Shown: positions 1-38,704 of the stretch, in pieces
How the letters are laid out: the number at the start of each line of letters is the position of its first letter
Numbering within the stretch: position 1 is the stretch's first letter
Virus record (IMG/VR): IMGVR_UViG_3300013094_000128
Coordinates: 1-38,704 of that record
Length of the DNA stretch: 38,704 bases
Source: a virus
Reading direction: 5' to 3' (one strand)
The notes under the pieces: generated by a model
Told to the model about the DNA's origin: nothing
Databases searched by the model: none
Seen by the model: only the letters and a program-made list of their open reading frames with translations
Made by a program: the position numbers and the translations under genes

Positions 1-14
1 AGGGTTAATGAAAG

Positions 15-236
15 TTAAAATCGTTTACTAAATGCTTTAGCACCATATTCAAACTGCATTTGCATGATGGCTTTTGACTGGCTTACAGCTTCCTGCCGAT
101 CGGCATCCAAATAATTTTGTTTTTGCAGCATACTATCAGCCATTTGAATTTGGCTACGTAAGTGCTGAAGGTGAGTGCCGTGGTTTTGATGCAATTGGTG
201 ATTCATCGTGTTTATGTTTTCAATTCTATAAAGCAT
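15..236 (-). CDS. small hypothetical protein after the head-tail connector
   Basis: A 73-residue protein that starts 3 bases after the stop of the connector gene, so it is surely co-transcribed with it. It is rich in Gln, His and Met, and probably mostly helical, with no signal peptide or membrane segment. A second Met at residue 11 (position 206) is an alternative start. I do not recognise the family. Its place between a connector and genes beyond the window edge suggests a role in virion assembly, but that is inference from position only. Confidence 0.55.
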   Translation of the reverse strand: MLYRIENINTMNHQLHQNHGTHLQHLRSQIQMADSMLQKQNYLDADRQEAVSQSKAIMQMQFEYGAKAFSKRF

Positions 237-239
237 AAA

Positions 240-1124
240 TTAGTATCGCAAATTAAGCCTGACATCCCCCCCATAGCGAATTCTGTTGCCTTTATTCGGC
301 TGCAGCTTGGTGAGGTTTGGAGTAATCAACCCATCAGCTGCGTCCTTCAGCCAATCAATGCTTTCACGGTAATTATTCTTGATATGCTCAGGAACATTCA
401 TTGGTGAAATTCTCGAGTGCGCATAATACAATACCAGGTTGATCAATGTTTGAACCATTTGCTGGCCTCGGTTATCGCCAAGCGTCCAGTACGTGGTATT
501 TGTAATAAGCGTGTCGGCAGGAACTGTATAACCGGTGGTTGTCAATGTCCATTGCGTTTGATTTGGCGCATCCGGAAAATAGTTATTAAGCGGGATATTG
601 TTATAGCTGCCATACTGCAGCACATAATCATCATTGGATATGGTGGTTGATGAATTGGCCGTGTAAATATTGTTTTTATAAAAAACCTGATCCCCCACAT
701 TGTAGGTGCCATAGACATCAAATACCGGATATGGAAAAGCTGCAAAGTACAACGTGTACTGCGGGCCCAATAATGTCCAATGAGCCGGATTGAATGCCTC
801 ACCCCCTGAACTGATGGTAGCAATGCAAATATAAACGTTACCGCCTTGCAGTGTTAGATCATTAACGTTATAGGCGCTAGTTTGACTGTAAGCCGGCGCA
901 TCCAGATAAACCCGATTGGCAGCTTGATATGACGCTGTAAATGACCAGGCGTTGGTATTGGTGAACTCGCTGGCCACATCGTATTTCTGCTGAAGATAAG
1001 AAGCAGCTTTTTCCTGAGCAGCCAGCAGCCATGAATTGATGATCGAATAGTTTGAGCCAATTACCTGATTGAGATTTCCAGGCTGGATAGATTTGATAAA
1101 ATCATTTTGAATTAGGTATGGCAT
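240..1124 (-). CDS. head-tail connector-like protein (DUF1320/gp36-like) with an inserted carbohydrate-binding-like region
   Basis: A 294-residue protein. The first 50 residues (MPYLIQNDF, NLNQVIGSN, then a helix) and the last 70 (helical, IDWLKDAADGLITPN, RLNLRY) resemble the small Mu gp36/DUF1320 head-tail connector family, whose members are usually only about 130-150 residues. Between them, residues about 78-195 hold two modules of the type tyrosine, glycine-aspartate or similar, Val, Tyr, then a distal Trp (about Y85-W116 and Y141-W192), like CBM5/12-type chitin-binding modules. The gene follows terL by 10 bases, the usual place of a connector. The family assignment is by pattern recognition and is moderately sure; the inserted modules are visible, but their binding role is inference. 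Confidence 0.6.
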   Translation of the reverse strand: MPYLIQNDFIKSIQPGNLNQVIGSNYSIINSWLLAAQEKAASYLQQKYDVASEFTNTNAWSFTASYQAANRVYLDAPAYSQTSAYNVNDLTLQGGNVYICIATISSGGEAFNPAHWTLLGPQYTLYFAAFPYPVFDVYGTYNVGDQVFYKNNIYTANSSTTISNDDYVLQYGSYNNIPLNNYFPDAPNQTQWTLTTTGYTVPADTLITNTTYWTLGDNRGQQMVQTLINLVLYYAHSRISPMNVPEHIKNNYRESIDWLKDAADGLITPNLTKLQPNKGNRIRYGGDVRLNLRY

Positions 1125-1134
1125 TGCTTTTTAC

Positions 1135-2664
1135 TTAATATCCTGAAACATGCTTGTGCACCGGTTTACCGGTTCTTATCGTTGTTTTCTTATCGCCGCG
1201 CAGGTATTTATTGTATTCATCCGCAAATGCCATGGTTATAAAATAACGTTTGGCGTCACTCGGGTGACCAAATTCCTCATAACTTACTTTCGTTACAGGA
1301 TTGGTCTTTTTAGATTTCTTTAAAGTGCCGTCGCTATCCTCCAGCGCGTATTGGTAATCATAACGGCTTTTTTTACATTTTTCATTAATCTCAATGGTCA
1401 GATTTGATATTTCTCCGGCATATATTCGGTTAATGAACGCAGCGCTTTGAACCACAGATGGATTCACACTTTGCATTCGTAAATTTGGCGAATAAATTTG
1501 TAAATCCTGTATTATTTTAGTAAAAAAGTTTTCTCCTTTCTCCAGCTTTGTGTCTTCCTTTATGCTGGTCCGGTCTCCGTAGACAAATAATCCCTTTACC
1601 CTGTCATTTGGATAGCGTTCTCTAAACTCTTTGCAAACATGGGCCACACGATTTCGAGGGTCTTCTAAACAGATTTCATCAATTTGAACAGCTTTAAATC
1701 CATTTTCAACCGGTAGTATTTGCCAAACCAAACAGGTAAGATATGGATTAACGTTCTCGTCCCAGGATATATGCAATGGCAATGCTTCGTTCCAAAATGT
1801 TTTACCGGTATGAATGTTGCTATTAAAGTCTTTCCAAAACTCACCCCCTACCCTGATTTTACCCCATTCACCTAATCCGTAAATCTGATAGTAGTTGTAA
1901 TCGGTGATTTTATCTTTTTCAAAGTCATCTATTACGTGTTGATCGACGAAGCCCCCCACAAGTTTGCCATCCTTCCAACGTCCCATAACAAAAACGTTAT
2001 CAAGGTAATTGGTTTGCATGATCACCAGGTTGCCTGTTTCATTAACCCACATGCCTTTAATGGGGATGGGGTGATCAGTGTCTGGGCATTCGATGTTGGT
2101 ATCTACTTCAGTTAATATCTCGGTGTCGAAGATGTTCGTCTTTATCCAGTGATCCTCGCTGATCGGGTTGAATATGCAAATGATTTGCTGGCCGATCATA
2201 CCGCGAAGACGTTTACGAATTTGCTTTAGATCCGCTTCATCAAACTGGCTGATTTCTTCCAGGATAATGCGCCGGAAGCCAGTCACCCCTTTAATCTTTT
2301 CAGGGTCATCCAAACCGCGAAACCGAACATGGGATCCGGTTAATGTGCATCTGATATAGTCTTGCTGGACAACAAAATATTCGTTTAGCCCCCAGTCGGA
2401 GATAACGCTTTTAAAATCAGCGAAAATACTATCCTTGATATCGACGTGAAACTTCCGAAGCACAAGCGTATTTTCCTTGCTGCTTTCAAGCATTCGGATA
2501 ATTTGAATTTGAACGACGCTAAAGGTTTTTGATGCAGAAGATCCACCATACAACCAGATATAGCGGATTAAGGTATTATTGAAAGCATCGCGTAAATGCC
2601 AATAAACGTTATTGAAAAGATTAGGGTTGAAGTCAAACTTCAGAATCTTCTGTTTTGGAGCCAT
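1135..2664 (-). CDS. terL: terminase large subunit
   Basis: A 509-residue DNA-packaging motor. The N-terminal ATPase has a deviant Walker A, GGSSASKT (about residues 40-47), as in PBSX/Terminase_3-type enzymes, Walker B IILEE (133-137) and a coupling-like FNP (about 165). The C-terminal RNase H-like nuclease shows acidic positions in SWDENVNPY (D302), YGDRTS (D364) and HPSDAKRY (about 470). The length is normal for the family. The start overlaps the end of the small-subunit gene by 32 bases, typical translational coupling. It cuts and threads phage DNA into the prohead with the small subunit and the portal; the portal is not in the window. Confidence 0.93.
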   Translation of the reverse strand: MAPKQKILKFDFNPNLFNNVYWHLRDAFNNTLIRYIWLYGGSSASKTFSVVQIQIIRMLESSKENTLVLRKFHVDIKDSIFADFKSVISDWGLNEYFVVQQDYIRCTLTGSHVRFRGLDDPEKIKGVTGFRRIILEEISQFDEADLKQIRKRLRGMIGQQIICIFNPISEDHWIKTNIFDTEILTEVDTNIECPDTDHPIPIKGMWVNETGNLVIMQTNYLDNVFVMGRWKDGKLVGGFVDQHVIDDFEKDKITDYNYYQIYGLGEWGKIRVGGEFWKDFNSNIHTGKTFWNEALPLHISWDENVNPYLTCLVWQILPVENGFKAVQIDEICLEDPRNRVAHVCKEFRERYPNDRVKGLFVYGDRTSIKEDTKLEKGENFFTKIIQDLQIYSPNLRMQSVNPSVVQSAAFINRIYAGEISNLTIEINEKCKKSRYDYQYALEDSDGTLKKSKKTNPVTKVSYEEFGHPSDAKRYFITMAFADEYNKYLRGDKKTTIRTGKPVHKHVSGY

Positions 2665-3073
2665 ATCCTACTTTAATCGCAAATTCAGTCTGGAGAGGAC
2701 CGCCATCTTTGCCGGTAACTTCCTGCCGATCTTTGTAAATCTCAGGCTTTTTACCTTTAAGTAAAAAAATAAGCAAAGTATCTGAATATTCTTGAACATA
2801 GCCAACCAATGATCCACCTTGGTAAACCGGCTTTTTGTATCCATGAAATGCTCTGCGCTGAGCTTCGTCTTCAAGAAGTTCGATACCGATTTTAACTGAT
2901 TCGTCAAATGCCGATTTAAACTGACTATCCTTTTGTAACCAATCGTATATAGTTCTTCTAGCTACTTTGGCTTTCCGGCAAGCCATGGTAATATTGCCAG
3001 TTTGTTCGAGCTGGGTAAGGAAAGATTTTTGTTGCACCTTTCTGCTTCTGGAGTCTTTTTTTAACGTGCTCAT
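2633..3073 (-). CDS. terS: terminase small subunit
   Basis: A 146-residue protein with an N-terminal helix-turn-helix (about residues 20-50: FLTQLEQTGNITMACRKAKV, then RRTIYDWLQKD), followed by helices and a conserved small-terminase pattern (ELLEDEAQRRAF, then LIFLLKGKKPEIYKDR). This matches DNA-recognition subunits of phage terminases. The C-terminus overlaps terL by 32 bases. The first ten residues are strongly basic. Role: recognises the packaging site and regulates TerL. Confidence 0.88.
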   Translation of the reverse strand: MSTLKKDSRSRKVQQKSFLTQLEQTGNITMACRKAKVARRTIYDWLQKDSQFKSAFDESVKIGIELLEDEAQRRAFHGYKKPVYQGGSLVGYVQEYSDTLLIFLLKGKKPEIYKDRQEVTGKDGGPLQTEFAIKVGYGSKTEDSEV

Positions 3074-3248
3074 TGTTTCAGGCCCTTTATATTGTGCAAT
3101 AGTGCAAATTGACTAATTGAAAACATTGCAATTATCAATAATCAATTAGATGCTTTTGAATAACATATTTCTGTTTTTTATCGAAACCGGTGCAATAATC
3201 TATGCTTATGCGTTATATGCTTTACAGCATAAAGTTAGATGAAAATTA
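3074..3248 (-). promoter_or_regulatory. intergenic region before terS, possible late-gene control region
   Basis: This 175-base A+T-rich gap is the largest non-coding break in the left 7 kb and sits directly upstream of the packaging genes. It contains two GTGCAA copies 8 bases apart (3094-3099 and 3102-3107) and a small hairpin (ATGCT, loop TTAC, AGCAT) near 3217-3231. No convincing Bacteroidota -33/-7 pair is visible. A late promoter or operator here is a positional guess. Confidence 0.25.
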
Positions 3249-3422
3249 TCAGATTTTACAATCAGTTTTAACCAGCTTTTTTTCGCGGCGGTCTTTTTTA
3301 CCAATTGCTGATTGTTTATGCAACGGCAATACCTCCAGATGAAAGATGATTTCGTTAACAGAGTAGTTTTTGGATGGCTTGCTGTCGCCGACCAAATCGG
3401 CTAGCCACTTATAGTTATTCAT
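3249..3422 (-). CDS. small hypothetical protein (57 aa)
   Basis: A 57-codon frame whose ATG lies inside the last codons of the preceding nuclease-like gene (ATGAATAA arrangement, 8-base overlap), a strong sign of translational coupling. The product starts MNNYKWLADLVGDSKPSKNY and ends with a lysine/arginine-rich stretch (GKKDRREKKLVK), which could bind nucleic acid. The family is not recognised. Confidence 0.6.
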   Translation of the reverse strand: MNNYKWLADLVGDSKPSKNYSVNEIIFHLEVLPLHKQSAIGKKDRREKKLVKTDCKI

Positions 3423-4038
3423 AAAGCTTTTCTTCCAAACGGGCTACTGCTTCTTTTTGGTCATCGGTCATGCTATAGCGCTCGAGCGTATTAAGAATCA
3501 TATAAATATCGCGCCGATCATTAATGCACTTATAATAGAATTTCTGCAATAAAGCTTTTGTGTGATCATTCTTCTTTTTATGCAGAAACGGCGCCGGTTT
3601 GATTTCCTGTATATCTCCGGCCGTTACATAAAGCAAGCCTGCATATGAAGGAATTTCCTCGGGTGCCAATAAGCCCTGAGGACAGGCATAATAAAACTTG
3701 TTGGGTAACCGGTCAGCTGGGCATTTAAAATAGATACCGGATGATGCTCCATTTCTCATTATTGGTTCGGTTGCCCCTGGTGGAGTATATCCCTCCCACG
3801 GCGTTTTCTCCATGATAGCATTCTTCTTGTGATTAGCGAGCAAATAATGTTTGTCGGTTTTGGTAAAATCTTTCTTAAAATCTGCACGGCTGATTTTTAT
3901 TTCTACCTCTACACAATAGCCGCTTTTGCTAATTGCAAAGAAATCGCTTTCCCAACCAAAGATAAATGCATTGCAGATTGGGTAATTGTAATTACCAAAT
4001 AGGCGTTTAAGATGGCGTTGAATTATTCGTTCAGTCAT
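3415..4038 (-). CDS. PD-(D/E)XK-like (MmcB/VRR-NUC-type) nuclease candidate
   Basis: A 207-residue protein. Residues about 29-50 read GWESDFFAIS followed by YCVEVEIKIS, which fits the PD-(D/E)XK core: Asp (D32), then E-x-E-x-K (E44, E46, K48). The following ADFKKDF and KHYLLANHK resemble MmcB/VRR-NUC-like phage proteins. Expected role: a DNA nuclease in phage DNA processing or repair; the substrate is unknown. It overlaps the upstream zinc-ribbon gene by 4 bases (ATGA) and the downstream 57-residue gene by 8 bases. Confidence 0.6.
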   Translation of the reverse strand: MTERIIQRHLKRLFGNYNYPICNAFIFGWESDFFAISKSGYCVEVEIKISRADFKKDFTKTDKHYLLANHKKNAIMEKTPWEGYTPPGATEPIMRNGASSGIYFKCPADRLPNKFYYACPQGLLAPEEIPSYAGLLYVTAGDIQEIKPAPFLHKKKNDHTKALLQKFYYKCINDRRDIYMILNTLERYSMTDDQKEAVARLEEKLYE

Positions 4039-4427
4039 TTAACAGGCTGTTTGACGTATACACATCGATTTTCAGTTTCAAATTCAAGTCCGCAGCTCCA
4101 GCAATTAAATTCAGCACTACCCTCGTCCGCAACCAAGCTTTGCTCATATGGCACACCGTCCGGATCAATGCAAACGAGCAATATATGTTGCCGTTTACAT
4201 CTTGGGCAGGGAATATAATCAAGCAGGCAATCGGCATTGCTGGGACTACAAAACTTAAATCGTGGTTTGCTTTTATCTCCGCCTCCGATATACAATGCAT
4301 GCTGCCAGGTTATTTCGTAAAAATTTATTTCACCCGACATGTAGCGTTCCATCAACTTTACATAATTGATATGTGATGGATTGCCAAATTCAGGCTTTTG
4401 ACCGTTGATTAGGTTTTGGCTAGTCAT
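4035..4427 (-). CDS. zinc-ribbon protein
   Basis: A 130-residue protein with a two-knuckle zinc ribbon: CPRC at about residue 74 and CWSC at about 109, separated by about 31 residues of beta-type sequence. The N-terminal half (INYVKLMERYMSGEINFYEI) is probably helical. Such proteins commonly bind DNA or act as small adaptors; I cannot name a family. The gene ends in an ATGA overlap with the nuclease-like gene. Confidence 0.6.
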   Translation of the reverse strand: MTSQNLINGQKPEFGNPSHINYVKLMERYMSGEINFYEITWQHALYIGGGDKSKPRFKFCSPSNADCLLDYIPCPRCKRQHILLVCIDPDGVPYEQSLVADEGSAEFNCWSCGLEFETENRCVYVKQPVK

Positions 4428-4431
4428 GTGA

Positions 4432-4866
4432 TTATGCCGTTAATTGTTTAAAATCGTTTGCCTTTAACTTTTCATAGTAGGTTTTTTGCCCATCTGACAA
4501 AAAAGGGAAAAACACTTCCAAAACCTCGGCCTGTTCCAGACGAATCATTGAAAGCTGAATTTCTACCCATTCCGAAATAGTTTTCCATGCAGTGCGCTCA
4601 GCCTGGGCCCAACATATTTCATGGCTTCTATCGGTGGGTTTAGTATAAGTAGCAATCAAAAGTTTGTAGATCGCTTCTATTCTGGCCGGTAGTTGAAAGG
4701 TAAGCATTTTGCCATCCATGTGCAAAACAAAACAGATTGCAATGCATTCGCCGGAATCATTGTATCGTTTCATGATATCACGGGCACCAGCTGCTACCAG
4801 GTTCTTTTCAATTTTAGACATGGATGTTGCAGCCGGGATTTCTGAAGTGTAGTTTTTTATGTTCAT
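4432..4866 (-). CDS. conserved phage hypothetical protein
   Basis: A 144-residue protein of a type I recognise from Bacteroidota and other phages (start [19 protein letters not shown], middle [18 protein letters not shown], end [20 protein letters not shown] followed by EVFFPFL). The function of the family is not known to me. It begins 4 bases inside the end of the upstream nuclease gene (ATGA), so it is translated from the same message. Confidence 0.65.
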
Positions 4867-5312
4867 AATTTCATTGTTTCTTTAATAATCTGAATCGCCT
4901 TCCCATTCTTTAAATCATCAGGAACGCAGCGTATCAACGTCCATCCAGCAGCAGCTGCAGCATTATACTTCTCCATATCAGCGACGAATCCTTTGCCCCG
5001 GGTGTGTCTGCCTCCGCTAAAAACGCCTCCTTCAACTTCCAAAAAAACTTTCTTCGCCGGCCATGCATAATCCATTCGCCATTTGCGATTGGCATGAAAG
5101 CGATATTCAGTTTCAGGCTTTGGTATGCCTTCTATTTCACAAAGAGTTGCAAACAAATCAATTTTAGGTGCTTTCAACACGCTTTTTTGTTTTTTTATTA
5201 CGGTTTTAGGCATTTGTTGCACGCGAGAGGCCGGAGCAAACTTATCGGGTTCGTACTCAATGAAGCCGGCTTCTTTCAATGCTTTCAGCGATATAGTGGC
5301 GCCGCGCTTCAT
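4863..5312 (-). CDS. Vsr/DUF559-like endonuclease candidate
   Basis: About 149 residues from the preferred start. The C-terminal half has a PD-(D/E)XK arrangement: [19 protein letters not shown] with Asp D81, then FLEVEGGVF with E92/E94, and GWTLIRC near the end, as in phage restriction-endonuclease-like proteins related to Vsr and DUF559. I chose the ATG at 5312 because it forms an ATGA overlap with the preceding stop. An in-frame ATG at 5336 would add 8 residues but overlap by 28 bases; a GGAGG lies 12 bases before the chosen start. Confidence 0.65.
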
Positions 5313-6268
5313 GATGTGCAATATCCTCCATGGCATCCCGCTTGTTTATGCCCAAATAATTCAAGTTGTGGGGCTATATCTTTAATTTCACGCATTGAAA
5401 AATCTGATCGTAAAGTACTGTCCTGCATATCTTCAACTACAGCAGCTGCAAGAATGATGCTTTTATTCTGATCATAATTTGCTCTTATCTGCATTGCCTT
5501 TTTCCAAAAACAAAACTGACAGTTACTATCTGTGGCAAATGTTACGTTTTTATCCTGCCAGTATCGCTGCACGTCATTTTGAGTTATTCCAGCTTCAATC
5601 AATGGAAATTCTCCAATCCTGAACGGGATTTCCTGCCAACGATGACGGTGAGGATGGCTGCTGCCTCTATAAAAATCCGGGTTAACAGTGCCAGTCTTTG
5701 ATATATATGGCAGCATAACAGATTTCATATTACCAGGTACCTTATCGCCCATTTTTTGATAAACAAATTCGCAGTGGGTTGAATAAATAAAAGTGTCTTT
5801 AAATGTGTCAGCGCGATCGGCTTCGTCGGCCCGGTACCCAATTCGCATTTTCACCGGTAACCCATGGTACATAAACAAGAATTTGAATATTGGCTCGATC
5901 TTCCACATAGTTGTGCACCAGCGATGCTTTTTATTGGGAAGCATTGATTTACCGAAACTGGATGATTGAAAACCGGGTCCGCGAACCCATACAATCTCAC
6001 GCCCGATATGCTGCTCTAATTCAAACATTGTTTTGATGATGATAGGATCTTCTGCTGTTGCCAAAAACTCATTTTCATGACTGCAATACTTTTGCAGCTT
6101 ATCGTTTACCATTTGCCTTACATGCTGGTCGACTTTAAAAGTCTTGCTGCCGGCATTAGCATTATGATCATCGATGCATACTAAAGCAAATACATCAATA
6201 TCAGCAGGATAATGAGCTGCGATATAAGAAGACGTTTTGCCACCGGAAAGACTGTTTACGGTTTTCAA
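5309..6268 (-). CDS. PP-loop (PAPS reductase-like) ATPase family protein
   Basis: A 319-residue protein with the PP-loop SGGKTSS at residues 8-14, the signature of adenylating enzymes related to PAPS reductase, DndC and tRNA thiolation enzymes. Cysteines at 118 (RWCTT) and C250/C253 (SNCQFCFWKK) could hold a metal or sulfur. Phages often carry such proteins without a proven role; base or nucleotide modification is a possibility but not shown here. It overlaps both neighbours by 4 bases. Confidence 0.75.
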   Translation of the reverse strand: MKTVNSLSGGKTSSYIAAHYPADIDVFALVCIDDHNANAGSKTFKVDQHVRQMVNDKLQKYCSHENEFLATAEDPIIIKTMFELEQHIGREIVWVRGPGFQSSSFGKSMLPNKKHRWCTTMWKIEPIFKFLFMYHGLPVKMRIGYRADEADRADTFKDTFIYSTHCEFVYQKMGDKVPGNMKSVMLPYISKTGTVNPDFYRGSSHPHRHRWQEIPFRIGEFPLIEAGITQNDVQRYWQDKNVTFATDSNCQFCFWKKAMQIRANYDQNKSIILAAAVVEDMQDSTLRSDFSMREIKDIAPQLELFGHKQAGCHGGYCTS

Positions 6269-6723
6269 TACCTCAAGTCAGTAAAGTGAATGATGCATCC
6301 GTTGGTCAACGGCTTTTTAAACCAGGCTATAAAATCTAAGCGATCAAGGCCGTCATTTGCCATCACCTCATTAGCTTTTTCAAGCTTAAGGGATAGATAA
6401 CCATCTATTTGAAAATTTACAATATCGCTGATATCGTCTTCAATAATTTGAATAGAACACTTTTGAATGCCTATCTGGCCTTTGCCAAAGACAAACAATT
6501 CCTTTTGCTTGCTGGCGTATGGTTTGCCGGTCCATTCGCGGACAGATAAAACCGCGGCACCATCGTTGATTTCGTCAATGCGCTTTTTCCAAAGATCATA
6601 ATTGCCCCGGATCGTATGCTTTTTCTTTCGGCTGGATATTTTAGTTTCAAAGCCTGTAGGTTCGCCCTTGCGCGGATGCGTGGCCGGGAATGTTTTGGAT
6701 ATTGTTATTACGTAGGTTTTCAT
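6265..6723 (-). CDS. conserved phage hypothetical protein, possibly PUA/ASCH-like
   Basis: 152 residues from the ATG at 6723. The protein starts MKTYVITISKTFPATHPRKG and contains KHTIRGNYDLWKKRI and WTGKPYASKQKE, a conserved pattern in Bacteroidota phage proteins. The basic, beta-rich look would suit a PUA/ASCH-like nucleic-acid-binding fold, but that is inference. A longer in-frame start at 6786 lies within the preceding gene and gives an unconserved-looking leader, so I reject it. The stop overlaps the PP-loop gene by 4 bases. Confidence 0.65.
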   Translation of the reverse strand: MKTYVITISKTFPATHPRKGEPTGFETKISSRKKKHTIRGNYDLWKKRIDEINDGAAVLSVREWTGKPYASKQKELFVFGKGQIGIQKCSIQIIEDDISDIVNFQIDGYLSLKLEKANEVMANDGLDRLDFIAWFKKPLTNGCIIHFTDLRY

Positions 6724-6752
6724 TTCGTGTTCTTTGATTGTGGTGGTGAAGG

Positions 6753-7187
6753 TTAAGGAAATAAGATATTGTGAACTACTGACCAATTAACAAAAGGCCT
6801 ATTGGATATGTCTGTATCATGTGTTAACGGGCATCCTAACGCTGCATCATCAATGTAAATGTGACAATATGCTTTAGGGCTTGATGTCCAGCTATCTTGT
6901 TCAGGATTGCGATTTACGCCCCATAATGGCAATTCACGATCTGCAAACCATTTAATTGCTTCATCCAAATAATTTGCGGCTTCGGTATGAATATCAGGGT
7001 CATGTGACTGTGGTTTTTTAGTGTGATTAGCCCGCATTGTCCATAATACCAACCTTCCACCATGCCGAACAATTTTATCAAGGGTTTCAACTGAGCCGGG
7101 AATATCTTTACCGACCTTTGGAAATTCATGGGTGACTACTGTTCCATCGAAGTCAATCCCGAATATTGTGCCTGTGTATTTTTTCAT
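6753..7187 (-). CDS. HAD-superfamily phosphatase
   Basis: A 144-residue protein with HAD motif I at residues 10-16 (GIDFDGT; nucleophile D12, acid D14), motif II-like LVLWTMR near 47, and the acidic motif IYIDDAALG near 110. It is close to small phage/bacterial HAD hydrolases that act on phosphorylated metabolites or nucleotides. The substrate is unknown. It lies in a run of small enzymes (PP-loop, radical SAM) in the late part of the early operon. Confidence 0.8.
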   Translation of the reverse strand: MKKYTGTIFGIDFDGTVVTHEFPKVGKDIPGSVETLDKIVRHGGRLVLWTMRANHTKKPQSHDPDIHTEAANYLDEAIKWFADRELPLWGVNRNPEQDSWTSSPKAYCHIYIDDAALGCPLTHDTDISNRPFVNWSVVHNILFP

Positions 7188-7190
7188 AAC

Positions 7191-7685
7191 TCAATTTTGT
7201 TTATCCAGCTTTTGTTTAGCAAACCATTCATCAAATGCCGACTCAATATTGCAAGAGCTTGAGATTTTCCAATATAAATAAAACGCGATAGCAATTTGCC
7301 TAACCTCTGCTTCGGTGTACAGCTTGGAATCCTCCACCACTTCCATCTCCCGATAGCTATCGGGATGCTTTAATGTGGCGATTTGGCGGGTTGGGGTAAA
7401 TAGGCTTTCTGAAAGTTCATGGTCATGGTCATTTAACCATATTTTGGATGCAGTTGAATAATACTGCCACTTAACATCTATCTCATCCCCCCTAACCTTT
7501 GTACCGTCAGGTAGGTGGTCGGTTAAGAGAATGGCAGGGTGATCACGTCTAAATTGTATCCATTCAGGATTGACCATTCTGCCTGTAGTTGACCATTTTG
7601 ATTCTATGTGTTCAGGATATGGGTTATCAGCCACGAGCCATGTCTGACCTTCCCGGTTGTTTGCTGTGTAGGTTTCTGCTGTCAT
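7191..7685 (-). CDS. hypothetical protein
   Basis: A 164-residue soluble protein, acidic and Trp/Asp-rich, without a signal peptide or membrane segment. The last third (YTEAEVRQIAIAFYLYWKIS, then AFDEWFAKQ) is helical. I do not recognise a family. It begins a transcription segment after a terminator at 7759-7781 and ends 3 bases before the HAD gene. A perfect 18-base palindrome lies inside it (7348-7365). Confidence 0.55.
   Translation of the reverse strand: MTAETYTANNREGQTWLVADNPYPEHIESKWSTTGRMVNPEWIQFRRDHPAILLTDHLPDGTKVRGDEIDVKWQYYSTASKIWLNDHDHELSESLFTPTRQIATLKHPDSYREMEVVEDSKLYTEAEVRQIAIAFYLYWKISSSCNIESAFDEWFAKQKLDKQN
7348..7365. repeat. 18-bp perfect palindrome
   Basis: The sequence TCCCGATAGCTATCGGGA is a perfect palindrome inside a coding region (encoding HPDSYRE). 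From memory, this palindrome recurs in genomes of Bacteroidota, but I cannot check that here. It may be a host-type dispersed palindrome or a protein-binding site. Confidence 0.5.
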
Positions 7686-7739
7686 GGTTTTATGTTTGGA
7701 AATTTTACTAATTTTTGATTACGTAACTATATACTTATT

Positions 7740-7781
7740 AACCCTTTCGGGTTCAAAAAATAGCAACTTCGTGTTGCTATT
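7740..7781 (-). terminator. intrinsic terminator after the radical SAM gene
   Basis: A perfect 9-bp stem (AATAGCAAC / GTTGCTATT, loop of 5) at 7759-7781 is followed, on the minus strand, by a run of six T. A second small hairpin (AACCC, loop TTTC, GGGTT) lies just beyond it at 7740-7753. The stem includes the last bases of the radical SAM gene. This should end or attenuate leftward transcription, dividing the early operon. Confidence 0.75.
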
Positions 7782-8757
7782 AAAAATTCATAATAACCTG
7801 ATCGGCATTTTTTAACTTAGCACGTGGAGCATAATCTTCCAGTTTAAGTTTTCGCCATAACATGGGTTGATAATAAAACCGTTGCACATCTCGCAAATAC
7901 TGTTCGTTCCAATCGTGCATAATTTTTGGCACTCTTTCGGTAGCATTGAGATTAATGTATGCTTGTGGCAATGGTTCGCAACCTAATTCTATAATCTTTC
8001 TGCACCGATAGATACATTGCTCAATTGGTTCGTGTCCAATCATACAATAAGCCCTTATCTTCTTTTTACTAAACGCCTGAACGGTCTTTACAGCCTCTAT
8101 AAACTGCTTTTCTTCACCAATTTCGTCAAATCCGATACGCCACCATCTTAAGGGTAACTTATCAAATAGCTTTACTGTTTTTTCATCAATACCGTTTGGC
8201 TCAAATCCACTATTACAATCAACCGAACTAATTTTTTCAGACAAATACCTATCTACAATGTATTCTTTGTAATCCCACGGAATTTGAGATAAGTTATTGT
8301 CCATCAATACCTTTGCCGGGTTACTTGCTTTATTAAGTGTAACAGTATGCCCCTCTATTCGCGGAACGGTGCAAAAGAAGCAATTTTGAACACATCCCCT
8401 TGTAAAGTACACCATCTTAAAACGTCCGTAAACAGCTTCTAAATCGCTTTGTATTTTATAATGAGGTTCTATTCCGGTTTCCTTTTTTATGTAATTGTGT
8501 AGCTGTTGCGTACCGCCGCCGCCGATCATAACCATGCGCCCCATGCCGAGAGCTATTTTTGCTTCTTTAATAGCTAATTCAACATCCCATGAAAAAATAA
8601 CTGATAAACAAACCCCATCAAAATCTTGATGAAATATATCTGTAACAGACCTAACCTCTACTGCATTTGACCCGTAAAAAATCTTCATTTTTTCGATTGC
8701 CAAATTGTAATGAGGAAACGAGCAATTAATCAGAAGTATTTTTTTACCATGTATCAT
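7780..8757 (-). CDS. radical SAM protein
   Basis: A 325-residue enzyme. Residues 118-130 read YFTRGCVQNCFFC, the CxxxCxxC motif (C122, C126, C129) that binds the [4Fe-4S] cluster for S-adenosylmethionine cleavage. The first 110 residues resemble a B12-binding-type Rossmann domain (KILLINCSFPHYN, DFDGVCLSVIFSWD, VMIGGGGTQ), as in MiaB/BchE-like radical SAM proteins, though no DxHxxG cobalamin motif is seen. The substrate is unknown; phage radical SAM enzymes may act in nucleotide or nucleic-acid modification. It is preceded by a 50-codon gene with an ATGA overlap. Confidence 0.8.
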   Translation of the reverse strand: MIHGKKILLINCSFPHYNLAIEKMKIFYGSNAVEVRSVTDIFHQDFDGVCLSVIFSWDVELAIKEAKIALGMGRMVMIGGGGTQQLHNYIKKETGIEPHYKIQSDLEAVYGRFKMVYFTRGCVQNCFFCTVPRIEGHTVTLNKASNPAKVLMDNNLSQIPWDYKEYIVDRYLSEKISSVDCNSGFEPNGIDEKTVKLFDKLPLRWWRIGFDEIGEEKQFIEAVKTVQAFSKKKIRAYCMIGHEPIEQCIYRCRKIIELGCEPLPQAYINLNATERVPKIMHDWNEQYLRDVQRFYYQPMLWRKLKLEDYAPRAKLKNADQVIMNF

Positions 8758-8906
8758 TTGCTTACGAGTTGAGATAAAGCCTGATTGAATGTAACCCCTG
8801 CAACCGTTTCTATATCGGTTGCCAGTTCACGAAGCACAGCAAATAGCCGTTGCTTTTGTTCGGATGTAAAAAATGCGTTATCAAGCGATTGTTCAAATAG
8901 GGTCAT
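8754..8906 (-). CDS. small hypothetical protein (50 aa)
   Basis: A 50-codon frame starting MTLFEQSLDNAFFTSEQKQR and ending QALSQLVSK. Its stop shares ATGA with the start of the radical SAM gene, and it begins about 20 bases after the end of the upstream gene, filling the gap exactly. It is predicted helical and soluble. No family recognised; the coupling suggests co-expression with, and possibly a link to, the radical SAM enzyme. Confidence 0.6.
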   Translation of the reverse strand: MTLFEQSLDNAFFTSEQKQRLFAVLRELATDIETVAGVTFNQALSQLVSK

Positions 8907-8925
8907 ATCTCTTTCTTTTTATGTG

Positions 8926-9270
8926 TTAATGATTGGTGTTGTACCATTGAATGAATTGAACTACGGCTTGGTAAACGGCCTCGATTGGCAGTTCACCTTT
9001 TTTATCTAAATATTGAATATAAATCAAGTTATTAGGTGTTATTATTGAAACACAATCCTGATCTATTGATTGCCTCCATTGGATACCGTACTCTTGCATC
9101 CCCCATTGAAGAATTTTAATCCATACGGGCATAAGCCAGTCCCATGAAGTATCATATTTTAGTTCATCTACAAAATAGCTTTTTTGCATAACGTTTCTTC
9201 GCAGTCCTACTGGTGTTATATTTATAACACAAAACTCCGCTATCATCTTGTTACTATCTTCCATTTTCAT
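8926..9270 (-). CDS. conserved Bacteroidota phage hypothetical protein
   Basis: A 114-residue protein with TSWDWLMPVWIKI in the middle and ELPIEAVYQAVVQFIQWYN at the end, a pattern I recognise from many small Bacteroidota phage/prophage proteins of unknown function. The start overlaps the end of the upstream gene by 17 bases; a Met at residue 3 or 9 could be the real start. Confidence 0.65.
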   Translation of the reverse strand: MKMEDSNKMIAEFCVINITPVGLRRNVMQKSYFVDELKYDTSWDWLMPVWIKILQWGMQEYGIQWRQSIDQDCVSIITPNNLIYIQYLDKKGELPIEAVYQAVVQFIQWYNTNH

Positions 9271-9676
9271 CTTGTAAACAGGTTAATTTGTTCAATGCAA
9301 GGCCGGATTCCAAAAGGCCGAATACGTCAAAGTGGTGCTTTACCAGTATCTCAAATTGCCAATAAGGTAATTCGTTTATGGCGTTCAATTTTACGCTGGT
9401 ATATGCACCCTGATATTCAAATATTTCCTTGTCAGCTTCACTATCGTTGAACTCACTTAAAGGAATGAGTAAGGGTTTGATTAATTTGCTTTTTACCCCA
9501 ATAATCACTTGCTGAGATTCTTCGCCCTGTGTAATCAAAACATGAATACCGGGGAATGATTTTTTTGAATCACCAAGCATTGCAAGTTCCCATAATTTTT
9601 TAGGTTTAGTTTTCCAAAAGAACTTCAACTCATAAGGCAAATAAGCCGCTAAGTGTTTAATTTCCAGTTTTTTCAT
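9254..9676 (-). CDS. conserved Bacteroidota phage hypothetical protein
   Basis: A 140-residue protein with KHLAAYLPYELKFFW at the start, IKPLLIPLSEF in the middle and ELPYWQFEILVKHHFDVFGL near the end; this combination is widespread in Bacteroidota prophages, with no known function. It overlaps the upstream gene by 4 bases (ATGA). Confidence 0.65.
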   Translation of the reverse strand: MKKLEIKHLAAYLPYELKFFWKTKPKKLWELAMLGDSKKSFPGIHVLITQGEESQQVIIGVKSKLIKPLLIPLSEFNDSEADKEIFEYQGAYTSVKLNAINELPYWQFEILVKHHFDVFGLLESGLALNKLTCLQDENGR

Positions 9677-9972
9677 CTTGTTGGGGGGTTATAAATTGCC
9701 AATTCAATTAATCTAAGAATGCCACGTATTGTGCTTTGTGATTCTTTGATAGAGTTTCGGTCGGAGAAAGCAATTTCATCTTCCATGCTTTTGAATAAAC
9801 CCTTCAACCTCTCAACCTCTTGCTGAAGTTCGGCTGTTTGTTGGGTGGCGTAGGATTCCATTGCTTCGAGAACGTCATCATGTGAATATGCAGGGATATT
9901 CTGTCCATTTTCGTCAAGTACCGGATAAAACCCTTTTATGCAATCGCTAATTATTCTCTCTTTACTTTTCAT
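9673..9972 (-). CDS. hypothetical coiled-coil protein
   Basis: A 99-residue protein. The centre (TQQTAELQQEVERLKGLF) is a clear heptad-type coiled coil; the start (RIISDCIKGFYPVLDENGQ) is charged. It overlaps the upstream membrane-protein gene by 11 bases. No family can be named. The coiled coil suggests an oligomer. Confidence 0.55.
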   Translation of the reverse strand: MKSKERIISDCIKGFYPVLDENGQNIPAYSHDDVLEAMESYATQQTAELQQEVERLKGLFKSMEDEIAFSDRNSIKESQSTIRGILRLIELAIYNPPTR

Positions 9973-10249
9973 GGCTGGGGTTATTCATGAATTGATAGAT
10001 GTCATAGTATTTGTTCACACTGTCTCTGAAGCGATTGAACTTACCAGCGTTATTTACATATTTCAGGCAACTGTCTTTAAAGTCGGCCTGAACCGATGCT
10101 ATTTCACGGTTTTTTTCGCTTAAATAATCACACGTAAAAGCAGTTTTTATAGGCTGTCCACCGATTACCAGCATTGTTAAACAGACTACACCAAAAACAA
10201 CAAAGGGAGAAATAATGCCTATCAGGTAGGCTTGTAGATTTATCTTCAT
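9962..10249 (-). CDS. small membrane protein
   Basis: A 95-residue protein with one hydrophobic segment near the N-terminus (about residues 7-30, YLIGIISPFVVFGVVCLTML) followed by a polar, charged domain. It looks like a single-pass inner-membrane protein with most of its mass on one side. It shares ATGA with the upstream membrane protein, and together with the 29-residue peptide makes a run of three membrane proteins just after a DGR target gene. Confidence 0.55.
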   Translation of the reverse strand: MKINLQAYLIGIISPFVVFGVVCLTMLVIGGQPIKTAFTCDYLSEKNREIASVQADFKDSCLKYVNNAGKFNRFRDSVNKYYDIYQFMNNPSHEK

Positions 10250-10464
10250 CGCTTAGCCTCCTTTTCATCCATGTTTTGATCAAAGGCGGCCTCATACCAT
10301 TTTCCGGTATTACACTGATCTTTGAGGCTGTCAATTACCAGACTGTCGCGGGTCGCAAGTGCCGCTTTTTCGCGCATTACCTGGTTCTTTTGAATGTGTT
10401 CCAGAAACCACATGCCCATCAGTATAGCTACTATACAGATTAGCGAAAAATTGCTGATTTTCAT
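10246..10464 (-). CDS. small membrane protein
   Basis: A 72-residue protein with an N-terminal membrane helix (about residues 4-21, SNFSLICIVAILMGMWF) and a charged tail. It could be a single-pass protein; the tail (KNQVMREKAALATRDSL) is helical. The size and layout are reminiscent of Rz-type spanins, but it lies in the early region and has no lipobox partner, so I leave it unnamed. Confidence 0.55.
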   Translation of the reverse strand: MKISNFSLICIVAILMGMWFLEHIQKNQVMREKAALATRDSLVIDSLKDQCNTGKWYEAAFDQNMDEKEAKR

Positions 10465-10467
10465 AAG

Positions 10468-10557
10468 TTACTTTATTGGCCCCAGCCAGATAAAAAGAAT
10501 AGTGGTGATCACAACCAGTATCCCCACTACTGTCCAAAATTTAGTTTGCTCGTTCAT
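10468..10557 (-). CDS. 29-residue membrane peptide
   Basis: A short frame starting 1 base after the TGA of the distal DGR target gene and ending 3 bases before the next gene. It encodes MNEQTKFWTV followed by a hydrophobic stretch (VGILVVITTILFIWLG), a clear single membrane helix. The tight spacing supports expression. No family recognised. Confidence 0.5.
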   Translation of the reverse strand: MNEQTKFWTVVGILVVITTILFIWLGPIK

Positions 10558-10558
10558 A

Positions 10559-10942
10559 TCACAGCGTCATAAAATCTGCATAATATTTTTTGAACTCTTC
10601 AGCGCCTTCACGAGCTAATTTGTATGTGCGATATTCAAGGCGGGACCCGACGAGCGAATTCGAGAGACCGTAATCGTAGTCGCCGTACGAAAGACCGAGA
10701 CCCGAAGAGTCTTTGTTATTTTTATAAAACCACGGATAATAATGGCGCTCCGATCCATCGTGTACTGGAGTCCATACTTTGCCATCAATTAAATTTTTGG
10801 CTTTTATGCAGATAGTAAGCCGGTGAAATGCATCTTCAGCTACTAAGTCAGCATCTATTTTGTCTTTCAGCGCAGGGCGCGGGGTAATCCCTAAAAGCTC
10901 ACAAGCTTTCGAATAAGGATTTTGATTTTGGTTATTGCTCAT
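10559..10942 (-). CDS. DGR target protein, distal copy (VR3)
   Basis: A 127-residue protein related to the two targets beside the retroelement: helical N-terminus with ACELLGITP, then HYYPWF (about 67-72), then a variable stretch (residues 79-101) starting SSGLGLSY and ending VGSR, then a conserved helical tail. DNA at 10640-10706 matches the template repeat except at 8 sites, all template adenines. The variable residues here read GDYDYGLSNSL. There is no signal peptide. It sits about 13.6 kb from the template and reverse transcriptase, so it would be diversified in trans. The family role is unknown; a ligand- or protein-binding variable surface is inferred from DGR biology. Confidence 0.85.
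   Translation of the reverse strand: MSNNQNQNPYSKACELLGITPRPALKDKIDADLVAEDAFHRLTICIKAKNLIDGKVWTPVHDGSERHYYPWFYKNNKDSSGLGLSYGDYDYGLSNSLVGSRLEYRTYKLAREGAEEFKKYYADFMTL
10640..10706 (-). repeat. DGR variable repeat VR3
   Basis: 67 bases aligned without gaps to the template repeat at 24220-24286. Eight differences, all where the template coding strand has A. Its 3' boundary in coding sense is the G/C tract GTCGGGTCCCGC followed by CTT, the expected initiation-of-mutagenic-homology position. The 10-base block at 10671-10680 is unchanged from the template. Confidence 0.9.
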
Positions 10943-10954
10943 ATTGATTATTTT

Positions 10955-11155
10955 TTAATTGTTTTCAAAGTTTTTTGTAGTGTGTGAATCCCGTAATGCG
11001 ATACTGGCCGTGTCTCTAAAATCGGCCAGTTTGCCGTAGAGGTCCATCATTCCTTCTGCGGAATCGACGTGCTTTATCACCAAGTCTTTTAACTCTTCAT
11101 ATTGATCACTGATTTGCTCAATATATTTTTTGAATTTTTCGTCTGAAATTGCCAT
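10955..11155 (-). CDS. small helical protein
   Basis: A 66-residue, highly charged helical protein (KFKKYIEQISDQYEELKDL), possibly a coiled coil. It lies 12 bases upstream of the distal DGR target. I considered an Avd role (Avd is a helical bundle near 120 residues), but this is too short to support it. No family recognised. Confidence 0.5.
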   Translation of the reverse strand: MAISDEKFKKYIEQISDQYEELKDLVIKHVDSAEGMMDLYGKLADFRDTASIALRDSHTTKNFENN

Positions 11156-11167
11156 CGTTACTTAATT

Positions 11168-11494
11168 TTATTTTTCCATTGTACCTTCAGTTGGATATCC
11201 AACTGCAATAAATCCTCGCTCCAATTCACTTATGATATATCTCAAGTTCTCAGCGCTGTCGCGGAAACCTTTTTCATGCGCATGATGTATGTTCCCTATT
11301 AAACCTTGCACAAATGCCTGTGTTAATGCATGGCTTCCGCCTTTAGTTGGCAATCCACGATGATCATTATATTGTGATTGATCAAGATTTTTTGACACTT
11401 CCAATCTGAAATCTGTCGCTACATGGGTTGACTTTTGCGAACCTGGTTCGTAATCAGCCGTTACGGTTACTATGCCGGTAATTTTATATCTCAT
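11168..11494 (-). CDS. hypothetical protein
   Basis: A 108-residue soluble protein with a beta-type N-terminus (RYKITGIVTVTADYEPG) and a helical second half with several His (IGNIHHAHEKGF). No known motif. It lies 9 bases after DnaB, in the same operon. Confidence 0.5.
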   Translation of the reverse strand: MRYKITGIVTVTADYEPGSQKSTHVATDFRLEVSKNLDQSQYNDHRGLPTKGGSHALTQAFVQGLIGNIHHAHEKGFRDSAENLRYIISELERGFIAVGYPTEGTMEK

Positions 11495-11503
11495 ATTTAT
11501 TTT

Positions 11504-13045
11504 TTAAAAAGGTTCGTCGTCTGCTTCATCGGTTTTGTTTGGCCGAATGATAAAATTGCTATTCGGGTCAAATTGAGTAGATGGGTTTAAGTTTCGGAAG
11601 GCATTATGATCAGTGGAATAGCTGTTAGTGTCCAGATCCATAAACTTCACATACTTGCCAATGAATTTGAGGCGTACTATTCCAGTTTCCCCGTTACGGT
11701 GTTTGGCAATGATTACCTCACCAACGCCCTGGGTAGGCATACCGTTTTCGTCTTCTGTAAGTCCGTAGTATTCTGGCCGGTAAAGGAATAGCACCATATC
11801 CGCATCCTGCTCAATGGACCCCGATTCGCGTAGATCTGAAAGCTGCGGACGTTTTGATGATCCTGGTCTGCTTTCAACGGCCCGGCTCAATTGCGATAGT
11901 GCAATCACCGGTACGTCTAATTCTTTTGCCACAGATTTTAACGCCCGGGAAATAGCCCCAATTTCCTGCTCCCTATTACCGCCTTTCCCGTCAGTTTTTC
12001 CTTGCATCAGCTGCAAATAGTCAACAATGATCAGCTGTATATCGTGCTGAGATTTTAAGCGCCTGCATTTGGCTCTAAACTCAAAAATGCTTAATGCCGG
12101 AGTATCGTCAATAATTAACGGCGATTGATCAAGGCGCCCGATTTTGTTATGGATCTGACTCCATTCCCAATCTTCCAATTGACCTTTGCGTATTTTTTCC
12201 TGCTCTATTTCTGCCTCTCCCGATACCAAACGATTTGTAAGCTGCACCGAAGACATTTCAAGTGAAAAAACTACTACCGGCTTATTAAAATCAACCGCAG
12301 CATTGCGGGCGCAGGTTAATACAAAAGCCGTTTTACCCATAGCCGGCCGCGCTGCGATTATTATTAAATCTGATTTTTGCCAGCCAGAAGTGTATCGATC
12401 GAGAGAAAGAAAACCAGAAGGTATACCGGTAAGGCCGTCCTTCTTGTCTTTAAGCAACTCAATATTGGCCAATGTTTCCCTAAGCAAATCATCAACCATC
12501 CTGGCATCTCTTCGTAAATTGCTTTGGCCTACGTCAAATAAACACTTCTCAGCATAATCAAGCAGGTCGAGTACGTCGGTGGTGTCTTCATAAGCATTGT
12601 TGATTACGTCCGTCGAAATCCTGATCAATTCCCGCTGGATAAATTTTTGCAGGATGATCCTGGAATGATATTCAATGTTAGCAGCTGATGCAACGCGTTC
12701 TGTTAATTGGGTAATGTAATAAGCTCCACCAATCATTTCCAATTCGCCTTTTTGGCGAAGCTGCGCGGTCACAGTTAAAATATCGATCGGTAAACTTTTC
12801 TCAAAAAGAAAGCGAATAGCCGCAAATATTTTCTGATGATTATCCTTATAAAAAACCTCAGGTTTTAAAATATCAATGACCGATGATAATGCATCCCTTT
12901 CGAGCATCAGGCCGCCTAATACAGCTTCTTCCAGGTCAGTAGCCTGAGGCGGAAGTTTTCCCATACCTGAGTATGGGGTAGGATTGGATATTCTAGATCT
13001 CCTATCCTTGTTGGTTGTTTTATTGTTTTCGTTTTCCAAAATCAT
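11504..13045 (-). CDS. dnaB: replicative DNA helicase, DnaB family
   Basis: A 513-residue helicase. DnaB N-terminal domain at about 30-140 (PPQATDLEEAVLGGLML); RecA-like C-terminal domain with Walker A ARPAMGKT (232-239), Walker B IIVDYLQLM (339-347) and a downstream SQLSRAVESR and DADMVLFLYRP. The length matches bacterial DnaB. Together with the initiator gene 4 bases upstream it forms the phage replication module: the initiator opens the origin and loads this hexameric helicase. No separate loader of DnaC type is visible nearby. Confidence 0.93.
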   Translation of the reverse strand: MILENENNKTTNKDRRSRISNPTPYSGMGKLPPQATDLEEAVLGGLMLERDALSSVIDILKPEVFYKDNHQKIFAAIRFLFEKSLPIDILTVTAQLRQKGELEMIGGAYYITQLTERVASAANIEYHSRIILQKFIQRELIRISTDVINNAYEDTTDVLDLLDYAEKCLFDVGQSNLRRDARMVDDLLRETLANIELLKDKKDGLTGIPSGFLSLDRYTSGWQKSDLIIIAARPAMGKTAFVLTCARNAAVDFNKPVVVFSLEMSSVQLTNRLVSGEAEIEQEKIRKGQLEDWEWSQIHNKIGRLDQSPLIIDDTPALSIFEFRAKCRRLKSQHDIQLIIVDYLQLMQGKTDGKGGNREQEIGAISRALKSVAKELDVPVIALSQLSRAVESRPGSSKRPQLSDLRESGSIEQDADMVLFLYRPEYYGLTEDENGMPTQGVGEVIIAKHRNGETGIVRLKFIGKYVKFMDLDTNSYSTDHNAFRNLNPSTQFDPNSNFIIRPNKTDEADDEPF

Positions 13046-13049
13046 CGTT

Positions 13050-13919
13050 TTAGTTTTGTTTTACCCATTCGGTGGTATTGCCGAGTGTGTTCTGTTTGGC
13101 AGTAAAACCAAGTTTTCTTAAATGAGCCCAATACCCGGCTAAATCTTTCGTTTCAAGTTTTGCCTCATATTGCCTGCTGTAATAATCCGGATGACCTTTA
13201 TTTTCAATTTTGTTCGGACCATTTCCTGGAATTATCTCGTCATTCCATCGTTGCTGATTTAAAAATGTTTCAGGAAATGGCTGAAACTGTTTATCTGAAA
13301 ATTGGGCTTTCCAAGCTGGGAGGATGCTTAATATTTGGTTTTGAACATCTATTTTTAAAGCCATCCATTTTTTACAAACAGCCTTTTTATCGCCAACTTT
13401 TTTGCCATATAAATTCCAAAAATTTTCGAAATCGATTCCATTATATATTTTATTACCTATACCATTACCTATACCTATGGGGCTTAGAAGCCCCTTTGAA
13501 GCCCCATGATTTTCACTTGATTTTATATCTTTTTCACTTAGCTTTATCTCGTTGTTAACCAGCTTTAAAAGATCAATCGAAAATTTTTCTTTGTAATTCT
13601 CAAAGCGCTTAAAAATGCCTATGTGAGCTTTATTTTCGGGATTTAAGGGCAAATTCTTTTGGTGTTTAATGAAGTTTTTAAGGAATAAAACACGCCTATC
13701 ATTTGATAAAATGTAGCCCCTTTCAAGCCCCTTCAAAGCCCCTTTAACTTCACTTTCATTTAAACCCAGGTCAAAGCTTAATTTTCGTGTTGATAACTCG
13801 AAAAATCCGCCCAAATCACAGTTATCGCATAGGTATAAAAACATCAATTTTTGATGTGCATTAAGGTCGATGAACCATTCATCTGACCATTTTGAAGTGT
13901 CAGAAAATCTATAAGCCAT
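13050..13919 (-). CDS. phage replication initiator / replisome organiser
   Basis: A 289-residue protein. N-terminal winged-helix-like DNA-binding part (WFIDLNAHQKLMFLYLCDN, then LSFDLGLNESEV); flexible middle with a Gly-Ile repeat (PIGIGNGIGN, about 147-156); C-terminal DnaT/DnaD-like part (FENFWNLYGKKVGDKKAV, then WKAQ and PETFLNQQRW). This is the build of phage O-type initiators that bind iterons and recruit DnaB. The gene itself holds two clusters of 11-bp-spaced repeats (13479-13505 and 13713-13745), as expected for a lambda-like origin inside the initiator gene. Confidence 0.78.
   Translation of the reverse strand: MAYRFSDTSKWSDEWFIDLNAHQKLMFLYLCDNCDLGGFFELSTRKLSFDLGLNESEVKGALKGLERGYILSNDRRVLFLKNFIKHQKNLPLNPENKAHIGIFKRFENYKEKFSIDLLKLVNNEIKLSEKDIKSSENHGASKGLLSPIGIGNGIGNKIYNGIDFENFWNLYGKKVGDKKAVCKKWMALKIDVQNQILSILPAWKAQFSDKQFQPFPETFLNQQRWNDEIIPGNGPNKIENKGHPDYYSRQYEAKLETKDLAGYWAHLRKLGFTAKQNTLGNTTEWVKQN
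13452..13475. repeat. 12-bp tandem repeat (2 copies)
   Basis: ATTACCTATACC occurs twice without a gap, encoding the Gly-Ile-Asn repeat of the initiator. It borders an A+T-rich stretch (13441-13455) and the iteron cluster at 13479. It may be part of an origin unwinding region or just a low-complexity linker, which is common in phage replication proteins. Confidence 0.6.
13479..13505. repeat. origin-like iterons, cluster A
   Basis: GGGGCTT, two bases, AAGCCCC forms a perfect 16-bp inverted repeat at 13479-13494, and a second AAGCCCC follows exactly 11 bases later (13499-13505). The repeats fall in different codon frames of the initiator gene, which argues for DNA-level function. Candidate initiator-binding sites. 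Confidence 0.55.
13713..13745. repeat. origin-like iterons, cluster B
   Basis: AGCCCC occurs at 13715, 13726 and 13737, a strict 11-bp period (about one helical turn), with flanks close to AAAGGGGCTTG in coding sense. The motif is the same as in cluster A. Together the clusters resemble iterons of a phage replication origin located within the initiator gene. Confidence 0.55.
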
Positions 13920-13920
13920 A

Positions 13921-14655
13921 TTAATATACCGCCTTAAAAATGAATTGAAAAAGGTCTTCTGGTTCTTCTACGGTCTTGCAAAACGCTATTAAATCATCCA
14001 TATCTAAACCAGCTTTATAGTAATCGAGCATACTTTCATGAATGTCACTTTCATGAAAATCAACTCTTCTGTTTCTCAATATTCCTTTTGCATAAGCAAT
14101 TTTTTGCAGGTGTTTTGGTTGGGAAAGCATGTTGGCTATTGGCCCTATCTTGCGAAAACATTCCCAAAAATCATTGTCGTCGCTATATTGTTGAAAGGCT
14201 TTTTCGGTAGCAGAAATCGCTATCGCAAACCCGAATTTCTTTATAACTTTTTTTAAATTTTCCAGTGATTCGTCAATCACACGACTGCCAGTAATTTTTG
14301 ATATTAAGTCATTTACTGCCTGTGTTTCGTGATTTTTTAATTCATCTAAACCGGTTCGCCATTCAAGGATCATTTCCAATTGTTGGCGGCGAATATTTAA
14401 TTCTTCAATCTGCATTCTTTGTTTTTCCACAATAGATTTATCCGAAATTTCCCTATTGGATTTTCCTCTATTGCAATCGAAGCAACTCGTGATAAGATTC
14501 ATAATATCATCTTTTCCACCTTTTGAAACGGCGGTAATATGATCAATCTCAAGTATTCTATCGGGCGCTTTAGCTCCACAATACTGGCAGGTAAAATTGT
14601 CTCTCTTAAAGACTTCGAACCGGATTTTTTTAGATAATGACTTTCTTTGGGTCAT
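13921..14655 (-). CDS. HNH endonuclease
   Basis: A 244-residue protein. Residues 10-65 form a canonical HNH/zinc nuclease: CQYC (C23, C26), EIDHI (D38, H39), N53 and CFDC (C58, C61). The rest is helical, with a coiled coil (KQRMQIEELNIRRQQLEMIL). It could be a homing-type nuclease or a replication/packaging-linked nuclease; it lies immediately upstream of the initiator gene (1 base), so the whole is one message. The C-terminal part is not recognised. Confidence 0.8.
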   Translation of the reverse strand: MTQRKSLSKKIRFEVFKRDNFTCQYCGAKAPDRILEIDHITAVSKGGKDDIMNLITSCFDCNRGKSNREISDKSIVEKQRMQIEELNIRRQQLEMILEWRTGLDELKNHETQAVNDLISKITGSRVIDESLENLKKVIKKFGFAIAISATEKAFQQYSDDNDFWECFRKIGPIANMLSQPKHLQKIAYAKGILRNRRVDFHESDIHESMLDYYKAGLDMDDLIAFCKTVEEPEDLFQFIFKAVY

Positions 14656-14715
14656 GTTGTGATTAGTTTAAAATTTATTTTTCGGAAAAAGCATTTATAG
14701 GTAGATGGTTAAATA

Positions 14716-15255
14716 TCATTTTGCAGCGGCCACCTCCTTTCTGTTTAATGAATGCAATACCATATCGCAGATGGTTTCTGTAGCTGCTTTGATGCCTTGA
14801 TCTTTTGGTGCACCTTCCAATTCGGCACCGGTTAAAGCATAATCAATAGTATCGTAGATAGCTTGGTATAGTTCGGTCTGGTCTTCTAATTGAGGCGATT
14901 CAACTTCAATTTTTGCATTGCTCAGACCCAGCATTATTTCTTTGATCTGTGAGATTGGAAGACCAATAAAAAAGTGAAAAAGGGACCAGAGTTCAGCGGC
15001 ATATTCCTCAATGAAATCGATATCCTGAAAGCTGATCATCACCTTTTCATTGCGCTTTAAATTAGCCTGGATATCCTTAGCATCGCTTGCTATTCGCTTT
15101 GCGAATTGATTAACCAAAGGGTTTTTAAAATAAGCGTCGACAGTATCGGTAAGATGCTCGATCTTGATCATTTCAGCCATGATCGCCATAAACTGGACGG
15201 ATTTATAAATCCTAGCCTTTTTTTCGTCTGTCATTGTTGGGACTATGCGGTTCAT
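14716..15255 (-). CDS. hypothetical helical protein
   Basis: A 179-residue, mostly helical, acidic protein without recognisable motifs (VQFMAIMAEMIKIEHLTD, FIEEYAAELWSLFHFFIGL). Met8 is an alternative start. It lies in the run of ParB-like and DNA-binding genes feeding into the replication module; that context suggests a DNA-metabolism partner, without direct evidence. Confidence 0.5.
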   Translation of the reverse strand: MNRIVPTMTDEKKARIYKSVQFMAIMAEMIKIEHLTDTVDAYFKNPLVNQFAKRIASDAKDIQANLKRNEKVMISFQDIDFIEEYAAELWSLFHFFIGLPISQIKEIMLGLSNAKIEVESPQLEDQTELYQAIYDTIDYALTGAELEGAPKDQGIKAATETICDMVLHSLNRKEVAAAK

Positions 15256-15265
15256 GTTAAATAAT

Positions 15266-15706
15266 CTAAAACTGGTATGTTGGTGGCAGACTTTCGAACC
15301 GATCGAAAGTCTGCCGTTTGTACTTTGCTTTAATGGCTTCGATATCAGATCCCGGTTTTACATAGACCGTTGTTTTTTGATCAATTTTCACCGGTATTAA
15401 TTCCTGCAGGTTTATCTTGCGTGTTGGCAATGGCTTTTCTCTTGAATTTGCCTTTTTGCCTACTGTATAGTCAATTTCTGCAGGAGAGCCCTTTTCTGCT
15501 TCGTACTGCTTAATTTTTCGGGCCTTGGCAATTTCCCTCACCCGTTTACTGATTTCTCGCTCTTGCTTATCATTAGCAGCCTGGATAGCTTTCTCTTTCT
15601 TCTTTTTAGCCTTATCCCTCACCTTTTTAGGCACATATTCGCCATCATTTTGCTTGGCCATAATAGCCTGCAATTTTTGCTGAAGGAGATCCTGGTTAAA
15701 ATGCAT
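15266..15706 (-). CDS. basic hypothetical protein
   Basis: A 146-residue, very basic protein (KKVRDKAKKKKEKAIQ, SKRVREIAKARKIKQYEAEK) with a long charged helix in the first half and a beta-like end (KTTVYVKPGSD). Nucleic-acid binding is likely from charge alone. No family recognised. Confidence 0.5.
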   Translation of the reverse strand: MHFNQDLLQQKLQAIMAKQNDGEYVPKKVRDKAKKKKEKAIQAANDKQEREISKRVREIAKARKIKQYEAEKGSPAEIDYTVGKKANSREKPLPTRKINLQELIPVKIDQKTTVYVKPGSDIEAIKAKYKRQTFDRFESLPPTYQF

Positions 15707-15712
15707 TGGTCG

Positions 15713-15988
15713 TTATGATTTTTTAACCACTACTTTTCTTGCTTCCCGGATCATGTCAATCTCTACCCGTGCCAGATTAACTAATTCGCGGACATTATCA
15801 CGTACTTCCTTGGCCTGAGGTACATAGTTTGGATTATCTTGCACCTTTTGAATATTATTCATCAGGATTTCTGATAATTGCGAAGCAGTCTGACCAATAA
15901 TAGTCTTGTAGGGTAAATCGGTCTGCCCCATTGCCTGTAAGCCGGAACCTTGTTCCATTACAGCTAATTCATTATTTTGATTTTCCAT
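15713..15988 (-). CDS. hypothetical protein
   Basis: A 91-residue protein, Gln/Asn-rich at the start (MENQNNELAVMEQGSG) and helical after residue 35 (VRDNVRELVNLARVEIDMIREARK). It overlaps the upstream HNH-like gene by 17 bases. Similar small proteins occur in Bacteroidota prophages; the function is unknown. Confidence 0.55.
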   Translation of the reverse strand: MENQNNELAVMEQGSGLQAMGQTDLPYKTIIGQTASQLSEILMNNIQKVQDNPNYVPQAKEVRDNVRELVNLARVEIDMIREARKVVVKKS

Positions 15989-16946
15989 TTTGTTCTTTAA
16001 TTACTCTGCTTAATAATAATTCTCGCCTTTTCAGATCTAATAGTTCTGGCATTTTTTTGAGCGATTCCCGCAGATCAGGACGCCCATGGGTAAGCATACC
16101 GGCTATGTAATTATCTGATAGACCTTGGCTTGATTTGATACTGTTTCGTCTCGAAAGCTCTTCGTTTGTAAGAGCCTCCAGTACTTCAATACCCTGCGGA
16201 TAACTATAAGGATCGTCATTTTTGAAGATGATGTTAATACCAGGACCGACGGGCCCATGTTCTTTTTCCCAAGTGTAACGCGCCCAGTGAACGAAGCGAT
16301 TATTGATTTTGATATATGGCACATACCGGCCGCTCGAAGTTCGCCACATGCGCACGTCACCTTCTTGAAAAGTGCCTTGTATCAACCAGCGATTAACCGG
16401 GCAGTTAGCAAACCTTCCATTCTCAACATTCCGATCGTGAATAGCAGCTATCTGCTCTTTGGTCCTTTTTAATTTAAGATATAACCGCTTTTTTTCAATA
16501 TGCTTAAATGTCCAACTTTTTTTCTTTTGCCATTTTGAATTGAATATTTCGGCCAATTCTTTGTCACCTATCGTCTGGTAATTGTCTTTCAAAAATTGAA
16601 CTTGTTCATCAGTCCAATATTCAAGCTCCATGCGATATAGACCCATGCCATGGCATTTAACCCGGATATAATGAAGACTAAATCCTAATAATTTCGCTAA
16701 CTCCTTATTGGTGTAGGTATTAAAGTTTTCACGGATAAATGCCTCGTGATCTGCCAAATACTCTATTTTAGAAAGGCTTCGGCGTCCGGTTTCTTTTGTT
16801 TTAACCAATCCAAGGCGCCCAGCGCGATATTGCAGTTCCTTCACTTTCCAGCCGGTCATTTTCTCCAGTTCGTGATTAGTATGGTATGGGTACAACTCTT
16901 TAAGCATGGCGTACATTGATGGTGTCCAACTATCTTGTCTAGGCAT
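15972..16946 (-). CDS. DNA-binding protein with SANT/HTH-like repeats and an HNH-like insert
   Basis: 324 residues. Three N-terminal repeats of about 45 residues, each starting with a Trp or aromatic and carrying a helix-turn-helix pattern (WTPSMYAMLKELYPYHTNHE; FIRENFNTYTNKELAKLLG; WTDEQVQFLKDNYQTIGDKE). Then an HNH_3-like stretch (VHWARYTWEKEHGPVGPG, NIIFKNDDPYSYP, ALTNEELSRRN), and a C-terminal YIAGMLTH, LLDLKRRELLLSRVIKE. The catalytic His set is partly degenerate (an H-W-A-R-Y form), so activity is uncertain. The next gene upstream is a paralog lacking the HNH part. Confidence 0.65.
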   Translation of the reverse strand: MPRQDSWTPSMYAMLKELYPYHTNHELEKMTGWKVKELQYRAGRLGLVKTKETGRRSLSKIEYLADHEAFIRENFNTYTNKELAKLLGFSLHYIRVKCHGMGLYRMELEYWTDEQVQFLKDNYQTIGDKELAEIFNSKWQKKKSWTFKHIEKKRLYLKLKRTKEQIAAIHDRNVENGRFANCPVNRWLIQGTFQEGDVRMWRTSSGRYVPYIKINNRFVHWARYTWEKEHGPVGPGINIIFKNDDPYSYPQGIEVLEALTNEELSRRNSIKSSQGLSDNYIAGMLTHGRPDLRESLKKMPELLDLKRRELLLSRVIKEQNGKSK

Positions 16947-17661
16947 TTTTAACCTCCTTTATCGATCTGCTTAATAAAATCTCCTGTCTTTTAAGCTCGA
17001 TTAGTTCCGGGTATTTCATTATTTCCCGTTGCAAATCTTTGTCACGCCATGCGATTAAACTGGCTACATAACTATCATGCAGGTTTTTGGAACTGGAATT
17101 CCTGATAATAGTGTATGACCTGCCGCCGGGTTGTACATGAGCCCATATTATCTTTTCAATCTCTGCTTTGGTGCGATGAAGCCCCAGTAGATATCTTTTT
17201 TTATTAATATGTTTTTTCGTCCAAAGTCTTTTCCGCGGCCAGTTTTTTTGCAGGTTCTCAGCTAATTCAACGTCGCCCATGGTGCGATAATTAGCCACCA
17301 GGTAAGCAGTTTGTTCGTCGTTCCAAGGCATATCCGGATCAAACTTTTTTAACCCTAATTCCCGGGCTTTATTCCTGACAACCGTAAGGCGCAAACCAAG
17401 AGCTTCAGCAAGTTCTTGATTGGTTTTTTGAAAGAAATTTGCCTTTAAAAAAGTTATTCTTTCTTCTGTCCAATCAGTAACATTGGCCATTTTTGCCTTG
17501 CAATCCCGGGTCTTTTTTAGACCCAACCGCTTGCAAGCATATTTAATATTGCTTGTTGTCCAGCCTGTCTGTTCCATGATCACCTGGTTAGGAGTATCAG
17601 GATAAAGGCTAATCAGCAGCGCATCCATTTCAGGCGTAAATATGATAGGCGATCTTCTCAC
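16939..17661 (-). CDS. DNA-binding protein with HTH-like repeats, paralog without HNH
   Basis: 240 residues with the same repeats as the downstream gene (FTPEMDALLISLYPDTPNQ; WTEERITFLKANFFQKTNQE; WNDEQTAYLVANYRTMGDVE) and the same C-terminal part (YVASLIAWRDKDLQREI, ELIELKRQEILLSRSIKE) but with the HNH section missing. Tandem duplication followed by loss or gain of the nuclease is the simple reading. It overlaps its paralog by 8 bases and begins 2 bases after the ParB-like gene. Probable role: sequence-specific DNA binding. Confidence 0.65.
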   Translation of the reverse strand: MRRSPIIFTPEMDALLISLYPDTPNQVIMEQTGWTTSNIKYACKRLGLKKTRDCKAKMANVTDWTEERITFLKANFFQKTNQELAEALGLRLTVVRNKARELGLKKFDPDMPWNDEQTAYLVANYRTMGDVELAENLQKNWPRKRLWTKKHINKKRYLLGLHRTKAEIEKIIWAHVQPGGRSYTIIRNSSSKNLHDSYVASLIAWRDKDLQREIMKYPELIELKRQEILLSRSIKEVKNA

Positions 17662-17663
17662 AG

Positions 17664-19391
17664 TTAAGCTTGTTCTTCTGTTAAATTGTTTTCAAAATCT
17701 TTTATCTTTTGATCAAGCTTAGCTTCTCTGCGCTCACGTATACCGGCCTGATCGGCGGCGATTTTCTGATATTCCGCTAAGGCCCAATCTTTGGTTAAAG
17801 CTTCCGTTACAGCCCCGCTAAGTGAATTAGGAAATATGCTGTTGAAACTGTGGAATACTGCATTGCGGATGATGTAAGCTTTGAGGTAATCAGGTGCTTT
17901 CATTAATGCTTCAAAGTCTTCGAATTCATCCTGATAACTATGCTTTAAATCAAGCTTTTTGCGAATCAATTGGCGTGCTTCATACCCTGCTTTTGACCAT
18001 GCCAGACAAAGCAAAGCGTTGTTTTCTACAGCCGTTAATTTGTCCAGATTCTCGTCCGGTTCTTTGACGAATGATAATTCCTTCAAATGTTCTACCTGGC
18101 GCTTCATTATTTTTTCAGCATCCAGCTCACGACCACGCTTGCGTTTTTGCTTAACATCGTCGATGAAAGTTTTTCTGGCGAGATCTGCCTTGTTCTCTAC
18201 AACTTCAGCTGCAGTTTTTACTACGATATTATGATACCGACCAGAATCAATAAAGAAAGCTTTGACACTTTTTGCTTTATTGGAATTATATTCTTCGAGG
18301 GCAGCCTTTTTTCTGGCCTCAAAATTTTCGTCGGATTCGCCGTGCCATTGATTAAAATCTGGTTTTTGAACCCTAGAAAAGCTATTCCATCCTTTAAGGA
18401 CCGTAAACCCATCTTTTTCAAGCTTTTTTTGTAAAGCATCCGCATTGCCATATCCGTCATTTACTAAAATGACCTTTGGATCTTCGAGAGCTTTTTGAAG
18501 CCTGATTTCAAAATCAGCGTTTGATTTCGCTTCAAAACAGAACCGGTTATGACAAAGTGCCTGATCAGCAGTATCAGGGAATAAAGAATTGTTGTAAGCA
18601 GAATTTTGTGGACAAACCGTACAACGTGAGCAAATAAATTGCTTGCCTTCAAAGTGAGCATCGGTATTAAATGGCGCATCTTTTAGTTTACGCTCAGTGT
18701 TGCTGCTTAGCCAGCTCTTAAGTTCTTTTAATGTGCCGGCGCCGCCGCCGTATCGGTAAGAATATCTGTCGGTAAACCATAGGTTTTGGCTTTGTTCATC
18801 AATTCTGCTGAGCAGCTCGGCATGCCCGATATGTAAATCGTTGGTTTTAAAGATTTCTTTCAGCTCAGGCACTAATTTAGAAAGCTGCAGCCGGCGAATT
18901 ACAAAAGCATCATTTTTACCAACCTTGGCAGCGATATCGGGTACCTGGTAATTCATTTTTGCAATCATAAATTCAAAAGCATCTGCTTCTTCCAGCGGAT
19001 GAACATCCTTACGTTGCAGGTTTTCGGTAATCATTACCTCTAATGCTTCTTGGTCAGAAAGTTCCCGTATGCTGGCCGGAATGCTGGTTAAACCTGCTTT
19101 TTCAGCTCCATGGTATCGCCGCTCGCCGCACACCATTTCATATTTTGCCTGATGGGGATTAGATTTGTTCGGCTCCAACGGTCTAATCGTAACCGGTTGA
19201 ATTACCCCAAGTTTTTTTATTGATTCAGCAAGCTCGTTCAATTCAGCTTCATTGATTGTCTTGCGTGGATTTAAAATGCTAAGGCATATATCTGAAAGCT
19301 GAACAAATTGCAAAGATGGCGCCTCTTTCGGTGGGACGTCTGTCAGTAACGCATCGATGCTTTTTCCGTTTTTGTTTTTTACTACTGTCAT
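17664..19391 (-). CDS. ParB/Spo0J-like nuclease-domain protein with a cysteine cluster
   Basis: 575 residues, much longer than a plasmid ParB. The ParB N-terminal domain shows LNPRK (40-44), LGVIQPVTIRP (61-71), CGERRYHGAE (88-97) and ENLQRKDVHPLEEA (123-136); a KorB-like HTH follows (VPDIAAKVGKNDAFVIRRL). Next is a cysteine cluster C254, C257, C260, C280, C285 (CSRCTVC, then CHNRFC), a likely zinc site. The remaining 290 residues are charged and helical. Such long ParB-like proteins occur in phages and mobile elements, perhaps in partition, transcription or CTP-gated DNA binding; the precise job here is unknown. Confidence 0.75.
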   Translation of the reverse strand: MTVVKNKNGKSIDALLTDVPPKEAPSLQFVQLSDICLSILNPRKTINEAELNELAESIKKLGVIQPVTIRPLEPNKSNPHQAKYEMVCGERRYHGAEKAGLTSIPASIRELSDQEALEVMITENLQRKDVHPLEEADAFEFMIAKMNYQVPDIAAKVGKNDAFVIRRLQLSKLVPELKEIFKTNDLHIGHAELLSRIDEQSQNLWFTDRYSYRYGGGAGTLKELKSWLSSNTERKLKDAPFNTDAHFEGKQFICSRCTVCPQNSAYNNSLFPDTADQALCHNRFCFEAKSNADFEIRLQKALEDPKVILVNDGYGNADALQKKLEKDGFTVLKGWNSFSRVQKPDFNQWHGESDENFEARKKAALEEYNSNKAKSVKAFFIDSGRYHNIVVKTAAEVVENKADLARKTFIDDVKQKRKRGRELDAEKIMKRQVEHLKELSFVKEPDENLDKLTAVENNALLCLAWSKAGYEARQLIRKKLDLKHSYQDEFEDFEALMKAPDYLKAYIIRNAVFHSFNSIFPNSLSGAVTEALTKDWALAEYQKIAADQAGIRERREAKLDQKIKDFENNLTEEQA

Positions 19392-19415
19392 ATGATATTA
19401 TTAAAATTGTTCTAC

Positions 19416-19604
19416 TTACTTTCTATTTAGATCCAGGTATACTTTTATATTTTCATTGATCGGGACCAGAGTGACCGAAACCGGCGACCGGTATATTTCA
19501 TAATGCCCGCAATCACATATCAGCATATCATTAAGTCTGTACATCGTCCGGAAATAGCATTTTGGACAATCGTATTTTGTTTGTTTAAAAAGATGATCTA
19601 ACAT
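19416..19604 (-). CDS. small zinc-ribbon protein
   Basis: A 62-residue protein with CPKC at about 13-16 and CDCGH at about 30-34, a compact zinc ribbon, followed by a beta-type tail. It overlaps the DUF5131 gene by 7 bases, hence is co-expressed. The function is unknown; it may be an adaptor or transcription-related ribbon. Confidence 0.55.
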   Translation of the reverse strand: MLDHLFKQTKYDCPKCYFRTMYRLNDMLICDCGHYEIYRSPVSVTLVPINENIKVYLDLNRK

Positions 19605-20530
19605 TCAGGGAAACCCTTCCATTCTTTTCCATCCAGCAATGCCCCGGTTTTTTTGTTGCCAAGATTATACATTAGCTTCCCACCCGGAAATAAATGGCGC
19701 CTTTCAATACCAATGCCTTTTCCTTCATCCAAATCCGATTCGTGCCAGTTACCCCATTGTTTAAAGAAAAATGGAATCCGGGCAACTTTACATTCATCGC
19801 GTAAAGACCGCGCCCAATCCGGATGCATGGGGCGCGCACCTGGGCCGCTTTCGCCTCCGCAGATTACCCAATTAATTCCAGGAACAGTTCCCTGATATGG
19901 AGTCAAACATACAGGACATGAGACACCACCTCCTTCAACAGGTACAGACGCACTTCCATCGCAATTATGGCATTTTACCCAAATTGCAGATAAATCAACA
20001 GGCCCCAATAATGGCTCGCAACTTAAAAACCTTACTCGTGCAGGCACATTAAGCAGCTCAGGAATGCGATTTTCTGCGGCGTCCTGATTCTCAACGGATG
20101 TGCCAATCCAAACGTTATTAGGCAGAGAACTGGCCCAATGCAACGGAATAAATTTCATTATGTTTTCAGGACGTTTTGTGAGCAGCTGCCAAATTAAATT
20201 GGGGGTGTTTTCGATAATATTAAACAATCTTCTCCTGCCATAAACAACCACCAAATCGTCATTATCTTCAAATACGTCGGCCATACTTGCACAAAATACT
20301 TTCGCTTTAATCCCGGATTTAAAAGCCTTTTCATCCCAAATAAATGGCTGCATCCAATGTTTGTCGCTCATTTGTTTGCGCGCCGAATTCGGGCCCCAAT
20401 GTGGATCGGCATGATGATAACGGTTATCTAATGTCTCAGCATAGCAATTTTTACAACCTTCGCTGACTTTCATGCAACCCCACCAAGGGTTAAAAGTATG
20501 ATCAGTCCATTCAATCCTAGAATTTTCCAT
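19598..20530 (-). CDS. DUF5131 (phage Gp37/Gp68) family protein
   Basis: 310 residues. It starts with the family hallmark IEWTDHTFNPWWGC followed by KVSEGCKNCYAE (C19, C26, C29, a radical-SAM-like cysteine triad), and has FCASMADVFED, LTKRPENI, FLSCEPLLGPVDL, WVICGGESGPGARPMHPDW and FFFKQWG, all typical of the family. A four-cysteine insert (CHNC near 189, CPVC near 207) adds a zinc ribbon. The family's biochemical role is not settled; radical chemistry on a nucleotide or nucleic acid is plausible. Confidence 0.85.
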   Translation of the reverse strand: MENSRIEWTDHTFNPWWGCMKVSEGCKNCYAETLDNRYHHADPHWGPNSARKQMSDKHWMQPFIWDEKAFKSGIKAKVFCASMADVFEDNDDLVVVYGRRRLFNIIENTPNLIWQLLTKRPENIMKFIPLHWASSLPNNVWIGTSVENQDAAENRIPELLNVPARVRFLSCEPLLGPVDLSAIWVKCHNCDGSASVPVEGGGVSCPVCLTPYQGTVPGINWVICGGESGPGARPMHPDWARSLRDECKVARIPFFFKQWGNWHESDLDEGKGIGIERRHLFPGGKLMYNLGNKKTGALLDGKEWKGFPEC

Positions 20531-20763
20531 TATGCAGCTTTAGGTTTAGCGATAAAATATTCCTTGAACCTTTTTCCATTATCGGCCGTGGTCCAAACTG
20601 ATTCGATATGAATACCAGGCTCTCTTCTCAATATCGAGATATAATGCCTTAATTCCTGAGTGCCGACCGAATGTAAAACGCTTTGAACGCTTATGCGCCA
20701 GCCGCGCTCCAATTGATCCTTAATTGCTGCAAGATTGCTTCCGTGGTTTTGCTGAGTTTCCAT
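20530..20763 (-). CDS. small helix-turn-helix protein
   Basis: A 77-residue protein with a winged-helix pattern: SNLAAIKDQLERGWRISVQS, then TQELRHYISILRREPGIHIE, and a C-terminal beta wing (FKEYFIA). It resembles the small phage HTH domains in which a LRR/LRKE helix precedes a Gly-Ile turn. It overlaps the DUF5131 start by 1 base. Possibly a DNA-binding regulator. Confidence 0.6.
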   Translation of the reverse strand: METQQNHGSNLAAIKDQLERGWRISVQSVLHSVGTQELRHYISILRREPGIHIESVWTTADNGKRFKEYFIAKPKAA

Positions 20764-20791
20764 GATTATGAAATTGATTCTTTATAGCATA

Positions 20792-22270
20792 TTATTGGTT
20801 AAATAAATTCATTATTCCGTCGATGATATTGGTCTCAACCTGATCATCATTGCCAGTAACTGTATTGCCCATTGCTCGCTTGGTTTCTATCAATTCATAG
20901 TTCCAGGTATCGATAGTGTCTTTGGCAAGAAAGTAATAGCACATTACGTTTTTATGTTGGCCACTGCGGTAAAGTCTATCCTCTGCCTGATCCATAACCG
21001 CCGAGTGCCATCCAAATTCAATAAAGCAGCTTACGTTTGCGACATTTTGCAATCCATCGACACCGGTTCCAGCTGCTTTTAAATTACATGCAATCACCTT
21101 TATTTTAGAATCGCTTTGAAACTGGTCAATTGAATTTTGCTTTTGAATCGAATTTTCTTTTCCAGTAATTCTAACAGATTTCGGAAAACGTTCCTGAACT
21201 TTTTGGATTACATCATTCAAGTTAGCAAATACAACAACCTTTTGACCTTGGCTTACCTGATCTTCTATAAAATCGAAAGCATCTTTTAGTTTACCTCGGG
21301 CTGCTATGTTCTTTAGTAAACCTATTCTAACCATCACAGCGCCTTTCATTGATTTTTGAACATCTTCGTCAGTCGCTTCTTTGTACTGCTTCATGTACGA
21401 TTTCATATCACTTACAGCATGGTTGTATTCCTTTCTGGCAGCGGATGACAAATCACACATTACAATTTGGCGGGACTTGTCCGGCAAATACTTTTTTATT
21501 TCAGGATCTGTTTTGTTTCTGCGATAGTAACAAATATCATTAAGTAAAACATTAAGTTCCCTCAAATTACTTGCATTTTTAGGACCAGAGCAAAACCTGG
21601 TCTTAAAGTAGTTGTACCCTCCGAAATCATTTAACCGGTTGATCAACATCAGCTGGGAAGCGACGTCCAAAGGCGAATTAACAAACATGGTACCGGTAAG
21701 CCCCATTACGACTTTCTTTTCTTTGGTTATCGCCCGGGTAAACTTAAACGACTGAGTTTTGGGGTCCTTTAATTTATGAATTTCATCGATAATAATACCG
21801 TTAAACACATCGGTAAATTTCTTTTTTAAATTCACATCGGCCACCTTGAAGCGCTTACCATCAGGAACGGCATTGATGCTTTCTACAAAATACTTTTTCA
21901 AACTCTCGTAGTTAACAATAAACACCTGGGCCCACCCTACCCGGTAATACTCCGTAAAATTATGTTTGATCGAATCCTCCAGCACAATAGCCTTTACGTC
22001 GCTAAATTTTTGCCACTCCCTCCGCCAGTTTTCCTTTACTCCAGAGGGACATACTATCAAACATGGGAAAGCTTTCAAAGCAATTATCGTTGCAATTGCC
22101 TGAAAGGTTTTGCCCAAGCCCATGTCGTCTCCGTTAATGAAGCTTCCTTCCTTTTCGATTCCGTAGGCCACTCCTTGAGCCTGGTATGGGCGAAGGTCTT
22201 TTTTTAAAGGAAGCTTTATTGTTAGCTGAGGTAATGGTTTTATAACAGCTGGTATTTTTGTACCGATCAT
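20792..22270 (-). CDS. SNF2-family DEAD/DEAH-type helicase
   Basis: 492 residues. Motif I DDMGLGKT (48-55), Ia-like CLIVCPSGVKENWRREW, motif II IIIDEIHKL (DEIH), motif III GLTGTMF, motifs V/VI in the C-terminal half (VANVSCFIEFGWHSAVMDQA, then EDRLYRSGQ). This is a short SNF2-like translocase of the type found in many phages beside recombination and replication genes. Probably an ATP-driven DNA translocase that helps recombination or replication restart; no DNA-binding accessory domain is seen. Confidence 0.88.
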   Translation of the reverse strand: MIGTKIPAVIKPLPQLTIKLPLKKDLRPYQAQGVAYGIEKEGSFINGDDMGLGKTFQAIATIIALKAFPCLIVCPSGVKENWRREWQKFSDVKAIVLEDSIKHNFTEYYRVGWAQVFIVNYESLKKYFVESINAVPDGKRFKVADVNLKKKFTDVFNGIIIDEIHKLKDPKTQSFKFTRAITKEKKVVMGLTGTMFVNSPLDVASQLMLINRLNDFGGYNYFKTRFCSGPKNASNLRELNVLLNDICYYRRNKTDPEIKKYLPDKSRQIVMCDLSSAARKEYNHAVSDMKSYMKQYKEATDEDVQKSMKGAVMVRIGLLKNIAARGKLKDAFDFIEDQVSQGQKVVVFANLNDVIQKVQERFPKSVRITGKENSIQKQNSIDQFQSDSKIKVIACNLKAAGTGVDGLQNVANVSCFIEFGWHSAVMDQAEDRLYRSGQHKNVMCYYFLAKDTIDTWNYELIETKRAMGNTVTGNDDQVETNIIDGIMNLFNQ

Positions 22271-22296
22271 TATTTTAATTTAAGATGTATCAAAAA

Positions 22297-22866
22297 CTAT
22301 TCGTTGTCCAATTCTTCGTCGGTGCCGTCAAACATGCTGAGCTGGGCATCCGGAGCGATTTTGCCATCGAGATAAAATTCAACCTCGTCGCAAATAACGT
22401 CGATTACGTGCTTTAATTCGATGACGTAGTTGTATGGATCAGATTCGTCTTCCCATTTAATAAATGGGGTATTAAAGTTGATCATTTTGCCTCCAGAAAG
22501 CTTTTTAAAGCCTGAAAGAGTTACCCCTTCTGAATCGCCACTGCCGCCGATACTAAAGCTCCGGACGCCGATTTGCTCAATTGATTGCAAATCGTTTTCC
22601 AGATCATGAAGACTCATGTCATCAGCTTCTTTTAAATCGCAAAGAATAGCGAAATGCGGGTGAGTCAATTTAAAGGCATTGATAAGATCTTCGTGGGCGA
22701 TATTGCGTCCTTTGTAAGATTGCTCACCGGTGAGCTCAACGGTTTTCCCTTCTTTTTCAAAAGTGATGGTTGGTTCAAAATCGACTTCAACAGTTGAGGT
22801 TTTAGTGATTTTAGCGCGGGTAATTTTCCGGCTTACTTGGGTTTCTGTTTGTACTGCTACTGACAT
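22297..22866 (-). CDS. conserved phage hypothetical protein
   Basis: 189 residues with a beta-rich core, FKLTHPHFAILCDLKEAD and FSIGGSGDSEGVTLSGFKKL, and an acidic end (APDAQLSMFDGTDEELDNE). Acidic tails of this type are found on single-strand-binding and recombination partners, so a DNA-metabolism role is plausible given the neighbours (SNF2, RecT). This is inference; I cannot name the family. Confidence 0.55.
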   Translation of the reverse strand: MSVAVQTETQVSRKITRAKITKTSTVEVDFEPTITFEKEGKTVELTGEQSYKGRNIAHEDLINAFKLTHPHFAILCDLKEADDMSLHDLENDLQSIEQIGVRSFSIGGSGDSEGVTLSGFKKLSGGKMINFNTPFIKWEDESDPYNYVIELKHVIDVICDEVEFYLDGKIAPDAQLSMFDGTDEELDNE

Positions 22867-22867
22867 T

Positions 22868-23158
22868 TTATGTGAATTTTATGATGTTGTTTTCTTTTAC
22901 TATTATGGCCTTAAATGGAAATTCAGGCACCTGCTTTATTTGTTCAATTAACCTGCTGAAACTTCCAAAGCATACATAACGTGATTCTTGTATAGAAAAC
23001 TGAAGATGAAGACATAAACCCTTTCCTTCGTATTTACTATCTGTAATTTTGTATGCTTCGACCGTAATCTCTCGGTTAAGTATTTTATCAATTTTTATTT
23101 TATCGCCTACCAGGTAGTCCTGTTTAAGTTCGATATTGAATTCGTTGAAATTTTTCAT
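22868..23158 (-). CDS. small hypothetical protein downstream of the DGR reverse transcriptase
   Basis: 96 residues from the ATG at 23158 (MKNFNEFNIELKQDYLVGDK). An in-frame ATG at 23191 would deepen the overlap with the reverse transcriptase gene from 35 to 68 bases, so I prefer the later one. It is a beta-rich protein (ITVEAYKITDSKYEGKGLCL, PFKAIIVKENNIIKFT) of a type common in phage operons. Because it is coupled to the reverse transcriptase it could be a DGR accessory, but it does not look like the helical Avd. Confidence 0.55.
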   Translation of the reverse strand: MKNFNEFNIELKQDYLVGDKIKIDKILNREITVEAYKITDSKYEGKGLCLHLQFSIQESRYVCFGSFSRLIEQIKQVPEFPFKAIIVKENNIIKFT

Positions 23159-24104
23159 TAAATAGTTTTTTGATAAGGTGACTACTATCACAGTGCTTTG
23201 CCCAGCCCAGGTAAGCAGCTATCGAAGCGCGCGGTGCATTAGCTGCAACCTTACGTGCAAAATTCTTTTTGATGCTTTTTCTTAAAAGAGTGTGGGTATG
23301 GTACATACGGTATCCGACAAAATCAATACCGCGCGATGCCACTGGGAAAACCTGATAGTTGCCTTTAACAGTTAATTTTAAATTGTTTGTTAGGTAGCTG
23401 CGGATATCTTCAAGCAGCTGGTGAAGGTATTGCTTGCTTGGTGCCAGGATTACTAAATCATCAGCATAGCGGAAATAGTATTTTACGCTTTTATCCTCTT
23501 TGATCCAGTGATCAAAATAAGTAAGGTAAAAATTTGCAAAGTACTGGCTTAAATAATTACCAATCGGGATGCCTAGGGCGCTTTCAATAATCTCGTCCAA
23601 AAACCAAAGCAGATCCTGGTCCTTTATTTTTCTTCGCAGCAGCTGCTTTAGTATCGCATGATCAACGCTCGGGTAAAACTTTTTGATGTCAAGTTTTAAG
23701 CAATAGATAGTACCAGATACATCTTTTAAAGCTTTCTCAACAGCCTTCTTTGCAGCGTGGATTCCGCGGCCTTTGATGCAGCTAAAAGTATCGGCAGTAA
23801 ATGTGGATACAAAAACCGGTTCCAAAATATTCATAGCAGCATGGTGAGCAATACGATCGGGGAAATAAGGAAGTCCGTAAACGTCGCGCTCTTTCGGCTC
23901 ATAAACCTTAAACATCTTATAGGTTGATGTTTTATAGGTTTTATCCTTTAACATTTGGTGTAAGGCAATGATATTACCCTCGCGGTTTTTATCATGTAAT
24001 TTAACCCCATATTGATGCAGCTTTCCTTTGCGGGCGATATCATCGGCCAACATTAGGTTTTCGATGCTGTAGACCTGAGAGTATAAGTTATTTAATCTTT
24101 TCAT
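23124..24104 (-). CDS. diversity-generating retroelement reverse transcriptase
   Basis: 326 residues, the usual DGR size. RT motifs in order: YKMFKVYEPKERDVYGLPYF (motif 1/2 region), CLKLDIKKFYPSVDH (motif 3, D139), GIPIGNYLSQYFANFYL (motif 4, 179-195), FRYADDLVIL (motif 5, catalytic YADD 213-216), GIDFVGYRMY (motif 7, 259-268), and a thumb with YLGWAKHCDS. The IGxxxSQ form in motif 4, rather than QGxxxSP, is the known hallmark of DGR enzymes. It lies 115 bases downstream of the template repeat. Role: copies the template RNA, misincorporating at adenines, to make mutagenised cDNA that replaces the variable repeats. Confidence 0.95.
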   Translation of the reverse strand: MKRLNNLYSQVYSIENLMLADDIARKGKLHQYGVKLHDKNREGNIIALHQMLKDKTYKTSTYKMFKVYEPKERDVYGLPYFPDRIAHHAAMNILEPVFVSTFTADTFSCIKGRGIHAAKKAVEKALKDVSGTIYCLKLDIKKFYPSVDHAILKQLLRRKIKDQDLLWFLDEIIESALGIPIGNYLSQYFANFYLTYFDHWIKEDKSVKYYFRYADDLVILAPSKQYLHQLLEDIRSYLTNNLKLTVKGNYQVFPVASRGIDFVGYRMYHTHTLLRKSIKKNFARKVAANAPRASIAAYLGWAKHCDSSHLIKKLFNEKFQRIQYRT

Positions 24105-24322
24105 TGCCTTTGTGTTATTAGGTCGTGTTCCCCACTAAATAGCGGGTACCAACGCCCTTTTTAAACCTGTAATTTTTTGCCATGCTGGCAGGGTTTGCCC
24201 CGGGTAATATTTTACAATTGCGGGACCCGACGTGCGAATTCGAGTTATCGTAATCGTAGTCGTTGTACGAAAGACTGAGACCTGAACCATCCGCCAGCTT
24301 TCCCGAAGCACAACCTTATCTT
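24105..24322 (-). ncRNA. DGR template RNA region (upstream flank, TR, structured spacer)
   Basis: A 218-base non-coding gap between the proximal target gene and the reverse transcriptase, containing the template repeat. Downstream of the TR in the transcript sense lie a hairpin TGCCA-GCA-TGGCA followed by a run of A, and a hairpin near 24132-24147 (CCCGCTAT / TTAGTGGG, one G-T pair). In the Bordetella phage DGR the flanks of the TR RNA are needed for binding and priming, so this spacer likely has that job. The transcript ends are not defined from sequence. Confidence 0.65.
24220..24290 (-). repeat. DGR template repeat TR
   Basis: Core of 67 bases (24220-24286) shared with three variable repeats, extending to 24290 with the proximal one. 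In coding sense it would read GSGLSLSYNDYDYDNSNSHV, rich in AAC, GAC and TAC codons, as typical templates are; C or T in the third position prevents stop codons after adenine mutagenesis. It contains 15 adenines in the core (coding sense); 14 differ in at least one variable repeat. The 3' side is the G/C tract GTCGGGTCCCGC followed by AAT, where the variable repeats have CTT (IMH* versus IMH). Confidence 0.95.
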
Positions 24323-24712
24323 TTATGCTTTGATCAAAAACAGATCAGCATACAACCCGGTAAATTGCTTGCCGGCATATCGGGCGAGGTCCGAGGATGC
24401 GAACGAAAGGCGGGACCCGACGCGCGAAGTCGAGCGAACGCAACCGAAGCCGTGGTACGAAAGACCGAGACCCGAACCATTATCATCTTCCATATCGAAC
24501 CATGGATAATATTTGTATTCACGGTTATTTTTCCAGTCAGGTGTCCAGCCCTCGTTAAGCGCCTCGGCGATAACAGAAAGCTTGTACTGGGCGATTTGAG
24601 CGGCCTGATCTTTCTCTCTTAATTTTGATACATCAGGTAATGCTGCAGGATCCAATCCTAATGCCTGGCAGGCATCTTCAAATGATTTTATTTTGTCTGT
24701 GATATTGCTCAT
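24323..24712 (-). CDS. DGR target protein, proximal copy (VR1)
   Basis: 129 residues. Helical N-terminus (ITDKIKSFEDACQALGLDP, then YKLSVIAEALNEGWTPDW), KYYPWF at 67-72, variable stretch at about 78-101 (GSGLGLSYHGFGC, VRSTSRVGSR), and a helical C-terminus (SSDLARYAGKQFTGLYADLF). The variable DNA 24410-24480 differs from the template at 12 core sites, all template adenines. There is no signal or membrane segment, so it is probably cytosolic or a small virion component. I recall this build in Bacteroidota DGR-associated phage proteins; the ligand is unknown. The start lies 2 bases after the stop of the next target gene. Confidence 0.9.
   Translation of the reverse strand: MSNITDKIKSFEDACQALGLDPAALPDVSKLREKDQAAQIAQYKLSVIAEALNEGWTPDWKNNREYKYYPWFDMEDDNGSGLGLSYHGFGCVRSTSRVGSRLSFASSDLARYAGKQFTGLYADLFLIKA
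24410..24480 (-). repeat. DGR variable repeat VR1
   Basis: Gap-free match to the template repeat over 71 bases with 12 core differences (plus strand: T to C seven times, T to G three times, T to A twice), each at a template adenine in coding sense. No change is found at any other template base. Confidence 0.93.
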
Positions 24713-24714
24713 GG

Positions 24715-25206
24715 CTAATTTTTTAAATTGTTGCTGTATTCGTTGTAGATATCGATAAACTCCCGGCCAACATACTCAGCGAGTTCGCTGGACCGTAAAA
24801 CAAGGCGGGACCCGACGCGCGAACACGAGTCAGCGCAATCGCAGCCGTAGTACGAAAGACCGAGACCCGAAGAGTTAGCCTTAAACCAAGGGTAATATTT
24901 AGCCTCTTGGGTATTGCGGTAATCAGGCACCCAACCCTCGTTAAGTGCCTCAATGATCGTGGCCAGTTTAACGTAGGCGTTTACGCTGATCTTAAAGTCA
25001 TCGTCGGTAGATGATGGATAAGGCAATAATTCCTCAGGGTCAACGCCAAGCTCAGCGCAGGCGTCCGAAAATGATTTAATGCGGTCGGTAATTTTGCCGC
25101 TAAATACGTCCTGTCCCAGCAAATCGGTTAACAGGGCTTTACCCTTGGCATCGGCATTTTTAAAGGCTGTCAGGGCATTTTTTTTGTTGATAGTGATTTC
25201 ACTCAT
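24715..25206 (-). CDS. DGR target protein, second copy (VR2)
   Basis: 163 residues. Compared with its neighbour it has about 35 extra N-terminal residues (NKKNALTAFKNADAKGKALL), then the same plan: ITDRIKSFSDACAELGVDP, ATIIEALNEGWVPDY, KYYPWF (103-108), variable stretch 112-134 (SSGLGLSYYGCDC, ADSCSRVGSR) and a helical tail (SSELAEYVGREFIDIYNEYS). Its VR carries 11 core differences from the template, all at adenines. The three Cys in the variable stretch (C122, C124, C128) arose from template Tyr/Tyr/Asn codons. Tandem duplication of target genes is evident. Confidence 0.9.
   Translation of the reverse strand: MSEITINKKNALTAFKNADAKGKALLTDLLGQDVFSGKITDRIKSFSDACAELGVDPEELLPYPSSTDDDFKISVNAYVKLATIIEALNEGWVPDYRNTQEAKYYPWFKANSSGLGLSYYGCDCADSCSRVGSRLVLRSSELAEYVGREFIDIYNEYSNNLKN
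24805..24871 (-). repeat. DGR variable repeat VR2
   Basis: 67-base gap-free match to the template repeat with 11 differences, all at template adenines (plus strand T to C eight times, T to A twice, T to G once). It shares a further GAAGAGT flank with the distal VR3, whereas VR1 shares GAACCAT with the template. Confidence 0.93.
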
Positions 25207-25225
25207 ATTGTTTTACGTTAATTTT

Positions 25226-25477
25226 TTAAGATAAATCAGGTTTTGTTGGAGCATTCGAGCTGTGTAATTCTGATGGCACTAAACCATCAATTAAGATCTC
25301 GGCCGCTTCATCGCCATTTTGCCGGCATAATCTGCTTATTTCGTCTATGCATTCATTGTGAGGTTTATTTCGTGCTTTAACAAAAGCGGCAATTCTGGAT
25401 GCGCGAAATCGGGTTAAAGCAAGTATGTATTCGTTTTGCTCCTTTATTGTACCCGAAGGATTTAAAAACTCGCTCAT
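25226..25477 (-). CDS. small hypothetical protein
   Basis: An 83-residue, helical, Arg-rich protein (LTRFRASRIAAFVKARNKP, then IDEISRLCRQNGDEAAEIL). It lies between the MBL-fold gene (2 bases) and the DGR targets (19 bases), so it is in the same operon. No family recognised. Confidence 0.5.
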   Translation of the reverse strand: MSEFLNPSGTIKEQNEYILALTRFRASRIAAFVKARNKPHNECIDEISRLCRQNGDEAAEILIDGLVPSELHSSNAPTKPDLS

Positions 25478-25479
25478 GA

Positions 25480-26217
25480 TCAGAAAGGTATTTTGTTAAA
25501 TGGTATAGTCATGTTTTTCTCAGCGATGTGGACGTTCTTTAACGTCAGCTGCTCAACCTCTTTTTTAAAAGCAGCTGCATCACTATTGCTATCCGATAAA
25601 TGGATCAGCACAATGTTATTTACCGCCCTCAGATCATTTGCGTCCAGAAATTCCATACAGGTATCCAGGTTCATATGCGATTGCAATACACGGTTTCGCA
25701 GAAACTCTGGTGATTCGCCATTACGGACCTTTTTGTCCAAAATCGCCTGGCTGTAGTTTGCTTCGATTAAAATGTTGTTCAAACCTGGAAAGGTAAATGG
25801 GCAATAGTAGCTGTCTGTTATAAACACTATTCTGCCGCATTCTTCGTGTTCAATTAAAAAGTTAAATGGCTCCCGGCAATCATGCACTGCTTCAAACGGT
25901 TTAACTTTAAAACTGCCTATCTTTACCTGCTTTTCACATTCCAGGGCGTGAATCCTGTGGCTGGTTACTCCCATACCTTCAATTGTTCCTGCAGATGCGT
26001 AAACATTCATTCCGCATGCAATCACATCCTTCACCGCCGAGCAATGGTCCTTATGCTCATGTGACACCAGCACGCCAACCGCTTGGCTGAGGTCGAAATT
26101 AAGGGCCTGCTTAATCTGCTGTATTTTCACGCCGCACTCAATGATTAGGACTTCGTTTGCAGCTACAAGCAAATAGCAATTGCCGGCGGATGAAGAGGAT
26201 ATGATCTTTAGTATCAT
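25480..26217 (-). CDS. metallo-beta-lactamase-fold hydrolase
   Basis: 245 residues. It starts LKIISSSSAGNCYLL, a beginning typical of YycJ/WalJ-like MBL proteins, with the metal motif SHEHKDH (HxHxDH, residues 52-58), a mid His (VHDCREPF), ITDSYY with the bridging Asp, and a late HLSD. YycJ-like enzymes are DNA exonucleases or phosphodiesterases. Here it follows RecT with a 1-base overlap, the place where phages often have the exonuclease partner of an annealase; so a recombination nuclease role is a reasonable inference. Confidence 0.78.
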   Translation of the reverse strand: MILKIISSSSAGNCYLLVAANEVLIIECGVKIQQIKQALNFDLSQAVGVLVSHEHKDHCSAVKDVIACGMNVYASAGTIEGMGVTSHRIHALECEKQVKIGSFKVKPFEAVHDCREPFNFLIEHEECGRIVFITDSYYCPFTFPGLNNILIEANYSQAILDKKVRNGESPEFLRNRVLQSHMNLDTCMEFLDANDLRAVNNIVLIHLSDSNSDAAAFKKEVEQLTLKNVHIAEKNMTIPFNKIPF

Positions 26218-27278
26218 TAAAATTGTATTTGTGGTTGTATGGGTTTGCTATTTGAGTTTTCAGGAACGGATGAACCAGGCTGCTTTTCCTCCGATGCCTC
26301 TGGTTTTTTCGGTTCACCCTCGGTCAGCTTTTTATCTTCTACCACATTAGCATCTTCGAATGTCAATTCAGACCGGTTTGCATTTGCAGCTATTTCGCCC
26401 TTCACACGATCGGCAACATTATCGCGTACATCCGCTTCCAGCGTGCGCAGGAAGTGCTCGTCTATTTTCTCACTGTCTATAGTGATATCATTATATGCTG
26501 CACGATAAATAGTTTTCCAACACATTTCATCGAACCACCCTTCGACTGTTTCCTTACCGTTCTTTCTGCCATTTTCCCATTTATCCTTTTCGCCTCCCCA
26601 AAACTCGGCTGAAGCATAAGCCGGTTTCCTTTTTTCGATATCGGCAAGCGAAAAGGTGCGCAGCTTATTCTTTTCCGGATGATCAGTAAAAGAGTGATAA
26701 TAAAACCCGCCTCTGATGGCCCCACGGTTAAAGTCATCCGTAACGTTAAAAGTGTAGGATTCAATAGGGTTATTTTTATCCTTTTTGATAGATTTGAATT
26801 CATCGTTGGAATAAACTAACTCTACCACCACATCATCAGGCATTTCGAGACCGTATTTTTTCGCTTTAATTTCGATACCACGATATCCCATCATGAAGGT
26901 GATATCGTATTTATTGGATGACGTATTTTTGTAGGGGATCAGGTTGATCTGGTTAGCTTGGATAGGATCAAGACCCACCGAAGAGAACGAAACCACATCA
27001 ACCGCCAGTTTTTGCATGTTAACGTTTTCCCAGGTGAAAGCAAGCAAATCTCGTTTATCCTCGGCTTTAGCCATCCTTTTGCGCTCGTTTTCCTTAAGCG
27101 TTGCATCCAGTTTGATGAAATAATTCTGTATCAGCTTCCTTTGGAAATTGGTCAGCGATACGGCCCCTGCGTTGGCTCCAAACTCATTCATCACCATTTG
27201 GGTGAAACGTTCGCTTTGCGACGCTTTAGGAGTTTGCGGAGCAGGTAGATTATTTGTTTTTTCTTTATCTGTTGACAT
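26217..27278 (-). CDS. recT: RecT-family single-strand annealing protein
   Basis: 353 residues. Characteristic RecT sequence: AFTWENVNMQKLAVDVVSFS followed by SVGLDP, NLIPYKN, DITFMMGYRGIEIKAKKYG and the C-terminal IYRAAYNDITIDSEKI. The last 50 residues are acidic and Pro/Glu-rich (EPKKPEASEEKQPGSS), a flexible tail that may bind partners. It anneals single strands in phage recombination; the neighbours (MBL-fold nuclease, SbcC-like ATPase) complete a recombination module. Confidence 0.9.
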   Translation of the reverse strand: MSTDKEKTNNLPAPQTPKASQSERFTQMVMNEFGANAGAVSLTNFQRKLIQNYFIKLDATLKENERKRMAKAEDKRDLLAFTWENVNMQKLAVDVVSFSSVGLDPIQANQINLIPYKNTSSNKYDITFMMGYRGIEIKAKKYGLEMPDDVVVELVYSNDEFKSIKKDKNNPIESYTFNVTDDFNRGAIRGGFYYHSFTDHPEKNKLRTFSLADIEKRKPAYASAEFWGGEKDKWENGRKNGKETVEGWFDEMCWKTIYRAAYNDITIDSEKIDEHFLRTLEADVRDNVADRVKGEIAANANRSELTFEDANVVEDKKLTEGEPKKPEASEEKQPGSSVPENSNSKPIQPQIQF

Positions 27279-27306
27279 TATAATAATTTTTGAATTGAGT
27301 TAATAA

Positions 27307-29319
27307 TTAGGCTACAGCTAATTGTTCTGAACCTGTTACTATCCTGATCTGCTTATCTTCGGGAGATACAACCAGGTTAATTACCTGTGCATCGGTTTCA
27401 GGAATATTGCTAACGCTTTCGCGGTTATCTAAAAATATTGGTGCTGATATACCAAAGAAATCGCTGAGAGTGTTGATGATCCGGATACCGGCCCATATTC
27501 TGCCAGCGGTGTTCAGATCGGAAAAAGGCACACCTTTGTACATTGTTTCGCATGTTGGCGTTTCGCCTCCATTTACCTGGCGATCAAAAAGCTTAAAGGT
27601 TACATCCTTAAATTTACCGTTTACCCTTTCTTCCAAAATATCCATTTTCGCACGATCAAAACTATCGATCAAAAACTCGGTGCGCTCAAGATTTGCCAGC
27701 TCCTGTGAAAGTGTTTTTTCTTCGGCTTTCAGCTGCTCGATGCGTTCATCAGCACGCTTGTTTTGTTCTCTGCTGTTAAGCTGCTTTTTGAGCAAATCAA
27801 GCTCTGCATTCACCTGATTTTTTTGCAGGGTGAATACTGAATGATCAGGACGCTGTATCTGTGGCGCGGATCCATTAAGCTTAGCAAGACTCGAGGTAAC
27901 CTGAATGTAATCATCATTAGCTGCCAGTATATCATCAAGCGATTGAGCATTGGATGGATTGATTGAACCGGCATCGAACGATTTTAATTCGCTTTCGGCA
28001 GATTCTCTTGCTAAAATGTGCTGCTGCAGGCGCTCCTCAATGTCGGCCAAATCAGCATCAATCTGTTTGATCCGGGCTGATTTAGCCCGGCCATCCTCAT
28101 TGATCTTATTCAGCTGCCTGGCTTTGTCGTTATTGAAGTTGGCAGTAAGCGTGGCTTTTTTACTTTCGATATCGCCTTCTTCAAAAGCACGTTTGCAGGC
28201 TGGGCAATGAAAGGCGCCTTCATCAAATTTAATTTCAGACTCATTCACGCTTGCCCATTTTTCACGCAGCTGCTGTATTTCATTATCAAGACTGTCCCGG
28301 TTGCTTTTTAGACTTTTAATAGTGTTTTGAGCATTATCTATTGCCCGTTGCGCTTCTGTCACTTTATTGGATAACTCATTCAAGCGCATCCTGGCACCAC
28401 TCTTTTCATTTTCGATCTTCATCGATACTTCGTTGGTGATAGCTATTTTACGGGCTGCAAGCAAATGAATTTCTTGTTGGTGCTTATTGTAAGCTTCGTG
28501 CTGAGCCTCAACGGCTTTATTGGCGTCGGTAATCGCAGCATCTATTTTTTCAATCTCGGCCTTTTTAGCTTCAATTGCTGTTGCAATCGCGGACCAATCA
28601 AGTTCATCCGATTTGCTGCGCGAAGCCTCGTCGATTCGGGCTGGAATCATTTCCAAATCAGCCTTTAACTTTTTCTTTTGCTCGCCGATCATCTTCTTAT
28701 AATCGAGCGTAGTTTTAACGATCTTAAGCTTTTCGATCATAGCAGCAACAGCGCTACGGTTACTGTCTGTCGTGATGGTAGCAAATATTTCTTCATCACT
28801 TATTTTGCCGGCTATGGTAAGAAGAATGTCCCGGCGATTGCGCCATCCCCAATTGGTGGTATTGCTGTTAAAATAAAGGGGGTTGGTGATCATCTTCAAA
28901 ACGTTCTCGTCAAAGAGCCCGTTGAGTTTGGCCTGATAATCATATTGCTGTACCGGCACTTCGTTGAAGTAATAAATGGTTTCATTACCGGTGTACTCGC
29001 TGAGCTCACTGCCGCGCTTCTTCTGCCATTTTTCGCGGTAAACCTTACGAAGGGTAACGTCGGTACCATTGGCAGTAATAATGGCCGTTACTTCATGATC
29101 AGCACGGTTAAGCGAAGTGTCGACCGTGTTTTTAATATTGAAGTCTTTCTGATCATTGCTGTTTTTACCGGTAAGCAACCAGTGCCAGGCATCGGAAATT
29201 GTTGTTTTGCCAACTTCATTGGCGGCAAAAATATTAGTGTTACAAGGGTCAAAGTTTATAGTTAGTTCTTTTATCCCTTTGAAGTTATTTATGATAAGTG
29301 TATTTAGTAAAATTTTCAT
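27307..29319 (-). CDS. SbcC/Rad50-like AAA ATPase
   Basis: 670 residues. N-terminal ABC-type half with INNFKGIKELTINFD and Walker A ANEVGKTT (33-40); long coiled-coil arms (about 200-370 and 385-560); a Rad50-like zinc hook CPAC at 372-375; C-terminal half with the D-loop region IFLDNRESVSNIPETDAQVI. The length is below bacterial SbcC (about 1,000) but normal for phage versions. Probably handles DNA ends with a nuclease partner; no SbcD gene is adjacent, though the MBL-fold protein or the PD-(D/E)XK proteins might serve. Confidence 0.85.
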   Translation of the reverse strand: MKILLNTLIINNFKGIKELTINFDPCNTNIFAANEVGKTTISDAWHWLLTGKNSNDQKDFNIKNTVDTSLNRADHEVTAIITANGTDVTLRKVYREKWQKKRGSELSEYTGNETIYYFNEVPVQQYDYQAKLNGLFDENVLKMITNPLYFNSNTTNWGWRNRRDILLTIAGKISDEEIFATITTDSNRSAVAAMIEKLKIVKTTLDYKKMIGEQKKKLKADLEMIPARIDEASRSKSDELDWSAIATAIEAKKAEIEKIDAAITDANKAVEAQHEAYNKHQQEIHLLAARKIAITNEVSMKIENEKSGARMRLNELSNKVTEAQRAIDNAQNTIKSLKSNRDSLDNEIQQLREKWASVNESEIKFDEGAFHCPACKRAFEEGDIESKKATLTANFNNDKARQLNKINEDGRAKSARIKQIDADLADIEERLQQHILARESAESELKSFDAGSINPSNAQSLDDILAANDDYIQVTSSLAKLNGSAPQIQRPDHSVFTLQKNQVNAELDLLKKQLNSREQNKRADERIEQLKAEEKTLSQELANLERTEFLIDSFDRAKMDILEERVNGKFKDVTFKLFDRQVNGGETPTCETMYKGVPFSDLNTAGRIWAGIRIINTLSDFFGISAPIFLDNRESVSNIPETDAQVINLVVSPEDKQIRIVTGSEQLAVA

Positions 29320-29323
29320 TGCC

Positions 29324-29584
29324 TTATTTTTTTAATGCTTTAACCTTTGATGAATTATTGATCAGCCTTTTGGCTTCATCAATTTGGGCCTGACCGGTAT
29401 GGACCATAAGCTCCAGTTCTCGGCGGATATATACCGCCCAGGAATTGAAGTTTTTGACATGCTCGGCCGCGGTAACTGTAGTATGCCTTTTATATCCCTG
29501 AGGAAATACTGTAGTTTGACAACTACGAACCCGAAGGCCTTTACCTGGGTACCACACTACTACCCTATTGTTGTGGTTTTTCAT
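29324..29584 (-). CDS. small hypothetical protein
   Basis: An 86-residue basic protein (VVVWYPGKGLRVRSC, then FNSWAVYIRRELELMVH) of mixed beta and helical type. It lies directly before the SbcC-like gene (4 bases) and overlaps its upstream neighbour by 20 bases. No family recognised. Confidence 0.5.
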   Translation of the reverse strand: MKNHNNRVVVWYPGKGLRVRSCQTTVFPQGYKRHTTVTAAEHVKNFNSWAVYIRRELELMVHTGQAQIDEAKRLINNSSKVKALKK

Positions 29585-29870
29585 TTGGTACCTCCTCGTT
29601 AAGTTTTAAAACAGATTTGTTGGCCGAGATATACTCCCTGATCATCCCTTTTAGATCTTCGGGAATCTTTGGATCAGGAATTAATGAAAGCAAAAGATGA
29701 TTCGTTTTCATCAAAGCATTTACCAAAGGGGTCTGATTCCGCTCAATCCGATCAATGGTAAAATCAACTATTACTTGTTCCATTTTACGCGGATCATTTA
29801 GATCATCAGAAATCCATTGATTGTATGTTCTGGTCCAATCGGTACCAAGCTGCGCTTTTAATAAACTCAT
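29565..29870 (-). CDS. hypothetical protein
   Basis: 101 residues from the ATG at 29870, which forms an ATGA overlap with the preceding stop; a longer frame beginning at 29909 (MCCLPGFWKG) lies inside the upstream gene and is unlikely. The protein is helical (KMEQVIVDFTIDRIERNQTP, then EDLKGMIREYISANKS). The function is unknown. Confidence 0.5.
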   Translation of the reverse strand: MSLLKAQLGTDWTRTYNQWISDDLNDPRKMEQVIVDFTIDRIERNQTPLVNALMKTNHLLLSLIPDPKIPEDLKGMIREYISANKSVLKLNEEVPNEKPQQ

Positions 29871-30205
29871 TTCGATATCTCCTTTCCAGAAGCCAGGTAG
29901 GCAGCACAAATAGCATTGAGATTGGTATCGATGTACTCAGATAGATTAATGTCGATCTCATTTGTTTTGGGAAGAACTTCGAAATATTCGCAAACAAAAA
30001 TTTCGAAGTTTAAAAGGGAAATCCTCACATCATTTTGAGAAAGATCTTGCAGGTAATATACCTGAACAAATGTGGGATATGCTACTGCCTGAATAATGGT
30101 TATTCTGGGCTTTGAGGCTATAGCTTTTTCGAATGCCTCGTTAGCTCTTTTCAATTTGTTGGTATTGAAAAAGCCATTTTGATTTACTAACTTTGTCCTA
30201 ATCAT
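29867..30205 (-). CDS. hypothetical protein
   Basis: 112 residues, soluble, mixed fold (RITIIQAVAYPTFVQVYYLQ in the middle, helical ends). No known motif. It is the first gene after a hairpin at 30238-30261 and starts a chain of overlapping genes leading to the SbcC-like ATPase. Confidence 0.45.
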   Translation of the reverse strand: MIRTKLVNQNGFFNTNKLKRANEAFEKAIASKPRITIIQAVAYPTFVQVYYLQDLSQNDVRISLLNFEIFVCEYFEVLPKTNEIDINLSEYIDTNLNAICAAYLASGKEISK

Positions 30206-30237
30206 TGATAAAAAAATTTAAAATTGTTACTACTTAG

Positions 30238-30261
30238 AAGCCGGCGCCAACCGGCTTTTTT
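30238..30261 (+). terminator. strong hairpin with T-run on the plus strand
   Basis: A 7-bp stem AAGCCGG / CCGGCTT with loop CGCCAA, followed by T on the plus strand, has the form of an intrinsic terminator for rightward transcription. On the minus strand it lies between a 52-residue gene and the next gene, with no good T-run, so leftward transcription should pass. It could protect the immunity region from rightward read-through. Confidence 0.6.
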
Positions 30262-30418
30262 ATTTTGATAAAGAACGATTCCGGACCTTCCGGTTATGAT
30301 CTTTTATAATCTGCTCTCTTAAACCAGCCAAAAAAACGGGATCCTTATCCATCGATAGCTTTTTAGTTTTAGCGATGGTTTGTGAACTTTCATTTTTATA
30401 GGCTATTCTGAGCGCCAT
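30260..30418 (-). CDS. small basic protein (52 aa)
   Basis: A 52-codon frame, MALRIAYKNESSQTIAKTKK at the start and DHNRKVRNRSLSK at the end, strongly basic. It starts 2 bases after the stop of the upstream gene and fills the gap before the hairpin. Probably a nucleic-acid-binding or regulatory early peptide; no family recognised. Confidence 0.55.
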   Translation of the reverse strand: MALRIAYKNESSQTIAKTKKLSMDKDPVFLAGLREQIIKDHNRKVRNRSLSK

Positions 30419-30420
30419 TT

Positions 30421-30636
30421 TTACAATCCAATTATTTTATATTCGGGCAACCACCCTGGTATATCCCGCTGCATTTCCAAAACAAACTCAGCAAGGTTTA
30501 TCACAGCTTGCCAGTAACCGTTGATGCTCTCTTCCTCAGCCTGAGTGCGGCCCTGCATTTTAGGTGCATTAGGGTTTCTGAAAAGCCATACCCCTTTTTC
30601 AGGATCATGATGATCAATGATTGCAAGCTCTGCCAT
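30421..30636 (-). CDS. small hypothetical early protein
   Basis: A 71-residue protein (ELAIIDHHDPEKGVWLFRNP, then INGYWQAVINLAEFVLEMQR) without known motifs. It is the second gene of the leftward early operon, 8 bases after the first. Early phage genes of this kind often modulate host functions; nothing in the sequence tells which. Confidence 0.5.
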   Translation of the reverse strand: MAELAIIDHHDPEKGVWLFRNPNAPKMQGRTQAEEESINGYWQAVINLAEFVLEMQRDIPGWLPEYKIIGL

Positions 30637-30644
30637 GGTTATGC

Positions 30645-30857
30645 TTATTTAACAATATCACTAAGTCTCCAAACACGGGTTTCTTTTGGTTCTTCGCGGC
30701 TGGTTTTGATTATAAATTGCTTATTTGTTGCAGCGTGCATTCTGGTAATATTCGTTGACCAGCTATCTCTTTTTTCCTTTGAGATCAATATGCTGCCGCC
30801 AACTTCGAGTTCATCAAGTAATTGTTTATAGGTTTTCGGCATTTCTATTGCTTCCAT
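30645..30857 (-). CDS. first gene of the leftward early operon, small hypothetical protein
   Basis: A 70-residue protein: TYKQLLDELEVGGSILISKE, then NITRMHAATNKQFIIKTSRE and WRLSDIVK. The helix followed by beta strands looks like a small DNA-binding fold, which would suit a Cro-like position just across the operators from the repressor, but no clear helix-turn-helix is seen. An in-frame ATG at 30842 is an alternative start. Transcription is expected from the promoter at 30896-30925. Confidence 0.5.
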   Translation of the reverse strand: MEAIEMPKTYKQLLDELEVGGSILISKEKRDSWSTNITRMHAATNKQFIIKTSREEPKETRVWRLSDIVK

Positions 30858-30877
30858 AATGTTTATTTTTATTTAGA

Positions 30878-30978
30878 TTTGTTTGTAAAGACATACAAAT
30901 ATAAACAGATTTTGTTAATTCCAAAATTTTTTAACAAAAATTGTTTATTATTTATCAACACTACTAAATAATAAACAA
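30878..30978. promoter_or_regulatory. immunity operator region with three inverted repeats
   Basis: Between the divergent repressor and early genes. Repeat 1: TTTGTTTGT, aaag, ACATACAAA (30878-30899, 8 of 9 pairs). Repeat 2: TTTTGTTAA, 12 bases, TTAACAAAA (30910-30939, perfect). Repeat 3: TTGTTTATTATTTA, 10 bases, TAAATAATAAACAA (30941-30978, perfect 14-bp arms). Repeat 1 overlaps the -7 box and repeat 2 encloses the -33 box of the early promoter, and repeat 3 lies just before the repressor start, the layout for repression of early genes plus autoregulation. Confidence 0.75.
30896..30925 (-). promoter_or_regulatory. leftward early promoter, Bacteroidota type
   Basis: On the minus strand, TTTG (30922-30925) is followed after 18 bases by TATATTTG (30896-30903), matching the Bacteroidota consensus TTTG, about 19 bases, TAnnTTTG. 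It points toward the early operon and is embedded in the operator repeats. Confidence 0.75.
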
Positions 30979-30983
30979 AAACA

Positions 30984-31703
30984 GTGAAAGCAACAGATAA
31001 AGAAAGATTTATAAAAATGGTTGAAGCTCTTTTGAAAAGCGATAGTCAGCTTACTAGCGGAAAAATTGCAGAAAGAATGGGAGTTAGTGCTGCTTTATTT
31101 TCAAATCATCTGAATCCAAAACGCCCAATTCCTGAAAAGTTTATTGAGGATTTTATTTCCGAATTTTCCTTAAACAGGGAATTTTTTGATACAGGTATTG
31201 GAAACCCGTTAACAAATTCTGTTTTGAATGATGTGACAACTCCATATATAAAAAGGTCAGATATTGTTGTTAACCATAAAACAAACCGTCGGAAAGAAGG
31301 AACATTGATTCCATTTTATAATGCAGATTTTATGGCTGGAGTAGCAGAGAGCTATTATGAAGATGAAACCATTTACCCTGAATATTTTATGGACGTGCCG
31401 GAATTTTACGGGTGTACGGCTTTTAGGGCCTACAGCGATAGCATGGAAAGCAAAATCAGGTCAGGCAATATTCTTTTCGGCTCAAAGGTGGAAGACTGGA
31501 AAAGCCATTTGGAGTTTGGGCAGATTTATGGGATTACCTGCACAGATGGGCGACGGTATCTAAAATACATTCGTCGAAACATAATGGATGATCATTACTT
31601 CTTATTAAAAAGTGAAAATTCTAATTATGACGATTTTACCATTCCAAAAGAGAAAATTAATAACATATGGTTAATTGAGGGGTGGTTTATAAAGAACTCT
31701 TAA
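30984..31703 (+). CDS. phage repressor, HTH plus S24/LexA-type peptidase domain
   Basis: 239 residues, start codon GTG. N-terminal helix-turn-helix (SGKIAERMGVSAALFSNHLN, about 25-44). C-terminal S24 domain: catalytic Ser in AYSDSMES (S153) and Lys in RYLKYIRR (K194). A possible self-cleavage Ala-Gly lies at residues 118-119 (FMAGVAES). This is the CI/LexA architecture: it dimerises, binds the operators beside it to keep early genes silent, and is inactivated by RecA-stimulated self-cleavage after DNA damage. Cleavage is expected from the family, not shown. Confidence 0.88.
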   Translation: MKATDKERFIKMVEALLKSDSQLTSGKIAERMGVSAALFSNHLNPKRPIPEKFIEDFISEFSLNREFFDTGIGNPLTNSVLNDVTTPYIKRSDIVVNHKTNRRKEGTLIPFYNADFMAGVAESYYEDETIYPEYFMDVPEFYGCTAFRAYSDSMESKIRSGNILFGSKVEDWKSHLEFGQIYGITCTDGRRYLKYIRRNIMDDHYFLLKSENSNYDDFTIPKEKINNIWLIEGWFIKNS

Positions 31704-31714
31704 CATTTAAAATT

Positions 31715-32083
31715 ATGATGGATACACCAAAACTGACACCGGAAGCTAAGCGCCTGCGGATAGTATATGAAGAATGTAAAGCAGCCGGCCTGGTTAGAAA
31801 TTCCTCTGAGTTTGCCGAAGTGTTAGGAATTGATCAGGGCAGTTATTCAAAAATGAGTAATGGCATTTATCCGGTTAATTTTTTAGTGGTAAAAAATATA
31901 TGCTATAAACTTGGGTACTCCCCTGCTTGGTTTATTAATGGAGAGGGTCGTCGCAAAACAGACAAGGAAGACGTAAAGCTAGTCACCGAAGTATCAATGC
32001 TCCGATCGGAAATTGATATTATTAAAAATCTGTATTTAAAATTACAGGCTCGTATGGCTGGTTACGAAAAAGAATCAATTTAA
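31715..32083 (+). CDS. XRE-like HTH regulator with a coiled-coil tail
   Basis: About 122 residues from the ATG at 31715; an in-frame start at 31682 would overlap the repressor gene by 22 bases. HTH around residues 27-55 (SSEFAEVLGIDQGSYSKMSN, then YPVNFLVVKNICYKLGY) with SPAWFINGEG, a common continuation in Bacteroidota phage regulators, and a C-terminal coiled coil (LRSEIDIIKNLYLKLQARM). It is co-transcribed with the repressor. Possibly a second lysogeny regulator or an int/excision regulator. Confidence 0.75.
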   Translation: MMDTPKLTPEAKRLRIVYEECKAAGLVRNSSEFAEVLGIDQGSYSKMSNGIYPVNFLVVKNICYKLGYSPAWFINGEGRRKTDKEDVKLVTEVSMLRSEIDIIKNLYLKLQARMAGYEKESI

Positions 32084-32120
32084 AAAACCACAAAAACTAC
32101 ACGAACATTTTTATAAAAAA

Positions 32121-33548
32121 ATGCCTATAATTGCAACGCAAAATAGAAGCATAAACGCGATTGTTGATGATATTTTGTGCCTGAATTCGAGTTCGAGTCT
32201 CTCTTCGGGCACCATCACAGATGTACTGGAAGGCGTTTTTTCGCCTTCCACAAACATTTCACAAACATTTTCGAATACTGCAGCTGCTTTGAATTACCGA
32301 CCTTGTAAGCTTTATATGGGTTGCTCCAAAAAAGCAAACAAACCTGATCTTTCCCGGCAATGGTTTGTTTATTATTCTTACCGAAATCCGAACACAGGTA
32401 AGATGGAGCGCCAGCCGCCGATCTACCGAGACATCAATACTTTTGACACAATTGCTGAGCGCAAAGAATATGGCAAAGCACTAATCAATATATACAACGA
32501 ATTATTACGTGCAGGCCTTTCGCCTTTTGAAGAGTTTGTTAGTAAAGAAAACGGGTACCTAAATAAAAACATTATCAGCTGCTCTGAGCTGTACCTTTCG
32601 GAAAAAAAGAAATCACTGGCGCCAAAATCCTTTGCATCATACAAACAGCATGTAGATTGGTTTATTGACTGGATCAAAGAAAATCGATTATCCCATTTAA
32701 ACATCGATCAAATTAAACGGCACCAGGTAATGCAATTTTTATCTGATTACCGTGAAAAATCTGAAACAGCAGCTGCTGCAGCGCGGCCTTCCGAAAAACG
32801 CAAGCCTGCCAGCAACCGTCAAATCAATAATATCAAAGACAACATCATCACTTTCTTCAATTATTTCAAAACCAATTTTGAAGACGAGATAACCAAAAAC
32901 CCGGCAAAAGGAATTAAGGATTTACCCCATTTAACCCGTGGCAATAAGGCATATACCGATGCTCAAATAAAATTATTAAAGCAGCTGATGTTGGACCATA
33001 ACCCCAGGATCTTAGCATTCTGTGAAATGGTTTATGAAAGCTGCACCCGGCCACACGAAGAAACACGGTTTTTAAAAATTGCCGATTTGGATTTTGATCA
33101 GAACAGAATTCACATCCGGCCAGAGCTTTCAAAAGAAGGCAGAAGCGAATGGATCCCCATGAGCTCAGTATATATGGCTCGCCTTAAAGAATATGTAAAA
33201 GGGTATCCGGATGATCATTATCTTTTCAGCGTCGATCGTCATCTGGGAGCTAATAAATTTAACCGAATAAAACCCGGGCCACTTGTTCCCGGACCAACGC
33301 CGATTGCAGAATGGACGCTGCGCGAATGGTATAAAGCAATAAAGAAAATGGCAGGCCTCGACGAGACCTGGACCATATATAGTTGGAAACATTCTTATTG
33401 TGTCCGGGCATACCTGGATACTAAAGACGTTTATTTTATTCAAATTAAATGCCGGCATACTGATCTTTCAGTTACTTGCAAGTACCTGCGTAATCTGGGG
33501 CTATTTGTTGATTTAAATATGATCGCCGACAATGTTCGAAGTATTTAA
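32121..33548 (+). CDS. int: tyrosine recombinase (phage integrase)
   Basis: 475 residues. SAM-like core-binding domain around 150-255 and catalytic domain with R310 (ESCTRPHEE), H424 (YSWKHSYCVRA), H446 (CRHTDLSV) and nucleophile Y455 (CKYLRNLG), the set seen in Bacteroidota integrases. Conserved sequence begins near residue 60 (PCKLYMG); the first 55 residues look unlike protein (Ser-rich NSSSSLSSG) because they cross the tRNA-like attP core. The start in the free phage is ATG 32121 with an A-rich leader; in the prophage a later start (TTG 32289 or ATG 32316) may be used. Confidence 0.9.
   Translation: MPIIATQNRSINAIVDDILCLNSSSSLSSGTITDVLEGVFSPSTNISQTFSNTAAALNYRPCKLYMGCSKKANKPDLSRQWFVYYSYRNPNTGKMERQPPIYRDINTFDTIAERKEYGKALINIYNELLRAGLSPFEEFVSKENGYLNKNIISCSELYLSEKKKSLAPKSFASYKQHVDWFIDWIKENRLSHLNIDQIKRHQVMQFLSDYREKSETAAAAARPSEKRKPASNRQINNIKDNIITFFNYFKTNFEDEITKNPAKGIKDLPHLTRGNKAYTDAQIKLLKQLMLDHNPRILAFCEMVYESCTRPHEETRFLKIADLDFDQNRIHIRPELSKEGRSEWIPMSSVYMARLKEYVKGYPDDHYLFSVDRHLGANKFNRIKPGPLVPGPTPIAEWTLREWYKAIKKMAGLDETWTIYSWKHSYCVRAYLDTKDVYFIQIKCRHTDLSVTCKYLRNLGLFVDLNMIADNVRSI
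32189..32214 (+). other. probable attP core resembling the 3' end of a tRNA gene
   Basis: Reading right from 32189: GAG (T-stem end), T-loop TTCGAGT, T-stem CTCTC, acceptor strand TTCGGGC, discriminator A, then CCA. All lengths are exactly those of a tRNA 3' end (loop 7, stem 5, acceptor 7). The 5' half of a tRNA is absent and the two outer T-stem pairs are broken, as expected where phage sequence replaces tRNA sequence. Integration at the matching host tRNA would restore the tRNA with int directly downstream, a common arrangement. Confidence 0.7.
32228..32249 (+). other. perfect hairpin next to attP
   Basis: GGAAGGCG, six T, CGCCTTCC: an 8-bp perfect stem starting 14 bases after the tRNA-like CCA and inside the int reading frame. 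After integration it would sit just behind the restored tRNA, where it could end or trim the tRNA transcript or shield int from read-through. No T-run follows it. Confidence 0.5.
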
Positions 33549-33550
33549 AA

Positions 33551-33595
33551 AATCTATTGTAATTCTACAATTTTCATGTAACAGTTAAGTAACTC
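33551..33595. repeat. 45-bp direct repeat, copy 1
   Basis: The first of two 45-base direct repeats (38 of 45 identical) lying in the gap between int and the RadC-like gene. It contains the palindrome TTGTA-ATTC-TACAA and ends GTTAAGTAACTC. The palindrome plus TTTT may also act as a weak terminator for int. Confidence 0.7.
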
Positions 33596-33681
33596 ACTCT
33601 CCATCTTGTGGATTATAAACTGCCTTATTCCACTCAAAACAGCTTTTCTAGAATAAATATTGTGTAACTCTTGTGTATTAT

Positions 33682-33726
33682 AATCTATTGTAGAACTACA
33701 ATTTTTATGTATCGATTAAGTAACTC
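33682..33726. repeat. 45-bp direct repeat, copy 2
   Basis: The second copy, offset by 131 bases from the first. Seven differences: 12-14 (the palindrome loop), 25, 31, 33, 34. It keeps the palindrome TTGTA-GAAC-TACAA and the end ATTAAGTAACTC. It ends 3 bases before the RadC-like gene's stop. The 86 bases between copies contain a further TGTAACTC fragment but no gene. Candidate recombinase arm sites, regulator sites or terminators. Confidence 0.7.
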
Positions 33727-33729
33727 TTT

Positions 33730-34161
33730 TTAGATTTTTATTCCGTTATCAACGAAGCTGAAATAGCCGGTATTAGTAACGATTAAATGATCCGCAAATT
33801 CAATATCCATCAAATCGCAGGCTTCCTTAAATTTCTTAGTTTTAAGAATATCTAGTTCGCTCGGTTTCAATAACCCCGAAGGATGACTATGGGCAATTAT
33901 TACTTTGTATGCCATGCAGCATAATGCACAAGCCAGGCATAGCTTAATATGAAGAGACACTTCACGCTGGGTCCCGGTATTGATATCATAATACCCTATT
34001 ACCTGATTGTTGCCATTTAAGAAGAGCACATAAGCTTTTTCGACAATTCTTATTGTCGAGGTGTCCCAGATGGACATAAACTCTCGGTAAGCTTGGGAAG
34101 AATTGGTAATGGGCGGTGAAAACAATACCTCTTCATAGATTATTTTCAATCTTGAACTCAT
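33730..34161 (-). CDS. radC: RadC-like JAB/MPN domain protein
   Basis: 143 residues, the short form carried by Bacteroidota mobile elements. The JAB metal motif is seen as IIAHSHPSGLLKPSELD (HxHPSG, then acidic residue), preceded by VLFLNGNNQVIGYYDINTGT and CCMAYKVI. The usual N-terminal helix-hairpin-helix of bacterial RadC is missing. The function of RadC in DNA repair is doubtful; mobile-element copies may be anti-defence or deubiquitinase-like peptidases. It has its own candidate promoter upstream. Confidence 0.85.
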   Translation of the reverse strand: MSSRLKIIYEEVLFSPPITNSSQAYREFMSIWDTSTIRIVEKAYVLFLNGNNQVIGYYDINTGTQREVSLHIKLCLACALCCMAYKVIIAHSHPSGLLKPSELDILKTKKFKEACDLMDIEFADHLIVTNTGYFSFVDNGIKI

Positions 34162-34307
34162 GTTAATTGTGGTTTAGTTTAGTGAACCAGCAAAATACGA
34201 ATCGGTATATTTTCAAATCAACCCGTTAAAACACGGTATTTTTTGGGTCAAAAAACGGGTTGATTATTACCAGTATTTACCATTGGTAATTGATGGTAAA
34301 TAAAAAA
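34162..34307 (-). promoter_or_regulatory. radC upstream region with nested inverted repeats
   Basis: On the minus strand TTTG (34214-34217), 16 bases, TATTTTG (34191-34197) is a near-consensus Bacteroidota promoter for the RadC-like gene. Abutting it is a perfect 12-bp inverted repeat AATCAACCCGTT / AACGGGTTGATT (34216-34227, 34254-34265), and further out TTTACCAT, 9 bases, ATGGTAAA (around 34276-34300). These could be operator sites. No gene is seen in this stretch. Confidence 0.4.
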
Positions 34308-34332
34308 GCAGGGTAACATCGCGTTACCCTGC
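34308..34332 (-). terminator. intrinsic terminator of the lysis/nuclease operon
   Basis: A perfect 10-bp stem GCAGGGTAAC / GTTACCCTGC with a 5-base loop, followed on the minus strand by six T. It lies 28 bases past the last small gene (stop at 34361) and should end leftward late transcription before radC. Confidence 0.85.
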
Positions 34333-34360
34333 CTCACATTCAAAAACTGATCTATAAAAA

Positions 34361-34462
34361 TTAACGGTAATTTTTCCTACCTCTAAAATAAAAAAACCAC
34401 AGCAAGATCTCAGCTACCAAAAAGCAAGCAAGTGCAATTTTATCTGAGACTTCCAGATGCAT
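34361..34462 (-). CDS. 33-residue membrane peptide
   Basis: Its ATG overlaps the stop of the upstream nuclease gene (TAATG), a classic coupling signal. The peptide has a short charged start (MHLEVSDK), one membrane helix (IALACFLVAEILLWFFYF) and a basic end (RGRKNYR). It is the last gene of the operon before the terminator. It could be a lysis-related or immunity peptide; size and topology alone do not tell. Confidence 0.6.
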   Translation of the reverse strand: MHLEVSDKIALACFLVAEILLWFFYFRGRKNYR

Positions 34463-35280
34463 TAGTTGGTCGCTGGAAGCACTTTTGTTGGGTTAAATCC
34501 CAGACGCTGAATAAGCGTGGCTACGGGAATTTCATAGTTTTTATAACCGGTCGATGCTGATATATTATTTGGAAACCAATAAGCATGCATCTGGCCACCA
34601 TATGACAATAAATTCCAGTACACATCTGCATAAACACGGCTAATACCTTTGTCAGTCAAAATAGTTGGCGCTTTACCAATATCAACCCAACCGCCTTTCC
34701 AATAATCAACTTTTTGAAAAGTTGGGCCCGAATATTTGACTTTCGCAGCATCTGAAGATTTACTACCAACGAGCGCCCTGGTTAAAGCTTCTACCTCTCC
34801 TTCGGTGCCGGCGTTTTGCCCTTGGTTTTCCAGTCCCTCATTTACCACATACGTGCAGCTGATCACTGCTCCTTCTACCGTATAAGCACAAAGGATATAA
34901 GCGTCATAATGCCCTTTTGCATATTTTGCCGTTGAACTTTTAATCCCTTTATTGATATCGTTATAGTAGGTACCTAAATCGGGCTGGCCCGGGTATGGAT
35001 GCCATACGCCATATTTGGTCCTATCTACCTTTGCTGCAATTACACCTTGTTCTTTAGCGGGTGTAAAATTACCGTAGGTTACCCGGGAGTAACCAAGTTT
35101 ATTATCGGTAATAGTGCTGTAATAAGGATTTACTTCAATTGTGCAGCCGGTGCAAAATGCTGAAGGCTTTTCCGGATACTTAGAAAAAAACGCTGCCGAT
35201 ATTTGGGCAGTATTTTGCGCGATCGCAGCCTGGCATCCTGCCAGAAGAATCATGAATAATATTAACAATCGATTTTTCAT
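34462..35280 (-). CDS. secreted DNA/RNA non-specific endonuclease-like (His-Me) protein, lipoprotein signal
   Basis: 272 residues. N-terminal signal LLILFMILLAGCQAAIAQ with a lipobox LAGC (Cys16), so it should be exported and perhaps lipidated. The middle resembles the NUC1/Serratia-type beta-beta-alpha-metal nucleases: GYSRVTYGNF, then KYAKGHYDAY (catalytic His H124 in place of the DRGH motif) and NEGLENQGQNAGTEGEVEAL (metal Asn N152 and a Glu). The match is by pattern and imperfect, so moderate confidence. It lies 12 bases after a PLD-fold nuclease gene. Confidence 0.55.
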   Translation of the reverse strand: MKNRLLILFMILLAGCQAAIAQNTAQISAAFFSKYPEKPSAFCTGCTIEVNPYYSTITDNKLGYSRVTYGNFTPAKEQGVIAAKVDRTKYGVWHPYPGQPDLGTYYNDINKGIKSSTAKYAKGHYDAYILCAYTVEGAVISCTYVVNEGLENQGQNAGTEGEVEALTRALVGSKSSDAAKVKYSGPTFQKVDYWKGGWVDIGKAPTILTDKGISRVYADVYWNLLSYGGQMHAYWFPNNISASTGYKNYEIPVATLIQRLGFNPTKVLPATN

Positions 35281-35292
35281 TTTACTATAAAT

Positions 35293-35973
35293 TTAAGATT
35301 TTGCCATTGAATTTTGACTTTGCTTTAAAGCAACCAAATGTTCAGCGACGAGCTCTGCCGTAAAGCGCTGAATTGTATCAGAATCTGTAAATATTGATTG
35401 CGTATTATTTTGAGCTTTATAACCAACGCCACCAGGCTGCCCGTTTCCGGTTACTACAAAAATGCCTTCCCCGCTGGCGCTCCAGTTTGTTGATCCTTCG
35501 CCACCTACTTTGCCGTCAATTACAAATCCCTTGGTATGGCTGATCTGATGCGTGGCCGATTGACCAACAACAAAATGAGTGTTGAAGGCTTCCAGGTTTT
35601 TTTCCTGATTAGCTTTTAACAGCGCTGCTTCCGTTGGTCCGCCGGCCTGACTTTTATCAAGTGTGATCAGCATAGTAATATTGGGGTCCATGGCCTTAGC
35701 CATTAAAATATCGTTTAACTCCGGATCATCATATCCGAACATATTTAAGTAGATCGAAGTTGTTGCCCGGGATAATACGTGCTTTAAGATTTCGTGAACA
35801 TTGTCCCGCCCAACGTAGAAAAGGTGGAAATCGGCCGATGCTGTATTGCTAAATGCACCTTCTTTGGTGTATGGTTCCAGGTCGGTTAATGTAAACTTTT
35901 GTAAGTTTTGTTTGGGATCTGCTGCGATCTTTATCCAGTCTTGTCCCGTTGCGATTTGTGCTTGGTTTGACAT
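35293..35973 (-). CDS. phospholipase D-fold (HKD) nuclease-like protein
   Basis: 226 residues with one complete HKD motif: HTK (H146, K148), D153, then GSTN (G160, S161, N163). A single HKD points to a dimeric Nuc/bfil-type nuclease or related phosphodiesterase rather than a two-motif phospholipase. There is no signal peptide. Position: between the lysis cassette and the secreted nuclease, in one late operon. It may degrade host or competitor DNA or act on lipid; unknown. Confidence 0.8.
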   Translation of the reverse strand: MSNQAQIATGQDWIKIAADPKQNLQKFTLTDLEPYTKEGAFSNTASADFHLFYVGRDNVHEILKHVLSRATTSIYLNMFGYDDPELNDILMAKAMDPNITMLITLDKSQAGGPTEAALLKANQEKNLEAFNTHFVVGQSATHQISHTKGFVIDGKVGGEGSTNWSASGEGIFVVTGNGQPGGVGYKAQNNTQSIFTDSDTIQRFTAELVAEHLVALKQSQNSMAKS

Positions 35974-36014
35974 TTAATTGGGGGTATTAAATACTTTTCC
36001 GTTAATAATTTTTT

Positions 36015-36107
36015 TTAATATGAGTGATATAGGCTGTACGGCCAGCCTGCCGATAACCGCAATAACGCCTGAGCCTCCAGATGGTCCAAATCTTGTTCAT
36101 GGTTCAT
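36015..36107 (-). CDS. 30-residue peptide, possible gene
   Basis: A short frame (MNHEQDLDHLEAQALLRLSA, ending WPYSLYHSY) whose ATG shares ATGA with the preceding 29-residue membrane peptide. Only the coupling supports it. A plus-strand frame of 43 codons covers the same place, so it may not be real. Confidence 0.3.
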   Translation of the reverse strand: MNHEQDLDHLEAQALLRLSAGWPYSLYHSY

Positions 36108-36193
36108 TTGCGTCGCTTGGTTTTATTGTCTGCCCAGGCGGCAAATAAGCCGATTATCAGCAGTCCTAAACCAATGTTAAACCAGCCCTCCAT
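36104..36193 (-). CDS. 29-residue membrane peptide
   Basis: A short frame: MEGWFNIGLGLLIIGLFAAW then ADNKTKRRK. One clear membrane helix with a basic cytoplasmic-type tail. It sits in the 314-base gap between the spanin-like gene and the PLD gene. The rest of the gap (36194-36287 and 35974-36014) shows no gene or strong hairpin. Possibly a small lysis regulator. Confidence 0.5.
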   Translation of the reverse strand: MEGWFNIGLGLLIIGLFAAWADNKTKRRK

Positions 36194-36287
36194 GAAACAA
36201 AGTATTTTAAAATAAAGGCCATAGCGTACTTGTTCCGTATGCAGCCAAACGCTACAAGTCGGTTTTTTCCAAACAGTGGCCTTTAGA

Positions 36288-36956
36288 TCATAGTTTCTTA
36301 ATTATTGCGCCGGCGGTATCTGCTACAGCGCCGCCGTTAAAAGCTTTGTAAATCTTCCATATTATCGAACCGGTAATCACCACCAGGCAAATAATCGCAA
36401 TCAAGCGCCAAGCGTCCATTGACTTCTGTTTGTCATAATACTGGGCCTTTACGGTAGTTACGCTGTCATGCTGAACTTTATATTTATCCTGCCAAACAGC
36501 TACTGCTGCGTTATCTATTCTATAAATAGGCTGTTTAACGGTATCAGGCTTGCATGGTTTATAAGCTGATTTCAGGGTTTCAATTGTGCTTTTTAATTGA
36601 GCTATGGTATTACTCAAATCGGTATTTTGAGGAGACGCCGGTAAGTCGACTGCAGCATGCCTTGTATCAAGCAAAAAGCTTAGGTTTTTAACAAGCAATT
36701 CAAGGCTATCAATTTTTGCAGTATAATCAACATTCAGGGCCGGCGTAAATATAATTTTACCAACACTATCTTTTACTGGAAACTGTTCGAGGCAATCCTT
36801 TGCAAGTTCATTGGGATACTCATAATTATACAGATGCTGTCGAGCGATATTCCTTTTCTGGATATAAGACGCGCAGCCTGCAAGCATCAGGTAACAGATC
36901 ATCACGAAAGCAATAAGCAGGGTGATGGAGGTGATCTTTACAAAAGGATTTCTCAT
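36288..36956 (-). CDS. spanin-like lipoprotein with C-terminal membrane helix
   Basis: 222 residues from the ATG at 36956, 5 bases after the previous stop; a longer frame beginning at 37040 lies inside that gene and is rejected. N-terminal signal with lipobox LAGC (Cys about 28), a periplasmic coiled-coil region (KIDSLELLVKNLSFLLD, then TIAQLKSTIETLKS), and a C-terminal membrane helix (AWRLIAIICLVVITGSIIW). A lipid anchor at one end and a membrane helix at the other is the layout of unimolecular spanins such as T1 gp11, which join the inner and outer membranes at lysis. The assignment is from architecture and position. Confidence 0.65.
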   Translation of the reverse strand: MRNPFVKITSITLLIAFVMICYLMLAGCASYIQKRNIARQHLYNYEYPNELAKDCLEQFPVKDSVGKIIFTPALNVDYTAKIDSLELLVKNLSFLLDTRHAAVDLPASPQNTDLSNTIAQLKSTIETLKSAYKPCKPDTVKQPIYRIDNAAVAVWQDKYKVQHDSVTTVKAQYYDKQKSMDAWRLIAIICLVVITGSIIWKIYKAFNGGAVADTAGAIIKKL

Positions 36957-36961
36957 AATAT

Positions 36962-37303
36962 TTATTTTTTTGAATGCAGCCCTAAAAAAGTTTCCACCAA
37001 ATCGTAAATGACTGCTATGATTGCAACTGCTGCGTACCAAAAATCCCTTTTGACTTTTTTTTTACCAGCCTCTTCAACTTCTTGGCTTATTAATTTGTTG
37101 TGGGTTTCTGCTTTCCACTGTTCAACTTTTTCAAGCCTTTTTACAATGCCTTCGGTATAAATACTTCCTTCCAAACCGACTTTCATTTCATTGACAGTAG
37201 AATGAACCTCAGATATTTTTGTGCCCTGTTCGGTAAGCGTTTGATTTTGCCCGGCTAGTATTTCCAGGATTTCTTGAATTTTGTCTTTTTCGGGTGTTGT
37301 CAT
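36962..37303 (-). CDS. XhlA-like/holin-associated membrane protein
   Basis: 113 residues: an N-terminal amphipathic coiled coil (MTTPEKDKIQEILEILAG, then ISEVHSTVNEMKVGLEG), a helix (IVKRLEKVEQWKAETHNKLI), a Lys-rich hinge and one C-terminal membrane helix (FWYAAVAIIAVIYDLVETFL). This is the layout of XhlA/hemolysin-type lysis proteins. It lies between the endolysin and the spanin-like gene. Confidence 0.65.
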   Translation of the reverse strand: MTTPEKDKIQEILEILAGQNQTLTEQGTKISEVHSTVNEMKVGLEGSIYTEGIVKRLEKVEQWKAETHNKLISQEVEEAGKKKVKRDFWYAAVAIIAVIYDLVETFLGLHSKK

Positions 37304-37313
37304 GGCGATAAGG

Positions 37314-37889
37314 TCATGCAGGTTTTTTATAGGTTAATAAACGCCCCATCCAGCTTGATTTCCAAATGGCTTTTTTTGGTTGTTTAGCAATAATTTCCGC
37401 ATACTCAGCAGCGCGCTGTGAGTTTACATTATTAAATAATGCTTCCGGATCCAGTGAATTGGTAACAGATATAGTATTTGGTCCAATATTACCGTCAACC
37501 GTTAATGGAGTATGAGCGCCGCATGAGTTACAAGCGCGTTGCAAAAAACGGGCGGCCAGGCCTTCCCCTTCGTTGACTGAGCAGTCATAAAGATTGTTGC
37601 TGAGCTGCTGATTATTTACTTTGTCCAGGCTGATCACATCCCAGTAATTGGTTTTGTAAAACTGAAGCTTATTTTTTTGCAGAGCTTCGTCTGCGGCAAA
37701 GATTTTATTTAACTGCGATACGGATGCCCCGGGATTTGCTTTTTTATGGGCATCGATAATTTCCCAGCCGTCCCAATGAGGGTTTTCCCCACGATCGATA
37801 CCGTCGAAAGTTTCATTTTCATTAACTCCCGGGTTATAACCGCCCTCCGTGCGGGCGGTTATACCGAAAGCGATTTTAAAATCCGCCAT
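37314..37889 (-). CDS. endolysin, glycoside hydrolase family 108
   Basis: 191 residues. N-terminal TEGGYNP carries the GH108 catalytic Glu in EGGY (E15); NETFDGIDRGENPHWDGW is the family's second hallmark, followed by the helical body (FYKTNYWDVISLDKVNN). The C-terminal part (RFLQRACN, LTVDGNIGPNT) is a PG_binding_3 domain. It cleaves host peptidoglycan (muramidase). No signal peptide, so it depends on the holin. A strong hairpin lies in codons 9-18. Confidence 0.92.
   Translation of the reverse strand: MADFKIAFGITARTEGGYNPGVNENETFDGIDRGENPHWDGWEIIDAHKKANPGASVSQLNKIFAADEALQKNKLQFYKTNYWDVISLDKVNNQQLSNNLYDCSVNEGEGLAARFLQRACNSCGAHTPLTVDGNIGPNTISVTNSLDPEALFNNVNSQRAAEYAEIIAKQPKKAIWKSSWMGRLLTYKKPA
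37835..37863 (-). other. 11-bp stem hairpin inside the endolysin start region
   Basis: The arms TATAACCGCCC and GGGCGGTTATA (37835-37845 and 37853-37863) pair perfectly around a 7-base loop. It lies about 27-55 bases after the endolysin ATG. It may slow translation or protect the message; equally it may follow from the EGGY codons. Confidence 0.6.
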
Positions 37890-37895
37890 GGCCGT

Positions 37896-38276
37896 TTATT
37901 TTGAAGCTGATGGAGAAGCCGAACCAGGTGCAGGCGATGCAGGTGCTGCTGTAGCAGCTGGCGCTGTATTTGCTGCAATGGTATTTAACGTTTGTTTTAC
38001 ATCATTTAGCAAAACATTGGTAGGATGCGAAGCGCTTTCAAGGCCAACAATTGTATTTGCAAAACCTAAACCTTGCTGTACTGCGGGTGCTTCAAGCGCT
38101 GTTTTAATTGGGGCATCCTGTGCCAGGTAGCCAATCAATATTAAGCCAATTGCAAATAAACTCTGTAAAACTGTTTTACCGGTAAACTGTCCGGAAGTGT
38201 AGGCTGAAAGAATCGCATCGATTAATACCGGTGCACCTGTAAGTAGGCCTGCGATAGTTGTTTTCCAATTTGTCAT
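37896..38276 (-). CDS. holin candidate
   Basis: 126 residues. It begins NWKTTIAGLLTGAPVLIDAI with a first hydrophobic helix, then a second (VLQSLFAIGLILIGYLA), an amphipathic part, and an Ala/Pro/Ser-rich low-complexity tail (APAATAAPASPAPGSASPSA). Two membrane helices directly upstream of an endolysin (6 bases) is the usual place of a holin. The sequence family is not certain. Confidence 0.65.
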   Translation of the reverse strand: MTNWKTTIAGLLTGAPVLIDAILSAYTSGQFTGKTVLQSLFAIGLILIGYLAQDAPIKTALEAPAVQQGLGFANTIVGLESASHPTNVLLNDVKQTLNTIAANTAPAATAAPASPAPGSASPSASK

Positions 38277-38364
38277 GATCGTATTTTTTGTTTTGATTTT
38301 GTGAAATAAAGTTAAAAAAGAAATTATGTAATTTATGCTATATAGAATAATTTAATAGCGCGCA

Positions 38365-38704
38365 TTAATGTAAAAGCCCCCCACCGTATAAAATAAGCTG
38401 GCTACTGGGATAACCGCGCAGATTAAGCGTATAAGTGCTATTGCCTGAGCTGTTGGTTGCCGTAACCGTATAACTGGTAAGCGCATGCGCGGCCGTCGAT
38501 ACACCCGATATTACGCCTGTGCTTGTACTAAATGATAGTCCTGTTGGTACTGATGGGCTAATACTCCATGAGGTAACAGATCCACCCGTATTGCTTGGTG
38601 TAAGTGCAATCGCATGCCCTGCGTAATAACTGTAATTGACTACCGCGTACGAAATGGCCGGTGCAAGCGTACATGATGCCCAAAGCGGGAAAGTAAGCAC
38701 GGTA
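38365..38704 (-). CDS. Ig-like domain protein, C-terminal fragment (cut by the window edge)
   Basis: The reading frame is open through the right edge, so only the last 113 or so codons are seen; a GTG at 38700 is probably internal. The visible part contains a putative Ig (He_PIG-like) domain: PAISYAVVNYSYYAGHAIAL, SWSISPSVPTGLSFSTSTGV, and SYTVTATNSSGNSTYTLNL. Such domains stack in phage surface and tail adhesins. The end (GYPSSQLILYGGGLLH) is short. Expected role: host-surface or matrix binding on the virion. Confidence 0.7.
   Translation of the reverse strand, partial: TVLTFPLWASCTLAPAISYAVVNYSYYAGHAIALTPSNTGGSVTSWSISPSVPTGLSFSTSTGVISGVSTAAHALTSYTVTATNSSGNSTYTLNLRGYPSSQLILYGGGLLH

Follow-up and report, generated by a model that had tools for sequence, protein, structure and literature searches.

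The window and its genes

The virus record IMGVR_UViG_3300013094_000128 is a 38.7-kb linear piece that ends within packaging genes; its whole stretch of 38,704 nucleotides was analysed and is referred to here as the window. It encodes a tyrosine integrase, a CI-like repressor, RecT, an SbcC-like protein, a DnaB helicase and a terminase, a combination that marks it as a temperate phage or prophage fragment. The virus is temperate, with Bacteroidota-type bacteria as hosts. An exact scan of IMG/VR with the masked template repeat returned no close relative of this phage.

Between a SNF2-type helicase gene and the RecT/SbcC genes lies a cassette with the parts of a diversity-generating retroelement (DGR), all on the minus strand. 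It comprises target gene 2 (24715-25206, 163 aa), target gene 1 (24323-24712, 129 aa), a non-coding template repeat (TR; 24216-24290), a spacer (24105-24219), the gene for a reverse transcriptase (RT; 23124-24104, 326 aa) and, directly after it, a conserved accessory gene (22868-23191) that is not avd. A third target gene (10559-10942, 127 aa, minus strand) lies 13.5 kb off, near the DnaB helicase gene. The interval 24220-25206, to which the first-pass annotation had assigned the element, holds the TR and the first two targets but misses the RT, the accessory gene and the remote third target.

Other minus-strand genes of the window include one for a metallo-beta-lactamase-fold hydrolase of phrog_392 (25480-26217), which adjoins RecT and has a very weak Pfam match to Apyc1 (anti-Pycsar; E=0.034, under the cut-off). 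PAPS-reductase-like and radical-SAM genes (5309-6268 and 7780-8757) are possible moron or DNA-modification genes, and PAPS-reductase families are also found beside the cassette in some relatives. A ParB-like protein (17664-19391) is followed by two HNH/D5-like regulator genes (15972-16946 and 16939-17661), with matches to the same PHROG families.

Template and variable repeats

Each target gene contains a variable repeat (VR) that matches the TR: VR1 at 24406-24480 (core 24410-24476) in target gene 1, VR2 at 24802-24871 (core 24805-24871) in target gene 2 and VR3 at 10637-10706 (core 10640-10706) in target gene 3. The ungapped comparison uses a 67-base core of the TR (24220-24286), and the matched region is slightly wider, for VR1 the entire 24216-24290. 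Scanning both strands of the window yielded these three VRs and no fourth copy of the TR. Since the window stops in packaging genes, the phage's own tail genes may still hold an additional VR.

The TR core differs from VR1, VR2 and VR3 at 12, 11 and 8 positions, respectively, and all 31 differences fall on template adenines, which account for 15 of the 67 bases. An ungapped recount thereby reproduces the figures of the first-pass annotation, including the types of change (A>G 20, A>T 6, A>C 5). Its view that such a pattern is unlikely to arise by chance is borne out by hypergeometric probabilities of 8e-11, 1e-9 and 1e-6 for VR1, VR2 and VR3.

Not all of these differences carry the same information. 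At core offsets 3 and 10, near the 5' edge, the template has an adenine, yet all three VRs have G. Fixed edges are likewise seen in the relatives, where a template A corresponds to G (at the 3' edge, G or T) in every VR; the usual TR reads CAG.TC.CACCTATGC and the corresponding VRs CGG.TC.CGCCTTTGC. Near-identical phages show no differences at the edge positions. Because the edge G is constant across VRs and relatives, 6 of the 31 differences are best read as markers of the edge of the exchanged tract and not as repeated mutations, which leaves 25 informative differences at 12 positions in the window. At the 3' edge, TR and VRs part only after GTCCCGC, where the TR continues with AATTG and the VRs with CTT. 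On the 3' side, the edge markers are IMH-like. The hypermutable tract spans about 35-40 bases, and at most of its sites the three VRs of the window carry different bases.

Reverse transcriptase and spacer RNA

Reverse transcriptases of the DGR type are recognised by an IGxxxSQ motif, where others have QGxxxSP, together with the catalytic YxDD motif. The RT of the window is an uninterrupted frame with IGNYLSQ and YADD, in line with the IGxxxSQ enzyme first annotated beside the repeats. It matches RVT_1 (E=3e-17) and phrog_1423 (E=1.5e-124), and its best PDB chain in a phmmer search is the Bordetella DGR RT (8ub7, E=2e-45), with the runner-up at 1.5e-15. Judged by its motif and its best structural relative, the enzyme is of the DGR type.

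The spacer between TR and RT is strongly conserved in the relatives, with a length of 100-120 nt, and is a structured RNA 3' of the TR. It contains two conserved, covarying helices on the minus strand, a hairpin at 24178-24190 and a second stem at 24121-24157. RNAalifold gave the first helix only; the second was picked out by eye and counted afterwards. Across both helices, 96.9% of the cells are paired and 32 double-change cells are found versus 3.8 in shuffles; none of 500 shuffles reached the covariation score, and slid registers all scored far lower. Despite this strong covariation, the spacer does not stand out when it is folded as a single sequence (z -0.8). No match was found in Rfam. 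In BPP-1, the spacer folds and primes cDNA synthesis (PMC12875486), and loading of the RT by the spacer RNA is predicted here.

A conserved accessory gene after the RT

The accessory gene encodes 107 aa when read from a GTG; a likely ATG start is located at 23158, so that the gene overlaps the end of the RT by about 35 nt. It is conserved in 44 of 45 long relatives. Its product is basic (pI 8.9) and could be assigned to no Pfam or NCBIfam family. The predicted structure (pLDDT 86) is mostly beta, with a weak likeness to nucleic-acid binders of the OB-fold type (HIN, RPA, PrgE) at E-values above 0.05.

Avd is the accessory protein of most, though not all, DGRs and is not obligatory. The Avd family (PF22296) was found neither in the window nor in 41 of 42 relatives. 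The first-pass annotation had called the element complete. This holds in so far as every part conserved in the lineage is present; the canonical Avd is absent, and another conserved gene stands in its place. In one relative (G037, the record of L079), a clear Avd (bAvd, E=4e-26) is encoded at 366-677, at the contig end and some 12 kb (approximate) away from the cassette, which itself has no Avd; it possibly belongs to another DGR of that phage.

When loci were searched with a profile of the accessory gene itself, independently of the RT, 75 of 75 checked viral loci had the RT directly upstream, with an overlap of about 40 nt. Across 301 whole genomes from a single bacterial family, the gene occurs in 13 places, each time beside an RT, and four genomes that have targets and no RT do not contain it. 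ANMV-1 (E=1e-20) and vir525 (E=7e-23), two archaeal viruses with other target proteins, likewise have a homologue directly behind the RT. This tight linkage argues against the idea that the gene is a passenger that happens to lie behind the RT and takes no part in the DGR. No homologue was found in the inspected crAss, Perkons, Versailles and LBR48 regions. A passenger would fit the crAss and Firmicutes-phage DGRs, which lack the gene even though their RTs are related. DGRs without this helper do exist, for example in crAss phages, and the helper is therefore not required by all related RTs. Overall, a passenger gene is improbable.

A role of the protein as a helper of the RT is instead quite likely, and its charge and predicted fold suggest a nucleic-acid-binding cofactor that replaces Avd. 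More distant helpers match 0.3-1.2 kb after the RT in seven further loci. They are found in DGRs without targets of the phrog_11581 type, and the helper family is thus wider than the target family. A survey by Wu et al. in 2018 reportedly named a conserved hypothetical DGR accessory gene. PMC10053308 credits that study with an accessory gene that has no Pfam assignment, and the helper described here may be that family.

The target proteins

All three targets are paralogues of phrog_11581, a family annotated without function, which is matched by 100 of 102 relatives. They contain no stop codons and no hydrophobic segment, and their pI is mostly acidic. The VR is internal to the protein and is followed by a median of 26 codons. 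BPP-1 has a hairpin after its VR (PMC3240598); here, perfect stems of at least 7 accompany 3 of 125 VRs, which is similar to the upstream control and to shuffles.

The C-type lectin fold is usual for DGR targets. For the proteins of this lineage, no Pfam or NCBIfam family was assigned, a search of PDB sequences with the target profile returned nothing notable, and neither a tail family nor a C-type lectin family is prominent among the matches of 102 targets. An AlphaFold2 model built with 102 sequences is helical and confident outside the VR and uncertain within it (pLDDT ~50). This model, with its poorly modelled VR part, found no fold match in the PDB, and a viral fold library returned uncharacterised phage proteins only. 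A C-type lectin fold is thus not recognised in the model, although the VR part could still have one.

In four relatives, an extra target copy lies several kb from the RT, as with the third target of the window. Four bacterial genomes carry phrog_11581-like genes with no RT or helper nearby within the 3.4-kb stretches inspected; these are possible orphans after loss of the DGR.

Activity of the cassette in relatives

Dozens of viral contigs carry the same cassette, and it is also present in the prophages of many Bacteroidota. In all, 81 RT loci were searched for repeat pairs with a base-neutral score. A first set of pooled base counts had been set aside, as its pair finder favours mismatches at A, and the counts were redone base-neutrally. 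A TR/VR pair is located upstream of the RT in 75 of the 81 loci. In the pairs found with the base-neutral score, 60% of template A is mismatched, versus 4-6% of C, G and T.

Near-identical phages show where change occurs. Between L024 and L025 there are 11 base differences over about 2.5 kb, each of them in VR2 at template A; the two are otherwise identical across the RT, the TR and about 1.5 kb upstream. Five further relatives differ almost solely inside VR1, VR2 or VR3, each independently. The first-pass annotation had proposed looking in related phage genomes for variation confined to template-adenine sites beside a constant template, and this is what the relatives display: 45 of 47 changes are at template A, there are none in the TR, and the RT and flanks are constant. 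One relative, L036, has 7 TR differences; they are situated at a contig end and are probably due to an assembly join.

These comparisons weigh decisively against ordinary duplication of the targets followed by divergence under positive selection, without reverse transcription. The three targets are indeed paralogues, as such a history would have it. Their differences from the TR, however, are found only at template A and the TR is non-coding; outside the VRs the paralogues have diverged far more than the VRs themselves, and phages that differ in their VRs only contradict this explanation directly. Its probability is next to nil.

Change confined to VRs in near-identical relatives indicates that the cassette is active in its lineage. 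For the phage of the window itself, activity follows from the intact parts and the three mutually different VRs. The lack of a close relative that might reveal current change leaves some room for an old, disused DGR whose VR differences are relics, but the intact RT and helper frames, the targets free of stops, the VRs that differ at most sites and the demonstrable activity of the same cassette in relatives make this very unlikely.

Proposed mechanism

Mutagenic retrohoming is the sole explanation that fits all of the data, and the locus is, with high confidence, a working DGR that operates as in BPP-1. By analogy with the Bordetella DGR, the TR and the folded 3' spacer would be transcribed into RNA. 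The RT, probably helped by the small basic protein, would copy this RNA into cDNA with random incorporation opposite template A. Any of the three paralogous targets could then take up the cDNA in place of the central 35-40 bases of its VR, with the exchange stopping at the fixed bases of the VR ends. This would yield a repertoire of proteins that share a conserved scaffold and vary around a dozen positions given by template adenines.

Genomic location and possible role of the targets

In the window, two targets adjoin the cassette. In about 40 relatives, DNA transposition protein, ATPase, exonuclease, primase and RecT families are found upstream of the cassette, and methyltransferases and helicases downstream, joined by terminase in a few. 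RecT and SbcC were considered as parts of the system and dropped, as their homologues flank the cassette in just 2-3 of 45 long relatives. Since the neighbours are not conserved, the cassette has moved among unrelated phages, yet it stayed in the early module. Among 18 relatives of at least 40 kb, every VR lies in the small target genes (two per record, three in two records) and none in tail genes. The largest ORFs of these long relatives, many of them tape-measure proteins, are 7-38 kb from the cassette and contain no VR.

Phage DGRs are understood chiefly as changers of receptor binding. In a real DGR of this kind, the targets could be virion components, such as adhesins or tail-tip decorations, that enable a tropism switch like that of BPP-1. 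Most of the phage DGR targets known so far are receptor-binding proteins of the tail (PMC8144416, PMC10743442), and the fold of the VR region could not be modelled. The targets of this lineage are nevertheless only 127-163 aa long. In unrelated phages their genes are surrounded by those for replication, recombination and transposition, far from the VR-free largest ORFs, and their matches are not dominated by tail or lectin families. A virion role is thus unlikely, if less so than the other alternatives considered above.

Their position in an early/replication module remote from tail genes, their small size and the lack of VRs in tail genes make an intracellular action likelier than one as tail adhesins. 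Signal peptides do not help to decide, since virion proteins lack them too and their absence is no proof of an intracellular role. On balance, we favour with moderate confidence that the targets act within the host cell, with variable host or defence factors among their conceivable partners. If so, these early binders would form a changing set directed against host factors or defences. A broader proposal combines the two unusual features: the lineage would vary small, early-expressed, intracellular proteins without a lectin fold and would use, together with some archaeal viruses, an OB-fold-like cofactor in place of Avd. This combined proposal is put forward tentatively.

A lineage that diversifies only small replication/early-region proteins makes it directly testable what else phages must vary. 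The gene after the RT, which archaeal viruses share and which each independent search found linked to the RT, is a specific candidate for a DGR cofactor that works independently of Avd; the covarying spacer is the RNA partner to test with it. The compact cassette could also serve for targeted protein diversification.

Relation to known DGRs

According to Benler et al. 2021 (PMC8008677), the known phage DGR targets were structural, and that study described a non-structural one in Quimbyvirus. The survey by Roux et al. 2021 (PMC8144416) found that viral DGR targets are mostly tail-like. Measured against these accounts, a lineage with all targets outside the tail module is unusual; it may belong to the 'unknown' target clusters of the latter survey.

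With the DGR of BPP-1 (mtd, avd, TR, brt), the cassette shares A-specific TR/VR differences, a homologous IGxxxSQ RT (8ub7), a structured spacer RNA between TR and RT, and a fixed, IMH-like 3' edge of the VR. It differs from BPP-1 in lacking Avd, in having another accessory gene after the RT and two to three targets, and in the nature of these targets, which are small, encoded in the early module and without a recognised C-type lectin fold, with an internal VR that has no adjacent perfect-stem hairpin above control.

Quimbyvirus is likewise a Bacteroidota phage whose DGR has a target outside the structural module (PMC8008677). Its two targets, one structural and one non-structural, are both C-type lectins, whereas all targets found here are located in the early region, belong to one family and have no recognised lectin fold. 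ANMV-1 (Paul et al. 2015, PMC4372165) and vir525, both archaeal viruses, also have a homologue of the accessory gene immediately behind the RT. The target of ANMV-1, in contrast, is AdtA, a long, tail-proximal protein with an Mtd-like lectin fold (PMC4372165), and belongs to another family. The RTs of the crAss-like DGRs (cr55_1, LMMB, cr60_1) are 48-58% identical to that of the window; their targets, where annotated, are of the tail type and lie beside the RT, and the three inspected regions contain no homologue of the accessory gene.

The DGR of the window is of a known kind. What is novel is the union of early-module targets, in which no lectin fold was recognised, with a cassette that lacks Avd and carries a conserved accessory gene linked to the RT.

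Follow-up and report, generated by a model that had tools for sequence, protein, structure and literature searches.

Attachment sites within integrase genes

According to the accessible text of a recent review, recombinases whose own gene is disrupted by their action are confined to archaea, and their maintenance is a paradox (PMC8371274). In the SSV-type suicidal integrases, the att site lies in the int gene and the N-terminal part is split from the C-terminal catalytic part (PMC8371274). The same arrangement is found in the DNA analyzed here (the window), a viral record 38,704 bases long that lacks terminal repeats. The review assigns PF16795 to the SSV-type group (PMC8371274), whereas the Pfam scan of the window returned PF00589 and PF02899 only. 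Moreover, the window derives from a bacterial phage, the part removed from its integrase would be a predicted disordered tail, and the predicted fold and an internal start would stay in place. The Myxococcus phage Mx8 also has attP within int and its protein is changed by integration, but there the 3' end and the C-terminus are altered (PMC6070905), whereas in the window the 5' end would be lost together with the start codon and the genes upstream of it. In the mycobacteriophage BPs, attP is located within a protein-coding gene that belongs to the lysogeny switch, and integration alters its product; it is the repressor that is cut, at its C-terminus (PMC4557955), while in the window the repressor-like genes remain whole and int is cut. 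Pleolipoviruses likewise have a coding unit over attP that exists in the circular form only, although they are archaeal and their attP-spanning ORF starts near the end of int and is separate from it (PMC7911831, PMC13107129). A link between the att region and int expression has been reported for KplE1 intS (PMC2951348) and for Pcirc of ICEclc (PMC2892462, PMC9286271). In KplE1, attL overlaps the int promoter (PMC2951348), and ICEclc has an outward-facing promoter at the element end (PMC2892462, PMC9286271), whereas the window involves the coding frame itself. Islander already allows integrases that extend over attP, naming Mx8 and SSV (PMC4383910). In the open-access literature that was searched, as far as its accessible text goes, no description of a bacterial integrase losing its 5' end through integration was found. 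We propose, with a probability of roughly 0.74, that attP of the window phage lies in the 5' coding part of int, and that integration switches the start of the integrase (Int), its N-terminal tail, and probably its level.

The integrase gene and its upstream region

The long ORF of the window (Table 1) encodes a tyrosine integrase, with matches to PF00589 (E 3.8e-10, above the cut-off), PF02899, and the PHROG integrase annotation. The best solved-structure match to the Int fold was lambda Int (1z1b). Box II of tyrosine integrases is usually HxxR, and many integrases carry a GH pair. Between residues 420 and 455 of the long Int (about 33378-33485), box II is Y-S-W-K, and the position where many integrases have GH is occupied by an RH pair; Y420, K423, R445, H446, and Y455 were invariant across a 15-row alignment. 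The two repressor-like genes 5' of int overlap each other, and the HTH gene ends 37 bases upstream of the int ATG. Both end upstream of attP, so attP is not within a repressor gene. The att core is bracketed by the two arm-type repeats. The scan for sigma-70-type promoters found 7, compared with 11.8 expected.

Table 1. Coordinates of the integrase gene, the att core, and neighboring features in the window
Feature	Position	Strand	Remarks
CI/LexA-like S24 repressor gene, 5' of int	30984..31703	+	PF00717 E 2.6e-8; PHROG transcriptional repressor E 7.5e-18
HTH repressor-like gene	31682..32083	+	PHROG transcriptional repressor E 4.1e-8
Left arm-type repeat	32088..32111	+	83% identity to 32248-32271; similar repeats in L008
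Long integrase ORF, 475 aa	32121..33548	+	Spans attP; ATG 32121 and frame conserved in L008
int start codon and 23 pre-core codons	32121..32190	+	dN/dS 0.20 vs L008
att core, 22 bp	32191..32212	+	Identical to 3' end of host tRNA-Leu(CAG)
Hairpin directly 3' of core, within int frame	32227..32250	+	z -3.3; L008 hairpin z -3.9
Right arm-type repeat, within int frame	32248..32271	+	Partner of 32088-32111
Short integrase of 419 aa from internal TTG	32289..33548	+	Aligns to start of relatives, e.g., L002; TTG kept in L008
Alternative internal start, next in-frame ATG	32316..32318	+	Absent from L008

The att core and the host tRNA

The first-pass annotation had seen a tRNA 3' end in the integrase gene. 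This element is present but begins three bases further on than was stated, with the T-loop TTCGAGT at 32192-32198, the T-stem CTCTC at 32199-32203, the acceptor strand TTCGGGC at 32204-32210, and A at 32211. The core is in frame with the integrase ORF, where it occupies codons 24-31 of 475. The nearest integrase in the genome collection (L008, 76% identity) belongs to a Mucilaginibacter MAG, and its upstream region has the same core, likewise in frame. This MAG also carries a tRNA-Leu(CAG) that ends in the exact 22 bases (L013, 173-257). A search for host tRNAs with this 3' end detected the exact 22-mer in 99 of 149 genomes of the genus, and 29 of the 30 loci scanned were tRNA-Leu(CAG), the thirtieth being a tRNA fragment. 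These counts point to tRNA-Leu(CAG) as the attB, and we infer its use by the window phage from the identity of the core and from one MAG. The earlier view of the core as the attP of a tRNA-integrating phage is thus matched by a host tRNA, while two of its details have to be corrected. The 5' acceptor given as GCCCGAA is GCCCGGA in the host, and the CCA does not belong to the host tRNA gene; the host DNA diverges after GGGCAC, so the CCA of the phage appears coincidental.

ARAGORN detected no whole tRNA in the window, which is the outcome expected of an attP site. The 23-base tRNA end gave no stretch when it was scanned against the viral contigs. No lysogen of a window-type phage was found, and the genomes with two cores (G701, G754, and G759) held tRNA genes or stray tRNA fragments. 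Stray 3' ends of tRNA-Leu(CAG) without the tRNA were observed in L210 (about 3040-3061), adjoining another partial tRNA-like stretch, and in L214 (about 3147-3168); they are probably att remnants of other elements. In the host, tRNA-Leu(GAG) lies closely 3' of tRNA-Leu(CAG) in L013, L211-L213, L215, and most of L180-L209, and integration at tRNA-Leu(CAG) would separate it from any shared promoter.

Recurrence of the frame crossing in related elements

Relatives of the window integrase were found in Bacteroidota, not in archaeal elements, and in prophage relatives a tRNA or tmRNA gene is often located immediately upstream of the integrase gene. Few relatives were obtained when the window or L008 integrase was compared with the viral contigs; the tmRNA-type and Ser-type alignments recovered 6 and 12 viral-contig loci, respectively, a single genome scan gave 4 loci, one of them close, and for the genus of G027 only 2 genomes were searched. 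The W motif was found by script in 26 of 31 loci adjoining a tRNA or tmRNA. From the tRNA end to this motif, the int frame was free of stops at 19 of these 26 loci, against 1 of 52 for the two other frames.

A second copy of the tRNA end was searched for in 25 prophages and found in 19, from which attP was rebuilt by joining the left part of attR to the right part of attL. With five natural sites (window, L008, L079, L149, and CRP6), 24 att sites were available, although the rebuilt cores of G259, G096, G286, and G713 comprise 15 bp only. The search for attR gave none for G686 (L009), G692, G693, G423, and G761, and for G696 only its own attL; these were left out of the 24, as were elements in which attR was not sought or lay off the contig (such as L002, L010, L011, L022, L074, and L147), L083 (judged by eye), and L007.

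The int frame was open through the core at 21 of the 24 sites. An ATG lies in frame upstream of the core at 17 sites, and 2 more use GTG or TTG, the GTG start having a 4-base overlap with the preceding stop. In the +1 and -1 frames, the core was open in 9 of 48 cases and an upstream ATG occurred in 0 of 48, and with shuffled flanks around the real core only 0.85 of 24 sites would be expected to combine an upstream ATG with an open path. The crossing of the core by the int frame is therefore more than chance, and the placing of the tRNA end in frame within the 5' part of int by the first-pass annotation holds well beyond the window, with frame and upstream start together at 19 of the 24 sites. 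The long start is located 8-46 codons upstream of the core, most often 16-27. The reading frame of the tRNA end differs among elements and is always the one in phase with int. Besides the window, the crossing can be read without any joining at the natural phage sites L008, L079, and L149. On the other hand, no upstream start was present at 5 of the 24 sites (G606a, G629, G401, G606b, and G713), and the natural site L083 has a stop between the tRNA-like core, judged by eye, and int.

The 24 sites are not independent, as six tmRNA-type elements are close kin. By our reading of the integrase tree there are about eight crossing lineages, and the crossing state requires only two changes on the tree, some long branches of which are of unsure place. 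The targets across these lineages are tRNA-Leu, tRNA-Ala, tRNA-His, tRNA-Ser, and tmRNA genes. Genes on the same strand are located 5' of int in the window, as they are in most of a set of 12 att regions. Ten upstream proteins, taken from 7 of these regions, were scanned, and 8 match transcription-regulator families. In the tRNA-Ala elements L027, L149, L151, and L152, the tRNA holds an ATG in the int frame, so that in a lysogen a start codon could come from the restored tRNA. In G606 (L114 and L129), a tRNA-Met end occurs twice downstream of a single integrase, the copies being separated by about 260 bases, which suggests stacked insertions.

Proposed switch of the integrase upon integration

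We hypothesize that in the circular phage int would be read from ATG 32121, behind the repressor and HTH genes, and on through the core to the enzyme proper. Upon integration into tRNA-Leu(CAG), the tRNA would be restored and would have the body of int behind it. Since the core lies inside the frame and the repressor and HTH genes lie upstream, integration would leave the start codon, 23 codons, and these genes at the far (attR) end of the prophage. The first-pass annotation had expected the transfer of 25-30 codons; the position of the core gives 23, and the upstream genes would remain there as well as the start codon. The lysogen would produce only the shorter Int, from the internal TTG at 32289, on whatever transcript arrives. 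The level of Int would probably be high for integration and low afterwards. The sequences themselves show the identity of the core, the crossing of the frame and its recurrence in relatives, the gene order, and the internal start, together with a predicted fold. The scheme further supposes translation of the long form, an operon of the upstream genes and int, and a change in the level or direction of Int, in line with the integration-coupled recombinase switch suggested earlier, which would be realized in this form.

Hairpins behind the tRNA end

Another explanation, which we consider possible but doubtful, is that the frame is kept so that ribosomes hold open a hairpin or putative terminator behind the tRNA end, the peptide itself being useless. 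In the lysogen, an untranslated tRNA transcript would stop there and int would be off. Hairpins of -12.9 kcal/mol or better are predicted between the core and the internal start at 18 of the 24 sites, a strong hairpin being absent at the other 6. Those of G096, G286, G748, and G220, two tRNA-Leu(tag) and two tRNA-His crossers, are terminator-like with a U-rich tail, whereas some hairpins of the tmRNA group may be just inverted arm-type sites. The variable peptide sequence, with a frame and start that nevertheless persist, also agrees with a role for ribosomes. The T-run of the window hairpin is located in the loop and not 3' of the stem, and therefore this explanation is less certain for the window. 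It adds to the proposed start switch more than it competes with it. Terminator-like hairpins with a T-run running straight into the int ATG were also observed in the non-crossers L089, L092, and L114.

Combining the start switch and the hairpin, it may tentatively be suggested that these phages form a self-cutting bacterial class, in which int would be the last gene of a repressor operon, the hairpin would be held by ribosomes, and recombination would drive a switch of form and expression without a dedicated regulator. In the circle, synthesis of long Int would depend on ribosomes passing first the tRNA end and then the hairpin or terminator. The start codon, the operon, and the ribosomes would then be removed together, the hairpin would shut int off, and short Int would be left for excision.

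Constraint on the N-terminal extension and the internal start

It is rather unlikely, in our view, that the integrase always starts from the internal codon TTG 32289, with an accidental frame upstream and its own promoter downstream of the core. Such an open frame could come from tRNA and arm-site sequence, both poor in stops. Relatives align from residue 57 onward, and the RAP44 integrase is annotated from behind the core. In the AF2 model, residues 1-56 had pLDDT under 50 and a confident fold was predicted from about residue 57 (mean 77.8, 15 sequences). Moreover, internal start codons are conserved: of the 9 tmRNA-type loci where the motif was found, which are close kin, 8 have GTG and 1 has TTG, while GTG makes up 15% of the other Val codons in this comparison; the tenth locus of the group, L026, was unmatched by the motif script. 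Against an accidental frame stand the upstream ATG with open path in the int frame only, far above the shuffled expectation, and the reading frame of the tRNA end, which varies by element and is each time in phase with int.

The selection tests bear on the same question. Window and L008 align without gaps from the ATG to the integrase body, and the N-terminus is partly conserved. In the pre-core codons, where dN/dS is low (Table 1), protein similarity was higher than when the same substitutions were placed at random (P 0.0009), and dN/dS was 0.24 in the 12 codons after the core. No sign of protein constraint was seen at the arm-site codons, and the similarity test did not reach significance when the 26 codons 3' of the core were taken together (P 0.12). 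The extension read in the two other frames had dN/dS of 0.86 and 0.91; enrichment at third positions was not significant by itself (P 0.13). A second pair, G748/G220, had dN/dS of 0.18 before the core, whereas the third, G096/G286, had 1.36, which counts against constraint. The RAP44/CRP6 pair was left out because its sequences are too similar. Between groups, the sequence of the pre-core peptides is mostly not conserved. Chance read-through as the origin of the extension, considered because relatives start at residue 57, was overturned by the L008 comparison together with the frame control. With the pre-core codons constrained in two pairs out of three, the results are consistent with the proposed start switch, in which the long form would be used in the circular phage.

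In a lysogen at tRNA-Leu(CAG), the int frame opens just 37 bases before the core end, and the candidate starts are a TTG within the tRNA and the internal TTG 32289. The predicted fold from residue 57 and the conserved internal start suggest that nothing essential to the enzyme would be missing from the short form, and the lysogen can probably still make it. This argues for a switch and against suicide. The silencing of int after integration, as formulated in the first-pass annotation, goes too far in view of the conserved internal start and the intact predicted fold; it is also at odds with a native Riemerella island described below.

Riemerella phages RAP44 and CRP6

RAP44-related phages of Riemerella carry a distant homologue of the window integrase (22-23% identical). 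The published att repeat of the RAP44-type island is 19 bp (PMC9745183) and was located at 2821-2839 in CRP6 (L004) and at 2791-2809 in RAP44 (L144). This core falls within an int frame that is open, and an ATG precedes it by 24 bases. RAP44 and the 50K island thus resemble the window in having the att core within the int frame, an overlap that is not mentioned in the accessible text of the paper on the RAP44-type island (PMC9745183). The annotation of int differs between the two phages, starting before the core in CRP6 (L004, 2797-4113) and behind it in RAP44 (L144, 2839-4083). In a phylum-wide search, the CRP6 integrase matched in one other genome only, and tRNA-Ser as the target in Riemerella is putative. 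According to the available parts of the same paper, a plasmid with the RAP44-type int, promoter, and attP integrated and lost excision, whereas the native Riemerella 50K island excises spontaneously (PMC9745183). The lost excision is compatible both with the proposed switch and with a missing excisionase, because the construct lacked other phage genes. True suicide, in which integration inactivates Int and excision needs the integrase of a related phage in trans, as proposed for SSV-type elements, would agree with the removal of the start codon and upstream genes and with the behavior of this plasmid, but is very improbable given the intact predicted fold, the conserved internal start codons, and the spontaneous excision of the native island.

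Significance

Contrary to the archaea-only view in the accessible text of the review (PMC8371274), several lineages of Bacteroidota phages appear to cut the N-terminus of their own integrase. The long form is easily overlooked because it is absent from prophage sequences, and annotators already disagree over the int start in the Riemerella phages. The idea is open to testing, as RAP44-type phages are cultured. The predicted fold that survives behind an internal start would offer a way out of the paradox, and the loss of the 5' end would give integration a simple physical means to turn down its own recombinase.
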